Assembly (NCBI RefSeq): GCF_017875395.1
Contig: NZ_JAGGMO010000001.1
Location: 186,001 to 250,000, forward strand
Source: Methanococcus voltae
GTDB taxonomy: Archaea; AGJL01; Methanococci; Methanococcales; Methanococcaceae
Direction of reading: 5' to 3'
Length of the DNA stretch: 64,000 nt
The notes below the pieces were generated by a model, which made no database searches, was not told the DNA's origin, and was given only the letters and a program-made list of their open reading frames with translations. Made by a program: the position numbers and the translations under genes. This document shows positions 1-64,000 of this stretch, one piece after another; the first letter of the stretch is position 1; each line of letters opens with the position of its first letter.

Positions 1-301
1 CGTTTTTCTTAGCATTCTCAAGAACGTGAAGGATTTCTCCCGCAGCTTTTTGTGGGAATCTACCAGCGTGCCATTTTAAGTCCCCTTTTCTGTGAGGAAC
101 GTCTTTGTCATGTCTTTTGAACGGTACAGCTTGTTCTAACTTAATAACTCTGTTTAAGTAAGCCATTGCTTTGTCTAATCTCATACCGTTTATTTCTCTA
201 CAAATCTCAATTGTGTGTTTTCTTGAAATTTTTAAAGTTCTTCCCATAGCTCTTGCTGTTTTGCTTGGGTCAGTTTTAACTTTATAGTTCAATTTAACCA
301 T
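1..301 (-). CDS. rpl22: 50S ribosomal protein L22 (uL22), 5' part only
   Basis: This is the N-terminal 100 residues of archaeal L22, which lines the peptide exit tunnel; the rest lies beyond the left edge. The N-terminus begins MVKLNYKVKTDPSKTARA and continues with the family's RAMGRTLKISRKHT and KGDLKWHAGRFPQKAA stretches. Two ATGs stand in tandem at 304 and 301. The second is preferred because GAGGTG lies six bases before it. Downstream genes of the S10/spc cluster would be expected off-window to the left. Its usual upstream partner S19 is instead at 56.1-56.6 kb on the opposite strand. Confidence 0.95.
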   Translation of the reverse strand, partial: MVKLNYKVKTDPSKTARAMGRTLKISRKHTIEICREINGMRLDKAMAYLNRVIKLEQAVPFKRHDKDVPHRKGDLKWHAGRFPQKAAGEILHVLENAKKN

Positions 302-319
302 CATATACACCTCAATAGG

Positions 320-541
320 TTAAAGCTTCATATTGTATATGAGTTTAACAGTGTTGATGCAGTTGACTTTCACATTTCCAACCGTGTTTTTTAATACAAA
401 ATTGGGTTTTGCGTGCTTGCCTACTACCATAATAGGTTTTTCATTTTGCCTGATATTTACCGTATATCCCTTTTCTGAAATATACTCTATAGCCGTTTTT
501 AATTGCTTATACTGATTTATATAGTTTTTCATACCGCCCAT
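320..541 (-). CDS. small hypothetical protein upstream of rpl22
   Basis: This is a basic protein of about 73 residues that I do not recognise. It contains MKNYINQYKQLKTAIEYI, then EKPIMVVGKHAKPN and a C-terminal strand-like VKVNCINTVKLIYN. It ends only 18 bases before rpl22 on the same strand, which suggests co-transcription. Four in-frame ATGs (556, 550, 541, 532) are possible starts. None has a clean GGTG site; 541 is chosen because GGGGATG lies about eight bases upstream. It could be a lineage-specific RNA-binding or ribosome-associated protein, but that rests only on position and charge. Confidence 0.6.
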   Translation of the reverse strand: MGGMKNYINQYKQLKTAIEYISEKGYTVNIRQNEKPIMVVGKHAKPNFVLKNTVGNVKVNCINTVKLIYNMKL

Positions 542-556
542 ATTAAACATCCCCAT

Positions 557-962
557 TCTAAATTTTGAAACCTATTAAACATATTTTAAACACATTTTAT
601 TTATTATATGTATCATACTTTAAAATTTAGTTAATTGACATTATATTACGCTGTAATGAATAATTACACAATTGCAGTTATCAGCAATTTCAACCATTAT
701 CAGATTCAAAATTATCCCTTTATGATAATTCATCAAGTCTGCAAATTAGTTTAATTAATTTATTTCTGATTAATGTTTGATTAATTTTTATTAACTTGAT
801 TAATATTCGATAAATAACAACATAAGTACAATACAATGTTTCTATTAATTAAACAGTATTTAATGGATAATTAACGTTAATTGCATGTATTTAAATTTAC
901 TTAATCCGGTTATTAACATTAGTCATAATTTTAAATCATTAGCATTTATCAATACAGATTAA
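557..962. other. gene-free spacer, AT-rich
   Basis: No supported reading frame lies in these 406 bases. It holds three copies of TGATTAAT at 767, 778 and 797, and a small inverted repeat TGTAAT/ATTACA at 652-657 and 663-668. It probably carries the promoter and leader for the small gene and rpl22. I could not fix a TATA box. Confidence 0.5.
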
Positions 963-1232
963 TTAAATTAATGAAAGTTCTACAACTTCTGCACTTTCTA
1001 CATCTTCTAAATCATTCATTGCTTGTTCGATAGGGTCCATTCCACCCTCTCTTTCTTCCATTTCAACCATAACGTAAACTGTGTACAATCCGAATGCTAA
1101 AGGTTCGTCTGATACACCCCTACATTTAGCGTCATTTTCTTCAACAACTTTTGTTAATTTCTCTTTTAAAGCTTCTTTTTCCACTTCTGGGCTTACAGGC
1201 ATTACCTTTACTTTAGCAATTACGTCAGCCAT
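963..1232 (-). CDS. ef1b: translation elongation factor aEF-1beta
   Basis: This is the guanine-nucleotide exchange factor for aEF-1alpha. The 89-residue length and alpha/beta pattern match the archaeal family: an N-terminal strand MADVIAKVKVMPVSPEVE, the central FGLYTVYVMVEMEE, and the conserved end SAEVVELSLI. The start is fixed by GGTGATATC before the ATG. The zinc-ribbon gene at 1402-1566 precedes it on the same strand, a pairing I recall as frequent in archaea. In M. jannaschii aEF-1beta (MJ0459) also neighbours L22 (MJ0460), so this left-hand block is conserved. Confidence 0.96.
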   Translation of the reverse strand: MADVIAKVKVMPVSPEVEKEALKEKLTKVVEENDAKCRGVSDEPLAFGLYTVYVMVEMEEREGGMDPIEQAMNDLEDVESAEVVELSLI

Positions 1233-1401
1233 GATATCACCGATTAAATCGTTTTAATTCTGATATAGATATGATATAGATATATGATATATTCTATGTA
1301 AAATATACTATATTAACTATATATTGATTTAATGTGAATGTATTTAGATCTAGATAAGTAGTTTAAACCATATTACTTATTACTTATAGTATGTAATTCG
1401 A

Positions 1402-1566
1402 TTATGGTCCTTCGTATCCACATACAGGACATTTGTATGTGTTACTTAATTTTCTACATTTTTCGCATCTTACAATTTCTGTTTTACCACAGTTAGGGCA
1501 TACAAATCTTGTAGCGTTTTCTCTTGGTGCAATTTCTGCATTACATGTAGTACATTTAGCTTTCAT
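1402..1566 (-). CDS. small zinc-ribbon protein (HVO_2753-like)
   Basis: This 54-residue protein contains four CxxC knuckles: C5-C8, C23-C26, C34-C37 and C46-C49 (CPNCG, CEKC and CPVCGYEGP are readable). That makes two zinc ribbons. The start is supported by GGTGAAACA before the ATG. Similar small zinc-ribbon proteins are encoded beside aEF-1beta in many archaea and are thought to bind nucleic acid or act in translation; that role is inference here. It lies 169 bases upstream of the aEF-1beta start and is probably co-transcribed. Confidence 0.9.
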
Positions 1567-1867
1567 TGTTTCACCACTTTTATTTATTTAAGCTATGATT
1601 ATGGATAAATATAATAGGTAATTTACCATCATATTGCTTCCTAGTTTACTAGGCGCATATCCTATATAATATATAGCCTTATAAAAGTTTTTATGAAATT
1701 GAGTAATATAAATTTAAACATATTGTTTAATCGTATTTAAAGTTATATACCGCAAAGAATTTTGAGTATAAACTAAATATGATTACTATAAATTATTATA
1801 TAAACCTATGTAAATCAAATATGATAAAACAGAAAATACATAATAGTTTATTAAATTTATTTAATAT
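1567..1867 (-). promoter_or_regulatory. spacer with likely promoter of the zinc-ribbon/aEF-1beta unit
   Basis: On the minus strand a TATA-like GCTATATATTATATAG lies at about 1663-1678. About 25 bases downstream is a short hairpin, CCTAG-TTTA-CTAGG, at 1641-1654 that would sit near the 5' end of the transcript. The rest is AT-rich without a gene. Confidence 0.45.
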
Positions 1868-2590
1868 TTATTTCAATATTTTTGTATATGTATCGATTTT
1901 ATTTTCCAAAATACTAATTATCCGTTCTGGAAAATTACCATTTACCACATAGCATTCAATATTGTTAGAACATATGAATTCTGGTAAATATTTATCAATC
2001 GAGGTAAAACCTTTAATCGATTTGGCATTTATGGTATTTAATAGTTTTCCTTCAGGGTATTTTGTGTATATTCCATCGACATCTGTTGCAACTATTAATT
2101 TTTTACAATCCATTAAATCTGCAATGTAGCCTGCAAAACTGTCCGATGTTACATCCCAGGAACGAGGCAACTTATCCGTAGATAATATCAAATTAGACGG
2201 TAAAAAAATTAACAAGTCGTCATCCTGAAACATATTTTTTGCATCATAAATATTATCAGTTGTTTTTACCTTTGAAATATCTTTCATATATATTCCAGTT
2301 AAATCTGTGCATAATGTAGCTAATTTATGAGCCCCGCCGTCGGAAAGATTTGTTTTTTCATAAATATCCCTTACATTGTTTGCAAAGTTTCCACCACCGG
2401 GAATTATCAGTAGTTTTGTTTTTATGGCGTTATCGATATTGTTTAATTCTTTAATTTCTTTTTTCAATTCTTTTAAAAGATTTTCACAATTTAATGTTAA
2501 ACTACCGCCAATTTTCAAAATAACAATTTTATATTCGTCCGTGTGACCGTTAGATTCGCTATACTTTAAATTTTTTTCATCGATATTCAT
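1868..2590 (-). CDS. mfnE: [5-(aminomethyl)furan-3-yl]methyl phosphate kinase MfnE
   Basis: This 240-residue protein has the amino-acid-kinase fold. In methanogens MfnE phosphorylates the aminomethylfuran phosphate intermediate to a diphosphate in methanofuran synthesis. Visible kinase motifs are ILKIGGSL (residues 24-31), IIPGGGNFANNVRD (62-75), SWDVTSDSFAGYIAD (144-158) and VATDVDGIYT (167-176), the last near the nucleotide site. The start has GGGGATTTT before the ATG. It lies 85 bases after the M20 peptidase gene and before the aEF-1beta group. The sub-family assignment is from memory of methanogen sequences; a generic aspartokinase-like kinase is the fallback. Confidence 0.8.
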   Translation of the reverse strand: MNIDEKNLKYSESNGHTDEYKIVILKIGGSLTLNCENLLKELKKEIKELNNIDNAIKTKLLIIPGGGNFANNVRDIYEKTNLSDGGAHKLATLCTDLTGIYMKDISKVKTTDNIYDAKNMFQDDDLLIFLPSNLILSTDKLPRSWDVTSDSFAGYIADLMDCKKLIVATDVDGIYTKYPEGKLLNTINAKSIKGFTSIDKYLPEFICSNNIECYVVNGNFPERIISILENKIDTYTKILK

Positions 2591-2675
2591 AAAATCCCCT
2601 AAAATAATAATTATAAAAAATAAAAATGATTTATTATAAAAATAATTTAAAAAGTGATTACAAATAGGATTATAC

Positions 2676-4049
2676 TTATCTATTATCCTCTTTTACAATC
2701 ATTGCTAGATATACTTTAGCCATATTTAATAAATCAGAAATATCGATATTTTCATTAGGTTGGTGAGCTGTTTCGTTACCCATTCCCCAAACAACAGCTT
2801 CATATCCTTTAACTCTTATAGGGGCTGCTACAGTACCGCCACCCATACCACATAATTCAGGTTTGATATTCAATATTTTTTCAATTGAATTACTTATTTC
2901 TTTTATGGATTTTGAATTTTCAGGTAATTTGCCGGATTTCTCTAGATTTTCAACTTTGTAGGTTATATCAATATTATTTAACAATTTCTCGCTATAATAT
3001 ATTAAATTAGTAGGCAATTCTCTCTTAAATTTCAATATAGTATTGTCTATTGTTTTTAAAACGTCATCTACATCATAATTTGGTAAAACCCTGCAATCAA
3101 AATACATTTCGACATTTCCTGGAATTGTATTTGCATTCTCTACGGAATTTTTAAAGATTGTTGGTTCAAAACTTGAGTATGGGAATGTAAATATCTCGTC
3201 TTTTGCATTGTATTTTTTGTAAAGGGTTCTGTAAAGCATATCGCTAAACAAAAACGCCATAGTACTTGCATTAATTCCTTTGAGTGGCGTACTGCCGTGA
3301 CATTGGAAACCTTTTATTGTAAATTTAATCCACATGATTTGTTTTTCAGCAATTTCCACAAAGTTTCCATGACCTACCCCGAAATCAGGGACTATTATAA
3401 TATCTCCTTTCTTGAAAAGCTCATCTTCATAATTTAAAAGGTGTCTAATTCCATAGGTACTGCCATTTTCTTCATCAGCTACAAAAATGAATCTTAAGTT
3501 GTATTTTAAATCAGATTCAGGATTTAGGGATTTTTGCTTAAATTCATCTAATATCATTTTTAATATTAAAAAAGAGGACACGATACCTTTTCCATTATCT
3601 TCGCTACCTCTACCGTAAATTTTACCGTTTTTTATGACTGGTTCGTACGGATTTGTATCCCATAATGAAATATCGCCCTCAGGTACTATATCCATGTGTG
3701 AAATTATTGTTAAACTGTTTTCTTTGTTCAAATCTAAATCTACAACCACGTTTGGTCTTACGATGTTATTTTTATCAGTTGTATTGTATTCCTTTATTTT
3801 TAAATCCGCATTATACTTTTTTGCGTATTCTTTCATCTTTTTTATAATATATTGTGCTTCTTCAACTTCCCCCTTTCCCCCAAAGCCAGGATTTACAGAG
3901 TTTATTCTAATTAAATTTGAAGCAATATTTATTGTTTCATTTTCTAATTCTTTTTCATATTGTTCTTTACTTTGTTTGGTTAATAAACCTAATAATTTTG
4001 GGGAATCGGATAAATTTTTTAAATTTTTGCTATTGGATGGATTTTGCAT
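2676..4049 (-). CDS. M20-family metallopeptidase/deacylase
   Basis: This cytoplasmic dinuclear-zinc hydrolase has 457 residues. Metal and catalytic motifs are present: SHMDIVP (117-123), GRGSEDNGKG (146-155), the ADEENGS catalytic-glutamate motif (191-197), and a C-terminal His in NETAHQPNE. An inserted dimerisation domain follows the first half, as in DapE, PepV and ArgE relatives. The substrate cannot be read from sequence. M. jannaschii has a related uncharacterised metallohydrolase near its L22/EF-1beta block. Diaminopimelate synthesis here uses DapL (36.8 kb), so a DapE role is unlikely. The first 40 residues are low-complexity, so the true start may lie further inside. Confidence 0.85.
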   Translation of the reverse strand: MQNPSNSKNLKNLSDSPKLLGLLTKQSKEQYEKELENETINIASNLIRINSVNPGFGGKGEVEEAQYIIKKMKEYAKKYNADLKIKEYNTTDKNNIVRPNVVVDLDLNKENSLTIISHMDIVPEGDISLWDTNPYEPVIKNGKIYGRGSEDNGKGIVSSFLILKMILDEFKQKSLNPESDLKYNLRFIFVADEENGSTYGIRHLLNYEDELFKKGDIIIVPDFGVGHGNFVEIAEKQIMWIKFTIKGFQCHGSTPLKGINASTMAFLFSDMLYRTLYKKYNAKDEIFTFPYSSFEPTIFKNSVENANTIPGNVEMYFDCRVLPNYDVDDVLKTIDNTILKFKRELPTNLIYYSEKLLNNIDITYKVENLEKSGKLPENSKSIKEISNSIEKILNIKPELCGMGGGTVAAPIRVKGYEAVVWGMGNETAHQPNENIDISDLLNMAKVYLAMIVKEDNR

Positions 4050-4120
4050 AATAATAACCTTAATTCTCTTTATTTTATCTATTATTTTTTATTTATTTCT
4101 TTTATTTCTTTTATATTATT

Positions 4121-4152
4121 ATTTTATTATTTTATTATTTTATTATTTTATT
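4121..4152. repeat. 8-bp tandem repeat, ATTTTATT x4
   Basis: Four perfect copies of ATTTTATT lie in the 307-base spacer 4050-4356 between the M20 peptidase and the ABC binding protein. The rest of that spacer is AT-rich with no gene. GGTGAAATT before 4357 is the binding-protein ribosome site. Confidence 0.85.
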
Positions 4153-4356
4153 CCTGGATAATATTATAATTTAATGATTAAAACATTGTATAGTATTTAT
4201 TATTTGGTATTGTTTTATTTTTACTATTGTTTATTATTTTTCATTTTGTATTATATTTTAAGATAAAAACAATTATATATTATTTAAAAATATATTATTA
4301 ATTCCTACTATTAACTTAGTTATGGGCATTAAGAATAGATATAATTCGGTGAAATT

Positions 4357-5142
4357 ATGGTTAAAAATGGTATTAAAGCTTTATTTTTAGTTGCTTTAGT
4401 TGCCCTTGTTGTTTCATTCGCAGGATGCACCGATAACGGCAATAACAATAGCAACGTAGATGATTCAAAAGTATTAACAGTTGGTTGCTGTGTTGAATTT
4501 AGACCTTTTGAATATATGGATGAAAAAGGCGTACCAATGGGATTTGATATAGATATTATCAAAGAAGTTGGAAAAAGAATGGACAGAGAAGTTGAAATTA
4601 TAGACTCACAATTTGATGGCCTAATACCTGCATTAAATGCCAAAAAATATGATTGTGTTATCTCAGCTATGACAATTACAGAAAACAGGTCAAAAGAAGT
4701 TAAATTCTCAAAACCTTACTTTGAAGCAGGTCAAATATTATCTGTTATGAAGGACGATAACGAAATAACTTCATTAAAAGATTTAGGTAATAAAAAAGTA
4801 GGTGTAAAATTAGGTACCACTGGTGACATCATTGCGTCAGCAAGTGCTGAAGAATACAACTACGAAGTTAAACAATATAATAAAATAGGCGACGCTTACA
4901 TGGATATGAAAAATGGCAAACTCGATGCTATTATCGTTGACAATGCGGTTGCTATGGAATACTTAAAAGAAAACCCTGGTTTATACAAATTAACCGGTGA
5001 ATTAATGACTTCAGAAGCTTACGGCATTGCTACAAGATTAGATGATACAGAGTTATCAGAAAAAATCGATAAAGCGTTAGACGATATGAAGGCAGACGGT
5101 ACATACGATAAAATCTATGCAAAATGGTTTAGTGACGAATAA
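4357..5142 (+). CDS. amino-acid ABC transporter substrate-binding lipoprotein
   Basis: This 261-residue family-3 solute-binding protein is anchored outside the membrane. The signal peptide MVKNGIKALFLVALVALV ends in a lipobox SFAGC with Cys24. The mature part shows the polar amino-acid binder pattern: RPFEYMDEKGVPMGFDIDI, then MTITENRSKEVKFSKPYF and KKVGVKLGTTGD. The ATG follows GGTGAAATT. Its permease and ATPase lie on the opposite strand at 6.55-7.93 kb, separated by a lipoprotein gene and secG. The separation is unusual, but both parts belong to the polar amino-acid class and no other partner is in view. The ligand (for example glutamine, cystine or arginine) is not readable. Confidence 0.92.
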   Translation: MVKNGIKALFLVALVALVVSFAGCTDNGNNNSNVDDSKVLTVGCCVEFRPFEYMDEKGVPMGFDIDIIKEVGKRMDREVEIIDSQFDGLIPALNAKKYDCVISAMTITENRSKEVKFSKPYFEAGQILSVMKDDNEITSLKDLGNKKVGVKLGTTGDIIASASAEEYNYEVKQYNKIGDAYMDMKNGKLDAIIVDNAVAMEYLKENPGLYKLTGELMTSEAYGIATRLDDTELSEKIDKALDDMKADGTYDKIYAKWFSDE

Positions 5143-5370
5143 ATAGCCTAAAATCGTATAATATAAGATTTAAAATTATTGATAAATTTTATTTCTTACT
5201 TCTTATTTTTCAATAGATTATTTCGTATTATTATGTAATATTTACAATTTTAAATCCACTTTATCAATATTTAGAATTACAGTTATTTTAATTCTTTAAT
5301 TTTATATTTTATACTTTAGTTCGTATTTTAGCCCATATTTATTCACTACATATTATTGAATTTTAAAAAT

Positions 5371-5421
5371 ATTATCCCAACCTAAATAATTATTTAGCCT
5401 GTTATACAGGGATAATTTTTT
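5371..5421 (+). terminator. branched inverted repeat with T-run
   Basis: ATTATCCC (5371-5378) pairs perfectly with GGGATAAT (5409-5416), followed by a T-run to 5421. Inside is the palindrome TAAATAATTATTTA (5383-5396). A competing hairpin CCTGT-TAT-ACAGG (5398-5410) shares its two G residues with the outer stem, so the two cannot form together. It lies 230 bases after the binding-protein stop and 114 bases before the next gene. It may be a terminator or a switchable leader; the flanking 5143-5370 and 5422-5534 hold nothing else but a TATA-like CTTTATAATATT at 5450-5461. Confidence 0.45.
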
Positions 5422-5534
5422 ATTCGAAGAAGTGTCTAGTTATTAGTATACTTTATAATATTGCTAAGACTAATAAATCCATAAGTGCTAAATAACGTCA
5501 TAAAAGTTAATTAAAATATAATAGATGTGATACT

Positions 5535-6137
5535 ATTAAAAATAACAAAAATAATAGAATTAAAGGCAATAATAACAATAAAATAAGCAATGATAGCTTA
5601 AAAAATATATTATTTGTAGTATTTAGTTCGTTACTTCTCATAACTTGTGTTTCCACAGCAGGTTGCTTTGAAGAAGATAATGAAAATATAGATGGAATTA
5701 AATCATTTAATGATTTTAAAAACCAAATCCCTCACGAAAAAGTTGGTGTATTAATCCCTGAAATTGCAGAGGCGCAGATTAAAAAAGATGCTTCAAAAAG
5801 TTCTTTCAGTAATAAGAATATGCAGGGGGCTAGAGGAACTATTTACTATATGAGCACCATAGAAACTGAAAATATTAAAACAATAGCAGATTTTATGGAT
5901 AAAGAATCTACACACAATTATATAATATATGTTGATAAAATGGGCTCTCGATATATTGTAAATTATTATTCGGTGTTTGGAAAAGGCTCACAATTAACTG
6001 ATGAAGATAAAGATGCGTATGATGAAGTAGCTAGCATGCTTTCAATGGTTTTACCTTCAAAAATAACATTAGTTATGCGTTCTGGGAAATACGAAAGAGA
6101 CCAAGAGATATACCAATCAATGGTTACTTCAATTTAA
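5535..6137 (+). CDS. hypothetical lipoprotein with apparent ATT start
   Basis: The frame is open from 5511 to 6137 and contains no ATG, GTG or TTG until 5820. Yet codons 25-44 encode a signal peptide, ILFVVFSSLLLITCVSTAGC, with lipobox STAGC and Cys44. An ATT at 5535 lies exactly where this genome's spacing rule predicts a start: GTGA, then TACT, then ATT. The protein would begin MKNNKNNRIK and be 200 residues long. The mature part is mixed alpha/beta with no family I recognise (GTIYYMSTIETENIKTIADF near the middle). A TATA-like site at 5450-5461 fits. If ATT is not used, the gene is 5'-damaged and only 5820-6137 could be made, without export signal. Confidence 0.6.
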   Translation: MKNNKNNRIKGNNNNKISNDSLKNILFVVFSSLLLITCVSTAGCFEEDNENIDGIKSFNDFKNQIPHEKVGVLIPEIAEAQIKKDASKSSFSNKNMQGARGTIYYMSTIETENIKTIADFMDKESTHNYIIYVDKMGSRYIVNYYSVFGKGSQLTDEDKDAYDEVASMLSMVLPSKITLVMRSGKYERDQEIYQSMVTSI

Positions 6138-6219
6138 TCTGATACATATAAATAATATGAATAGATAAATATGATTAACTAAAAATTCTAAAAATAAATT
6201 TATAATGACAGGTGGAATT

Positions 6220-6384
6220 TTGGCTGGAAAAAACAACGATGAAGGATTGAGCACAAGTGCTGGTTTAGTTAGATACATGGATACGGACATATCCAAAATT
6301 AAAATAGAACCTGAAAAAGTGCTTGGTATAACCTTTGCAATAATTGTTGCAGAAGCTTTATTAAATTACGGATTTTTAATTTAA
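6220..6384 (+). CDS. secG: preprotein translocase subunit SecG (Sec61 beta)
   Basis: This 54-residue tail-anchored subunit belongs to the archaeal SecYEG channel. The family pattern is clear: GLSTSAGLVRYMDTD near the N-terminus, then KIKIEPEKVLG and one transmembrane helix (ITFAIIVAEALLNYG) at the C-terminus. The start is taken as TTG at 6220 because GGTG-GAATT-TTG matches the local spacing rule. An in-frame ATG at 6205 would add five residues (MTGGI) but lacks a ribosome site. It is downstream of the lipoprotein gene on the same strand. Confidence 0.93.
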   Translation: MAGKNNDEGLSTSAGLVRYMDTDISKIKIEPEKVLGITFAIIVAEALLNYGFLI

Positions 6385-6553
6385 TAATTTAATTAATTCG
6401 ACATATTTTTAATTATTTTTAATTATTTACGTTTATTTTATTCTAGTTTATTTATTTTTTATCGTTTTTTATTTGTTTTAGTTAAAAAAGATTAAAAGAG
6501 TATTTAATATCTATTTATATTTTATATTTTATGTTTAATTCTATTTTTTATTT

Positions 6554-7285
6554 TTAATTATGAGATAAAATTTTTCCAAAGAAGTTTTTAGTCCTATCAT
6601 GTTTAGGATTTGTAAATATCTCAGATGGCGCTCCTTCTTCCACGATAGTGCCCTCATCCATAAATACAATTCTGTCACCCACTTCTTTTGCAAAACCCAT
6701 TTCGTGAGTTACTACAACCATTGTCATACCTTCGTATGCAAGTTGTTTCATTACATCTAAAACTTCGTTAACCAATTCGGGGTCTAATGCAGAGGTAGGT
6801 TCATCAAACAACATTGCGTCGGGTTTCATTGCCAAAGCTCTTGCAATTGCAACTCTTTGTTGTTGACCGCCCGAAAGTTGTATGGGGTAAGCATTTTCCT
6901 TATCTTCCAATCCTACTTTTTTGAGTAACTCCCTTGCTTGTGTTTTAGCTTCGGATTTTGATTTTTTCAAAACTTTTACAGGTGCAAAAGTAATGTTATC
7001 CAATACTGTAAGGTGAGGGAACAAGTTAAACTGCTGGAATACCATGCCTATTTTTTGGCGAATTTTGTTGATATTGGCTTTTTTATCACAAATATCTTGG
7101 TCTTCAAATATTACTTTTCCATCGGTTATTACTTCAAGACCGTTAATACATCTTAATAATGTGGATTTACCACTACCACTTGGCCCCAAGATAACCACAA
7201 CTTCCCCTTTTTCGACCTTTAAATTTACACCCTTCAATACGTGATTTTCACCGAATTTTTTATGAATATTAACCATTTCTATCAA
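6554..7285 (-). CDS. glnQ: amino-acid ABC transporter ATP-binding protein (GlnQ type)
   Basis: This 243-residue ATPase energises the polar amino-acid importer. Walker [11 protein letters not shown] (residues 33-42), signature LSGGQQQ (137-143), Walker [12 protein letters not shown] (159-169) and the switch His in VVTHEMGFA are all intact. The start is a TTG at 7285 after GGTG and five bases. This overlaps the last 17 bases of the permease gene and implies translational coupling. An ATG at 7276 is the alternative; the longer frame from 7315 has no ribosome site. It is the last gene of the permease-ATPase pair. Confidence 0.95.
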
Positions 7286-7934
7286 TTTTCCACCTTTTCT
7301 CAATATACAGTACAATTCTGCTTAATGGTATTGTCATTAATAAATAGAATAAAGCTACGCCTAACAATGGAGTCCAAGCGTTATATGTCGCACCTCTAAC
7401 CTGGTCACCAACTCTTAAAAGCTCCACAATTGCGATTACAGACAATAATGAGGAATCTTTTAACAAGATGATAAATTCATTACCTAATGCAGGTAAAACA
7501 TTTCTAAAAGCTTGAGGTAATATAATATATCTCATTGATTGGAAATAATTCATCCCCAAACTTCTTGCGGCTTCCATTTGTCCATGATGAACGGATAAGA
7601 TACCTGCCTTTATAATCTCTGCTATGTAAGCACCACTGTTTAAACCCAATGCTAAAACACCGGCTACAAATGCGTCAAGATTAATGCCCAAATCTGGAAG
7701 ACCGAAGTAAATTATCATAATTTGAACCAGCATCGGGGTACCCCTTATTAATTCCACATAAATGGCCGAAAAGCCACGGTATAAAAAATTTGAAGATATT
7801 CTACCAACCCCTACAAATACCCCCAATATTATACCTAGTATAATAGACAATACGGTTATTTTAAGAGTCATTAATGAGCCGTCAATTAACCTAGGTACTA
7901 TCGAAATAAATAAATCAACATCAAAACCTGCCAT
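7269..7934 (-). CDS. amino-acid ABC transporter permease (HisM/GlnP family)
   Basis: This 221-residue inner-membrane permease has about five transmembrane helices. The EAA loop that contacts the ATPase reads [20 protein letters not shown]. The segment [20 protein letters not shown] near the N-terminus is typical of the polar amino-acid permease family. GGTGAGATA precedes the ATG. It is translated just before glnQ and overlaps it. The binding protein is 2.1 kb away on the other strand. A single permease gene suggests a homodimeric channel. Confidence 0.95.
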
Positions 7935-8533
7935 TATCTCACCATTCTAAAAACTAAAAATATTTCAGCGAATAAATAATTAAATAAATACTTAAAAGTT
8001 AAATATACAATTAAATAAGTATAAACAGTTAAATAAATAAAATCATAAAAAATCATAAATATACATTTATTAATATATTGTATATTTTTTTTAACTAGAT
8101 TAAAAGTTAATGTAAATATATTATTTAAATATTATCTATCTAATATTCTCATATCCTCAATGTATTATTACTTAGGATATCTTATTATTTTCTATTTTAC
8201 TTTAAAATTAAGCGACAGACAATTTAAAAAACGAAACTTTGAAAATATCAAAAAATATATATAGTAATTAAACTATCATTAGTTGAATTATGATATAGTA
8301 GTCCAAATTATAGTTTTATTTAAAATTGATAAAAAAGCATATAAACTAATAATATCAAAAATAAATTGTAAACTAAAATATTAAAGTCCATATAAAAATT
8401 ATCGACTATTATTTATGTTAAATAAATTAAAATAAGGTATATTTTAAAATTTTATGATTTAAATTATTTAAGTCAAACTCGTAATTCGTTTTGATTTTAG
8501 ATTGCGAGTATATATAAAATATAGAGGGAGATT
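7935..8533. other. gene-free spacer between ABC permease and TFS
   Basis: These 599 AT-rich bases have no supported frame. A 7-bp inverted repeat ATATCCT/AGGATAT (8151-8157 and 8174-8180) is followed by a T-rich run and could be a terminator or operator. A TATA-like TATATATAAAATATAG about 15 bases before the TFS start is too close to be its promoter; GGGAGATT before 8534 is the TFS ribosome site. Confidence 0.5.
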
Positions 8534-8851
8534 ATGGTTAAATTTTGCCCAAAGTGTAATAATATAATGTTACCTAAAGAAGGTAACTTAAAATGTGTAG
8601 TATGCGGATTTGAAACTAGTTTGGAAAATACTAAAGATAAATACGAGTTATCTGAAAAAATAGAAAGCAAATCACAAGATGTTACAGTAATTGAAAATGT
8701 AAATACATTGCCATCAATCAGAATTGAATGCCCAAGCTGTGGAAATATGGAAGCATACTGGTGGTTACAACAAACAAGATGTGCAGATGAACCAGAAACA
8801 AGATTCTACAAATGTAAAAAATGTTCACATACTTGGAGAGAATACGATTAA
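8534..8851 (+). CDS. tfs: transcription elongation/cleavage factor TFS
   Basis: This 105-residue archaeal TFIIS-like factor stimulates RNA cleavage by backtracked RNA polymerase. The N-terminal ribbon FCPKCNNIMLP...CVVCG (Cys5, 8, 20, 23) is followed by a linker. The C-terminal ribbon CPSCGNMEAYWWLQQTRCADE holds the invariant acidic DE pair that reaches the active site, then YKCKKCSHTWREYD. Length and motifs match the family. The RPB9-like N-terminus and TFIIS-like C-terminus together make TFS the best call. It is a single-gene unit. Confidence 0.95.
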   Translation: MVKFCPKCNNIMLPKEGNLKCVVCGFETSLENTKDKYELSEKIESKSQDVTVIENVNTLPSIRIECPSCGNMEAYWWLQQTRCADEPETRFYKCKKCSHTWREYD

Positions 8852-9105
8852 TTAACTATATTTTTATATAATCTTAATTTAATATTTTTAATATGTAAAT
8901 TAATGTTTTAAATTTTATTTGTATATTTTAATTCAAGCTTAATTTTAATTTTTTTATATTTTCGTAAGGTATAATAATAATCTTTTTTAAAATAATATTA
9001 TTAGTAATAATTTTAAAATAAAATATATTAACACTCTTTATTATATCTATTCAACTCATTTCATCTTTTACAAATAACCACTTGCAAAATTAACGGGGTG
9101 AAAAA

Positions 9106-9702
9106 ATGAATTACAAGTCGATTGGAGAAAGCTTTTATAATAAACCGATTGAAATAAACGACCCTAACATACGAATTGGTATTATCTCAGATACTCACGT
9201 CCCACATAGGTGCAACAATGACAATATTCCAGAATATGTTATAAATGAACTTAAAAAAGTGGATTTGATAATCCATTGTGGTGATTTAACCACTCCGGAG
9301 ATAATTAAAACATTGAATGACATAAAAAAACCGAAATACAAGCTTATTATCGTAAAAGGTAATATGGATAGACATGACATTCTATTGTCAAAGGTTAATC
9401 TACCTAAAGAATACATATTTACAGTAAATGGTCTTAAAATAGGCGTAACCCATGGCGATATGATAGAACCCCGTGGTGACAAATTAAAAATGAAATATAT
9501 GGCACTTGAAAAAGAGTTAGACGTATTAATCTCTGGACATACGCATGTACCAATGATTGAAAGCGTAGAAGGTCTTGATAAAACCATAATGCTATTAAAT
9601 CCAGGTAGTTTCACATGCCCCAGAATACCTTTAAAAACGTTTATGATATTAGATTTTAAAAATAACGAATTAAATAAAATAGAATTAAAAGAAGTAATAT
9701 AA
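9106..9702 (+). CDS. metallophosphoesterase (YfcE/MJ0936 family)
   Basis: This 198-residue phosphodiesterase has a two-metal site. The motif series is complete: SDTHVPHR (Asp29, His31), HCGDLT (Asp60), VKGNMDRHD (Asn86 region), GVTHGD and SGHTHVP, with the closing LNPGS. GGGTGAAAAA precedes the ATG. An N-terminal stretch of about 20 residues (MNYKSIGESFYNKPIEINDP) is longer than usual for the family. Relatives act on small phosphodiesters in vitro; the cellular substrate is unknown. It converges on the por operon's last gene. Confidence 0.9.
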   Translation: MNYKSIGESFYNKPIEINDPNIRIGIISDTHVPHRCNNDNIPEYVINELKKVDLIIHCGDLTTPEIIKTLNDIKKPKYKLIIVKGNMDRHDILLSKVNLPKEYIFTVNGLKIGVTHGDMIEPRGDKLKMKYMALEKELDVLISGHTHVPMIESVEGLDKTIMLLNPGSFTCPRIPLKTFMILDFKNNELNKIELKEVI

Positions 9703-9765
9703 ATAATATAAAATTACGAATAATTTTTATTAAACTATTCTTTAAATTATTTTAAATTATTTGAA

Positions 9766-10185
9766 TTATTTGTTCAATGTAGTCAATTTTTTCAATTTAG
9801 CTAACATATCTTCTCTTTTATCTTCCACAATCTTTGTATATGGTGATAAAGCACCTGTTGGACACACATCCACACAGATTTCTGAATCAAATTCCATACA
9901 ATCATTACATTTTGTAGCAATTCCACTAGAGGTGTCTATCCTTATAGCTCCAATAGGACATACCTCAGTACATAAAGAACAGCCAATACATTTATCACTG
10001 TCGAGGATTATCCTATCCCCTACTTTTTTAAGTGCGTCTTCTGGACATACTTGCACACAAGGGGCACTTTCACAGTGCATACACCTTATGGGAATGCCTT
10101 CAACGATAAATATTGCGTTATGGGGGCAGGAACGTTCACATTTTCCACAATCCACACATAACTCAATGTTGGGCATTATTTTCAT
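9766..10185 (-). CDS. porF: polyferredoxin PorF, pyruvate oxidoreductase accessory
   Basis: This 139-residue protein carries four [4Fe-4S] cysteine clusters: CVDCGKCERSCP, CMHCESAPCVQVCP, CIGCSLCTEVCP and CNDCMEFDSEICVDVCP. In M. maripaludis the por operon ends in porE and porF, which pass electrons between pyruvate oxidoreductase and its partners; gene order and cluster content here match. GTGGTGATATT precedes the ATG. It is the sixth and last gene of porCDABEF, 40 bases after porE. Alternative: a generic HycB-like ferredoxin subunit. Confidence 0.9.
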   Translation of the reverse strand: MKIMPNIELCVDCGKCERSCPHNAIFIVEGIPIRCMHCESAPCVQVCPEDALKKVGDRIILDSDKCIGCSLCTEVCPIGAIRIDTSSGIATKCNDCMEFDSEICVDVCPTGALSPYTKIVEDKREDMLAKLKKLTTLNK

Positions 10186-10225
10186 AATATCACCACGTTA
10201 TGATATAAATATAATAATTTAATAC

Positions 10226-10747
10226 CTATGGGTTGTTTACCCTTGAAGAAGAAGTTACCAAGGATAATAAATCTTTATTTTTATTTTTATTTGCTTTTGA
10301 ACCAGGTTTTGTAACACTTGCTAAATTTGGCAAATTCTTGAGTTTTTTAGATAATACGATATCTTCAACATCTATTACTTCTAAGCATCTTTTAGAACAT
10401 GCTTTTATACAAGCACATTCGTTATTTTCCTCGATACATAAATCACATTTGTGGGCGGTTTTTTCGTTTATGAAAATTGCACCAAATGGACAAGCTAACG
10501 CACATAATCCGCAACCTATACATAATTCCTCATTTAAGTGAACTGTGCCATTGTTAACGTCTATTGCATTTACAGGACATATCTCACCACAAGGAGCTGA
10601 AGCACAATGTTGGCATACCACAGGGAAGTATTCGCCTTGATAATCAAGTATACTTATCCTACTAATCCCATGAACCTCTGAACATGCTTTCATGCAATCT
10701 CCACAATTATCACAAGATTTACTATCTAACATGACAATTTTTTTCAT
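10226..10747 (-). CDS. porE: polyferredoxin PorE, pyruvate oxidoreductase accessory
   Basis: This 173-residue ferredoxin-like protein has [4Fe-4S] motifs CDNCGDCMKACSE, CQHCASAPCGEICP and CIGCGLCALACP, plus a fourth, less regular CDLCIEENNECACIKAC. A low-complexity Lys/Asn/Ser tail (KPGSKANKNKNKDL) follows, beyond the last cluster. It lies between porB and porF. The known M. maripaludis homologue is required for normal pyruvate-dependent electron transfer. GGTGTATTTATT precedes the ATG. Confidence 0.9.
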   Translation of the reverse strand: MKKIVMLDSKSCDNCGDCMKACSEVHGISRISILDYQGEYFPVVCQHCASAPCGEICPVNAIDVNNGTVHLNEELCIGCGLCALACPFGAIFINEKTAHKCDLCIEENNECACIKACSKRCLEVIDVEDIVLSKKLKNLPNLASVTKPGSKANKNKNKDLLSLVTSSSRVNNP

Positions 10748-10870
10748 AATAAATACACCTTTGAATAAAAATTAATTAATAGTACAAATAGGATTAAAAA
10801 TTTAAAAATTATCAATAATTATCAATAACTAAAATATTGCATAATAGTTATTAGTTATTATTTATTAAAT

Positions 10871-11764
10871 TTAAATTCCCATTTCTTGACATTTGTGGTT
10901 GATTAATTTTTGCATTTCTTCAACATCTTCTTCGGTTAAATGCCTGTATCTTTTTTGAGTTTTTAAGTATTCTTCAATTGAAATTCTTTTTGAAGGTTTG
11001 TATGTTACTCTGTACTCGCCGTTTTCAATTTCATAGAGTGGCCAAATTCCTGCTTTAACTGCCAATCTACCTAATTCAACTGTTTTAGCTGCAGGGTATC
11101 CCCAACCTGTTGTACAAGGTTGTAAAATTTGAATAAATGCAGGTCCATCAATTTCACATGCTTTTTTAACTTTGTTCATAAAGTCTTCTGGGTAGCTGAT
11201 TGAAGCTGTAGCTACGTAAGGGATGCCGTGAGCTGCCATAATCATTGGCATGTTTTTCTTAGGTCTGTTTTCTCCCCTAATTACGCTACCTGCAGGTGAA
11301 GTTGTTGTTGAAGCCATGTATGGTGTTGAACCACTTCTTTGAACACCTGTGTTCATGTATGCTTCGTTATCGTACATGATGTAAACCATGTCGTGACCTC
11401 TTTCCATTGCACCACTTAATGCTTGGAATCCGATATCTGCAGTACCACCGTCACCACCGAAAGCGATTACGTTTACTTTTTCGCCTTCGTAAAGTCCTCT
11501 TTTTCTTTTCAAGGATTTAACTGCTGCTTCGATACCACTTGCAACTGCTGCTGCGTTTTCGAATGCAACGTGCATCCAAGGCACTCTCCACGCTGTTTCT
11601 GGGTATGGAGTTGTCATAACTTCGAGACATCCGGTAGCGTTTGCTACGATGGTGTTTTTACCTGCTGCTTTTAAAGTCAATCTTGCAACAATTGCTGCCC
11701 CACAACCAGCACAACCTCTGTGTCCGGGAGCAAATAATTCTTCTCTTGGGAATTGTCTTGCCAT
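10871..11764 (-). CDS. porB: pyruvate:ferredoxin oxidoreductase beta subunit
   Basis: This 297-residue subunit binds thiamine diphosphate. In autotrophic methanococci the enzyme carboxylates acetyl-CoA to pyruvate. The N-terminal cysteine pair [12 protein letters not shown] and the ThDP signature [18 protein letters not shown] are present, followed by the [14 protein letters not shown] stretch typical of PorB. An iron-sulfur-linked Cys in [11 protein letters not shown] is also seen. GGTGGTAAG precedes the ATG. It is the fourth gene in porCDABEF. Confidence 0.97.
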
Positions 11765-11906
11765 CTTACCACCGATAAAATTATTGAAATTTTAAGGTTT
11801 AATTATTTTGGTATTGTTATTTTAATATTATTTCGATTATTATTTCGATTATTATTTTTAATATTGGTTTTATTATTGTTACTATTTTTTAATTATTCAA
11901 CTTAAA

Positions 11907-13070
11907 TTATTCTTTTAAGCCAATCCATTTTGTTTCAGTGTCTTTTGCTTCGTTTTCAGTGTGTTCTATGATTTCTTTGATATTTGCTTTTCTTATATCT
12001 CTTCCACCGAGTCCTACGATGTAGTTAACGGTTTTTTTGTCCTTTAAGAATGGAGCAATATCAGTGAACAAAGCACCTTTGTCTAAACCTAAGCTTATAT
12101 CTTTATCCAAGATAGCTACGTTTTTAGCACCTTTTAAAGCTTCTTTTATTTCTTCAGTTGGTAAAGGTCTGTAACTGATGATTTTCAATAAACCGTATTC
12201 TTTACCTTCTGCTTTTAACTCATCGATTACATCTTTAATAGTTCCACACAATGAACCCATTGTTATTAAAACTGTTTCCGCGTTTTCGATATTGTAAGTT
12301 TCTATTAATCCGTTTCCGTAAGCTCTACCGAATTTTTCAGCAAATTTATCGTGAACGTCTTTAATAACATTTAAAGCTACATCTTGAGCTTTTTGAACAT
12401 CATGTCTTGTTTCCATATACCACTCAGGGTCACCTAATGCACCTTGAGTCATTGGTTTTTCAGGTCTTAAGTATGCGTGTTTAGGTTCGTATTGACCAAC
12501 AAAGTTCAAAACTTTTTCTTTTTCAGGTATTTCCACAGGTTCCACGGTGTGTGTTAAAATAAAACCATCTAAGTTTACCATTACTGGTAATAAAACGTTT
12601 TCATTTTCTGCGATTTTAAATGCCTGGATAATTAAATCTAAGGTTTCTTGGTTGTTTTCAGCGTACAATTGAATCCAGCCAGTATCTCTTTGTGAAATGC
12701 TGTCTTGTTGGTCGTTCCAAATGTTAATAGGTGCTGATAAAGCCCTGTTTGCGTTCATCATTACGATAGGCATTCTCATACCTGCTGCAGCGAATAATAT
12801 TTCGTGCATTAATGCTAAACCTTGTGATGATGTCGCAGTGAATGTCCTTGCACCGGTTGCACTTGCACCGACACATGCACTTATTGCTGAGTGCTCACTT
12901 TCTACTTTAATGTATTCCGCATTTAATTCCCCGTTAGCTACGAATTCCGCTAGCTTTTCAACAGATGTTGTTTGAGGGGTGATAGGATAAGCGGCTATAA
13001 CATCAACGTCTGCCAATTTAGCAGCTTCCGCAGCTGCTGAGGTGCCGGTTATAACTTTAACATTTTGCAT
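11907..13070 (-). CDS. porA: pyruvate:ferredoxin oxidoreductase alpha subunit
   Basis: This 387-residue alpha subunit holds the pyrimidine-binding and core transketolase-like domains. The N-terminus contains AAYPITPQTTSVEKLAEF and the ESEHSAISACVGASATGART stretch of 2-oxoacid oxidoreductases. Downstream, SLGLDKGALFTDI and YIVGLGGRDI are typical of PorA. GGGAGGATAACC before the ATG is one of the stronger ribosome sites in this operon. The 142-base spacer to porB carries two copies of ATTTCGATTATT (11830-11853). Confidence 0.97.
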   Translation of the reverse strand: MQNVKVITGTSAAAEAAKLADVDVIAAYPITPQTTSVEKLAEFVANGELNAEYIKVESEHSAISACVGASATGARTFTATSSQGLALMHEILFAAAGMRMPIVMMNANRALSAPINIWNDQQDSISQRDTGWIQLYAENNQETLDLIIQAFKIAENENVLLPVMVNLDGFILTHTVEPVEIPEKEKVLNFVGQYEPKHAYLRPEKPMTQGALGDPEWYMETRHDVQKAQDVALNVIKDVHDKFAEKFGRAYGNGLIETYNIENAETVLITMGSLCGTIKDVIDELKAEGKEYGLLKIISYRPLPTEEIKEALKGAKNVAILDKDISLGLDKGALFTDIAPFLKDKKTVNYIVGLGGRDIRKANIKEIIEHTENEAKDTETKWIGLKE

Positions 13071-13255
13071 GGTTATCCTCCCAATGTATTTTTTGGAAAT
13101 TAGTACAATATTTTTGATAATTTATTTTAAATATATTCTAAATTATATCTAACGTATATTCTAAATTATATTCTAAGCCATTTCTAGTTTTAATATGTAT
13201 TATTGAAATTTTATAATGTTATTATAGTTTATTTTATTTTATTTTGTAATTTTAA

Positions 13256-13516
13256 TTACTTCTCTTCTCTTATACCCGTAATTGCCTTTACAGGACATTC
13301 TTCTTCACAAATTAAGCAACCTTTACAGTAATCGTAATCAATCTTGAAATCTCCGTTTTCATCTGGTTGAATACAGCCTTCAGGACAGAAAATATAACAA
13401 TTTTCACATTTTATACATTTATCGTTGTCTAAAATTGGTTTAAAGACTCTCCAACTACCGGTTTTGTTGTTAATTGAGTTTCCAGGTTCATAAATAATAG
13501 TACCTTTATTAACCAT
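13256..13516 (-). CDS. porD: pyruvate:ferredoxin oxidoreductase delta subunit
   Basis: This 86-residue delta-type ferredoxin subunit carries two [4Fe-4S] clusters in the oxidoreductase. The cluster motifs are CIKCENCYIFCPEGCI and CKGCLICEEECPVKAI. The N-terminal SWRVFKPILDN stretch is typical of PorD. GGTGGACTT precedes the ATG. It is the second gene of the operon, after porC and before porA. Confidence 0.96.
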   Translation of the reverse strand: MVNKGTIIYEPGNSINNKTGSWRVFKPILDNDKCIKCENCYIFCPEGCIQPDENGDFKIDYDYCKGCLICEEECPVKAITGIREEK

Positions 13517-13552
13517 AAGTCCACCTGTTTTCTTAAATTATTTACCTTATTT

Positions 13553-13600
13553 ATCTTATTAGATTATTATCTTATTAGATTATTATCTTATTAGATTATT
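13553..13600. repeat. 16-bp tandem repeat x3 in porC-porD spacer
   Basis: Three perfect head-to-tail copies of ATCTTATTAGATTATT lie between porC and porD. Each junction makes an AGAT...ATCT inverted pair. It probably arose by slippage, but it sits inside a transcribed operon. Confidence 0.9.
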
Positions 13601-13620
13601 TGGAATATTCATAATTATAT

Positions 13621-14151
13621 TTATAAATTTTGAACACTGTTGTATGCCTTTTCAGCAGTTGCTGCGTTCTTTTCGCCTAATTTACCAGGGAATGTATCTT
13701 TAATAGCTTTTTTTAATGATTCAAGACTAACTTGGTTTGTTAAACCTGCAAATGCTCCTACCATTGTGGTGTTAACAATTGGTACGCCTAAAACGTCTAA
13801 TGCAATTCCTGTTGCATCGATTGTTTTAACGTCGTATCCTTCCAAGTGAATATCTTTTAATGTGTTTATTAAAATTAATCCGCCTTTTTGCAGACCGCTT
13901 GTAACGTCTGTTGTATCCAATAATGTAGGGTCTTGAACAATTACAAAGTTTGGTGCATAAATTTGGGTTCTTAATCTTATTTTTTCATCGTTTATCCTTG
14001 TAAATGCCATAACGGGGGCACCCCTTCTTTCTACTCCGAAAAATGGGAATGCTTGACAGAATTTACCGTCGTAAAATGAAGCTTTGGCAAGAATTTGAGC
14101 AGCAGTCACTGCACCTTGTCCACCTCTTCCGTGAAACCTAACTTCAATCAT
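13621..14151 (-). CDS. porC: pyruvate:ferredoxin oxidoreductase gamma subunit
   Basis: This 176-residue gamma subunit begins with the family signature [20 protein letters not shown], followed by [20 protein letters not shown]. It is the first gene of the porCDABEF operon. GGTGGACAA precedes the ATG. The promoter with a palindromic site lies about 190 bases upstream. Family members of 170-200 residues are usual, so the gene is full-length. Confidence 0.97.
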
Positions 14152-14337
14152 TTGTCCACCTCAAAACGGTCGCTTAATGTTATTACATTATTATTAATTT
14201 TTTGATAATTTGATATTTTTTGATTTGATATTTTTGATTATAGTATTGATTAGTATGTTTTATGATATGTCACAAATTCGATAAGTATTGTCAATTATTA
14301 TTTTATAAAATGTAGTAAATAAAATATGAGACATTAG

Positions 14338-14363
14338 AATTATAATGATTAATCATTATAATT
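14338..14363. promoter_or_regulatory. 26-bp perfect palindrome at predicted por transcription start
   Basis: Thirteen bases on each side of the 14350/14351 boundary are perfectly complementary, with core TAATGATTAATCATTA. On the minus strand a TATA box TTTATATA lies at 14370-14377; about 25 bases downstream of its centre is the palindrome centre. It therefore covers the likely por start site, where a repressor would bind. The rest of the 487-base spacer 14152-14638 is AT-rich, with a plus-strand TATA-like ATAATATTTATAC near 14578-14590 for the DUF357 gene. Confidence 0.6.
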
Positions 14364-14369
14364 ATATAA

Positions 14370-14377
14370 TATATAAA
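14370..14377 (-). promoter_or_regulatory. TATA box of the por operon
   Basis: TTTATATA on the minus strand, in the context ATCTTTATATATTATATAA. It is 219 bases before the porC start, giving a leader of roughly 190-200 nt. Confidence 0.5.
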
Positions 14378-14638
14378 GATTTTTATTCTAAGTCAAATGT
14401 CGTATAAAATGTCGATAAAATTTATACAAAAATCAATTAAATTTATCCAAATATTAAAGATAAATTCATAAAATGTACACTAATTACAAATAAAGTAATA
14501 AATATTAGAAATTAAAATGTATGTACAATTAAAATAAATTAGCATATTGTAGAATTAATCGAGTGTTAATATATGATATAATATTTATACAATATATAGA
14601 ATAAATATGAAATTAATAAAATAATACTTGGTGTAAAC

Positions 14639-14971
14639 TTGGAAATAAAAATCAACCCCGAATACGAAAATCAAAAGCAGGATGTAATATCATATGCCAA
14701 AATAGAAAATTACTATGATAGAACAGAGGAAGCCATATCTATCATAAAAAAAGGAATGCCGTCTGAAAAAAGCTTACTTTACGATGTAGCCCTAGATTTC
14801 ATGACTATGATAGAGTGTTACTTCTCTGATGCAAAGGCATTTATACAAAAAGGAGACTATATAAACGCATTTGCTTCGTTAAATTATGCTTATGGTTGGA
14901 TAGATGCAGGTGCTAGACTTGGCATTTTCAATGTAGGCGACGACGATGTGAGATTTACATTAGCAAAATAG
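14639..14971 (+). CDS. DUF357 family protein
   Basis: This 110-residue, mainly alpha-helical protein is found across archaea, with no established function. The pattern [12 protein letters not shown]-like [16 protein letters not shown] and the later [25 protein letters not shown] are typical. The start is a TTG at 14639, preceded by GGTG and exactly five bases; there is no competing ATG nearby. It ends 45 bases before the DUF555 gene on the same strand, so the two are probably co-transcribed. Confidence 0.85.
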
Positions 14972-15016
14972 AGATATTGTATAGCGAATAGCGAGAACAG
15001 TGAGATTGGTGAAAAA

Positions 15017-15358
15017 ATGACAAATTATCACGTAAAATTACAAGCAGCGTATGTTGCAAAGAATGTAGAAGATGCAGAAGATGCAATAGGTATTGCAATT
15101 TCCCAAATCGGTAAAGCTTTGAACAAGGGAAAATTAGACTACGTAGACATCGAGTTAGGTTTAACTTTATGTCCTGAATGTAGCGAACCAGTTGATTGCG
15201 TGTTAGTGGTTGCGAGAACTGCAATTGTAGGTATCATCCTATCAATGAGAGTATTTAACGCAGAAAGTCCGGAACATGCCCTTAGAATTGCAAAAGCTTC
15301 AATAGGAAAAGCTTTAAAAGACATACCTCTCGAAGAAATCGATGTTGTAGAATTCTAA
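15017..15358 (+). CDS. UPF0212 (DUF555) protein
   Basis: This is a 113-residue conserved euryarchaeal protein of unknown function. The [21 protein letters not shown] segment in the middle has a CPEC pair that could bind metal with the nearby Cys. The N-terminal [16 protein letters not shown] and the repeated helix pattern match the family. GGTGAAAAA precedes the ATG. It follows the DUF357 gene. Confidence 0.88.
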
Positions 15359-15541
15359 GGTACTGAAAATAAAACATCACTAAATATTTACCAATATATA
15401 AATACTATTTTTATTATTTTTTGAATTATTTAATTGTTTAAATGAGTTAAAATCTAAATTTAAAAGTTATATCTAAAAAGAAAGTTAATTAAAATTAAAA
15501 TTAAAAAAATAAAGTTTTTATTTAGAATTATTTAGAATTAT

Positions 15542-16843
15542 TTAGAATCTATTTTCAAATTCAATCATTGTGTTTAATACTTTTTCGTCGCCTAAAGGAG
15601 CTCCTTGGAATTGTAAGCCAACAGGTACGCCATTAATGTCTCCACATCTTACAACACCTGCACAAATACCGCACAAGTTTGTAGGAACTGTTAACACATC
15701 GTAAGCATACATATCCATTGGTGAAATTTCTTCCCCTAATTTGTGAGGTAATTTAGGAACTGTAGGACCTGCTATGATGTCTACTTTATCGAACAACTTT
15801 ATCATTTCTGCTTTCATTGTTCTTCTTGCTTGTAATGCTTTTTTATAGTATTTTCCGCTGAATTCTTGTTCACTGATTGTTTTACCAATTAAAATTCTTC
15901 TAAGTACTTCTTCGCCACAAGCTTCTTCTATTTGATATCCGTATCTTCTACCATCGTATTTTCTTGTAGCTGAAAAGAATTCAACATAGTTTATCAAATA
16001 GTAGGTAGGTAATGCTATATCGGTGTAATTGTAATTTAACTCTACGATTTCACAACCGATATCTTCCAAAGCTTGAATACCTTTTTCGATGTTGTTTCTA
16101 ATTTTATCGTCAGTAACATCCATGAATTCTTTAACTACACCTACTTTGTAATTTTTAACTTCTTCAGTGTTTTTGTTAAATTTAGGAGTAGCCAATGAGG
16201 TAGTTTCTGAAATATCTTTTCCTTTAATTGCGTTTGTTAATAATAAAGCATCTTCTGCGTTTTTAGCTAAAGGTCCGATTTGGTCAAGACTCATTGATAA
16301 ATCGCATAAACCTTGCCTACTTACAACACCGTAAGATGGTTTAAAACCAACTACGCCACAGTGACTTGCAGGGTTTCTAATACTACCGCCTGTATCGCTA
16401 CCTAAAGTCATGTCACATAAATCTCCAGCTACTGCTGAAGCGCTACCGCTACTTGAACCACCAGGTATTCTATCTAAAGCTGCGGGGTTTTTTGTTGCTC
16501 CGTAGTAAGATGTTTCACCACTGCTACCACTTGCAAACTCATCCATGTTTGTCATACCGATAATTAAAGCACCTTGTGACCTTAATTTTTTTACAACGGT
16601 TGCGTCATAGGTTCCAACGTAGTTACTTAATGTTTTAGATGCGCAAGAGATTGTATATCCCTCAACATTGATGTTTGACTTAACACCTATTATTTTACCA
16701 TATAATGGTTTGTTTTTTAAAGCTTCATTTTTTTCCAATTCTTGAGCTTCTTTTAAAACTCTTTCAGGTTTTACTTCAATGAAAGCGTTTAAGTCAGATT
16801 TTTCTATTTTTTCCAAGTATTTTTGAGCTCTATCTATAATCAT
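15542..16843 (-). CDS. gatA: aspartyl/glutamyl-tRNA amidotransferase subunit A
   Basis: GatA is the glutaminase subunit that supplies ammonia to GatB. In methanogens GatCAB makes Asn-tRNA from Asp-tRNA, whereas GatDE makes Gln-tRNA. The amidase-signature triad is visible: Lys55 in GVKSNINVEGY, the GGSSSGSAS loop (129-137), and the nucleophile Ser in GSDTGGSIRNPAS (about residue 154). Length 433 is slightly short of bacterial GatA but normal for archaea. GGTGATTTA precedes the ATG. gatB and gatC are not in the window. Confidence 0.96.
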   Translation of the reverse strand: MIIDRAQKYLEKIEKSDLNAFIEVKPERVLKEAQELEKNEALKNKPLYGKIIGVKSNINVEGYTISCASKTLSNYVGTYDATVVKKLRSQGALIIGMTNMDEFASGSSGETSYYGATKNPAALDRIPGGSSSGSASAVAGDLCDMTLGSDTGGSIRNPASHCGVVGFKPSYGVVSRQGLCDLSMSLDQIGPLAKNAEDALLLTNAIKGKDISETTSLATPKFNKNTEEVKNYKVGVVKEFMDVTDDKIRNNIEKGIQALEDIGCEIVELNYNYTDIALPTYYLINYVEFFSATRKYDGRRYGYQIEEACGEEVLRRILIGKTISEQEFSGKYYKKALQARRTMKAEMIKLFDKVDIIAGPTVPKLPHKLGEEISPMDMYAYDVLTVPTNLCGICAGVVRCGDINGVPVGLQFQGAPLGDEKVLNTMIEFENRF

Positions 16844-17035
16844 TAAATCACCTTAACAATATGCTAACTCCGTATAATAATCAATAAACTTTAATCGATA
16901 ACTTTAATTTATAATATATTATCTCAAATATAATATAATCATTACTATTAAATTACTAATTAAATAAAAACTTTGTGTAATTTTTTTATAAATCATGAAA
17001 ATAACCGTAAATAAAATTAAAATAAATTAAAAAAT

Positions 17036-17086
17036 TATAATATAAAATTATAATATAAAATTACAAAATAAAATTACAAAATAAAA
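17036..17086. repeat. 13-bp tandem repeat, about four copies
   Basis: Two copies of ATAATATAAAATT are followed by one and a nearly complete second copy of ACAAAATAAAATT. It lies in the 345-base spacer 16844-17188 between gatA and the 3' end of agcS, which otherwise holds only AT-rich sequence. Confidence 0.85.
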
Positions 17087-17188
17087 CTATCGGATTAAAA
17101 TAAAAAATTAAAATAAAAATGTAGTAATATATTTAGAATAGTTATATTTGTTATACCCATATAATGACCATTCTAAAATATTCAAATT

Positions 17189-18613
17189 TTATTCCTGAGT
17201 TGATTCAGCTGTTGCTTCTGCTTTTTTAATCTTTTGGAAGTCTTTTGTTTCAGATACTACAACTTTCAAGAGTAATAATATACCAATTAAGTTAGGAATA
17301 GCCATTGCTCCGTTTAAAGTATCTGCGATATCCCATACAAGTTTTAAATCAGCTGTTGAACCCCAAATAACAACTAAAACGAAAATTATTCTGTAAATAT
17401 TTGCTATTTTTGAGCTACTTGCTAAATATTCTAAACATTTTTCACCGTAGTATGTCCAACCTAATATTGTTGTGTATGCGAAGAATGGCAATGCCATTGT
17501 TATAATCCATCCACTGTTTGGAAGTAAAGAGTTGAATGCAGCGATTGTAAGCTGTGCGCCCTCTAAACCACTTGTTAAAAGACCTGATTTTAATGTAGCT
17601 ATTGTTAATGCTAAACCGGTTATTGAACATATTATGATTGTATCGATAAATGTACCAGTCATTGAAATTAAACCCTGTCTTCCAGGGTGGTCTGTTTTAG
17701 CTGCTGCAGCGGCAATCGGAGCACTACCCAAACCTGCTTCATTTGAGAATACACCTCTTGCAATCCCGTATCTCATAACGGTACCAATTGCACCACCTGC
17801 AACTGCAGTTCCTGTGAATGCGTCACTGACTATGTAGGATATTGCAGGGATTATGTATTGTAAATTCAATAATAAAACTGCTGCACCAGCTATGAAGTAA
17901 AATACTGCCATAAATGGAACAATGTAGGATGTAACTCTACCAATAGACTTAATACCACCCATAGTTACAGCTGCAACTAAAATTGCAATCATTACTCCGA
18001 TTCCAAATCTACCGATAAGGTCTACAGGTATTACTGATGACAATACAGGTGATAACACTGTGGTTATTGCAGGTGATAATAATGGTGATAATACATCAAC
18101 TATTGAGTTAACCTGTGCTACGTTACCGATACCAAATGCTGCAAAAGCTCCGAAGAACGCAAATAAAACAGCTAACCATTTGATTCCCGCACCTTTTTCA
18201 ATATAGTACATTGGACCCCCTGCCATTTCTCCAGCATCATCTACAATCCTATATTTAACAGCTAAAACTGCTTCAGCGTATTTTGTAGCCATACCAAATA
18301 ATGCAGCAATCCACATCCAGAATATAGCACCAGGACCTCCGAATGTAAATGCAGTAGCAACCCCTACGATGTTACCTGTACCAATTGTAGCAGATAAAGC
18401 CGTAGTTAAAGCTTGGAATGGAGAAATATCCCCCTGTACTTTTTTATCAGATTTTTTAAACATTAATTTAAAAGCGTAAGGTAATTCCTTAAATTGATAA
18501 CCTTTTAAAAGAATTGTAAGAATTACACCAGTACCCACTAATAAAGCAAGCATGTAAGGTCCCCATACAATTCCGTTCAACTCGCCCATAAAGGACATAA
18601 AAACGTCTAACAT
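17189..18613 (-). CDS. agcS: alanine/glycine:cation symporter (AGCS family)
   Basis: This 474-residue, multi-helix membrane protein takes up alanine with sodium. The M. maripaludis AgcS is a known D/L-alanine and glycine carrier. AGCS signature stretches are present: FQALTTALSATIGTGNIVGV near residue 67, WMWIAALFGMATKYAEAVLA, and ARGVFSNEAGLGSAPIAAAA. The start follows GTGATATC. A long leader with two tandem hairpins and a predicted promoter lies upstream (18801-18912). A short acidic tail KKAEATAESTQE ends the protein. Confidence 0.95.
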   Translation of the reverse strand: MLDVFMSFMGELNGIVWGPYMLALLVGTGVILTILLKGYQFKELPYAFKLMFKKSDKKVQGDISPFQALTTALSATIGTGNIVGVATAFTFGGPGAIFWMWIAALFGMATKYAEAVLAVKYRIVDDAGEMAGGPMYYIEKGAGIKWLAVLFAFFGAFAAFGIGNVAQVNSIVDVLSPLLSPAITTVLSPVLSSVIPVDLIGRFGIGVMIAILVAAVTMGGIKSIGRVTSYIVPFMAVFYFIAGAAVLLLNLQYIIPAISYIVSDAFTGTAVAGGAIGTVMRYGIARGVFSNEAGLGSAPIAAAAAKTDHPGRQGLISMTGTFIDTIIICSITGLALTIATLKSGLLTSGLEGAQLTIAAFNSLLPNSGWIITMALPFFAYTTILGWTYYGEKCLEYLASSSKIANIYRIIFVLVVIWGSTADLKLVWDIADTLNGAMAIPNLIGILLLLKVVVSETKDFQKIKKAEATAESTQE

Positions 18614-18800
18614 GATATCACATCACTCCAACATAAAAAATATTTGTAATAACAAAATATAAATCAAAATAAACGAATATTTGGACATCAATATGTACAA
18701 ATACATACCAAAAATATATTGTATAAAACATTTATAGAAATAAATGAAATAAAGATATCAAATAATATCAAATAATAACAGAAATATTGTACGTATTTAT

Positions 18801-18868
18801 GTTCAAAACTCCACAATATTGAACACGCGATACTTGTAATAATGGTTAAGCTCCACAACATAACCATT
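18801..18868 (-). promoter_or_regulatory. tandem hairpins with a shared loop in the agcS leader
   Basis: Read on the minus strand, two hairpins occur in order: AATGGTTA-loop-TAACCATT (18868-18841) and GTTCAA-loop-TTGAAC (18824-18801, plus one T-A pair outside). Each loop is 12 nt: TGTTGTGGAGCT and TATTGTGGAGTT, identical at 10 of 12 positions. The stems share no sequence, so pairing is kept while sequence differs. They lie 188-255 bases before the agcS start and just after its predicted transcription start, so they would form in the mRNA leader. No known riboswitch class comes to mind. Confidence 0.55.
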
Positions 18869-18902
18869 TTCCATTTTATTAGTATATTATTAGTAATAAC
18901 TT

Positions 18903-18912
18903 ATTTTATATA
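18903..18912 (-). promoter_or_regulatory. predicted TATA box for agcS
   Basis: TATATAAAAT on the minus strand in context GAGGTATATAAAATAAG. A start about 25 bases downstream would be near 18880, twelve bases before the first hairpin. Confidence 0.45.
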
Positions 18913-18922
18913 CCTCAATACC

Positions 18923-18941
18923 CCCTATTAAATTAATAGGG
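18923..18941. terminator. CCCTATTA-AAT-TAATAGGG hairpin
   Basis: A perfect 8-bp stem with a 3-base loop, followed on plus by a T-rich stretch. It lies just upstream of the predicted agcS promoter. It may be a terminator for plus-strand transcription or a protein site; no upstream plus-strand gene is visible. Confidence 0.35.
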
Positions 18942-19174
18942 TTCATATATTTTTAATTTGTTTATTTAGATTTATATTTATCATATAATTATTAATTGTT
19001 AATAAATTAGTAAATAATTTGTTAGTTAACGTATTATTAATTTATTATTAAGTTATTATTGATTTAGTATTGATTTACTAAGTAGTATTTTAGTATTTAA
19101 CTATCTAATTTGTAATTATTTTTAAAATTTATTCCAACTCAATATGTAAATTTAAATCTCGATTAAATGACATA

Positions 19175-19220
19175 AGCAATTGAGTATGATAATGCCAGTA
19201 ATGGCAATATACGCCTTGCT
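19175..19220 (+). ncRNA. candidate structured RNA (nested 46-nt hairpin)
   Basis: Three nested stems can be read on plus: AGCAA/TTGCT (19175-19179 with 19216-19220), GTAT/ATAC (19184-19187 with 19209-19212), and TGCCA/TGGCA (19193-19197 with 19202-19206) closed by a GTAA loop of the stable GNRA type. Internal loops are TTGA/GCC and GATAA/AT. It is an island of higher GC content in the 1.3-kb gene-free region 18614-19893. No coding frame or known family explains it. No clear promoter was found. Confidence 0.4.
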
Positions 19221-19587
19221 GTACCTATTAAAAATATATAATATTTAATCATTATAAATCTACTTTTCAAGTTATATTATAAATCCTTTATATATGTTAT
19301 GATACGATTAAAAAAATTAGAACTTTTGGAAATTGCATAATATTTCGATAAAAACGTATTATGTTATAAAAAACGGTATTTTTAATATTTTAACTATCAA
19401 AATATATTAAAATTTAAAAAAAAATATTATTTAAATAATATATAATTATTAAATATGTTTGTATCTATTAATAGTGTATCAATGTATGTATCAATGAGAT
19501 TTTACAATTTAGAGTTGGAATAAATTTTAAAATCTGATTATTTCATTTTTTGTGGAGTTTGTATATTTAGTATAATAGTACTCTAAT

Positions 19588-19625
19588 TAACTAATTATTG
19601 GAATGATTGTTGGAGTGATTAGTTA
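19588..19625 (+). other. 8-bp stem with 22-nt loop, gene-free region
   Basis: TAACTAAT (19588-19595) pairs with ATTAGTTA (19618-19625). The loop contains GTTGGAG, and 30 bases upstream is an unpaired TTGTGGAGTTT (19550-19560) matching the loop of the agcS leader hairpins. The remaining parts of 18942-19893 show no gene. Confidence 0.3.
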
Positions 19626-19893
19626 TTATTTCCTACATTTGTGCCATATACATAGGTCGTAATGGTATATATTACTATTGAAATTTTTGGCATTGATTGA
19701 CGTAAAAATAGGAAATTTTTTAAAAATAGGGATATTTTTTTAATTATGTTGCGATATTATGTAACTATCTATTGCAAAAATTATATCATAATAGAGTCCT
19801 ATTAATCATAAGATATCTAAAAATAATAAGGATAATAATAAAAAATATTAAAAAAATGATACTAATACCAATAATATGCCTTAAAATAAAAAA

Positions 19894-20199
19894 TGGCTTC
19901 CTTGGGGTGGACAAAAGCACCAAATCCCATTTTGCCTTAATTAGCACTCGGCCCCGCTACCCCTTGAGCGTCGAAGTAAATTCTACCGTTGCTCCCTTCC
20001 GGACCTGGCGGGTTTCGAAATACAAAAAGAGTTTGACTCTTTCTTAAGAAAGAGAGTCTCTTACCATCTTACCCCAAAGGACGAAACGTCTACATACCAA
20101 TTAAGAATGAAATTTGGGAACTTATGCCGCCCCCAAGTTTTCGGCTCTCGCAAAGGCGATTTCGAGTTACAGGAGACGCCTAACCTCCCAGCCTAGCCA
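19894..20199 (-). ncRNA. ffs: signal recognition particle 7S RNA
   Basis: This is the archaeal SRP RNA, about 306 nt, on the minus strand. The universally conserved helix 8 reads GCCAGGTCCGGAAGGGAG then CAACGGT (20009-19985), with its GGAA tetraloop, where Ffh binds. The 5' end TGGCT...TGGG pairs with 3' CCCC...AGCCA to form helix 1. A T-rich run follows the 3' end. The GC content is far above the surroundings. Ffh is encoded at 59.6-61.0 kb. End positions are estimated from helix 1 and the promoter. Confidence 0.95.
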
Positions 20200-20220
20200 A
20201 TATTACATAACTTGTTCTAT

Positions 20221-20230
20221 CTTATATAGT
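20221..20230 (-). promoter_or_regulatory. TATA box of the SRP RNA gene
   Basis: ACTATATAAG on the minus strand, centred about 27 bases before the predicted 5' end at 20199, the normal archaeal distance. Confidence 0.75.
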
Positions 20231-20801
20231 TTACTATTTATTATTTTTATTAGATTTCGCATATTTTACAGTCGTTATTATTCTATTCCATTATTTTTTT
20301 TATTTTGTTTAGTTTTTAGGGATAAGTCTTAAATTAGAAGCATGAGGCAATTTATAAATAATCGACAACTTAATAACCTATTTAAGAATCTAAATAGTTT
20401 CAATAAGTAAAATTTATATAACTATTAAAACTTATTATTTATATAGTGTTATAATTACCAAAAAAACTTTACAAGTATTGGATAATAATAATTAATAGTT
20501 AATAAATAATAAAATAACCCCAAATTTAAAAATACACGAAATAAAGATTTATTTACGGCATATAAATTTAAATGGTTTATTGTTAGAGTATATATAATAT
20601 TATATGGGCATAATATTAAAAAAATACATTTAGAATATTCCAATATTGAAGATAGGATATAATTAATAGAATATTTGAAAAATGGGTATGCCTATCAAAT
20701 TACATATAAAAAATAATATATATCATGAAAATTTATAGATATTATCAATAAATTATTATAATCTATCGATTTTATTTAAGATTTGCCTTTGGAGGATTAC
20801 T
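20231..20801. other. gene-free spacer upstream of ftsZ
   Basis: AT-rich and without a credible gene; a 62-codon minus-strand frame at 20455-20643 lacks a ribosome site and is low-complexity. It holds promoters for SRP RNA (minus) and ftsZ (plus). A strong GGAGG site at 20792-20796 precedes ftsZ. Confidence 0.5.
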
Positions 20802-21899
20802 ATGAGACTTGTTAAAGATGCACTTTCTAAAAATAATGAAGAATTATACCAAGCTCAAATGGCTAAAGATGATTTTGGAAACGCTAAAATCATCGTAGTA
20901 GGATGTGGTGGTGCAGGTAACAACACAATTTCAAGACTTACAGAGATAGGAATTGAAGGTGCTGAAACTATTGCAATAAATACCGATAAACAGCATTTAG
21001 AACATATTAAAGCAGATAAAACCATATTAATTGGTTCTACATTAACAAGAGGTTTAGGTGCTGGAGGATACCCAGAAATTGGTAGAAAATCCGCAGAATT
21101 AGCTAAAAACGTTCTTGAAGATGTTTTGAAAAATGCAGACTTAGTATTTGTTTCCGCAGGTATGGGTGGTGGTACAGGTACAGGTTCAGCTCCAATCGTT
21201 GCAGAAGTAGCAAAAGAAAGCGGTGCTGTTGTAATCGGTGTTGTTACATACCCATTCAAAATTGAAAGAGCCAGACTTAAAAAGGCAGATGAAGGTCTTA
21301 AAAGATTAACGGAATGTTGTGATACTGTTATTGTAATTGACAATAATAGATTAGTCGATTTTGTTCCTAACTTACCTATGAACGAAGCTTTCAGAGTAGC
21401 AGACGAAATCATTGCTCAATCAGTTAAAGGTATTACAGAAACCATATCAACGAAGAGTATGATAAACATCGATTATGCGGATGTAAAAGCTGTTATGACT
21501 AACGGTGGTGTCGCTATGATTGGTGTAGGTGAAGTAGACAGCGATTCCAAAGGCGATAGAGTAGAAAAAGTAGTTAAAGATGCTTTACAATGTCCTTTAT
21601 TAGACATTGACTACAAAGGAGCTACAGGTGCTATTATACACATTACTGGAGGCCCTGATTTAACATTAGGTGAAGCTAACAGAATTGGAGAAGGTATAAC
21701 AAATAGTATGGACGCAGAAGCTAACGTTATATGGGGCGCAAGGTTAGATAGCACCATGGACGGAGCAATTAGGGTTATGGCAATTATCACCGGTGTTAAA
21801 TCACCTAATATATTAGGCGGTGGAAAAGCACCTCAAAGAATATTACCTAAAAAACAGCAACAATCTAAAAGTTCACTAGGAATTGACTACATCGTATAA
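20802..21899 (+). CDS. ftsZ: cell division protein FtsZ
   Basis: This 365-residue tubulin-like GTPase forms the division ring. The nucleotide-binding start [15 protein letters not shown], the tubulin signature [11 protein letters not shown] (121-131), and the T7-loop region [13 protein letters not shown] are intact. The C-terminal tail ([14 protein letters not shown]) is short and would carry the partner-binding peptide; SepF, encoded at 43.4 kb, is the likely membrane anchor. The ATG follows GGAGGATTACT. Archaea often carry two ftsZ paralogues; only one is in this window. Confidence 0.98.
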
Positions 21900-22333
21900 T
21901 TCAATGGCAGTCGACAATAATTAACTAAAATTAATTTTTTTTATATATTTTACATTATTTTATTGTATAAATTATATAGCGTATTACATTTTTCCAGGTT
22001 ATTTCATTTTTCAATTATTATATTACTATCATTTAGTTTTAGATTGTAATTTTTGATATATTTGTAAATATAACTATATTAAAAAAATAAATACATATAT
22101 TAAAAAAATTAATACCATATAGATAATAAACAATAGATTTATAATATTAATACTTACTAATATATCTAATAATATTATATCTAATAGTAATCCACAATTT
22201 AGTTTTAATATTGGAATATTTAATAGAATATTATATATTATAAGACAATTATATTATAATAAATAATTGGGTGTTTATATAATAATATTGCATGATTAAA
22301 TAATTAGTAACAGAAATATGTGACGTGAGTGTT
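21900..22333. other. gene-free spacer between ftsZ and the HTH gene
   Basis: 434 AT-rich bases with no supported frame. A T-rich run at 21928-21960 probably ends ftsZ transcription. Confidence 0.5.
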
Positions 22334-22846
22334 ATGAAAGCGTATGAAAGGCTTTTATTAAGCTTAGGTTCTGAAAAGTTTACCGATGAGTTCAGAAAAA
22401 TATTATTGGAATTAAATATTTCATTAAAGGAATTTTCAGACCATTCTCAAATACCTTATAGTACATTATACAAAGTTATGAATAATAAAGATTTTAGAGT
22501 ATCCACACTTCAAAAAATCGTAAAAGTAATTAAAGAATTTGAAAAAGATGATGAATTAGATGATAAAATAGCAATTATTGCTGCAAGATCATCACTTAAT
22601 AAACTTACTCAAAAAACTATTGATTTTAATGGTAAAACATACGCCATTAAAGAATATCCTTCAAATACACTTGAAGAGTGTCTTATATCGGCAGTTAGTG
22701 CAGAGCGAGACGGGGTAAAAGCTATTGTATGCGCCCCAATAGTTAGTGCATGCGTTGAGAAACTTGTTAGAATACCTGTGGCTGTTGTGATTACCGAGTC
22801 CTCAGACTATCTAAAAGCAGTAAAAATCGCTGCATCAAAAATATAA
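22334..22846 (+). CDS. HTH (XRE-like) transcriptional regulator
   Basis: This 170-residue protein has an N-terminal helix-turn-helix: NISLKEFSDHSQIPYSTLYK followed by the recognition-helix region VMNNKDFRVSTLQKIVKVIK. The C-terminal half (IDFNGKTYAIKEYPS..., then IVCAPIVSACVEKLVRIPVAVVI) looks like a small ligand- or effector-binding domain with Cys residues. Similar two-domain regulators occur in methanogens; the target is unknown. An upstream GTG at 22325 is in frame, but the ATG at 22334 is better placed after GTGAGTG. It is a single-gene unit. Confidence 0.8.
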   Translation: MKAYERLLLSLGSEKFTDEFRKILLELNISLKEFSDHSQIPYSTLYKVMNNKDFRVSTLQKIVKVIKEFEKDDELDDKIAIIAARSSLNKLTQKTIDFNGKTYAIKEYPSNTLEECLISAVSAERDGVKAIVCAPIVSACVEKLVRIPVAVVITESSDYLKAVKIAASKI

Positions 22847-23068
22847 CACTAATATATGCTTTAATATACTTTAATAGATTTATAAAGTGTATAAATCTTT
22901 TTTTCATTATTTTAAATAAAAAAAATTATAATTAAATGAAAATAAGGAATATTCGAGATATTGGGAATATATTACGTAATATTTATTATTTCAGTATATT
23001 GTTATTGGAATTATTTTATTATTATTATTATTATTATTATTTTATTTATTGTTTTATTAGCATTTCTG

Positions 23069-24163
23069 TTAAATATTAAATTTTGAACCTTGGACTGTTT
23101 TTCTAGTTTTTAAATTGTTTGATATATCGTTTAAAATTTTTAAACGTCCTAAATCCCATTCTGGCGATATTTTTATCTCTTTTGGAACTTTATCCTTTGA
23201 AACTCTTTGAATTAATATTTGAGGAGATATATGCTCTAAAAAATCCGTCACTAAGCTTATGTATTGTATTTTATCAAGTGACTTATACTCCGCATTCCAA
23301 TACATTTCTTCAAGCTTTGTATTGTATATAACTACGAGCGGATAAATTTTCAAAGCATCTATTTTTATTAAAGACAACAATTCTGCAGTTTTTAGCATTT
23401 CTTTCCTTGTTTCTCCAGGCAATCCTAAGATAATATGCCCACAAACCTTTATACCTCGTTCCTTGCAGTTTTTAATTGCATTTAATGTGTCAATTGCGTC
23501 GTGTTTTCTGTTAAGTATAGTTAAGGTCTTATCATGTAATGATTGAATTCCCAAATCAATCCAAATGTCATAACCTTGTTTCACATAATCTCCTAAAATA
23601 TCTAACTTTTCAGTTTCTAAACAATCAGGTCTTGTCCCAATGGATAAACCCATTACATTTTCATAAGATAATGCAAAATCCCATAATTCTTTTAGATTTT
23701 CTGGCTCATCATAGGTATTGGTTGCAGGATAGAAATAAACGTAAAATTTATTTATACCTTTTCGACCGTGCTCGTTTAATTGGAATTCTATTTGCTCTTT
23801 TAAACTGTATTTACGATTACAATATTCTACGGAGATTGGCCTACCCATTTTAGGGCAGTAAATACAGCCCTTATCATCTAAAGTGCCGTCTTTATTAGGG
23901 CATGAAAATCCTGCATCTACAGGTATTTTAAAAGTTCTAAATGGAACTTTAGACTTCATATAAACTCCGTATTGGGAAATCGGAAAACCTCTTTTTCGCA
24001 TGGCATTTATACCATCTAATTCTGCAGTGAAATTTAAATTTTCTGCCATTTTTAATACTTTATTCTTTAGATTAGTATATTCTAAATCTTCCCTGGAGTA
24101 ATCTTTATTATCTTTATTATCTTTATTATTCTCGTTTTTCTCGTTTTTCTCATCTTTGTCCAT
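23069..24163 (-). CDS. radical SAM protein (YhcC family, TIGR01212-like)
   Basis: This is a 364-residue radical-SAM protein. The cluster motif is the widely spaced type: CPNKDG then GCIYCPKMG, near residues 88-106. It is followed by FYPATNTYDEPENL, LSIGTRPDCLE and WIDLGIQSLHDKTL, as in the YhcC/Elp3-related family, and GHIILGLPGETRKEM. The function of the family is not settled; tRNA or sulfur chemistry has been suggested. A Lys/Asn/Asp-rich N-terminus of about 25 residues precedes the domain. GGTGGATT precedes the ATG. Confidence 0.88.
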   Translation of the reverse strand: MDKDEKNEKNENNKDNKDNKDYSREDLEYTNLKNKVLKMAENLNFTAELDGINAMRKRGFPISQYGVYMKSKVPFRTFKIPVDAGFSCPNKDGTLDDKGCIYCPKMGRPISVEYCNRKYSLKEQIEFQLNEHGRKGINKFYVYFYPATNTYDEPENLKELWDFALSYENVMGLSIGTRPDCLETEKLDILGDYVKQGYDIWIDLGIQSLHDKTLTILNRKHDAIDTLNAIKNCKERGIKVCGHIILGLPGETRKEMLKTAELLSLIKIDALKIYPLVVIYNTKLEEMYWNAEYKSLDKIQYISLVTDFLEHISPQILIQRVSKDKVPKEIKISPEWDLGRLKILNDISNNLKTRKTVQGSKFNI

Positions 24164-24481
24164 AATCCACCAAACAATATGATACGAATATTAAAAATAT
24201 ATTAAATAAAATAATATAAAAAATATATTAGTAAAACAATAATATTTTAGCTTATATTCTATATTCAATAGATATATATAATTATATAATTGCAAATAAG
24301 AATTTTAATAAGTTTATTAATTCTATGAATATCTTATTCAAAAATATGGTTATTTATAGATGTTATATAGATGTTAAAATCAATTTTATAAATTATTAAA
24401 TAGTATGGCAACATGATATTCAAATTAAATAATAGCATGATTATTTATATTGAATATATTATTATTTACTAAGGTGAAATT
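24164..24481. other. gene-free divergent spacer
   Basis: 318 AT-rich bases between the radical SAM gene (minus) and pheS (plus). It must hold both promoters; no distinctive structure seen. GGTGAAATT immediately precedes pheS. Confidence 0.5.
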
Positions 24482-26017
24482 ATGATTATTGATGTAGAAC
24501 TTCACAATGACGAGAAAAGAATATTACAGATATTTCAAAAATTTGGAAAAAATACCCTTGACTTTGAAGAAATTTCACAAGAAATTGAGAAAGAAAAAAT
24601 TATGAGGGCAGGATTATGGCTTACCGGTCACAAACTTGCTGAAGTACTCGAAGAAAGTAAAAAACTTATAAAACTTAGCAAAGAAGGTATTGAAGCTAAA
24701 GAAAAGCAATTACCCGAAAGAAGACTTTCAAAATATATATTGGATAATAAATTTGAAAGTATTGCGATAAAAGACCTTTCAAAAGTTGAAACTCTTGAAA
24801 AAGGAGAAATAAACCCTTTATTAGGTAATTTAAAAAAGAAAAACCTTGTAGCAATCGATAAAGGGAATATTGTTTTCAAAAATTTAGATTATGAAGATGA
24901 AGAGGAAATTTTAATTTCAAAAATTGCAAATTTGGAAGATGGAATTGAAATATCTAAATTAAGTAAAGAAGACAAAAAAACAGTTGATTCTTTGAAAAAA
25001 AGAGGATTAATTGAAGTAAAAGAGATTAAAAATAGGGAATTAAAATTAACCCCTGAAGGTATTGAGTACATCAAAAATCCTATTGAAATTAAAGAAGAAA
25101 TCACACAATTGACCAAAGACGATATATTAAGCGGAAAATGGAAAGAATGCGATATAAGAGCTTATGATGCTACAATACCTACGGAAAAGGTTTATCCTGC
25201 TAAACCTCACCCAATGGCTAAAATCATTGACGATGTTAAGGATATTCTCGTATCAATTGGATTCAAAGAAGTTAAAACATCTGCAGTACAGACTGAACTT
25301 TGGAACTTTGACTCATTATTCGAACCACAGGACCACCCTGCAAGAGATATGCAAGATACGTTCTTTTTAAAATATCCGAACATAGGCCTTGTAGATGAGG
25401 AATTACTTCAAAAACTTAAATTAATACATGAAAAAGGTATTGTTGGAGATGAACAAATCTCTAAAGGCTGGGGATACATATTCAGTGAAGAAGTATCTAA
25501 AAAAGTAGTATTAAGGACACATACTACCGTTTCTTCAATTAAATACTTAGCATCATTGAGTGAAGAAGAAAAAGAAAAAGCTCAAAAAGTATTTTGTATA
25601 GATAGAGTATTTAGAAATGAAGCAATCGATTATAAGCACTTACCGGAATTTTATCAATGTGAAGGCATTGTAATGGATGACAATGTAAATTTCGATAACT
25701 TAGTCGGATTATTATCCGAATTCTTAAACAAATTAGGGTTTGAAAAAGTAAGAATAAGACCCGCATATTTCCCATTTACAGAACCTTCACTTGAAGCGGA
25801 AGTTTACGTTGAAGGTAAAGGTTGGATGGAATTACTTGGTGCAGGTATATTCAGACCAGAAGTTTTAGAGCCTTTTGGAATCAAAAAACCGGTTTTAGCT
25901 TGGGGAATTGGGTTAAGTAGACTTATAATGATGATATTGGAGTTACAAGATATTAGAGAACTTCATAAAAATGATTTAGATTGGATAAGAAATAGCAGAG
26001 TTAAAACAGTTAAATAA
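24482..26017 (+). CDS. pheS: phenylalanyl-tRNA synthetase alpha subunit
   Basis: This 511-residue archaeal/eukaryotic-type PheS charges tRNA-Phe together with PheT. The N-terminal half holds winged-helix domains. The catalytic half shows class II motifs: [19 protein letters not shown] and [13 protein letters not shown] (motif 1/2 region), [31 protein letters not shown] (motif 2), and [12 protein letters not shown] (motif 3). GGTGAAATT precedes the ATG. The order pheS-hcgB-hcgC is the same as M. jannaschii MJ0487-MJ0489. Confidence 0.97.
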
Positions 26018-26101
26018 GACCGCTAAATAAAACAGCTATAATTCATATAAATCTAAATTTAACTATTTTTATATTTTATATATTAAATTTATATTTATAT
26101 T

Positions 26102-26156
26102 TATATTCTATAATTATATCTATATTCTATAATTATATCTATATTTTAAAATTATG
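26102..26156. repeat. 19-bp tandem repeat before hcgB
   Basis: Two perfect copies of TATATTCTATAATTATATC (26102-26120 and 26121-26139) are followed by a decayed third, TATATTTTAAAATTATG. It lies in the pheS-hcgB spacer, 12 bases before the GTG start of hcgB, where it may affect translation. Confidence 0.85.
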
Positions 26157-26167
26157 TTTGGGATATT

Positions 26168-26701
26168 GTGGAAAAAATTAACAAGATAGTTAAAAATTCA
26201 TATGTTCAATCATTGGAAAATTGCAGAAATGGGGATCAAATTGACGAAATTGAGGCTATTCAAAATATCATCAAAAATTCTAAAAAAATTGTAGTTGCAA
26301 CTTCCAATGGAAAGAAATTTAAAGTAGTAAAAAATATTATTTTGAAAGTTTTAGATACTCATACTAATCATAATACAATTAACAATTGTAAAAATAATCA
26401 AAATAATATTATCATTGAAATGTTAGATATTTGTACAAATTCGGCAGATTTAACAAGAATGCCTGCATTAACTAAAGGAATGATTGCAGTTGATACTACA
26501 AATGCAGATTTAATCATAGCTCGTGGTAGATTAGGCGTTGCAGGCTCTGGCTCATTACTATTGGTAATGGATGATAAAGGGCGAATTTTAACCGGTGCAA
26601 TGTCTCCTTCTTCAATAATCCATAATGAAAGCATAGAACGCAAAATAGAGTTCGAACTTTTAAAAGCACTTGAAAAAATAGGGATAATGGTGGAACTATG
26701 A
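26168..26701 (+). CDS. hcgB: FeGP cofactor guanylyltransferase HcgB
   Basis: HcgB joins GMP to the pyridinol precursor of the iron-guanylylpyridinol cofactor of [Fe]-hydrogenase. The 177-residue protein carries the family stretches VVATSNGKKFKVVKNI, SADLTRMPALTKGMIAVDTT, DLIIARGRLGVAGSGSLLLV and GAMSPSSIIHNESIERK. An Asn-rich insert (HTNHNTINNCKNNQNN) follows residue 65. The GTG start at 26168 has only a weak site, GGGATATT. The stop overlaps hcgC by four bases (ATGA), and order and identity match MJ0488. Confidence 0.88.
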   Translation: MEKINKIVKNSYVQSLENCRNGDQIDEIEAIQNIIKNSKKIVVATSNGKKFKVVKNIILKVLDTHTNHNTINNCKNNQNNIIIEMLDICTNSADLTRMPALTKGMIAVDTTNADLIIARGRLGVAGSGSLLLVMDDKGRILTGAMSPSSIIHNESIERKIEFELLKALEKIGIMVEL

Positions 26702-27489
26702 AGTACGGTATTACTGAAAATGTTAAAACAATTGAATCAAAAGTCAAAGTTAGAGATATTATAAAAAGGATTGCTGAAAAAAAGGCTAATGCAATAAAAT
26801 ATTACTTAGAAGGCGAGGAATTTAAGCAAGCAATCATATTTGGTGCTTATTTGTCAGGTAACTATATTGCAAATATGATTAAACCAGATTGTGAAGAAGT
26901 TATATTAATCGACTCACAGCCTCATCTAGAAGATATTGTTACAGGAAATGGCATAAAATTCATGGATTTAAACACATTTATGCTAAAACTTAGAAACAAT
27001 AATTCTAAAGAAATAAATCCAGATTTAGTTATAGATGTTACCGGATTAGGTGGTTTAGACCCCAATATCTTAAAAGATTTCGACCCTAAAGTATTAATTA
27101 TCGAAGATCCTAAAAGTTCATTCGATAAAGAATTAATGGAAGCAGATAACACCCATAAAAGATTATGCGTTGGTCAAAGAAAAGGTTCTTTAAAAACACT
27201 ACGTTCTTCAAAAATCTCAAAAACCTCTGGTACCATGACACTTACTGTTGACGTAATAATGGATAGTTGTATGGATATTAAAGAATTAGATGGTGTACTA
27301 TACGCAGTTCCTAATTTAGAATACTTTGAAGGTATAGTATTCCATGAAAAAGATGTTAGGAAGTTTTTAAGAGAAGTTAATACACCTGCACTTACCGTTA
27401 GTTGCTTAGGAAATTTAGATACTGAAATCGACGAAATAATCGATATTAACATGAATAAAATCCATTCATTTGTTAAACCAGTACAGTAA
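26698..27489 (+). CDS. hcgC: FeGP cofactor biosynthesis methyltransferase HcgC
   Basis: HcgC is the SAM-dependent C-methyltransferase acting on the pyridinol ring of the FeGP cofactor. The 263-residue sequence has a Rossmann-like centre (AIIFGAYLSGNYIANMI, then EEVILIDSQPHLEDIV) and family stretches VIDVTGLGGLDPNIL and CVGQRKGSLKTLRSSK. It is translationally coupled to hcgB. Other hcg genes and hmd are not in the window. The match with MJ0489 is by order and content. Confidence 0.88.
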   Translation: MKYGITENVKTIESKVKVRDIIKRIAEKKANAIKYYLEGEEFKQAIIFGAYLSGNYIANMIKPDCEEVILIDSQPHLEDIVTGNGIKFMDLNTFMLKLRNNNSKEINPDLVIDVTGLGGLDPNILKDFDPKVLIIEDPKSSFDKELMEADNTHKRLCVGQRKGSLKTLRSSKISKTSGTMTLTVDVIMDSCMDIKELDGVLYAVPNLEYFEGIVFHEKDVRKFLREVNTPALTVSCLGNLDTEIDEIIDINMNKIHSFVKPVQ

Positions 27490-27571
27490 AATAATAAAAA
27501 TAGAATAATCAAATAATTTTAATAAGTTATTTGATTTAATAATTTATTTAATATTTTAGTATTATTATTTT

Positions 27572-28198
27572 TTAGAATAAAGGTAATGTTTTTCTAATGT
27601 CTCTTTCTATTTTATCAGTTTCTTTACAATATTCTAAAAGTATGTTTTCTAAAATTTCGCCTAAGTCGCTTTCATTCAATCCCATTTCCAATAGACCGAT
27701 TGCTGAAACGTGCTCTGGCGTGCCTTCGGAAGTTATGTTTAAACCTAGATGGATTTTACCTGAAGTAACACCCTTACAAGCAATACATACCGATATTTTT
27801 TTATTATCATAGTACAAGTCATCGCCTGTTTTTAATATCTTAATATTTGCTTTTGTTTCGATTACATCTTTTACAATATTTACGAGCATTCTTTGTCTTA
27901 AATAAGTAGTTTTTAAGTCACAATTATCGAAATGCTCCACTATAAAGTTTATTGCGCGCTTTGAAGAAATCGGAATTTCATATTCTGCCTCTTCTTTTAC
28001 ATCTTTTAAATCCTTCATATTTGCTATTTTTACTTGCATGGCCCCTATGAAACCTACGATACTATCCTTTTGAACATCGAATGATTTAAAAGCCCATAAA
28101 GGTTCTATTTCTTCCCCGGTGTAGTCCAAATTAGTGTTTACTTTTATACCACAAATACTGTTAAAATCTAATTTTTTAGAATTATTGTTTAATTGCAT
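27572..28198 (-). CDS. DUF366 family protein
   Basis: This 208-residue archaeal protein has no established function. Characteristic pieces are VGFIGAMQVKIANMKDLKDV, INFIVEHFD, TTYLRQRMLVNIVKDVIE, SGKIHLGLNITSEGTPEHVS and the terminal RDIRKTLPLF. A start at 28198 is chosen because GGTGATATT precedes that ATG; the longer frame from 28222 has no site. It converges with hcgC. The family name is from memory of the motif pattern. Confidence 0.75.
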   Translation of the reverse strand: MQLNNNSKKLDFNSICGIKVNTNLDYTGEEIEPLWAFKSFDVQKDSIVGFIGAMQVKIANMKDLKDVKEEAEYEIPISSKRAINFIVEHFDNCDLKTTYLRQRMLVNIVKDVIETKANIKILKTGDDLYYDNKKISVCIACKGVTSGKIHLGLNITSEGTPEHVSAIGLLEMGLNESDLGEILENILLEYCKETDKIERDIRKTLPLF

Positions 28199-28364
28199 AA
28201 TATCACCATTTACAATCTCCAATCAAATAATTTTAGTAAATAACTATTAAAAAATAATATAAAAATATATAGTTGATTTAATTATAGAGAAATATATTAA
28301 AAATTATAAAAATTAAAAAAAGAATATTAAAGTTTAAAACTTATTTTATAATTTACTTTATAAT

Positions 28365-29702
28365 TTAGTTTAAAACTTTTACTGTATCATCATTTACATA
28401 TTCAACGGTCATTGTAGATTCACCGTTGTATAATCCTTTTTTCATTGCAAGAACGCACGCTTTAGTACCTAATTTGTCAGAACCTGCAAGAACTAAGATT
28501 TCACTATTTTTATTGAATGGATTTGTTACTTTTTGAATGATACCTTTATTTTCACCAGGGTTCTCATTTGAAACTTTGAAAATCAATCCATTTTCTATTT
28601 TTGCTGTTGCTTGGTTAGCTACAGGACCGCCTACGAGAATTAAATCAGCACTTGACATCAATAATTCATCTTGGTCAATGATGTTAACTGAACCTTGGAA
28701 GTCTACAACTTTTTCCATTAATTTGTTATTTTTGTAGAGGAATATTTGGTCATCCCAGTCATCTTCCTTATCATTTTCAATTTTAACGGCAAATACGTTG
28801 TTACCAAAGCTTTTTGAACCTTCTTCAAGGTCTATTGTGTAGTCAGCATTCTTAATGATTTTAAAGAATGTTTCACTTGTATTTGAACCAACGTCTGCAA
28901 GTTCGATATTGTAATTTAAAAATTTGAAGTTTTTAGGTAATTCATCTGCGTTTCTGTGTTCTAATTCGATAGTTTTACCATCGATATCAACTCTTATATC
29001 AGAGTAGCCTTCTAAATCATCCCCTTTTACAAATTCATATGATCGGTATACGTTAAAGAAGAATACTTTCTTATCATCTGCTTCTAATATATCATCATAC
29101 TTCAAAGCGATATCTTCTCCTTTTACTTTACGAACGTCATCTTGGAATAATTTAAAGTTATCAACTCTTTTACCATTTCTTAAAACGTCAACCATTAGTT
29201 CGCCTTTAGAGAATGCCAATAATTTAACGGTAATATCATCTACGGTAAATGAATCTGAACATGATGTATCGTTTATTAAATTACCTAAAACGATTTTATC
29301 GCTATCAGATTCTAAAACTGTATAGCTACTACCCATGAATGAAACTTCGTCCCCTACATCATCTGATTCAAGGGTTTCTTTATATTCTACATCTTTATAT
29401 ATTACATTTGAACCTTCTCTCTTGAATGAAACCTCTAATACTTCAGTATTATCTGTTAATTCAAATTCGTCAATAGCAGGTACGAAATAAATTAAAGTTT
29501 CTAAAACTTTTAACTTTTTATCGTCAGTAACTGAAAGTTCTCTCTTTGAATAGTAACTGTCTAAAAGCATATTTGCATAATCTGCATCTACCTTATCCTT
29601 GTTAACCACAATTAAAGGGCTATTTAGTGAATAACCCATTGATATTGGAGCCATTACCATTATGGTCAATACTAAAACTGCCATATATTTTGGTAAATTC
29701 AT
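28365..29702 (-). CDS. S-layer-like secreted protein
   Basis: This 445-residue protein has a signal peptide (MNLPKYMAVLVLTIMVMAPI, then SMGYS). The mature region is acidic and beta-rich, like Methanococcales S-layer proteins. The C-terminal part holds the recognisable S-layer domain: SSADLILVGGPVANQATAKI and EILVLAGSDKLGTKACVLA. It is shorter than the main S-layer protein of the genus, so it may be a paralogue. GGTGATTTA precedes the ATG. An inverted repeat lies about 80-100 bases upstream. Confidence 0.82.
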   Translation of the reverse strand: MNLPKYMAVLVLTIMVMAPISMGYSLNSPLIVVNKDKVDADYANMLLDSYYSKRELSVTDDKKLKVLETLIYFVPAIDEFELTDNTEVLEVSFKREGSNVIYKDVEYKETLESDDVGDEVSFMGSSYTVLESDSDKIVLGNLINDTSCSDSFTVDDITVKLLAFSKGELMVDVLRNGKRVDNFKLFQDDVRKVKGEDIALKYDDILEADDKKVFFFNVYRSYEFVKGDDLEGYSDIRVDIDGKTIELEHRNADELPKNFKFLNYNIELADVGSNTSETFFKIIKNADYTIDLEEGSKSFGNNVFAVKIENDKEDDWDDQIFLYKNNKLMEKVVDFQGSVNIIDQDELLMSSADLILVGGPVANQATAKIENGLIFKVSNENPGENKGIIQKVTNPFNKNSEILVLAGSDKLGTKACVLAMKKGLYNGESTMTVEYVNDDTVKVLN

Positions 29703-29778
29703 TAAATCACCACGTTGAGTAAATTAAATTGTTATTTAAATTTTCGCAATTAAATATTTGTGAATATATTTCAATTTT

Positions 29779-29804
29779 TACGAATACCTGTACGTATATT
29801 CGTA
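29779..29804. promoter_or_regulatory. inverted repeat upstream of the S-layer-like gene
   Basis: TACGAATA (29779-29786) and TATTCGTA (29797-29804) are perfect inverted copies around a 10-base centre containing TACGTA. It sits 77-102 bases before the minus-strand gene and could be an operator. The remaining 29703-30235 spacer (533 bases) is AT-rich, ending in GGTGAAATT before pyrE. Confidence 0.4.
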
Positions 29805-30235
29805 GATAATTACAATATAATTACAAGTAGTTATATTATCTTTAAAAGTTATTGTAATTTAATAGAATAATAATTTTAAGTGTGATTATTATATAAATAT
29901 TGATAAAAGTTTTATAATTAATATATTTTGTCATTTGGTTTGGTGTACCATTGATAAATATTAATTAAAATTTTTATAATGATGTGCCTTAGATAATGTA
30001 CACAGTTTAGTATCTTTCGTTCAAAATATAAATTACTTATTGTTTTTTTAATCCGTAATCAAAATTAAATGAATCAAATATTATTAAATATTAGAATTGT
30101 ATATTTTTAGAAGAATGTATTGAATGTATTGAGAGTATAATTATTAATAAAAAAATGAATAGAAAATAAATTGAAATGAATAAAAAAATAACTTAAAAAT
30201 GATAAAACTTATCGATATTTAAACACGGTGAAATT

Positions 30236-30790
30236 ATGAATTCCAACGATTTAAAAGCAAATTTAATTAATTTACTTAAAGAAGTTAACTGCGTAAAATT
30301 TGGAGATTTTACATTGGCCTCAGGTAAAAAAAGCGACTACTATGTGGATATTAAAAAAGCTACCACTAATCCAAAAGTTTTAAAAGCTGTAGCAAAATTA
30401 ACTGCTAAATTATGCGAAGAATTTAAAGAAAATGGAGCTTATGAAAATTTAAAAGTTGCAGGTGTTGAACTTGGCTCTGTATCAATAGCTACAGCTGTTT
30501 CTTTGGAACTTGAAAAAGATTTATTAATTGTTAGAAAAAAAGCTAAGAGTTATGGAACTAAAAATAAAATAGAAGGCGAACTAAACCCTAATGATAATGT
30601 AATTGTTATGGAAGATGTAACCACTACCGGTGGGAGTGTATTAAAAGCAGTTGAAGAACTTAAAGAGGCTAATGCTAACGTTAAAGCTGTTTTTGTAATT
30701 GTAGATAGATTAGATGGTGCAGATAAACTAATGAAAGAAAATAACGTTAGATTCATTCCTTTGGTAAAAGTTAATGAATTAAAAGGTTAA
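30236..30790 (+). CDS. pyrE: orotate phosphoribosyltransferase
   Basis: This 184-residue enzyme joins orotate to PRPP in UMP synthesis. The PRPP-binding signature VIVMEDVTTTGGSVLKAVEEL is present near residue 120, with the KFGDFTLASGKKSDYYVDIK N-terminal orotate region and the LIVRKKAKSYGTKNKIEGE flexible-loop region. GGTGAAATT precedes the ATG. It is a single-gene unit converging on the small gene at 30.9 kb. Confidence 0.95.
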   Translation: MNSNDLKANLINLLKEVNCVKFGDFTLASGKKSDYYVDIKKATTNPKVLKAVAKLTAKLCEEFKENGAYENLKVAGVELGSVSIATAVSLELEKDLLIVRKKAKSYGTKNKIEGELNPNDNVIVMEDVTTTGGSVLKAVEELKEANANVKAVFVIVDRLDGADKLMKENNVRFIPLVKVNELKG

Positions 30791-30854
30791 TAAAAATAAT
30801 AAAAAATAAAAAATTCTTTTTTTTAATTTTAAAATAGATTATGCGTATTTTAAA

Positions 30855-31274
30855 TTAGTATAATACCATAACTTCTACAAATTTATGTTGTTCGTCTTCT
30901 TCGTTGTACCACATGCTTATACCTAACATTAAATTGTCTTTTATACCAAGTGCATAATCACATTTACAACCTATGTTTTCAAAAGAAGCTTTTAAAGCGT
31001 CAAAACCCATTTCGTCAGGGAATACGCCTTCTTCACCCATTATTTCATTTATTCTGTTTACCATACCGAGTTTATCTTCTTCATTCATTAATTCGTATCC
31101 ATTCTGTTTTATTTTAGCTTCCAAATACTCTTTAATGCTTTTGTAATCATTAAACTCTATATCTCGGCAGATACTCCTAACAGCTATCATTTCTTCTTTA
31201 TTTACAACAGGTTTTGAACCTTTGAATGCGTCTAATGACCTTACTACTTTTCCAATTTTAACATTTAACATCAT
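30855..31274 (-). CDS. conserved methanogen hypothetical (possibly DUF2120)
   Basis: This 139-residue acidic protein begins MMLNVKIGKVVRSLDAFKGS. It has a helical centre (YKSIKEYLEAKIKQNGYELM) and a strand-rich end (DYALGIKDNLMLGISMWY). It resembles a small methanogen-only family I remember as DUF2120; no function is known. Starts at 31274 or 31271 follow GGTGGATATT, whereas the frame's first ATG at 31286 has no site. Confidence 0.65.
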   Translation of the reverse strand: MMLNVKIGKVVRSLDAFKGSKPVVNKEEMIAVRSICRDIEFNDYKSIKEYLEAKIKQNGYELMNEEDKLGMVNRINEIMGEEGVFPDEMGFDALKASFENIGCKCDYALGIKDNLMLGISMWYNEEDEQHKFVEVMVLY

Positions 31275-31361
31275 AATATCCACCATAATATAAAATACTG
31301 TAAATTATAAAAAATACATAAAATATTGAAATAAGATAAAAATTTGATTTATTTTAGATTA

Positions 31362-31409
31362 TTTAATTGTTTAATTGTTTAATTGTTTAATTGTTTAATT
31401 GTTTAATTC
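31362..31409. repeat. 8-bp tandem repeat, TTTAATTG x6
   Basis: Five perfect copies of TTTAATTG and a sixth with one change (TTTAATTC) lie in the spacer between the small gene and the flippase-like gene. Confidence 0.9.
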
Positions 31410-31448
31410 CCAATATGTAAGCCTTTAAATGATTAATTTTTTAATTCG

Positions 31449-32537
31449 CTAATTTTTTAATTCTTCGTCACTTTCGTTTTGCTCATTTCTTAATTCCTTT
31501 AATTTATGAGACTTTGTTTTAATCAACTGGAATGATATGGCACCACATATGGATACTAATACGTAAGAAACTACCCTATCTAATAATGTTATTGTTGCTG
31601 CACTAGATGGTGCTATTTTAAAGAATACATACATTGCTATCATTACAGTGTCTGAAGTACCTAAACCGCCCGGCAATGCTGGAACTATACCAACCAGTAA
31701 TGAAACTAAATAGGTTGAAGAAACTGCAAATAGCGGAGCTACTGAGCCAATTGCTATAAAGAATATATATATCTTGAAAATATCTAGAGACCACCACATA
31801 AATGAATAAAATGTTGCAATTGCAATTCCTTTCTTTTTTGTTTTAAAAAAAAGTAAGGTATTTTGGAATTCATCTACGCCTTCGCATAATCTACTATCAG
31901 ATACTCTTTTCTTGGAAAATCTCCTAAATATTTTTGCGCCAAACTTTACAATTTTGTAAGCCAATTGTTTGTGCATGGCTACATATAATATAGCACCAGT
32001 TAGTGTCATTACCGCTATCCAAGCCATTATAAACATTATCGTGTATTGTTCGGATAAGCCATTTACTATGAAATATAATATGATTATAAAGGAAAGGGTC
32101 AAAAATACTACACTATCCAATAATCTTTCAATCATAACTGTTGAAAATGAAATATGATATGGTATATTACCCAGTTTCGAAAGATAATATGCCCTAAAAG
32201 GTTCTCCACCACCTTTCATAGAAGGAGTGATATTATTTATAAACTGCCCCATTAACACCAAATTAAGTAAATCCGTGTATTTTGCAGAATATCCCTTTAA
32301 TTTTAGTAAATATTGCCACCTTAGAATTAACATTAAGATTGCAAGAGCATAAACTACGATAGATAACCCAAATATTTGGAAGTTTGTTTTTAACAAAACT
32401 TGATATATGTCCTCAAGACCTATCCAATTGAATATATATGCCATTATTGCGAAACCTAAGCCGTAAAATATAATATTTTTTACCCATTTTCTGACATTTG
32501 AGCTTTTAGACTTGGATTCTGGACCTTTTGAATTCAT
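31449..32537 (-). CDS. UPF0104 / flippase-like membrane protein
   Basis: This 362-residue integral membrane protein has about eight helices, of the lysylphosphatidylglycerol-synthase-transmembrane (YbhN, TIGR00374-like) family. Family features are NNITPSMKGGGEPFRAYYLS, FSTVMIERLLDSVVFLTLSF and GIVPALPGGLGTSDTVMIAM. Members are suspected of moving lipids or lipid-linked sugars; that is family inference. Charged N- and C-terminal tails are cytoplasmic-looking. GGGGAAAAA precedes the ATG. Confidence 0.88.
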   Translation of the reverse strand: MNSKGPESKSKSSNVRKWVKNIIFYGLGFAIMAYIFNWIGLEDIYQVLLKTNFQIFGLSIVVYALAILMLILRWQYLLKLKGYSAKYTDLLNLVLMGQFINNITPSMKGGGEPFRAYYLSKLGNIPYHISFSTVMIERLLDSVVFLTLSFIIILYFIVNGLSEQYTIMFIMAWIAVMTLTGAILYVAMHKQLAYKIVKFGAKIFRRFSKKRVSDSRLCEGVDEFQNTLLFFKTKKKGIAIATFYSFMWWSLDIFKIYIFFIAIGSVAPLFAVSSTYLVSLLVGIVPALPGGLGTSDTVMIAMYVFFKIAPSSAATITLLDRVVSYVLVSICGAISFQLIKTKSHKLKELRNEQNESDEELKN

Positions 32538-32851
32538 TTTTTCCCCTTAATTTAAAGTTAGACTATTATAACCCTATTAATCTAATCGTAATATGACTTA
32601 GTTAAAATTGAATAATGTATAATGCTTATTTAAAATATTTAAATTATTTAAATTATATATGTTACGTTTAAAAACTAATTCTTCTCTACTTTTAAAAGAT
32701 ATTTTTTATAATATATATAATTTGTTTTTATAATTGGATAATACGAAGTATTTGAAGAATAGTAATACAAAATAGTACATATAAATCTGAAAAACTTAAT
32801 AGACATTTAAACCAATTGTTGTTTTAAAAAAGAAAAAAAGAAAGTAAGTAA
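32538..32851. other. gene-free spacer before the flippase-like gene
   Basis: 314 AT-rich bases between secD's 3' end and the flippase-like gene start. No structure recognised; it should hold the flippase promoter. Confidence 0.5.
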
Positions 32852-34021
32852 TTAATATTTTCTCAATAATTCTCTTATTATTCTTGCAAATGCAGGTCTT
32901 GAGATGAATACCCCGAATAAAACACCTGCTATTGTAGTTATTGCAAATCCTTTTAACATACCAATACTCATTAAGAATAATGGAGACATTGCCGCAATTG
33001 TGGTTGCTGCTGCACCAAATATAATAAAGAATGCTCTTTGAATGCTTCTTTTAACTTTTTTAGATTCACCCGCTAAGGTTTCATCTGTTATCACGATTTG
33101 GTGGTCAACACTTGTACCCAAAGTCGCAATTATACCTGCAATAGCTGCTAAATCCAATTTCCAACCGATTATCGAAGCGAAACCTAAAATAAGGAGTACT
33201 TCGGAAGCTCCTGTTATCAATATAGGAAGAACTATCTTAGGAGTTTTATATCTGATACCAATTACAGTTGCCACGGCTAAGAAAGCAATGATACCTGCAA
33301 TTATTGAACTTTTTATGAATTCTTCACCCAATGTAGGGGAAATTGAATTAATGTATGCAATATTAACTTTTACAGGTAATGAACCAGATTTTAAAGCAGT
33401 GTAAATTGCCCAAGCTTGGTCTTCGTCAGCTTTTGTAGGATTACTACCTGCTACAGTTATTACCTGGCTAGGGTGTGGTTTTCCGTCTGCCAAATCGGGT
33501 GAAAGTACAGGGTCACTTATTAAAATTTCATCGAGGTAAAGGAGTACTTTGTAACCACCTTTTCCATAGGAAACGTTTGCAAAATTATCTGCACCCTCTG
33601 AAGATAATTTAAAACTTACACCGTAACCTGCTGCAGTTAAAGCCGGTTCTTCAACATATTCAACATCTTTACCAGTGTAAGCGGTTACATTATCTATAGT
33701 AGCGTAAAATACCCCTTGTTGAGCTATAACTTTTTTAATACGCTCTAGGTCAGCACTTTCGGGTATTTCGATCGCTATCTCTTCACTACCCCTCGAATAA
33801 ACATTCACGTCACTTAAACCATTTGTATTTAACCTACTTGTTAAAATTTCGGTAATGACGCCCATTTCCTGTTCCGTAACTGGTTTTTCCGTTTGTAGTA
33901 CTATTGTAGACCCACCACTTAAATCTACACCAAAAGATATTCCATTGAATACTATTGTTAATATAGAAGCTACAACACACACCAATAGGAATAAAACCTT
34001 TTTATCTTTTAGTAATTTCAT
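32852..34021 (-). CDS. secD: protein-export membrane protein SecD
   Basis: This 389-residue partner of SecF aids late steps of Sec export. An N-terminal helix is followed by GISFGVDLSGGSTIVLQTE, a large extracellular domain, then five helices with GIIATLGTSVDHQIVITDE and RAFFIIFGAAATTIAAM. Archaeal SecD is shorter than bacterial SecD, and this length fits. The start at 34021 follows GAGGGATATT; the frame's TTG at 34033 lacks a site. secF lies 196 bases upstream on the same strand. Confidence 0.95.
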   Translation of the reverse strand: MKLLKDKKVLFLLVCVVASILTIVFNGISFGVDLSGGSTIVLQTEKPVTEQEMGVITEILTSRLNTNGLSDVNVYSRGSEEIAIEIPESADLERIKKVIAQQGVFYATIDNVTAYTGKDVEYVEEPALTAAGYGVSFKLSSEGADNFANVSYGKGGYKVLLYLDEILISDPVLSPDLADGKPHPSQVITVAGSNPTKADEDQAWAIYTALKSGSLPVKVNIAYINSISPTLGEEFIKSSIIAGIIAFLAVATVIGIRYKTPKIVLPILITGASEVLLILGFASIIGWKLDLAAIAGIIATLGTSVDHQIVITDETLAGESKKVKRSIQRAFFIIFGAAATTIAAMSPLFLMSIGMLKGFAITTIAGVLFGVFISRPAFARIIRELLRKY

Positions 34022-34217
34022 AATATCCCTCAATTAAATTAACTAAAGCATAATTAATTTAATTAATTTAATTAATTTTGGTATTGTATTATTCATATAC
34101 TATTTTTGTCGTATAGTATCTTTATTGATAATATTACCATATTGATAATATTTTACTAGTTAAATTTAATTTCTTAAGAATATACAATTTTAATTTTATA
34201 TTGACTTTATAATCTAC

Positions 34218-35063
34218 TTATTTAGACTTTTTAAGCTCTGTAACGTAATATCTTAATATTCCTACGTTTGTTACCCAAGTTAACATTAAATCCGCAATTA
34301 AACCAATTAATAAAACGATTGAAATATCTTTTAACATTTCAGCTGCAGGAACTATGTATGAAACTACAAGGTATAAAACCGCCATTGCCACAATTGTGGT
34401 TATAGACATTGTCATTCCTGTCTTCATTGATTGATTAATCCTGTTTTCAAGAGTATCGGATTTTCTCTTTAAAACTCTTGTTGTTAACATAATGTCCGTA
34501 TCGACACTGTAACCAATTAACATTAATAATGCCGCTATTGTTGATGTTGAAATAGGTATCCCAAATAAACTCATACCGCCAACTGCAATTACAATGTCAG
34601 ATGCTGCTGCCAAAATAACCGCGAAACTTGGTACTGGTGTTCTAAATATTGCATACACAACAATTGCCATGAATAAAAATGCAAATCCTACTGCTTGGAA
34701 ACCTTGATTCCAGAAGTTACTACTTAATGTAGAACCGATTTGCTTTTCAGTATATTGTAATTTTGATAAATCATCCGTATTTAATGCTGCTGCCAATGAA
34801 TTTCTCAATTCATCTATGTCAACATTTGTTCCTGCTTTTACATCCAAATATTGGGCAGAAGAAGACGTTGATATCTTAAAATCTACGTCAGGATATTGTT
34901 TTTCTAATGAACTATAGTCAAAGTTATTAGGTACGATTACAGTTATTTCAGTACCTCCGCTAACGTCAATGCTCTGATTTAGACCATTCACCGAAACGAA
35001 AACGACTGATAAGAGTGCTAAAATTACCGGAATAACTGTTAATACTTTATAATTCTTGTACAT
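34218..35063 (-). CDS. secF: protein-export membrane protein SecF
   Basis: This 281-residue protein has six predicted helices. SecF motifs are SIDVSGGTEITVIVP near the N-terminus, AASDIVIAVGGMSLFGI, and LMLIGYSVDTDIMLTTRVLKR with NQSMKTGMTMSITTIVAM. The start at 35063 has the strongest ribosome site in this pair (GGAGGGTGCATT); the upstream 27-codon extension is not expected to be translated. The order is secF then secD, the reverse of most bacteria but usual in archaea. Confidence 0.95.
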   Translation of the reverse strand: MYKNYKVLTVIPVILALLSVVFVSVNGLNQSIDVSGGTEITVIVPNNFDYSSLEKQYPDVDFKISTSSSAQYLDVKAGTNVDIDELRNSLAAALNTDDLSKLQYTEKQIGSTLSSNFWNQGFQAVGFAFLFMAIVVYAIFRTPVPSFAVILAAASDIVIAVGGMSLFGIPISTSTIAALLMLIGYSVDTDIMLTTRVLKRKSDTLENRINQSMKTGMTMSITTIVAMAVLYLVVSYIVPAAEMLKDISIVLLIGLIADLMLTWVTNVGILRYYVTELKKSK

Positions 35064-35390
35064 AATGCACCCTCCGAATTTTAAAAATTCTGATAAGTGA
35101 TAATTGAGATATATATTATTTAAATATATATGAATAAATTTCAATAGGTATTAATGATTTTTAAATATAATTCACTATAACTTAGTAAATCAACCATAAT
35201 ATGTATAAATTTATAATTAATGTATGATTAATGTATGATTAATATATAATCAATATAATTTGTAATAAAATATATAAGTATTTATTATATTCGGGATAAC
35301 ACTATTTTATGACAATATAATTCAGAAATAAAATCATATATATTATGAATTAAGATATTTAAGATATATTTTAAATTGATGGGTGCAATT
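35064..35390. other. gene-free divergent spacer
   Basis: 327 AT-rich bases between secF and pmbA. It contains an 11-bp tandem repeat TTAATGTATGA x2 near 35217-35238 and promoters in both directions. GGGTGCAATT precedes pmbA. Confidence 0.5.
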
Positions 35391-36716
35391 ATGGAAAAGC
35401 TCGATAATATAAACTTTTGTAAAAAATTTGATAATTTAGACAATACTATTGATAAAATCATGAATATTGCTGAAAAAGAAGGATATGAAGCTGATATTTA
35501 TATATCAAAAGATGATGACTTCAGTGCAGAATTAGAGGGTAAACACTTAGATAATGTAGAAACCTCAAATAGTTTTGGTATAGGCGTACGTGTTATAAAA
35601 GATGGTAAAGTAGGTCTTGCATACAGCACCGTGGAAAATCCAGAAATTATATACAAAGCTATGGCAAATCTTGTAAATGATAAATATACGGAATTACCAG
35701 TTCCCCAAAAATATAAAAGCCCTAAAGGAACTTTCTTTAAGGAATTAAAGGAAGTTAATCAACCTAAAATCCTTGAAGATGTATTTTATATGGCTGAAGA
35801 GTTAGAAAAAAATGGTATCACTTCAGTAGGTGGAGGAGTTTCCACAGGTTACGGGTACAGTAGACTTGTTAATACCAACGGCGTAGATGTAGAAGAAGAA
35901 GGTACTTATTATTCTGCATCCATTTCAGGAATAAAAGATGGAGAAACTGCTTATGAATATATAACCAAAAATAACGTATTTAATGTAGATGTTATTTCAG
36001 ATTATGTAATCAATATTCTTAAAAATACCAAGTCAATTAAAGAAAGCTTTGAAGGAAACATTGTTCTTAGTCCTCGCGCTTTATACTCATTACTATCATA
36101 TACGTTAATTCCGGCATTTAATTCAGAAAGTGTGCAGAGAAATAGGTCAATGTTAGCCGGAAAAATCGGAGAACAAATATTTGGTGAAGACATATTCATT
36201 TATGATGATAGTACACTCGATAATGCACTTTACTCCTCAAAAACTGATGATGAAGGTAGCCCAAGTGAAAGAACAGCTTTAGTAGAAAATGGAGTATTAA
36301 AAAGCTACTTATACGATATTAAAAGAGCAAATATCGAAAATGAATCTAAAAAAGATGAAAAAGAGTATGTTAAAACCACTAGTAACGCTTCAAGAGGCTA
36401 TTCAAGTTTACCAAGTATTTCAAGTTCAAATATTATAATTAATCCAGTTGAAAAGATTGAAGAATTGGACAAATACCTTTATGTTAACTCTTTAATAGGT
36501 ACACACACGTCAAATCCAATTACGGGAGACTTCTCTGTGGAAATTAGCAACAGCTACATTGTAGATAAAGGGGATAAAATACCTGTTAAAAAAGGTATGC
36601 TTTCTGGAAACATATTTGAAATATTAAAAGAGGCAACTCCGTTGGATAATGTAGAACAGAGAGGTAAATTAATATCTCCAGCGTTAAAATTCCAAGGTAA
36701 AACAATTGTTGAATAA
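35391..36716 (+). CDS. pmbA: TldD/PmbA family protein (TldE-like)
   Basis: This 441-residue protein is related to the TldE subunit of the TldD/TldE metalloprotease. Family stretches: AEKEGYEADIYISKDDDFSAE near the N-terminus, NSFGIGVRVIKDGKVGLAYS, GGGVSTGYGYSRLVNTNG, DDEGSPSERTALVENGVLKS and the end SLIGTHTSNPITGDFSVE. The zinc HExxxH of TldD is absent, so TldE is favoured. GGTGCAATT precedes the ATG at 35391. No tldD is in the window. Confidence 0.88.
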   Translation: MEKLDNINFCKKFDNLDNTIDKIMNIAEKEGYEADIYISKDDDFSAELEGKHLDNVETSNSFGIGVRVIKDGKVGLAYSTVENPEIIYKAMANLVNDKYTELPVPQKYKSPKGTFFKELKEVNQPKILEDVFYMAEELEKNGITSVGGGVSTGYGYSRLVNTNGVDVEEEGTYYSASISGIKDGETAYEYITKNNVFNVDVISDYVINILKNTKSIKESFEGNIVLSPRALYSLLSYTLIPAFNSESVQRNRSMLAGKIGEQIFGEDIFIYDDSTLDNALYSSKTDDEGSPSERTALVENGVLKSYLYDIKRANIENESKKDEKEYVKTTSNASRGYSSLPSISSSNIIINPVEKIEELDKYLYVNSLIGTHTSNPITGDFSVEISNSYIVDKGDKIPVKKGMLSGNIFEILKEATPLDNVEQRGKLISPALKFQGKTIVE

Positions 36717-36839
36717 AAAAAACAATATTTAAATGCTAAATAAAAAAATAAAAAAAATAATAAAAAATATTTTATTTTATTCTTAATTTATTCTTACTTT
36801 ATTTTTAAGTTAATTTTTAAGATTTAATCCTATTTTTAG

Positions 36840-38087
36840 TTAGAAAACAAATTCAACGTCAGATAATCTTCTTTTTACTTCGTTTAAAATTTCATCTTCC
36901 TTTGTTTCTGAAAGTTTACCATCTTTGAACGCGTCAAAGCAAGCTGCCATTCTTATGTAGCTTCCAACATCGTCCCAAGGTACTGTTGAGATTAATTTTT
37001 CTTTAATGAGGTATTGTGAAAATTCTTCTGCGTTTTCAAATTTAGCACCGTCTTTTGTTCCTATTGGCGCTTTTACATATAAATAGAAGGTTCCACCAGG
37101 CATTTGTGCGTTGAATCCTAATTCTTTTAACATTTTTACCATTTTTTGGAGTCTTCTTTCGTATTTTGCTCTTGTAGCTTCGGTAATTTCTGGGTGTCTT
37201 AAACAGTAAATACCTGCTTTTTGGATAGGTATGAATTGACCACTGTCATAATTATCTTTAACAGCTGCAAAACCTCTTACGATTAATTCGTTACCCACTA
37301 CAAAGGCTAATCTCCATCCAGTCATGTTGTAAGCTTTTGAAAAACTGTGTATTTCTACACCTACGTCTTTAGCCCCTTCAACGGATAAAAATGATAGTGG
37401 TTTTTCACCGTAGGTCAATGCTGCGTATGCTGCATCTTGTACTATCAAAATATTATTTTCCTTTGCAAATTCAATTGCTTCTTTGTAGAATTCAACTGTT
37501 GCTTGTGCGCCTGTTGGGTTATTTGGGTAGTTTATGTATAAAATCTTAGCTTTTTGTTTTATATCTTCAGGTATGCTTTTTAAGTCAGGTAAAAATCCAT
37601 TTTCTTCTTTTAATTCTAAGTTGTAAACTTCTCCACCGTACCATTTTGTGTGGGTTGCTGTTACAGGGTAACCTGGGGTAGTCATTAATGTAACATCTCC
37701 AGGGTTAATGAATACTGATGTAATGTAAGCTAAAGCGGGTTTTGAACCAATTGAATGGATTACTTCAGTTTCAGGGTTTATTCCTGTTACGCCAAATACT
37801 TTTTCCATATATACTGGAATTTCGTCTTTTAAAGCTTGAGTACCATTGTCAGAATATCCTCTGTTTTCTGGCTTTTTTGCTTCTTCGTAAAGAGTTTCGA
37901 TTACTTTTGCATCTGCCATTTCGTCTGGCTCTCCTACACCCATATCAATTAATTCAACGTTAGGGTATTTCTTTTTAGCTTCGTTTTTGGCTCTTTTGAT
38001 TTTTTCGAATTTGTAAATTACATCTTCTTTTCCAAAGTTATTGCCACCGATTCTGTCTGCAAAAAGATTTTGAATATAACTTTCCAT
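36840..38087 (-). CDS. dapL: LL-diaminopimelate aminotransferase
   Basis: This 415-residue PLP enzyme converts tetrahydrodipicolinate to LL-diaminopimelate in one step on the way to lysine. The fold-type I motifs are SKPALAYITSVFINPGD, YINYPNNPTGA, and the PLP lysine motif HSFSKAYNMTGWRLAF. The N-terminal ELIDMGVGEPDEMAD and GYSDNGTQ are typical of DapL. The start at 38087 follows GGTGTTAAA; the 10-codon upstream extension is unlikely. pheA lies just upstream on the same strand, the same neighbourhood I recall for M. maripaludis. Confidence 0.93.
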   Translation of the reverse strand: MESYIQNLFADRIGGNNFGKEDVIYKFEKIKRAKNEAKKKYPNVELIDMGVGEPDEMADAKVIETLYEEAKKPENRGYSDNGTQALKDEIPVYMEKVFGVTGINPETEVIHSIGSKPALAYITSVFINPGDVTLMTTPGYPVTATHTKWYGGEVYNLELKEENGFLPDLKSIPEDIKQKAKILYINYPNNPTGAQATVEFYKEAIEFAKENNILIVQDAAYAALTYGEKPLSFLSVEGAKDVGVEIHSFSKAYNMTGWRLAFVVGNELIVRGFAAVKDNYDSGQFIPIQKAGIYCLRHPEITEATRAKYERRLQKMVKMLKELGFNAQMPGGTFYLYVKAPIGTKDGAKFENAEEFSQYLIKEKLISTVPWDDVGSYIRMAACFDAFKDGKLSETKEDEILNEVKRRLSDVEFVF

Positions 38088-38227
38088 TTTAACACCAATA
38101 AGTTGTTTTTTATACATACTTAGTTATCCTATATAAAATATATGGATAAATTTAAAATAATGAATTTATAAAAAAATAAAATAAAAATTAAAATAAAAAA
38201 ATAAAATAAAAAAAGACGAAATAATAA

Positions 38228-39100
38228 TTATAAAACAAAATAAGTACCCAAATATATTAATTTAGAAACCCATTTATTTAAATTATTGAACAATTCATCC
38301 ATATTTTCATAATATTCAAAATCCATATAAAATACGTAAGTTCCTAATTTTGTTTTAGAAGGTCTAGATTCAATTCGTGATAAATCGATATTAAGCTTTT
38401 TAAATTCGCCTAATACGTCATATAAACTTCCTGCCCTATTTTCTTTCAATTCCAATATTACAGTGGACTTTACTCTTTTTAAATCGTCTATTCCAAAGTT
38501 AATATCTTTTATGTATTCCTTATTTTGCTTTTTTGAAATTAATAAAAATCTTGTTTGGTTATTTTTATAATCCTGTATGTTTTTATCCAGTATGTTTAAA
38601 TCGTATATTTCAGCATTAGCCTCTGAACAGATTGCAGAAAGTCCATCGTCTTGTTTTTCTGCAATAGTTTTTGCAGAAAGTGCCGTACTTTCCATTGTTT
38701 CAGTTACCCAGTGATTAGAATTGATATAATTTCTACATTGTGCTAGTGCTTGAGGATGCGATAAAACTCTTTTTATAGTATTTTTATCATTTGATGTAGA
38801 AACTAAAGCATGTTCTATATTAATATCTATTTCTGCCAATATATTGACGTTTGTTTCCATTAACAAATCTTGTGTTAATGTTACAGAGCCTTCAATGGAA
38901 TTTTCCGAAGGAACTACGCCATAAACTAAGTTATTGTCATCATGCTTTGAAGTATCTAATTTTTCTAATTTTTCTAATTTTTCAAAGATTTCATTTATAG
39001 AATTACAGTAGATAATTTCTTCGGAATTTTTTAAATGTCCTGCAAATAATTTAGCCGCTTTTTCACTATAACTGCCCATAGGTCCGAGACAATATATCAT
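38228..39100 (-). CDS. pheA: prephenate dehydratase
   Basis: This 290-residue enzyme makes phenylpyruvate from prephenate. The N-terminal catalytic part shows YCLGPMGSYSEKAA, VVPSENSIEGSVTLTQDLL and the catalytic Thr region NNQTRFLLISKK. A C-terminal ACT domain reads TVILELKENRAGSLYDVLGE then LSRIESRPSKTKLGTYVFYM with the ESRP phenylalanine-binding motif. An EKLEKLEKLD repeat interrupts the region after residue 40. GGTGTAACC precedes the ATG. Confidence 0.95.
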   Translation of the reverse strand: MIYCLGPMGSYSEKAAKLFAGHLKNSEEIIYCNSINEIFEKLEKLEKLDTSKHDDNNLVYGVVPSENSIEGSVTLTQDLLMETNVNILAEIDINIEHALVSTSNDKNTIKRVLSHPQALAQCRNYINSNHWVTETMESTALSAKTIAEKQDDGLSAICSEANAEIYDLNILDKNIQDYKNNQTRFLLISKKQNKEYIKDINFGIDDLKRVKSTVILELKENRAGSLYDVLGEFKKLNIDLSRIESRPSKTKLGTYVFYMDFEYYENMDELFNNLNKWVSKLIYLGTYFVL

Positions 39101-39127
39101 GGTTACACCACATTATAATAATTTATA

Positions 39128-39916
39128 TTACTCCTTTTTTAGCTGAATTAATAAGAATTGACCGTTTAAATTTAATTTTGAGTTTAATTTAGATTTAGAT
39201 ATTTTATCATTATATCTTAAAGATAATTTAAGTACTTTATTTAATAAAAAATTTGGCAAAATCTTAAAGAGTGGGTGAACAAAATAAAAAGTTTCAAAAT
39301 GCTCAATTTTTAAAGTCGAGACATTGTGATTTGATTTATTGTAATTCGATACATAATTTTTAAAAGTTCCTAGATTTAAAAGATTGTGTTTTACTTTCCA
39401 ATCTGTGAATATATCCTCATTGATAGATGAATCTTTGTTTACAACAATTATTAATGCTGTACCATCTTTTTTTAATAGCCTTGTTAGTTCATTTAAAGCT
39501 TTAGTTACATTTACATGCTCTAGAACGTTTATACATAATATAGTATTTGCACATTCATTCATTAAGGGCAAATCTTCTATATTAGCACATAACAGATTAT
39601 TAGAATTTATATTAGTATTATTTTTAAAAATATTCAACAGCTGTTGGGAAAAATCTATATATAAAGTATCTAAATCTTTTGTAAGATTATAAAAAGAACC
39701 ATACCCGCAACCACAATCAATTATTGGTTCTTTCAATTTTAAAGTACCGTTTTGCTTGTTTTTATTAACAATATTAAAAATAAGATCTTCTTCGTGTTTC
39801 ATTATACTTTTTACGTAATTTGGGTAGTTTTCTACCTTCCAATTATCATAAAAATCTTTTACATTTTCAGAATCATTTGAATTAATTTTTTGGTTATTTT
39901 TGTCTTTAATGCACAT
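39128..39916 (-). CDS. class I SAM-dependent methyltransferase
   Basis: This 262-residue protein has motif I IIDCGCGYGSFYNL, an acidic motif II (YIDFSQQLL), ANIEDLPLMNECANTILCINV and the following LEHVNVTKALNELTRLLKKDG, the methyltransferase-11 type pattern. Substrate unknown. It ends 27 bases before the pheA start, so the two may be co-transcribed. GTGAGATT precedes the ATG. Asn- and Lys-rich ends suggest lineage drift. Confidence 0.85.
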   Translation of the reverse strand: MCIKDKNNQKINSNDSENVKDFYDNWKVENYPNYVKSIMKHEEDLIFNIVNKNKQNGTLKLKEPIIDCGCGYGSFYNLTKDLDTLYIDFSQQLLNIFKNNTNINSNNLLCANIEDLPLMNECANTILCINVLEHVNVTKALNELTRLLKKDGTALIIVVNKDSSINEDIFTDWKVKHNLLNLGTFKNYVSNYNKSNHNVSTLKIEHFETFYFVHPLFKILPNFLLNKVLKLSLRYNDKISKSKLNSKLNLNGQFLLIQLKKE

Positions 39917-40022
39917 AATCTCACAAAAAATATGACATAATATAAATTAAATGTCAAATATTAAATATTATATAAAAATTATATAAAATTATATAAAAAT
40001 ATAGAAATTAATAGTATATTAT

Positions 40023-40319
40023 TTAAATTACTTCACATTTTAAGCCATAAACTATAGTGCCTTCAGGAAATAAATTTTTAATTTTGTCGACTATTTCATC
40101 CCTATTTTCATCAGATATTGTTTCGTTATCGCCCAATTCTTTGTCTAATGAAAAGCCAGTTCTATGATAATAGGTATTTTCCATTATCATCGCCACTTCA
40201 GGGAATTCTAACGAAACTACCCTAGATTCCTCGCCTAAAATGCCAACAATATCTTTCAAGATATTTTCAAAATCAATTATTTCTTTATTGTAAAAAACAC
40301 CATCAATCATCAATTTCAT
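40023..40319 (-). CDS. 98-residue hypothetical protein
   Basis: This small acidic protein (MKLMIDGVFYNKEIIDFENI) has a central RVVSLEFPEVAMIMENTYYH and a C-terminal strand GTIVYGLKCEVI. I do not recognise the family. The start has a perfect GGTGATTTT site. It sits upstream of the methyltransferase gene on the same strand and 200 bases after the methanogenesis marker 2 gene. Confidence 0.65.
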   Translation of the reverse strand: MKLMIDGVFYNKEIIDFENILKDIVGILGEESRVVSLEFPEVAMIMENTYYHRTGFSLDKELGDNETISDENRDEIVDKIKNLFPEGTIVYGLKCEVI

Positions 40320-40518
40320 AAAATCACCGAAATTTAGATATTTTAAATTATATTAATTGAGTTATAATTATTCTAAGAATAATTTAATGTATATTTGAAT
40401 AAATCACAAGAATTTACAAACAATATTAAAAATAAAGTAATAATGTAATATAATATGTAAAAAATTAGAGAGTATGTTGAAAATTATTTTGGTATATTTT
40501 ATTTTGGTATATTTTATA

Positions 40519-41502
40519 TTAGCAACCACATATATATTCCTTTTCAAAATCATATAACAATTCTTTATCGTTTTTATCATTTGTTATGTAGTATTTTTTA
40601 TCAGCCCTAACTTCCCCACATACTTCAGCGGTAATGTTTACATCTTCCAAAGTACGTTTTAATCCGTTAACATTGCTTTCATTCGTAGTAAATACGAAAG
40701 CACTACCGGGGTACATATTTAACCATTGTGACATTGGTATATCGTCATTTCTTGGTATTTTATCCACATTTACTGTTGCTCCTTTCTTTGAAACTTCCAA
40801 AAGCATTCCTAAAGTCCCCAAAGCTCCAGGATTACTTATATCTTTACAAGCGTTTGCAAGCTTATTTTCCCCTATCTCTACTAAAGACTTTAATTGAGAC
40901 CTTACAAGTTGCTTAGATTTCATAGACGTTGTATCCCAGTTTAAAGAAAAGTCTTCGTGTGCTTTTCCATCTATATCATAAGCAAAAACTATTTTATCGC
41001 CTACTTTTGCAGAATCGCTTCTTAATACAGAATCTCTCCTAACAGTACCAGTTATTGAAATGTCTAATACATTACATTGTGCATCCGGGTGTGTATGCCC
41101 CCCAACTACAGGAATGCCGAATTTTTTAACACCGTCTTTTAAACCTTTTAAAAGGTCTTTTCCCATTTCTAAGTTTTTTATGCCGATTATATTAGTCATT
41201 CCAATTGATTTGCCCCCCATGGCTGCAATATCATTTGCATTTACTAGAACAGAACAGTAACCTGCCCAATAAGGGTTTTTTTCCAATAATCTTCCCCATA
41301 TTCCATCAGCTGCCAAAAGAATTGCGTTTTCGTCGTCATAACCAATAATTGCTGCATCGTCCCCAAAATCAGCAATGATTTCAAAATCATAATCACAGTC
41401 TTCGGTGTTAAATTTAAAATTATTAACAACATTCTTTATTTCCTTTTTACGAGTTACTCCCTCAAAAGTCTTTACTAAATTAACTACGCTTTTTAAATCC
41501 AT
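40519..41502 (-). CDS. methanogenesis marker protein 2 (AIR synthase-related)
   Basis: This 327-residue protein of the PurM/HypE/SelD/ThiL superfamily occurs in nearly all methanogens with unknown function. The N-terminal VNLVKTFEGVTRKKEI is characteristic. Superfamily motifs: FGDDAAIIGYDDENAILLAA, VNANDIAAMGGKSIGMTNI, VGGHTHPDAQCNVLDISITG and KDISNPGALGTLGMLLE. These predict ATP and magnesium binding with a phosphate-transfer or amidine-forming reaction. A terminal CGC is notable. GGGCGATTTTAT precedes the ATG. Confidence 0.85.
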   Translation of the reverse strand: MDLKSVVNLVKTFEGVTRKKEIKNVVNNFKFNTEDCDYDFEIIADFGDDAAIIGYDDENAILLAADGIWGRLLEKNPYWAGYCSVLVNANDIAAMGGKSIGMTNIIGIKNLEMGKDLLKGLKDGVKKFGIPVVGGHTHPDAQCNVLDISITGTVRRDSVLRSDSAKVGDKIVFAYDIDGKAHEDFSLNWDTTSMKSKQLVRSQLKSLVEIGENKLANACKDISNPGALGTLGMLLEVSKKGATVNVDKIPRNDDIPMSQWLNMYPGSAFVFTTNESNVNGLKRTLEDVNITAEVCGEVRADKKYYITNDKNDKELLYDFEKEYICGC

Positions 41503-41799
41503 ATAAAATCGCCCAATAATAGTTGATACTATCCGATAATTAAATTATAATTAATTATAATTAATTATAATTATTTATTCATTTTTTATCTAATATTCTT
41601 TTTTTCTTATTATTTATTAATCTATTGATTTAAAATAACTTTAGAAATTTTAAAAATATATGTAAAAAAATAAATAATATTATTTTAGGATATACTGTTG
41701 TTACATTTATTACATTTATTACATTATTTTGCAGTTATTGACACTATGAATATATTTTTAATTAATGATATTACTTTTTATCAAGTATTATATTATAAT

Positions 41800-43047
41800 T
41801 TATTTATTATTATATTTTTCATAAGAATCTCTTAAGAGTTCGATAACTGGCAATTTTTTGCCGGAAAGATATTCAATACATGCCCCACCACCGGTGCTGA
41901 TGTGGTCGATTTTGTTTGAAAGTCCTATTTTTTCAGTTGCTGCAGATAAGTGACCCCCACCAATTATTGAAAAAGCTTCTGAATTAGCTATACTTTCAAT
42001 TAATGATTTAGTACCTGCCATGAAGTTAGGGTCCTCAAATACACCTGCGGGACCATTTGCTACAATAACTCTTGCATTTTTCAACTCTTCTTCATAAATT
42101 GCCATGGTTTTTCTACCCATATCGAATATTGGGTAGTTTATAGGGTCATTTTCATTTAATTCTCTTTCTACTCTTTCGTTGTTGATGTTTAAAGCAACAT
42201 CTACAGGTGTCAATATTTTGTTTCCGTACTTGATTAATAATCCTTTTGCGATGTCGATTTGGTCCTTATAACCCATTTTTTCAATTGTATCAACATTAGC
42301 GCCGATATCATAACCTTTAGCTTTTAAAAATATATTTGCTACAATACCACTTGTTAAAACTTTGTCTGCGATATCTTTTTTAAGAACGTTGTCGATAACT
42401 TCGATACTATCGTCAGCTTTAGCGCCACCTACTGCGTATACACATGGTTTTTCAGGGTCATTTAATGCCTTGTTCAAACTTTGCAATTCTTTTTCTAAAA
42501 TCCTACCTGCCAACATTGGCATGTAGTATGCAAAGCCTACTAAAGAAGGTTGAGCCCTGTGTGCTGCTGCAAAAGCGTCATTTATAAAATAATCAAAAAA
42601 AGGTGCCAATTTTGAAATTGCAATGGTATTTGCTTGCTTTTCAGGAGTTATATTTTCCCATTTCTTCCATTCTGACATGACTTCTTCTGCTAAAAATCTG
42701 AAGTTTTCAAGCATTAAAATCTCGCCACTTTCTAAGTTTTTGATTTCTTCGATTACATTAGTACAAATTATTGAATCGATAAATTTTACAGGATAGTTTA
42801 AAACTTCTGACAATTTTTTTGAGTGTTGCTCAAGCGATATGTAGTCATTTTTACCAGGTCTACTTTGGTGTGCGATAATAACTATCTTCGAACCTTTTTT
42901 AACTAAATCACATATTGTATCTTTACAAGCCTCTATTCTTGTAAGGTCGGTTATTTCCTTTGTCGAAGGGTCGATAGGGCTATTAATATCTACTCTTAAA
43001 GCTACAGTCTTATTTTTTAAATCAAAGTCATCTATCGTATAATACAT
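41800..43047 (-). CDS. pgk: phosphoglycerate kinase
   Basis: This 415-residue glycolytic/gluconeogenic enzyme has all expected motifs: [17 protein letters not shown] near the N-terminus, [67 protein letters not shown] and [16 protein letters not shown]. The start at 43047 ([14 protein letters not shown]) follows GGTGACGATA. A frame extends 42 codons upstream to 43173, but that part is low-complexity and lacks a site. Confidence 0.96.
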
Positions 43048-43445
43048 ATTATCGTCACCAATTACTTTATTATATTTTTTTGTATCTTGTATCTTGTATC
43101 TTTGTATCCTTATTTGTTGTATATTTTGTGTTTCTAATCGTTTTTTAATTTCGTTTTTAATAACATTCGCCATATTAATTTATGTTACTATGATATACCA
43201 TTATAATAATTAAATCACTTATATATAATTATGTAGAATTGTATGAAAGTAAGATTAAAGATTTAATATTTTATTTTATACTCAGTATGATTTTTTAATA
43301 AATATAAAAATTCAATCAAAAAAGATATATAAAAATAAACATAAAAGATATATTGATTTCAAAAAAATTAATAATATAATCATATAATACTAAAAAAATG
43401 GGCATATATATAAGTTATTTAAATTCTAACCTTAGGAGGTTGAAT
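43048..43445. other. divergent spacer between pgk and sepF
   Basis: 398 AT-rich bases with promoters for both genes. Nothing else recognised. GGAGG at 43436-43440 precedes sepF. Confidence 0.5.
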
Positions 43446-43952
43446 ATGTTAAGAAAAATAAAAAGAATATTTGTTGGCAATAAAGAATTACCTGCTCAAG
43501 TACCTATAAAAGAGGAAGAGTATGTTATATACGGAGACCAGAAAAAAGAATTAGCAACAAAATCTGATGAAATCCCTAAGCAAGCGATGATAGTAAGCGA
43601 TGAAGTAAAGCCGGAAGTTCAAGAAACAGTGGCTGTTCCTGAAGAAAAAATAAAAATCGTAACTGAAAAAATAAACCCTAAAATGATAATAGCAAGGATA
43701 AAATCGCCTGAGGACTTTGAATACCTTAAGGATAGACTAAATAGGGAAATATATGATGTATTCATCATAAATCTTGAAGAAGTTCCTATTGAAGCTATTA
43801 TTAAGCAATTCTCAGACTTTAGAAAATACCTTGAAACACTAGGCTATAACTTAGGTGGTTTAAGCGAAAATATCATATTAGCATACAGAGATGAAGTAGA
43901 TTTGGATAAATACGTTTCAGATGCTATTGGTAAAAAAATGGTGGAACAATAA
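43446..43952 (+). CDS. sepF: cell division protein SepF (archaeal)
   Basis: This 168-residue protein anchors FtsZ to the membrane in archaea. It begins with an amphipathic membrane-binding helix, MLRKIKRIFVG, then a flexible acidic linker (about 70 residues). The C-terminal SepF (former DUF552) domain reads KMIIARIKSPEDFEYLKDRL, YDVFIINLEEVPIEA, and FRKYLETLGYNLGGLSENII. The start at 43446 has the strong site GGAGGTTGAAT. The stop overlaps the adenylate kinase start (TAATG). Confidence 0.92.
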   Translation: MLRKIKRIFVGNKELPAQVPIKEEEYVIYGDQKKELATKSDEIPKQAMIVSDEVKPEVQETVAVPEEKIKIVTEKINPKMIIARIKSPEDFEYLKDRLNREIYDVFIINLEEVPIEAIIKQFSDFRKYLETLGYNLGGLSENIILAYRDEVDLDKYVSDAIGKKMVEQ

Positions 43953-44518
43953 TGATTGCAATAACTGGTACGCCAGGTGTTGGAAAATCAACTGTTTCAA
44001 AAGTATTTTGTGAAGTACAAGACTGTAATTTATATGATATAACCAAAATTGTTAAGGAAAATGGATTATATTATGAAAAAGATGAATCTTTAGATTCTTA
44101 TGTTGTTAATTTCGATAAATTAAAAGAATTTTTTGAAAAGGAATTTATTTCCAATGAAAAAAATAAATCAAATAAAAGTGTTGTTATTGAAGGGCATGTT
44201 AGCCAACATCTTGAACTTGATTATGATTATATAATCGTACTAAGGTGCGAACCTAAAATCATTGAGGAAAGACTTAAAAAAAGAGGCTATTCGGAAAGTA
44301 AGGTTCATGAAAATGTTGAAGCAGAAATAATGGACGTTTGTTTGATTGAAGCATTGGAAAGTGCTCAAAACAATGAAAATATAAAAATTCATGAAATAGA
44401 TTGTACAAACAAAAACCCGGATGAAGTAGTTAAGGAAATGATTACTGCAATTTCCACCAATAATTTAGCATATGGAACTGTTAGTTGGCTTGAAATGTAT
44501 TTTGATTATTTACAATGA
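43952..44518 (+). CDS. adenylate kinase family protein (AK6/Fap7-like)
   Basis: This 188-residue P-loop nucleotide kinase has GTPGVGKSTVSKVF at residues 5-18. IEGHVSQHLELDYDYIIVLRC is the Walker B and substrate region; RLKKRGYSESKVHENVEAEIM is the lid/LID-like AK6 signature. The eukaryotic relatives act in 40S ribosome maturation; archaeal members are annotated as putative adenylate kinases. Coupled to sepF by a TAATG overlap. Confidence 0.9.
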   Translation: MIAITGTPGVGKSTVSKVFCEVQDCNLYDITKIVKENGLYYEKDESLDSYVVNFDKLKEFFEKEFISNEKNKSNKSVVIEGHVSQHLELDYDYIIVLRCEPKIIEERLKKRGYSESKVHENVEAEIMDVCLIEALESAQNNENIKIHEIDCTNKNPDEVVKEMITAISTNNLAYGTVSWLEMYFDYLQ

Positions 44519-44595
44519 TAATTAGATTTTTAAGTCCATTACTTTTATTTTTTATATTATTTTATATTAATTCGATATTAATTTCAGGTTATTTT

Positions 44596-46074
<1,479 letters not shown>

Positions 46075-46116
46075 GATTTCACCGGCTTAATTTTAGTAAT
46101 GAGTTACGTGTTTAGT

Positions 46117-46872
46117 TTAATTATTACTATTACTATTACTATTACTATTATTATTATTATTATTATGTGATTTACAATAGCTACAGAGTTTATAATCATT
46201 ATAAGTGTTATTTATATTTGAAATATTGAAATAAGTTTTATTTATTATTTTTTTACCATACGGGCAATTTTCTAAGGTATGATATACTTTTGAAGAAGAT
46301 TTTAAACTAAGATATGCCAAAACTGACGATTCATTTTTATCGTTATTAGTATTTTTAGGATTATTTGTAGTATTATCGCTATTAATATCGTTATTTTTAG
46401 TATTATCGTTGTTACTGCGAATAACATTGTCATATGTTTGCGAACTATTTGCTTTGGAAATTATTTTTAAGTCATTCGTATTTTTTAGGTAAATTATATT
46501 GTAACCCATATAATTAGTAATTTTACCAATAACTTCTATTTTATCACCCAATGTGATATTACTATTATATATGTAAAGATTATACTCAGATTTTAAATTA
46601 TTCTCCGGATAAATAATTAATGAATTTTTATAGTCCTTATTTTTCATGTTATTCATAAAATTTGTATATTTATCATTTTGGCATATTTTTATTTTATAAG
46701 TGGCTTTTTCAGAGATATAATCTACAAAATACACCGTTCCAGTAGTTTTTACATAATCTCCAGAGTTTAATTCTGATATACTTTTAACATCTGGTTCTAA
46801 AGTGATATTAATCAATAAAAAACCGGATAAAATCATTATAATACATAAAAATCTTATAAAATTATTATTCAT
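46117..46872 (-). CDS. secreted/anchored OB-fold-like protein, Asn-rich
   Basis: This protein of about 251 residues has one N-terminal membrane segment (FIRFLCIIMILSGFLLINIT). An OB-fold-like domain follows (LNSGDYVKTTGTVYFVDYIS, then LGDKIEVIGKITNYMGYNII). After an Asn/Asp linker, the C-terminus holds KVYHTLENCPYGKKI and YKLCSYCKSH, a Cys/His arrangement like Ada-type or nuclease-associated metal sites, then a (Ser/Asn) tail. Start at 46872 is preferred (GGTTCT); the first ATG at 46890 is possible. It precedes the TctA-like gene and may work with it. Confidence 0.7.
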   Translation of the reverse strand: MNNNFIRFLCIIMILSGFLLINITLEPDVKSISELNSGDYVKTTGTVYFVDYISEKATYKIKICQNDKYTNFMNNMKNKDYKNSLIIYPENNLKSEYNLYIYNSNITLGDKIEVIGKITNYMGYNIIYLKNTNDLKIISKANSSQTYDNVIRSNNDNTKNNDINSDNTTNNPKNTNNDKNESSVLAYLSLKSSSKVYHTLENCPYGKKIINKTYFNISNINNTYNDYKLCSYCKSHNNNNNNSNSNSNSNN

Positions 46873-47318
46873 AGAACCAACATCTAGCAATTTATCATAA
46901 GTTTAATAAGTTTATTTAGAGTTTAATTCCAAATTATCTCTTTTATTATATATTATATTTTTGTTGACATTAATAGATACATAATATATATGCTAAAAAT
47001 TTATGAGTGGCCATATTGAGGTTAATGTGATATTTGTGTCAAATGTATATTAATTAATCTAATACCATTTTATACATTAGATTACCTAAACACTACTTTT
47101 ATATATTATATCTGCAAAAATATTATTTGGCTATATTTGTTAAAATAACATATATACAATATAAAAAATAAATAGTTTTGATGAGTCTATTATCGAAATA
47201 TTAAATTGTATTAGAACATCTAATATAATTATTGATATTAGATTAATTAATAATACGGTATCATTCGATACGTGAATTTCAATAAATTATAATGTTAAAA
47301 AATTTTTAAAGTGAAAAA
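46873..47318. other. divergent spacer with hairpin before YeeE module
   Basis: 446 AT-rich bases. A hairpin at 47255-47273, ACGGTATC-ATTC-GATACGT with one bulged G, lies about 45 bases before the YeeE start, in the promoter or leader. Nothing else recognised. Confidence 0.4.
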
Positions 47319-47774
47319 ATGAAAATTACACCGGGAAAAGTTGGATTATTTGCAGGATTTTCAGCAATAATATTGGAAACTATTTTTAAAGTTACGCCAC
47401 CACCAGCATACGGTTTGTGTATTGCCTGCCACACAAGAGATTTAACAAATTGGATTGTTAATAACGCACTTGGAACCTCATTAGGTATGGCACCCGTTTC
47501 AAAAGCAATTCCTGTATTAACAGTAATTGGCGTAATTATAGGAGCTTTAGTAGCTGCAAAAGCAAATAACGATTTTAAATTAAGAACTACTCACAATATG
47601 ACTATTGGATTTATTTTAGGTCTTTTGGTTATAAACTTTGCATTATTAATGGGAGGATGTCCTGTTAGAATGGCTTTAAGAACTGCTTACGGAGATGTAA
47701 TAGCTTTAGTAGGTTTAGTATGTATAGCAATCGGAGTATACCTAGCTACAGAATTTTATTTAAAAAAGGCTTAA
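47319..47774 (+). CDS. YeeE/YedE family transporter, N-terminal half-like
   Basis: This 151-residue membrane protein has about four helices and belongs to the sulfur-transport (DUF395) family. Key pieces are YGLCIACHTRDLTNW near residue 30 and LLMGGCPVRMALRTAYGD near residue 108. The second is the GGCP-x-R motif with the Cys thought to handle thiosulfate, sulfide or selenium compounds. GTGAAAAA precedes the ATG. The second YeeE gene follows by 163 bases. Together they match the two repeats of long YeeE proteins. Confidence 0.88.
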   Translation: MKITPGKVGLFAGFSAIILETIFKVTPPPAYGLCIACHTRDLTNWIVNNALGTSLGMAPVSKAIPVLTVIGVIIGALVAAKANNDFKLRTTHNMTIGFILGLLVINFALLMGGCPVRMALRTAYGDVIALVGLVCIAIGVYLATEFYLKKA

Positions 47775-47937
47775 CTATCAGTCTTAATTAGGTCTTAAAT
47801 CTTAATTTTCTAGATTTTAGATGATTATTGGTTGAAAAACGTAATTCGTAAAAAAATAAAAAATAAAAAATATGATATAAAAAAATATAATATAAAAAAT
47901 AAAAATTTCAAAAAAATTTCAAAATATGGTGAAAAGA

Positions 47938-48420
47938 ATGTCAGAAGTTATAAACTGGCTTCCAGCAATTGGAACATTAATATTCGGAGCCATTATTGGA
48001 TACCTCGGACAAAGGTCTGCACTCTGTTTCTGTGGTGGTATTCGGGACATGATATTAATCAAAGATAGCTGGCTATTTAAGGGTTTAGTTGGATTTATTG
48101 GAGGGGCTCTTGTAACTGCAATAGTATTCAGCTTATTAGGTCAATTACCTACATTCCCATGGATAATTACAAAAGGACTTACCGCAATACCTGGAGATGC
48201 TGCAGGTAATCTCGGATTAATGCCTCACTTAATAGTTACCGTTATTGGCGGTATTGGCGTTGGTATCATATCAGTTATTCAAGGTGGCTGTCCATTTAGA
48301 AACTTAGTTATGGCTGGAGAAGGAAACAAAACAGCTATTGCTTACGTATTTGGTATGGTTGTAGGAGCAATTATATTCCACCAGTGGGTTGTAGCATTGG
48401 TTCAATCAATTTTAGCATAA
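47938..48420 (+). CDS. YeeE/YedE family transporter, second half
   Basis: This 160-residue, four-helix membrane protein is the other half of a split YeeE. The Cys motifs are QRSALCFCGGIRDMIL and QGGCPFRNLVMAGEG. The start at 47938 follows GGTGAAAAGA. Family members transport sulfur compounds, and YedE in selenium-using organisms has been proposed to carry selenium. Downstream DUF3343 supports a S/Se role. Confidence 0.88.
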   Translation: MSEVINWLPAIGTLIFGAIIGYLGQRSALCFCGGIRDMILIKDSWLFKGLVGFIGGALVTAIVFSLLGQLPTFPWIITKGLTAIPGDAAGNLGLMPHLIVTVIGGIGVGIISVIQGGCPFRNLVMAGEGNKTAIAYVFGMVVGAIIFHQWVVALVQSILA

Positions 48421-48671
48421 AACCGCTGAAAAAAATAAAAAAATAAAAAAATATATAAAAAATATCCCTATTTTATTCTTTTTAGAACTTAAATCTATAA
48501 AATTTCGTAACTTTTTTTATGAATAATCACTCATATAATATAAAATAACATATTTAATATATAATGCGGTAATGTACTAAAATAGAGTTTTATAAAGTTA
48601 TATAAAATTACATAGCATTGCTAAATATATTTTATTATTTACTATAGTACATGTGTCATCTGGTGAAAATT

Positions 48672-49259
48672 ATGATACTTAAAAAATTAAAAAATATCAT
48701 GTCCAAATCTGAATCAAAAGATGATAATAATTCCAAAGATAAAAAAAGCGAAAAATTATCTGGAAAAGGATTATTAATTTTTAAAAATGTTAAGGATACA
48801 ATAAACTCTGAAAAAACTCTGAAAAAGAAAAATTATGAGATTAAAGTGGTTGCACCCCCTGCAGAAGTTAGAGAAGGCTGTGACTTGGCATTGCAGTATG
48901 AAATAATAGAAAATGTTGAAATAATAAGAGAATTAAAAAACAACGGTATTGAAGTAGTTAAATCTATTTCCCTTGAAGAAACTATGTTACAACCAATCGA
49001 ACTTGTAAAAATTAAGAAGATTGGCGAGCATACGATGTATAGGTCTGGCAACATGAAAATAACATTGGATAAAAATGGCATAATATCCAATATTTCTGGA
49101 GGAGGTTGCCCCGATGTACCATATTTAACAATAAATTTGATGAATAGGCATATCTCAAAAATTCCTGAAAACGAGTATCCTAAAGAATTGGGGTATTCTT
49201 TATGTGCATATACACTCCATAAGGCATTTGAAAAAGCTAAAACACATAAACAAAATTAA
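48672..49259 (+). CDS. DUF3343-type S/Se carrier protein
   Basis: This 195-residue protein has a charged N-terminal segment, then a DUF3343 domain: KGLLIFKNVKDTINSEKTLK, IKVVAPPAEVREGCDLALQY with one Cys, and IIRELKNNGIEVVKSI. A C-terminal extension carries ISGGGCPDVPYLTINLMN and a helix. DUF3343 proteins are proposed sulfur or selenium carriers and often accompany YedE. The start at 48672 follows GGTGAAAATT. The C-terminal part is not usual in bacteria. Confidence 0.75.
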   Translation: MILKKLKNIMSKSESKDDNNSKDKKSEKLSGKGLLIFKNVKDTINSEKTLKKKNYEIKVVAPPAEVREGCDLALQYEIIENVEIIRELKNNGIEVVKSISLEETMLQPIELVKIKKIGEHTMYRSGNMKITLDKNGIISNISGGGCPDVPYLTINLMNRHISKIPENEYPKELGYSLCAYTLHKAFEKAKTHKQN

Positions 49260-49443
49260 AACGATAAGGCAATAAACATAAAATCAATTGAACATATTGG
49301 TTAAACCTATTGATTAAAATAAATTAAATAATATATTATCTATAATATGTAATCAATTATACTATAATATGGATAACAATTGAAAAAAATAAAATTAAAG
49401 TGCTAAATTATTAAAATATATTTAAAAGACATGTAGGGATATC

Positions 49444-50316
49444 ATGGAAGATAATAAATTCTCCGAAATGGTTATTGCAGGAACTATTCCTATCAAAGGG
49501 TTGGGACTTACAAGAGGGAACGTTGAAATTTCTTTTGATAATATAAGATTCTACAATGAGAACATTCCCGAAAATACTGTTCAAATACCTATTTCTATGG
49601 GTACTGCTACACTAGTGGCTTCTTGTTACAAAACACTTCAATATTTTAATAGAAATAATGAATTAGTTGCAATTTTAGCTGGCGATATTGGCGATGGAGA
49701 AGGTAGCGCCAAAATATATGAAGAAATCAGCAGATTAAACAACAAATTCCTCATAGTACATTATATAAAGCCTAAAATATCTGAAATAACTAAAATTGAT
49801 TTTAAAAGAAATTTCGTAGTTGGAGATGCCGGTGGAATGTACGCAGGGAAAGCTGCAGGCATAGGCGATAACTTTAAGTTATTTTTGCCAGATGTTGGAG
49901 AATTAGCATTTTTAGCAGATAAGGATTCATCACATCCTGCATATGTTAGGGGTTTTATATCTGAAGTCGATGATTTAGATGTAGTTAAACTAATAAAAAT
50001 GGCATATGAAACAGGTAAAATGCCTGATAATATGGTTATAAAAGGCGAAACTGATTACATTGTGCAGAAAGGAGAAATTATGGCCACAGTTTCAGAGCCA
50101 AAACATGCAGCTATGGAATGTATTGGCGGTACGGGCGATAACCTAACAGGTATTATTTCGGGATTAATCTACTGTGGATATGAAATATCTGAAGCTTGTA
50201 CGTTGGGCTGTATGGTAAATAGAGAAATTGCGAATATGGTTACACCCACTCCAGACACTAAAATCAATGAAATAATTGAAGCAATACCTGATGCGTTAAA
50301 TAAACTTATAAAGTAA
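49444..50316 (+). CDS. ribokinase-fold protein, YjeF C-terminal-like
   Basis: This 290-residue protein resembles the ADP-dependent NAD(P)H-hydrate dehydratase half of YjeF. Evidence is ECIGGTGDNLTGIISGLIYC near residue 226 (the GTGD anion-hole motif of the ribokinase superfamily), and LAILAGDIGDGEGSAKIYEE near residue 75. The rest is divergent, so function is uncertain; it could be a sugar or cofactor kinase. It lies 184 bases after the DUF3343 gene on the same strand and may complete that module. Confidence 0.65.
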   Translation: MEDNKFSEMVIAGTIPIKGLGLTRGNVEISFDNIRFYNENIPENTVQIPISMGTATLVASCYKTLQYFNRNNELVAILAGDIGDGEGSAKIYEEISRLNNKFLIVHYIKPKISEITKIDFKRNFVVGDAGGMYAGKAAGIGDNFKLFLPDVGELAFLADKDSSHPAYVRGFISEVDDLDVVKLIKMAYETGKMPDNMVIKGETDYIVQKGEIMATVSEPKHAAMECIGGTGDNLTGIISGLIYCGYEISEACTLGCMVNREIANMVTPTPDTKINEIIEAIPDALNKLIK

Positions 50317-50462
50317 AAACTAAAAAAAATTAAAAATAAAATTATAAAATTCATATTTTTTTAAGTTGAATTTGTGTATTCGTATAAATTAACCTAAAAT
50401 TGCTTATTTTGTAAAAAAACATTAAATTTAAATTTATTAATGATAAAAAGCTTTATATAGTA

Positions 50463-50488
50463 TAAACGCATAGTTGAATTTGCGTTTA
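50463..50488. promoter_or_regulatory. inverted repeat near tRNA-Ile transcription start
   Basis: TAAACGCA (50463-50470) and TGCGTTTA (50481-50488) are perfect inverted copies around 10 bases. The TATA box CTTTATATAG (50451-50460) predicts a start near 50481, so the repeat spans it. Confidence 0.4.
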
Positions 50489-50533
50489 AGATGAAAGGTA
50501 AAACAAGAAATCTTAAATCATATTTGGAACATT

Positions 50534-50608
50534 AGGACAGTGGCTCAGCCTGGTTAGAGTGCTCGGCTGATAACCGAGTGGTCCGGGGTTCGAATCCCCG
50601 CTGTCCTA
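50534..50608 (+). tRNA. tRNA-Ile (GAT)
   Basis: The cloverleaf reads AGGACAG acceptor with CTGTCCT, D stem GCTC/GAGT, anticodon stem CTCGG/CCGAG with loop CTGATAA (anticodon GAT), and T arm CGGGG-TTCGAAT-CCCCG. Discriminator A; CCA is not encoded. A T-run follows. No intron. Confidence 0.97.
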
Positions 50609-50949
50609 CTTTTTATTTTAGGCAGATATATTTATAGATTTAAATTTATTAATTATTTTTATAACAATTAGTTTTGAAGGATAATAAATAAACTCATAGG
50701 GCAATTAAATAGTTAGATATCTTACAAATCGATAATTATTAATATAATAAAGTTATATGCTACTGTATAAAAAAATAATTATCTAATAATTAAATAAATA
50801 TTATTATCGTACTCTAACAATAACATAACTATTAATATAATTATTAAGGAACACCCCTATTTTTTGATACAATCCCCCCCTTAAATTTTTTTTATTTTAA
50901 AAATGATTAAAAAGATAAAATAAAAAGATAAAAAAGATAATATTCTATT
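50609..50949. other. gene-free spacer with G/C runs
   Basis: 341 AT-rich bases. At 50850-50880 are two isolated C runs (ACACCCC and seven C), read as G runs on minus just downstream of the membrane-protein gene. No gene or clear hairpin was found. Confidence 0.45.
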
Positions 50950-51339
50950 TTAAAAGTTTCCTAAAAGATATATAAGTTCAGAAACACTTATTATACCAGT
51001 TAAAAGTGCCATTAACGTCAGAGTTATAAGTACGACATTTAAAACTATGAATCTAATTAAATATGCAATAATTGCTTTTTTCCAAGTTGTATTGGCTTCC
51101 TCTTTTATTAAATATACGATTACTAACACGCCTCCAAATAAACCAATAAATGGTATGAACATTAACAGTATGGAAGCTATTGAGCTATATATAGAAATTT
51201 TTAAAGATTTTAAAAAGTTTAAATCTAGTTTTGTTAATTTTGCACCTGCTAGTGTTGAGAGTGTATCAATAAGAGTGTATCCAAGTACTATTGCTATACC
51301 TAAAACTCCCATTATTGAGATTATATAAAGTATATCCAT
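50950..51339 (-). CDS. small multi-helix membrane protein
   Basis: This 129-residue protein has four predicted helices (ISIMGVLGIAIVLGYTLI; SSIASILLMFIPFIG; GGVLVIVYLI; FIVLNVVLITLTLMAL). It has no motif I recognise. It follows the translin gene by 38 bases on the same strand, so they may be co-expressed. GTGGTAAA precedes the ATG. Confidence 0.65.
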   Translation of the reverse strand: MDILYIISIMGVLGIAIVLGYTLIDTLSTLAGAKLTKLDLNFLKSLKISIYSSIASILLMFIPFIGLFGGVLVIVYLIKEEANTTWKKAIIAYLIRFIVLNVVLITLTLMALLTGIISVSELIYLLGNF

Positions 51340-51377
51340 TTTACCACGATTCTACGATTTTGATTTTATTTTTGATT

Positions 51378-52019
51378 TTACTTCTGCAATTTTTTTAATT
51401 CATTTCTTAGTTTTAAATTTTCAATAAAATTAACAAAATCACCGTTTGTTTTTTCCACTAAACTTCTTGAAACATCTTGTTTTCTTCTTAAATTATCAAT
51501 AACGTGATAATAGTCAAATTTCATGATAAAATCATATAAAACTTCCATTGTTTCATTATAAAATTCTGCATCATCTTTGTTATCTTTAGAAATGCAGTCC
51601 AATACTTTTCTACGGAGCTCCCCTATTGCATCACATAATCCCAAAATGTAACTTTCTTTTGATAGAGTTTCACATTCTTCCTTTAATTCCGCGTATGTTG
51701 GTACTTTCTTATATGTTGTTATTAAATGGTATGCTTTTGCCTCGACGTATTCCTGTTGAGGGGTACCCAAATATTTTCTAAATTCTGGAAACTCTGTTGT
51801 ATGAGAATATAAATTGTTTAAATCCGTTGTTAATTCATTAAATGATACTTCTTCATCTTTTTGAATTTTTCTAATAACTATCCCACAATTTCTTACGATT
51901 TCTCTTGAGAGTTTTAATATTTGTTCTCTTTTTAAATCTTTATATTCAAAGAAATCTATAAGTTCTTCTTGATTACTAAATTTATCTGAGTTCTTTAAGT
52001 TTTTTAAGTTTTTTTCCAA
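51378..52019 (-). CDS. translin family protein
   Basis: This helical protein of about 213 residues is related to eukaryotic translin/TRAX, which bind RNA and, for TRAX, cut it. Archaeal members form octamers. Family pieces: LSREIVRNCGIVIRKIQKDE, YVEAKAYHLI, SYILGLCDAIGELRRKVLD and FDYYHVIDNLRRKQDVSRSL. The start is probably TTG at 52019, because GGTG and five bases precede it; the ATG at 52031 is the alternative, adding MGVI. Confidence 0.85.
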   Translation of the reverse strand: MEKNLKNLKNSDKFSNQEELIDFFEYKDLKREQILKLSREIVRNCGIVIRKIQKDEEVSFNELTTDLNNLYSHTTEFPEFRKYLGTPQQEYVEAKAYHLITTYKKVPTYAELKEECETLSKESYILGLCDAIGELRRKVLDCISKDNKDDAEFYNETMEVLYDFIMKFDYYHVIDNLRRKQDVSRSLVEKTNGDFVNFIENLKLRNELKKLQK

Positions 52020-52320
52020 AATAACACCCATTGTTTATTTTTATTATTATTTTTCAAGTTTTTATGTCTTGTTTGGCATTAATGAATTTTAACATATTAT
52101 GATATTAACATATGATACTAAAATTTATATAATATATTTACAGATATTTACATCTCAATTGCAACTATGTTTTAAGTTTATTTATATATGTATTTTCAAC
52201 TACTTTAGACGAGTTAACGAATTTTTATATAATTCTATCAAAATACTATATTATAGATAGATATTATCTAAATATTAACATAAAAATTTGAATTAGATAT
52301 TGTATAATCCTTTTGAGTAA

Positions 52321-52331
52321 ACTATATATAT
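52321..52331 (+). promoter_or_regulatory. TATA box of the small RNA candidate
   Basis: ACTATATATAT, centred 27 bases before the hairpin's first base at 52353, the same geometry as the SRP RNA promoter in this window. Confidence 0.55.
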
Positions 52332-52352
52332 TGTGATACTCTACATTGATAG

Positions 52353-52409
52353 AGCAACTATATGGAAAACCTGAAAAGGCGTGAGCCATTAATAGGTTGC
52401 TTTTATTTT
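52353..52409 (+). ncRNA. candidate small RNA or leader hairpin upstream of rpl3
   Basis: A 49-nt hairpin: AGCAAC-TAT-ATGG pairs with CCAT-TA-ATA-G-GTTGCT (one bulge, one 2-nt bulge), an internal loop AAAA/CGTGAG, and the stem CCT-GAAA-AGG with a GNRA tetraloop. A T-rich tract (TTTTATTTT) follows immediately at 52401-52409, as in a terminator. With the TATA box this gives a complete small transcription unit of about 50-57 nt. Box C/D or H/ACA motifs are not seen. It lies 270 bases before rpl3 and could instead be the 5' end of that operon's leader. Confidence 0.5.
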
Positions 52410-52674
52410 GCAATATTTTAAATATCTATACTATATAATATGTTAAAATATTTGAAAATAAACTTTCAAAAACTTAAAACACTTGAAAAGGCTAATTATA
52501 TAAACTTATTATACTATTTAGCCAGTTACTGTATATTTTATAGGTGTAAACACGCAATTTCATCGATAGTGAAATATCGGATAAGTATGCAGTAATATCA
52601 AAAAGTAACTAATAACAATAACTGACGATAACCTAATAATTACACTATGGGGTTAATTATAAGGAGGTTAGAAT
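52410..52674 (+). promoter_or_regulatory. rpl3 operon leader with alternative stems
   Basis: After the small RNA candidate, a TATA-like TGTATATTTTATAG (52521-52534) could drive the ribosomal operon. Two exclusive hairpins follow: TTTCA/TGAAA (52558-52562 with 52570-52574) and CGATA/TATCG (52564-52568 with 52575-52579). AGTTACT near 52514 can also pair with AGTAACT near 52606. GGAGG at 52662-52666 is the rpl3 site. Confidence 0.4.
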
Positions 52675-53676
52675 ATGGGTATGAAAAAAAATAGACCTCG
52701 TAGAGGTTCTTTAGCATTTAGCCCAAGAAAAAGAGCTAAAAGAATCGTTCCAAAAATCAGGTCATGGCCTGTTGACGAAAAAGTGAGACTCCAAGCTTAC
52801 CCTGTATATAAAGCTGGTGTAACACATGCTTTATACGTTGAAAACAACCCAAAAAGTCCAAATGCTGAACAAGAAGTAGCATCCCCAGTAACTGTTTTAG
52901 AAACTCCAAATATCACAATCGCTGGTATCAGAGTTTACAAAAAAGATACAAACGGATTAAAAGTATTGACAGAAGTTTGGGCTCCTGAATTAGACCAAGA
53001 ATTAGCAAGAAAATTGACTGTAGCTAAAAAAGAATTGAAATCAGTTGATACATTAGACTCAGTAGTTAACGAAATCGTTGATGTAAGAGTTATTGTATAC
53101 ACAGTTCCTAAAGAAACAGCAATTGCTAAGAAAAAACCTGAAGTAGTTGAAATTAGAGTTGGCGGTAGCACTGTTGACGAAAGATTAAACTATGCAAAAG
53201 GTATCCTCGGTCAAAAATTGTCAATCAACGACGTATTTGAAGCTGGAGAAATCATCGATACAATAGCTGTAACCAAAGGAAAAGGTTTCCAAGGTTCAGT
53301 TAAAAGATGGGGCATCAAAGTACAGTTCGGTAAACACCAAAGAAAAGGTGTAGGTAGACACACAGGTTCAATCGGTCCTTGGAGACCAAGAAGAGTTATG
53401 TGGTCAGTACCTTTACCTGGTCAGATGGGTTTCCACCAAAGAACTGAATACAACAAGAGAATATTCAAAATTGGTGCAGAAGGAACAGAAGTTACACCTA
53501 AAGGTGGATTCTTAAACTACGGTGTACTTAAAAATGGATACGTTTTAGTAAAAGGTACCGTTCAAGGTCCTGCTAAAAGATTAGTTATGTTAAGAGGAGC
53601 TATCAGAGCACCAGTTGACAAATTCGGATTACCTGAAATTACATACATCAGCACCGAGTCAAAACAAGGAAACTAA
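52675..53676 (+). CDS. rpl3: 50S ribosomal protein L3 (uL3)
   Basis: This 333-residue archaeal L3 is first in the L3-L4-L23-L2-S19 block. The start [20 protein letters not shown], the [20 protein letters not shown]-like [20 protein letters not shown] loop and [14 protein letters not shown] are diagnostic. Two ATGs (52675, 52681) are close; GGAGGTTAGAAT favours the first. It is co-directional with rpl4, 162 bases later. Confidence 0.98.
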
Positions 53677-53838
53677 TCGGATAACGTTTCGTAGATAAAT
53701 GAATAGAAAATAAATAAAATTGAATTATAATTGATATAATTAACTATAATTGAATTATTTATGATATATTCATTAATGCTAAGAAGAAAATTCATTAAAT
53801 CAATCACCTATAAATAAAACACGAGCAGGTGTAAATTT

Positions 53839-54600
53839 ATGAACGCAAAAATATTCAACTTAGATGGTTCTGAAAAAGGAGAAGTAGCAATACCATCCGT
53901 ATTCAACACCGAATACAGACCTGACTTGATTAAAAGAGCTGTAATTTCATCATTGACCGCAAAATTACAACCAAAAGGTTCAAATTTATTAGCTGGTCAC
54001 AGAACTTCTGCTAAATCAATCGGTAAAGGTCACGGTAGAGCAAGAGTAAGAAGAACCGCTCAAGGTGGTGCAGCTTTCGTACCTCAAGCAGTTGGCGGTA
54101 GAAGAGCACACGGACCTAAAGTAGAAAAGATTTTATTAGAAAGAATCAACAGAAAAGAAAGATTAAAAGCTTTACAAAGTGCTATTGCTGCAAGTGCAAA
54201 CGTAGAAATTGTAAAAGCAAGAGGACACATCATACCTGATGTTCCAGCATTACCTTTAATCGTAAGTGAAGAATTCGAAAGTATTGTTAAAACAAAAGAT
54301 GCTTTAGAAGTATTCAAAGCTTTAAAATTAGATGCAGACTTAGCTAGAGCTAAAGACGGTATCTCAATTAAAGCCGGTAGAGGTAAATTAAGAGGAAGAA
54401 AATACAAAAAACCAAGAAGTGTTTTGGTTGTTGTATCAAAAGCTTGCGATGCTGTTAAAGCTTCCAAAAACGTTGCAGGTGTTGACGTAATCACAGCTGA
54501 TGACTTAGGTACTATGCACATAGCACCAGGTACTGCTGCAGGTAGATTAACACTCTGGACTGAAGGAGCTATTGAAGCATTAAGGGAAAAATTCGAATAA
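53839..54600 (+). CDS. rpl4: 50S ribosomal protein L4 (uL4)
   Basis: This 253-residue L4 reaches into the exit tunnel. Diagnostic parts: [40 protein letters not shown] with the following [20 protein letters not shown] extended loop, and the end [28 protein letters not shown] precedes the ATG. Second gene in the block. Confidence 0.98.
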
Positions 54601-54792
54601 TTACCATATTTAAATTTAATAATCTATTATTCGATTATATATCAATGGTTAAAAATTGCAAATTGCAACAAGTTGAATAAATCTGATAATTGTTAGGAAT
54701 ATAAAATAAAATAGAATAATATTCTATATTTAGATTATAAGACTATAAAATTAAATTAGATTTGATTTGTCTTAAAGTTTGCAATTATTTGG

Positions 54793-54808
54793 TCAAAGTA
54801 GACTTTGA
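54793..54808 (+). promoter_or_regulatory. palindrome abutting the rpl23 ribosome site
   Basis: TCAAAGT-AG-ACTTTGA ends one base before GGTG (54810-54813 region). As RNA it would form a 6-bp stem with a 4-nt loop beside the ribosome site. Confidence 0.35.
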
Positions 54809-54819
54809 GGTGAATGGCA

Positions 54820-55080
54820 ATGGATGCCTTTGACGTAATTAAAACACCTATTATCAGTGAAAAAACAATGAAACTGATAGAGGAAGAAAACAAGATTGTA
54901 TTCTATGTGGAAAGGAAAGCCACAAAAGAAGACGTTAAAAAAGCTATGAAAGAGTTATTCGAAGTTGAAGCTAAAAGCGTTAACACCGAAATAACACCGA
55001 AAGGACTTAAAAAAGCTTACATTACATTAAAAGAAGAATTTGATGCAAGTGAAGTAGCTGCAAACTTAGGTATTTACTAA
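54820..55080 (+). CDS. rpl23: 50S ribosomal protein L23 (uL23)
   Basis: This 86-residue archaeal L23 forms part of the exit-tunnel rim where SRP docks. MDAFDVIKTPIISEKTMKLI and VFYVERKATKEDVKKAMKEL are diagnostic. The start at 54820 is chosen because GGTG lies seven bases upstream; the ATG at 54814 overlaps that site. Third gene in the block. Confidence 0.97.
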   Translation: MDAFDVIKTPIISEKTMKLIEEENKIVFYVERKATKEDVKKAMKELFEVEAKSVNTEITPKGLKKAYITLKEEFDASEVAANLGIY

Positions 55081-55165
55081 TTTTACTTAGCATTTTGCAA
55101 ACATACGAACAAGGAAATTCAGATAATTCTATCCACAATAAGCGATGCAACCCGCAATGTTTATG

Positions 55166-55227
55166 AAAAGATGAAAACTTATTGAATTTCACCCTATGTG
55201 GTAAATCCTATCGTAAAAGATGAAAAC
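55166..55227. repeat. 13-bp direct repeat in the rpl23-rpl2 spacer
   Basis: AAAAGATGAAAAC occurs at 55166-55178 and 55215-55227, 49 bases apart, in the 203-base spacer 55081-55283. This spacer is less AT-rich than most. No box D partner was found to make a C/D RNA. Confidence 0.5.
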
Positions 55228-55283
55228 AAGTAAAATCAGATTACTCAAACACACACTTGTAGATACAATCGATGGTGATATAA

Positions 55284-56009
55284 ATGGGTAAAAGACTAAT
55301 ATCCCAAAATAGAGGTAGAGGGACTCCTAAATACACATCCCCATCTCATAAAAGAAAAGGAGCTGTTAAATACAGGTCATACGACGAATCAGAGAAAACC
55401 GGCAGTGTTGTAGGTGCTTTAATCGACGTATTACATGACCCTGGAAGAAGCGCTCCTGTTGGAAAAGTAAGATTTGAAAATGGTGAAGAAAGATTAGTTT
55501 TAATCCCTGAAGGTAAAAAAGTTGGGGATGAAATTGCTTGTGGTATCAGTGCAGAAATCAAGCCTGGTAACGTATTACCTTTAGCTGAAATACCTGAAGG
55601 TATTCCTGTATACAACATTGAAACTATTCCTGGAGACGGTGGTAAATTAGTTAGAGCTGGTGGTTGCTACGCTCACGTTGTTTCACACGACGTAGGAAAA
55701 ACTATTATCAAATTACCTTCCGGATATCCAAAAGTTTTAAACCCATCATGTAGAGCTACAATCGGTGTAGTTGCTGGTGGTGGAAGAAAAGAAAAACCTC
55801 TTTTGAAAGCAGGTAAGAAATTCCACGCTTTAAGTGCTAAAGCTGTTGCTTGGCCAAGAGTTAGGGGTGTTGCAATGAACGCAGTAGACCACCCTTACGG
55901 GGGAGGTAGACACCAACACACAGGTAAACCTACAAGCGTTTCAAGACACACATCACCAGGTAGAAAAGTTGGTCACATAGCTTCAAGAAGAACTGGTGGC
56001 AAAAGATAA
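55284..56009 (+). CDS. rpl2: 50S ribosomal protein L2 (uL2)
   Basis: This 241-residue L2 is needed for subunit joining and peptidyl transfer. MGKRLISQNRGRGTPKYTSP, the HVVSHDVGKTIIKLPSGYPK region, and VAMNAVDHPYGGGRHQHTGK with the conserved His are present. GGTGATATAA precedes the ATG. Fourth gene in the block. Confidence 0.98.
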   Translation: MGKRLISQNRGRGTPKYTSPSHKRKGAVKYRSYDESEKTGSVVGALIDVLHDPGRSAPVGKVRFENGEERLVLIPEGKKVGDEIACGISAEIKPGNVLPLAEIPEGIPVYNIETIPGDGGKLVRAGGCYAHVVSHDVGKTIIKLPSGYPKVLNPSCRATIGVVAGGGRKEKPLLKAGKKFHALSAKAVAWPRVRGVAMNAVDHPYGGGRHQHTGKPTSVSRHTSPGRKVGHIASRRTGGKR

Positions 56010-56088
56010 TTGCGCTAATCAGTTAATCATTTATGCTTAAGATTAACAATTATAAAATAATTGATTATTATTACTAAGGTGAATAAAC

Positions 56089-56571
56089 ATGGCCAGACAA
56101 AAAAAGTTTAGTGGAAAAGGCGGCAAAAGAAAAAAGTCAACTAAACAAAATGTGGCTCCTAGAAGAAGAGTAGAATTCAAATACAAAGGATACACATTAG
56201 AACAGTTGCAAGAAATGCCTGTAAAAAAATTCATGGAGATAATTCCTTCAAGACAAAGAAGAACTATGAAAAGAGGAATTACTGCAAACCAAAGAAAATT
56301 GGTTATGAAAATTAAAAAGGCAAGAAAGCTCGTAAATAGAGGAAAAGAACCAAGAGTTATCAGAACACACTGCAGAGACTTTGTGATTACTCCTGAAATG
56401 ATTGGTTTATCATTCGGTATTTACAACGGTAAAGCTTTCAAAGAAGTAAAATTAGTTGAAGAAGCTGTTGGTAGATTCATTGGTGAATTTGCACCAACAA
56501 GAGCTGTTGTTCAACACGGTTCCCCAGGTATGGGTGCTACAAGAGGTTCAATGTTCGTACCTATTAAATAA
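56089..56571 (+). CDS. rps19: 30S ribosomal protein S19 (uS19)
   Basis: This 160-residue archaeal S19 begins MARQKKFSGKGGKRKKSTKQ and has PSRQRRTMKRGITANQRKLV, IRTHCRDFVITPEMIGLSFG and VQHGSPGMGATRGSMFVPIK. GGTGAATAAAC precedes the ATG. It is the last gene of the L3-S19 block. In most archaea L22 follows here; in this genome L22 is at the left edge of the window on minus. Confidence 0.98.
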   Translation: MARQKKFSGKGGKRKKSTKQNVAPRRRVEFKYKGYTLEQLQEMPVKKFMEIIPSRQRRTMKRGITANQRKLVMKIKKARKLVNRGKEPRVIRTHCRDFVITPEMIGLSFGIYNGKAFKEVKLVEEAVGRFIGEFAPTRAVVQHGSPGMGATRGSMFVPIK

Positions 56572-56700
56572 GGTACTTACATACCCAAATCTTTATTTTT
56601 TCAATTTTTAACTAAATTAAAACTAGTTTACTAGTAATATATTTTAAAGAACTATTTTTATCAAAAACTAAACTAAATTAAATTTAAAAAAAAGAATATT

Positions 56701-56910
56701 TTATAATATATTTTCATCATTGACGTCACTATTATCTTTTTTAATAAATTCTGACGATAAGATTATTAAAATAATTCCTACAAAATACCATAGAATTATA
56801 TCAAATCCTATTTGAGGAACAAATATTATTGATAAGGGTATAAGTAATATCCCAAAATTCATGTATTTTTCTAAAAAGTTATCTAATTTTTTATTATCTA
56901 AATCAAACAT
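56701..56910 (-). CDS. small two-helix membrane protein
   Basis: A protein of about 69 residues beginning MFDLDNKKLDNFLEKYM, with two hydrophobic helices (FGILLIPLSIIFVP; DIILWYFVGIILIILSS) and an acidic tail. No family recognised. The start at 56910 follows GTGATGAAT; ATGs at 56916 and 56919 are alternatives. It converges with rps19. Confidence 0.55.
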   Translation of the reverse strand: MFDLDNKKLDNFLEKYMNFGILLIPLSIIFVPQIGFDIILWYFVGIILIILSSEFIKKDNSDVNDENIL

Positions 56911-57018
56911 ATTCATCACAATTTAAGACTATTTAAGACTCTTTTAATATTGTTAACTTTAAACTATAATTTAAAATTAAAAAAAATTGAATTAAAAAAA
57001 TGAGTTCATGGATTAATA

Positions 57019-57705
57019 TTATAAATTCAATCCTGTTATTCTTAATCCTGTTCCTTTAGCTTTGTATTTAATATTTAATTGAACTAAAAGTGGGGTTATT
57101 TGTTCGATGTATCTTGAAATTTCTAATTTTCCACAATCGATTCCCCTAACACCATTGATTGTATTTGCAAGTTCTACAACAATTTTGTTTGCTTCTTTAT
57201 CATCACCTGCAATCAAAACATCGCAGTCTATTGGGTTTTCCAAATCGCATAAACACTTATGACATACGTTGTGGAAACCACTTACAACAGTTGATTCTGG
57301 CAAGTAAGCTTGTACCATTTCAGCTACTGAACCTTGTGGGCAGGTTATAACCCTTGTAGGTTTGTCCCCAAATGCACTTGCTAATGGAACCATTAAAGAA
57401 ACTACAATTTTACCATTTAAAACTTCTACTAAATCTTTTAATGTTGAAATAGTGTATTCAAAAGGTAATGATAAAATTACTACGTCTGCTTCTTTTGCAG
57501 CATCTAAATTTGTCATTGCGTTTATTGTTATTTTTGAAGTATTTGATTTTAAAGCATCTAAACGTTCCATTGCTTCTTTTGCAGCTTCGATTGCTTTTTC
57601 TTCTTTCCTTGAACCAATGATAACTTCATTATTTTCATTCATTGCAAATCTCATTGCTAGACCTAATCCTTGGTCTCCGGTTCCGCCCAATATTGCTACT
57701 TTCAT
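57019..57705 (-). CDS. fno: F420H2:NADP oxidoreductase
   Basis: This 228-residue enzyme moves hydride between coenzyme F420 and NADP. The N-terminal NADP motif KVAILGGTGDQGLGLAMRFA is followed by VIIGSRKEEKA (Ser/Arg for the NADP 2'-phosphate). Family stretches: VVILSLPFEYTI, SVAEMVQAYLPESTVVSGFH and CDVLIAGDDKEA. The end IKYKAKGTGLRITGLNL is conserved. GGTGAAATT precedes the ATG. Confidence 0.95.
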   Translation of the reverse strand: MKVAILGGTGDQGLGLAMRFAMNENNEVIIGSRKEEKAIEAAKEAMERLDALKSNTSKITINAMTNLDAAKEADVVILSLPFEYTISTLKDLVEVLNGKIVVSLMVPLASAFGDKPTRVITCPQGSVAEMVQAYLPESTVVSGFHNVCHKCLCDLENPIDCDVLIAGDDKEANKIVVELANTINGVRGIDCGKLEISRYIEQITPLLVQLNIKYKAKGTGLRITGLNL

Positions 57706-57885
57706 AATTTCACCGATTAGTCTTTTTACTTAAAAATTAAATTATACTACATTCTATTTACGTATTAATTACATAATATTGTGTATTCAATATATAATTT
57801 ACGGAAAATGGTAAAACTTGATAATTATTAATTTTCAGTCGAGATATTTTAGGTAATATTATTAATTGATATCTTTAAGAATATC

Positions 57886-58764
57886 TTAATTGATATCTTT
57901 TAAAATTTTTGATATTATATCCCTACTTTCAATTGCGTCTTCCATGCTTCTACATTCTAAACTATAAATTCCGTTATAATTAATGTCCCTTAGGTTTGTA
58001 AATACGGCTTCTAAGTTAATATTACCATCTTTTAGTTTAAGGTGTGAATCGTCGGTTCCATCATTATCATGGATGTGAGTGTGAACAATACCTTTTCCAA
58101 TATTATTTAATTCATTCACATAATCTTCAGTATTTAAATTCGATAATTCTTTGCAAGTGTTAGCGTGACCAATATCAAAAGTTATACCTAAATTATTAGA
58201 ATCGATTCCTTTTGTAAGTTCTGCCAATTCTTCAGGCGTAGTCCCCAAAACTCCGAAAAAATTAGGCATATTTTCTAAACCGATTGTTACATCGTACGTT
58301 TCAGCCACTTCAACTAATTTTTTTATTAAATCCCTATTGCTTTCAACTACTCGTTCCTTGTAATCTTTCCATAGATATGGAATATAGCCCGGGTGTACAG
58401 TTACGACTTTAGAGTTCGTTTTTGAAGCAAAGTCGATTGATTCGATTATACTATCTAGTGTAACTTTTGAAACTTTATTATTTAGTGAAGCAGGGTTTAA
58501 ATCTGTAAAAGGTGCGTGAACAACAGTGTCCAAACTTTTTTGACATTTCATTTGACTATGCTTTAAATTTAAAATATTATCCATTTCACATTCTGCTTCC
58601 GCGTGAGTACCTTCAAAAACGATTTCCCATGAATCGAATTTATGTTGGCTTATTTTTTCTAAAGAAGATACTACGTTATCGTGTATATATACGAGAGATG
58701 ATAATCCACATTTAGCGTATTTGCTTATGCTACAACCATTGGATTCGCCATTACTATTTTCCAT
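57886..58764 (-). CDS. sugar phosphate isomerase/endonuclease IV-like TIM-barrel protein
   Basis: This 292-residue protein is of the xylose-isomerase-like TIM-barrel superfamily (AP endonuclease 2 family). Metal-binding pieces: KVVTVHPGYIPYLWKDYKE, VTIGLENMPNFFGVLG, LGITFDIGHANTCKE, VHTHIHDNDGTDDSHLKL and GIYSLECRSM. Substrate unknown; DNA repair or sugar isomerisation are both possible. GTGATAAC precedes the ATG. Confidence 0.82.
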   Translation of the reverse strand: MENSNGESNGCSISKYAKCGLSSLVYIHDNVVSSLEKISQHKFDSWEIVFEGTHAEAECEMDNILNLKHSQMKCQKSLDTVVHAPFTDLNPASLNNKVSKVTLDSIIESIDFASKTNSKVVTVHPGYIPYLWKDYKERVVESNRDLIKKLVEVAETYDVTIGLENMPNFFGVLGTTPEELAELTKGIDSNNLGITFDIGHANTCKELSNLNTEDYVNELNNIGKGIVHTHIHDNDGTDDSHLKLKDGNINLEAVFTNLRDINYNGIYSLECRSMEDAIESRDIISKILKDIN

Positions 58765-58986
58765 GTTATCACTATCTAATTTTAAATAATAATTTCTAAT
58801 ATAATTATAATATAATTGTAATGTAAATTTAATGTAATTATAATAAATATCTGATTAAGGTAATAATTAAACTACATAATATAAAAATATATTAATAATA
58901 TTAAATATTTTAGTGTTTTATTTATTATTAAACTATCAACTTATTGAGCTATTAAATTATTAAAAAATGATTACTCGGTGAAATTT

Positions 58987-59583
58987 ATGCAATATTATTT
59001 AAAAACTCCAATTTCAAAAGAAGATATTAAAAAATTAAACGTGGGCGATATTGTCTACATATCTGGAAATATCTGCACAGGGAGAGATGAAGCCCATATT
59101 ACTGCAATAGAAGAGGGAAAATCACCTGTTGATTTAAAAAACGGTGTAATATATCATGCAGGCCCCATAATGAGACAAAAAAACGATAAAAATGGCGAAT
59201 GGGAATGTGTTGCAATTGGTCCGACCACATCTGCACGTATGAATAAAACCGAAAAAGAGTTTATAGAAATTACAGGCATTTCAGCTATTATTGGTAAAGG
59301 GGGCATGACTGATGAATTATTAGACGTTTTTAAAGAACATTCTGTCGCCTACTTATCTGCACCGGGGGGATGTGCAGCCTTACTTGCTGAAAGTGTTAAA
59401 AAAGTCAAATCAGTTTATAAAATAGAATTGGGAATTCCTGAAGCATTTTGGAGTTTAGAAGTTGAAAATTTTGGTCCATTAGTTGTTTCAATGGATAGCA
59501 ATGGTCAGAGTCTATATAAAAATGTAAATAAAGATGTTGAAAAAAATTTAAAAAAAATAAAAGAAGTAAAAGGGTTAATTTAA
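58987..59583 (+). CDS. fumB: class I fumarate hydratase beta subunit
   Basis: This 198-residue subunit is the C-terminal domain of class I, iron-sulfur fumarase, part of the incomplete reductive TCA pathway. Family pieces: VGDIVYISGNICTGRDEAH, YHAGPIMRQK, IGPTTSARMNKTEKEFIE, IIGKGGMTDELLDVFKEH and APGGCAALLAESVK. The start at 58987 follows GGTGAAATTT; the GTG of that site is in frame at 58978 but is part of the ribosome site. The alpha subunit is elsewhere. L-tartrate dehydratase beta is a close relative. Confidence 0.92.
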   Translation: MQYYLKTPISKEDIKKLNVGDIVYISGNICTGRDEAHITAIEEGKSPVDLKNGVIYHAGPIMRQKNDKNGEWECVAIGPTTSARMNKTEKEFIEITGISAIIGKGGMTDELLDVFKEHSVAYLSAPGGCAALLAESVKKVKSVYKIELGIPEAFWSLEVENFGPLVVSMDSNGQSLYKNVNKDVEKNLKKIKEVKGLI

Positions 59584-59624
59584 ATATCTATTTTTTTTAT
59601 ATTATATTATATTATATTATTATT

Positions 59625-60977
59625 TTATTCTTTGTACATGATTTGTCTCATGATTTTACCCATTTGACCGCCCATTTTTAGCATCTTACCACGTTTTAAG
59701 TTTGAGAAAGCATTTTTGGTCGTTTGATAGTATTTTAACAATTCCTTAACTTCCTCTTGTTTTGCTCCGGCACCTCTTGCAATTCTTTGCATTCTAGAGG
59801 TTTTTATCAATTCAGGGTTTTCTTTTTCTTCTTCAGTCATGGAATCCATTAAAATTTTATAACGTTTTAATTTTTGCTCAGTTAAGCTTGCTGCCTCTTT
59901 TGGCATTGAAGCACCCATTCCTGGTATCATACTTAAAATTTGCTTCATAGGCCCCATTTTGGAAATTGTTTCCAATTGCGAATACAATTCAACTAACGTA
60001 AACTTACCCTTAAGTATTGCTTCGATATCTTCTTCATTTGCGTCTTCTACGATATCATCGGTTTTTTCGAGCAAACTGTCTAAATCACCCATACCTAAAA
60101 GTCTTGATATGAATTTTTTAGGGTCAAATGTTTCTAAATCATCTACGCCTTCACCAGTACCTATAAATTTAATAGGAGCGTTTATTTCGGCTACTGCACT
60201 TAATGCACCACCACCTTTGGCAGAACCGTCCAATTTAGTAACTAAAATACTGCCTATATCCTCTACGGCATCCTTAAATGCTTTAGCTTGGTTTTTAGCC
60301 TGTTGTCCCAAAGTACCATCGATAACTAATATAATCTCTTTTGGGTTCAATTCGTCTTTTAATTCCTTCATTTCAGTTAAAAGTCCAGATTCTTCCTTAT
60401 GTCTACCTGCAGTATCAATAATAAATACATCTGCTTTTTTTAACTTGTTTAAACCATCTTTTGCTATTTCGATAGGAGTTTTGGTTCTTGTTTCATCGCC
60501 ATAAAGCGGAACATTTATTTTTTCAGAGAGTTGTTGCAATTGCTTGTATGCTGCAGGTCTGTAAACGTCCGCTGCAATCAAAGCTGGCTTCAATCCTCTT
60601 TTTTGAATTAATCTTGCTAATTTTGCAGAGCTTGTGGTCTTACCACTTCCTTGGATACCAACCAATAAGATAATTGACTTTTTTGAAGGATCCAAATCTA
60701 ATTTTTGAGGTTCAGTTCCTATCATTTGTACGAGTTCATTGTAAACTATTTGAATGATATGTTCCTTTTTTGTTAAACCCTTTGGAGGAGTCTCTTCGAT
60801 TGCTTTCTTTTCGATATCTTTACTCATTTTTAAAACAAGCTTAACATTAACGTCCGATTGGATTAAAGCTTTTTGGATATCCTTTATAACTTCTTTAATT
60901 AATTTTTTATCCACTAATGTTGCACTTTTTATTTTATTTAGTGCAGTTGAAATATTTTGACCTAATTTGTCAAGCAT
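59625..60977 (-). CDS. ffh: signal recognition particle protein Ffh/SRP54
   Basis: This 450-residue GTPase binds the SRP RNA (19.9-20.2 kb) and signal peptides. NG domain: [16 protein letters not shown] (G1), DTAGRHKEE (G3), [13 protein letters not shown] (G4), and [18 protein letters not shown]. The C-terminal M domain is methionine-rich: [20 protein letters not shown] and the RNA-binding [12 protein letters not shown]. The tail [20 protein letters not shown] is intact. GGTGAAATC precedes the ATG. Confidence 0.98.
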
Positions 60978-61180
60978 GATTTCACCATATGATTTATGAA
61001 ATAATGATAATGATAATTTTATAATGATAATTTGATAAATTTTAGTAGGAATATATTATTCAATATATTATATAATTATAATGATATATTTTTAAAAAAA
61101 AAACAAAAAATCTTTAAAAAATACTTATAAATTTAAAATGTTTAAAAATATTTAAAAACGTTTATTTTAAAAGTATTAAA

Positions 61181-61762
61181 TTATTCATCGCCCCAACGCT
61201 TAACTAAATTATTATTAATTCCCAAATTATCCAATATTCTCCCTACTGTGAAGTTTATAATATCGTCCACAGTTTTTGGAAAACTGTAAAATGCAGGTAC
61301 TGGGGGCATTATTACCACACCTAATTTCGCTAATTTAGTCATATTTTCCAAATGAATTGCATTTAAAGGCGTTTCTCGAGTAATCAATACTAATTTTCTA
61401 TGTTCTTTTAGACATATGTCACATACTCGCGCAATTAAATTGTCTGCGTAACCATTTGCTACTGCTGAAACCGATTTCATAGAGCATGGTACTACCACTG
61501 CAGAATCAAACTTATGAGAACCTGAGGCTATCGGTGCATAAAAGTCATCTTCATTATATATATTATCTGCTAATTTATAAAAATCGTCTATTTCCTGATT
61601 CAATTCATAATTTATTGTAGAAACACCCATTTTTGAAACTACTAATGAGGTAATTACCGATTTATCTTTTTTTAATTCTTCCAATAGTCTTTTTGCATAA
61701 ATTGCACCACTTGCACCAGTTACACATACTACAATCTCTTTTACATCTTTTTTTGAGTTCAT
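61181..61762 (-). CDS. ubiX: UbiX-like flavin prenyltransferase
   Basis: This 193-residue enzyme attaches a dimethylallyl group to FMN to make prenyl-FMN for UbiD-type decarboxylases. Family motifs: VCVTGASGAIYAKRLLEEL, the VVPCSMKSVSAVANGYADN active-site strand, LITRETPLNAIHLENMTKL and MPPVPAFYSFPKTVDDIINF. Start at 61762 is preferred because it places the TGASG motif near the N-terminus; the first ATG at 61786 adds eight residues. No strong ribosome site supports either. Confidence 0.92.
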   Translation of the reverse strand: MNSKKDVKEIVVCVTGASGAIYAKRLLEELKKDKSVITSLVVSKMGVSTINYELNQEIDDFYKLADNIYNEDDFYAPIASGSHKFDSAVVVPCSMKSVSAVANGYADNLIARVCDICLKEHRKLVLITRETPLNAIHLENMTKLAKLGVVIMPPVPAFYSFPKTVDDIINFTVGRILDNLGINNNLVKRWGDE

Positions 61763-62014
61763 ACTTTCAGCCCAATTTGTTATCATTTCATTTAGTATAT
61801 TGAACCTAATTATAATCTAAATCAAGTTTAATAAATTAGATATTATTGTATAAATCTATAAAATTTATTTAATAAATAAATATCAACCATAATCATTAAT
61901 TTCATTAATTTCATTAATTACGATAGTAAATTTAAGATAAAATACAATAAATACAATATAGTCACTTAATAATCGATAAGTTAATAATCTTAAAAAAGTC
62001 TTTTATAAAATATA

Positions 62015-62099
62015 TGCGAGGGAAGGGATTCGAACCCTCGAACTCCTACGAGACTAGACCCTCAATCTAGCGCCTTTGACCAGGCTCGGCGACCCTCGC
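62015..62099 (-). tRNA. tRNA-Leu (GAG)
   Basis: Acceptor GCGAGGG/CCCTCGC, anticodon stem CTAGA/TCTAG with loop TTGAGGG (anticodon GAG), a long variable arm (class II), and T arm GAGGG-TTCGAAT-CCCTT. Discriminator A, no encoded CCA. Minus strand. Confidence 0.95.
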
Positions 62100-62176
62100 A
62101 CTAAAACAGCTTATATGCCGATAGCATACAGCATGAGGTATATAAATTAATTGCATAGTCTAATCATATCTTTAAA

Positions 62177-62190
62177 TATATATAGTTTTC
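62177..62190 (-). promoter_or_regulatory. TATA region, left copy of divergent tRNA promoter repeat
   Basis: On minus this reads GAAAACTATATATA, identical to the plus-strand sequence at 62264-62277. It could drive tRNA-Leu with a leader near 55 nt. A closer TATA, AATTTATATACC near 62136-62147, is the competing choice. Confidence 0.45.
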
Positions 62191-62263
62191 GCTAAATAAT
62201 CTAAAAATAAATATTTTGGATAATAAATCCATAAACTTATATATTTGGGTATTTTAGGTAATA

Positions 62264-62277
62264 GAAAACTATATATA
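62264..62277 (+). promoter_or_regulatory. TATA region of tRNA-Met
   Basis: GAAAACTATATATA followed by G. It predicts a start near 62300, about 45 bases before the tRNA. Confidence 0.55.
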
Positions 62278-62343
62278 GATGTTTTGAGTATGTTAAAGTA
62301 GCCAAGATGAATTAGTAGGATTACGATGAATATGTGGAGATTT

Positions 62344-62458
62344 GCCGAGGTGGCTTAGGCTGGTTATAGCGCTCGGCTCATACGGAAAATACCCAAGGAT
62401 ATAATTCCTTGGGTCCTGGGAAACCGAGAGGTCGGGGGTTCGAGTCCCCCCCTCGGCA
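62344..62458 (+). tRNA. tRNA-Met (CAT, elongator) with 40-nt intron
   Basis: Acceptor GCCGAGG/CCTCGGC, anticodon CAT at 62379-62381, T arm GGGGG-TTCGAGT-CCCCC, discriminator A. The intron 62383-62422 follows position 37. A bulge-helix-bulge is perfect: helix CTCA/TGGG (62377-62380 with 62417-62420), bulges TA|C and AA|A at the two cut sites. The intron folds into the 8-bp hairpin CCCAAGGA/TCCTTGGG. An intron at this place is typical of archaeal elongator tRNA-Met. Confidence 0.96.
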
Positions 62459-62602
62459 TTTTTTTATAGGCAAATATATCTATTAATTTAGATTTATGAT
62501 TATTTAGTATTTTAATACGATAATTCTATTTTTAAGATAAATTGATTTATTGAGTGATTAAAAATTTAAAAGAGTTATTTTTTATTTATTAGTTATTTTT
62601 AG

Positions 62603-63967
62603 TTAATTATTTTTTATAGGATTTCCAAAGAAGTTTACTTTTTCAATTAATTCTGTGAAACATTCTTTTTCAAATTCGATTGCTTGTTCTTTTGTATAAA
62701 CACCACTAACTTCACCATCTAACGTTAATTTATCAACGCCCCTCAATATAATTCTATCAATTCCATCCTTTTTCAAAATTTCCTCCATATCTCGATCATG
62801 AACTAAAGCTCTTGAAGGAATTAAAACTGTTTCTTTTAACTCATTTAAATCTACTGTTTCTAAATCTTTTTTTGTTATAAGGTCTGAAATATCTTTATTA
62901 ACCTTTATAACGTTTATAGGGGTATCTTTGAAAATTTTTGAAAGGAAAGTGTATGAAACCGAACCTGTTATAAGTGTTGCTTCTGACCTTATGCTTTTTC
63001 TTAATTCTTCCACTGTTTCTTCATCTTTCAATATTGCAAATGGTGTATCCGTTATAGGGTCATAAACTGGCGTTCCTGAAAGTCTTATTTGATTACCATA
63101 TAAATTATACATTTCTTCTACAACAGCCCTAAATTCATCCATTGTTTGAACATTTATACCCTCAATTAAAGGTTCATTTCCAAAAATTAATCCATTTTCT
63201 ATTTTATTTGCAAATCTCATTAAAATTATAGCATTTGCGCCCCAATCTATTAAATCAGCTATTGTTTTCTTTAAAACTTCCCCATCATTTACCCCTGGAA
63301 CCACAACTATTGCACAATGTGTCTCACAATTTTTACAAAAGTGTTTTAAACATTCTAGTGAAATTTCTGGAGTTTTATCATTCATCCATTCTTTTCTAAG
63401 TTCGATTTGTGTTGAAAAAACTGAAAATGTTACTTCATCAACCCCATAATCAACCATATTTTTTGCAGATTGTAGGCTTTTTATTCCTTTACCTGATGTA
63501 TAGCCTAAATGGATATTTAAACCCATACTTGCTATTTCTCGGCAAAGTTCCTCTAGATAAGGATAATAGCTTGTATCCCCGCCACTTGTGATATTTATTT
63601 TATCATATTTTTTAAACATGAGCGAATCTTGTATTTGCTGAATTGCAAACGGTAGAGGTATAAAATCGCCGTTAATTTCCCTTATGGAGTTAGTACAATA
63701 ATCACAACCGATGTGATATGTACACTGATTACATCCTAAAGGTTCTGGATTTTTGAAACTTACTTTTCTAAAGTAACAAAATTTACAGAAGCCCCCGCAA
63801 TTTTTACCGGGTTCACCTTTTAAATCAATAAGGAGTTGTGTTTTTAAATTATCATTTTTTTGATCGTTTTTTCTTTTTTCGTTTGCCATTTGAAAGGGGT
63901 CAAATGAGTTCAAATCGTCAAAATCGTCAAAATTATTGAAACTGTTAAAATCGTCAAAATTTTTCAT
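62603..63967 (-). CDS. mmp10: methyl-CoM reductase arginine C-methyltransferase Mmp10
   Basis: This 454-residue radical SAM, B12-dependent enzyme methylates an arginine of McrA. The cluster region [20 protein letters not shown] and [18 protein letters not shown] carries the characteristic cysteines; [19 protein letters not shown] follows. Later parts are [19 protein letters not shown] and [16 protein letters not shown]. The start at 63967 follows GTGATTTT. About 40 N-terminal residues are an Asp/Phe/Asn-rich repeat ([17 protein letters not shown]) with no counterpart that I recall in other Mmp10. Confidence 0.9.
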
Positions 63968-64000
63968 AAAATCACTTGGTTTATTCATTACTTTATTAAT

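Follow-up and report, generated by a model that had tools for sequence, protein, structure and literature searches.

A candidate small RNA gene with three seeds complementary to the twin-hairpin leader of agcS in Methanococcus voltae

Few pairs of a small RNA and its target are known in archaea. In bacteria, the CsrA/RsmA system relies on GGA motifs that recur in the loops of hairpins with variable stems as well as at the ribosome site, and it includes decoys of the CsrB type. CsrA is a bacterial protein family, and we know of no member from archaea.

The closest archaeal cases are sRNA154 and sRNA41 of Methanosarcina mazei, two small RNAs that act in trans by masking ribosome-binding sites (reviewed in PMC5867862). 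The plan of several seeds on one RNA is found in LhrC of Listeria, which has three C-rich seeds, located in loops and in a single-stranded stretch, that are aimed at the ribosome-binding site (PMC4132741). Another type of control is known for agcS of M. maripaludis (MMP1511), which has an NrpR operator (GGAAN6TTCC) and is responsive to the nitrogen source (PMC2723118). Our literature search found no small RNA-target pair reported for Methanococcus. Here we describe a locus of M. voltae whose sequence suggests that an RNA-pairing switch, so far undescribed, controls amino-acid uptake.

The locus lies in a stretch of 64,000 nucleotides (the window), in which agcS, the gene of a sodium/alanine symporter, occupies positions 17189..18613 of the minus strand (TIGR00835, 474 bits). 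A sequence-only reading of the window had claimed that the agcS leader contains two minus-strand hairpins with unrelated stems and 12-nt loops that agree at 10 positions, and we find them as described, both in the sequence and in the fold. Hairpin 1 (18868-18841) reads AATGGTTA-TGTTGTGGAGCT-TAACCATT, with the loop TGTTGTGGAGCT at 18860-18849, and hairpin 2 (18826-18799) reads (GT)GTTCAA-TATTGTGGAGTT-TTGAAC(AT), with the loop TATTGTGGAGTT at 18818-18807. From the 8-bp stem of the former to the 6-bp core of the latter there is a gap of 16 nt. While the loops are alike at 10/12 positions, the final six stem bases are alike at 1/6. Both hairpins are predicted by folding, with a GUGG apex above three inner pairs (R-Y, U.G and U-A) and a U.U mismatch in each; the two positions at which the loops differ form one compensated pair in this fold. 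The loops are predicted to be unpaired with a probability of 0.52-0.67, compared to 0.33-0.36 for the leader overall. The local folding z-score of the hairpin region is just -2.0, so that the folding energy alone is insufficient to prove the hairpins. We scanned both strands of 400 kb surrounding the window for hairpins with a 12-nt loop and a stem of at least 6 bp, and found about 3400. The agcS leader pair was the sole pair of neighbouring hairpins with loops alike at 10/12 positions or more that was not a simple repeat; the other such pairs were simple tandem repeats with identical stems. A TATA-like box, TATATAAAAT, was found by eye at 18903..18912 of the minus strand, which makes a transcription start some 12-16 nt ahead of hairpin 1 plausible.

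We compared seven genomes of the genus (G000 to G006), all of which have agcS. We take G000, G005 and G006 to be of the voltae type, and G001-G004 to be of the maripaludis type. The AgcS protein is 97% identical in G005 and 92% identical in G006. In the sister species G005, all 24 bases of the two loops are unchanged, whereas only 103 of 169 are kept in the linker and the downstream leader (p = 2e-5), that is, 7 in the 14-nt linker and 96/155 in the downstream leader. The arms of hairpin 1 are conserved in this genome as well, with one double change from G-C to A-U in stem 1, and in stem 2 one G.U has become A-U. In summary, the four hairpins of G000 and G005 have standard pairs in 44/44 pair cells, compared to 72% in shuffles. 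The TATA-like box is identical in G005 and was not found in G006. The latter, more distant genome largely conserves the loop of hairpin 2, of which it retains TATTGTGGAG alone, in an altered hairpin, and it has lost the loop of hairpin 1. The claim that the agcS leader contains a selected RNA structure is thus supported: the loops are kept, the stem changes are compensatory and the gene is indeed agcS. We also considered the hairpins as a DNA operator and rejected this candidate, since it is the arms that vary and the centre that stays constant, opposite to what a dimer site would show.

The same reading had named absence from related Methanococcus strains as grounds for abandoning the element. 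This turned out to be the case for the distant clade, as the hairpin motif is absent from the agcS leaders of G001-G004 (four other Methanococcus species), while in the nearest species the motif is present. In G001-G004, agcS has a different, shorter leader and lies downstream of an alanine racemase-like gene, as recognised by eye. A covariance model of the hairpins (R1), which had been proposed as a means of searching the leaders of agcS and other genes, gave no convincing further member in 36 Methanococcales genomes; it matched the agcS locus in G000 and G005 and otherwise produced weak matches at noise level. When the leader was compared by BLAST with 41 genomes, G005 was the only one to give more than AT-rich noise. 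Since the motif was found neither at other genes nor before agcS in the four species G001-G004, we regard the system as clade-specific rather than as a genus-wide riboswitch. In the Rfam search we found nothing above the gathering score except the SRP RNA and tRNAs, and only chance-level matches at 18500-19880, with neither a riboswitch nor a leader family.

The best outside match of R1 (G004:C1:202662, 28 bits, E 0.02) is a member of a multi-copy repeat family and was judged to be due to chance or convergence. This intergenic family of maripaludis-type genomes (G001, G002, G004) is about 230 nt long and was seen at L038:1330-1560, which is the region of the match, and in L060-L063, L065, L066, L068 and L069. 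Upstream, its members have a conserved promoter-like part; two hairpins, each with a G-rich loop, are predicted in them, their end is rich in T, and they have no match in Rfam. From their sequence they look like small RNA genes or a mobile repeat.

Next, we aligned the 1.3-kb region from the SRP RNA to agcS in G000, G005 and G006. The alignment contains a conserved non-coding block, X (19415..19654), which is a candidate small RNA gene, probably of the minus strand. X has the SRP RNA gene on one side and agcS on the other, and is located some 700-1000 nt upstream of the leader sites. It is carried by these three genomes only, two of which are close, and its identity to G000 is 232/240 in G005 and 200/240 in G006. 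A coding potential of X and of the block at 19240 was considered by eye and rejected, since either the reading frames are not conserved or most changes would alter the amino acid. Within X there are three putative seeds, all on the minus strand: seed 1, ATCACTCCAACA (19608..19619), directed against the ribosome site and kept at 12/12 positions in all three genomes; seed 2, AAACTCCACAA (19550..19560), directed against the hairpin loop and kept at 11/11 in all three; and seed 3, TTTTAAAATTTATTCCAACTC (19512..19532), directed against a distal leader site and kept at 20/21 in G005 and G006. The seeds are C-rich and UCCA is present in each of them (CACUCCAAC, ACUCCACAA and UUCCAACUC).

The partner sites are found on the minus strand of the agcS leader. 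With a threshold of at least 9 nt including at least three G or C, a comparison of X(+) with the leader yields exactly three matches, and these are collinear: the distal site GAGTTGGAATAAATTTTAAAA (19120..19140; 21 nt), TTGTGGAGTTT (11 nt), which is the loop of hairpin 2, and TGTTGGAGTGAT (18622..18633; 12 nt), which is the ribosome-binding site of agcS. In other words, X(-) is antisense to all three leader sites in antiparallel order, and the order of the sites in X and in the leader fits one antiparallel pairing. There was no comparable match between X and the leader in the opposite orientation. In 500 dinucleotide shuffles of X, a block that was examined after the leader was already known, none reached the best, the second or the third match. 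The matches are also nearly unique in the genomes. For example, TGTTGGAGTGAT occurs twice in G000 and in G005 (at the ribosome site and in X), once in G006 (in X) and not at all in G001-G004. Similarly, GAGTTGGAWTAA has exactly two occurrences in each of G000, G005 and G006, always in the leader and in X, and TTGTGGAGTTT has 2-3 occurrences per genome with X, two of them being those in the leader and in X in G000 and G005. Among 327 start regions (400 kb), agcS ranks first for exact complementarity to X and second for the duplex energy. In G006, one pair of the ribosome site is lost at one end and the other end has changed in both X and the leader; the pairing is shifted and still comprises about 16 pairs, including one G.U.

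These matches bear on the origin of X and on the role of the hairpins. One could argue that X arose when the agcS leader was duplicated in inverted orientation, and that this copy has decayed and has no function now; the mirror-image order of the three matches is what such an event would leave. We find this scarcely probable, because X is better conserved than the leader, because the stretches that it has in common with the leader are conserved best of all within X (in G006, 43/44 positions of the complementary stretches are conserved vs 157/196 in the remaining X, p = 0.0016), and because the spacing of the matches differs several-fold. Alternatively, the twin hairpins could be a self-contained cis element for a protein or a ligand, as conserved loops and compensated stems at the start of a leader would suggest, and the match to X could be incidental. 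However, the loop motif recurs in X alongside two other unique leader motifs, there are no copies at other genes and no match in Rfam, so that we consider this very improbable. The earlier idea of a stand-alone sensor is therefore disfavoured by the wider evidence, as exact complements of three leader sites in X point to RNA-RNA pairing. The proposed tie between GGAG in the loops and a ribosome site, on the other hand, agrees with our results, as the loops resemble the Shine-Dalgarno region of agcS.

Which strand of X would be transcribed? In the predicted fold of X(-) the seeds lie in open loops or single strands (mean unpaired probability 0.63-1.0), while only one of the three motifs is open in the fold of X(+), which favours a small RNA from the minus strand. 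The folding z-scores (-1.8 for minus, -1.2 for plus) do not separate the strands. By eye, a TATA-like stretch AATATATAC (19665..19673, minus strand, conserved in the three genomes) precedes X, and a run of nine T at 19423-19415 ends it on the minus strand; both fit a minus-strand transcript. It is the accessibility of the seeds, together with the box read by eye, that makes us prefer this strand. A promoter model learned on 273 upstream regions was discarded, since it converged to a non-TATA motif.

The opposite choice of strand would lead to a different mechanism. A plus-strand transcript of X would present its GGAG-type motifs in the order in which the leader has them and could act as a decoy for a shared protein or for the ribosome, much as CsrB does for CsrA. 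The twin GGA loops with free stems are typical of protein sites, the matches of X(+) and the leader do run in the same order, X(+) has a conserved TATA-like stretch of its own, read by eye at 19430-19447, and exposes the motif GAGTTGGA in an open loop of its predicted fold. Yet TTGTGGAG and TGTTGGAGTGA are mostly paired in this fold (unpaired 0.27 and 0.17), the three motifs differ, such that a single protein would need to recognise three sequences, and exact matches of 12 and 21 nt exceed what a protein site needs. We therefore regard the decoy as unlikely. The agcS sites do resemble CsrA/RsmA sites in their repeated GGA loops and variable stems; here, the motif is longer and exactly complementary to X.

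The reading that we prefer, and to which we give an even chance, is that X gives rise to a small RNA, which docks on the loops of the leader by means of C-rich seeds and covers the ribosome-binding site of agcS. We infer that X is transcribed from the minus strand (19654-19415) as a regulatory RNA with three exposed seeds and that it acts in trans with a repressive effect. In an antiparallel pairing, the distal site would be bound by seed 3 and the ribosome-binding site by seed 1, while seed 2 would pair with the GUGGAG loops of both hairpins over a short 8-11 bp. The hairpins would be duplicated docking loops that keep the target sequence open, which would explain why the leader has kept one loop in two hairpins while the stems change freely. 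Pairing of seed 1 would hide the ribosome site, so that repression is the natural prediction, and alanine uptake would be lowered. Judging from the gene, control by X is perhaps set by the supply of nitrogen or amino acids.

The same pairs could also form in cis, if X and the leader were parts of one long transcript, in which a long-range fold hides the ribosome site until a signal opens it and the hairpins belong to the switch. X and agcS are on the same strand and their sites are in mirror order, as a nested fold of this kind needs. On the other hand, X(-) ends with the run of nine T, the stretch between X and agcS contains two or more promoter-like blocks (19295-19233 and 18912), and a leader of more than 1 kb would be unusual; we consider the cis fold quite improbable.

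As a small RNA acting in trans, X would resemble sRNA154 and sRNA41: it is intergenic, and its loop would cover the ribosome site of a gene related to nitrogen or amino acids. Its complementarity to that site is exact over 12 nt and unique to the pair in G000 and G005, and its seeds are open, according to the prediction for X(-). The likeness is one of plan, and the two RNAs come from another archaeal order. X differs from them, and from the other known systems, in that the agcS mRNA would itself provide matching sites for docking, of which one is doubled as twin hairpins, and in that X lies near its target. With LhrC it shares several C-rich seeds on one RNA, again a similarity of plan for which we claim no homology; LhrC is bacterial and multi-copy with redundant seeds for one site, whereas the seeds of X have three different partner sites in one leader. 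Since the exact pairing sites are predicted and the genus is genetically tractable, tests by compensatory mutations are straightforward.

Finally, we compared the locus with the NrpR control of the same gene in M. maripaludis, which depends on a DNA operator. We found GGAAN6TTCC before agcS in G001 (L009:1367), G004 (L010:1359) and G003 (L011:2933). It is absent from the SRP-agcS region of G000, G005 and G006, even with one mismatch. From these sequences, a swap of regulators between sister clades, NrpR operator in one and X in the other, is possible, and the locus may be a case in which the same gene is controlled through a repressor operator in one clade and through an RNA circuit in the sister clade. 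We offer tentatively, leaning somewhat against it, the wider view that, where agcS lacks the NrpR operator, its control has passed to a clade-specific archaeal small RNA, and that the three seeds of this RNA and the matching, partly duplicated mRNA sites evolved as one matched pair.

Other conserved elements are found between the SRP RNA and agcS. One is a distal promoter-like block on the minus strand (19233..19295), perhaps the older promoter of agcS, which also occurs in the agcS leaders of G001, G002 and G004. Between the SRP RNA and X, at 19735-19812 of the minus strand, there are two more conserved non-coding patches, one AATAGGACTCTATTATRAYATAA-like and one ATCGCAACATAATTAAAAAAATA-like, which may serve to regulate X or a transcript of the plus strand. 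The block at 19233-19295 contains TTATAATGATTAAATA, is common to agcS of most of the genus and recurs at the start of an operon with ferredoxin-like and oxoacid:ferredoxin oxidoreductase-like genes (G000:C6:65208-65267, G005:C4:94033 and G006:C3:66503); it is possibly a common transcription-factor site.
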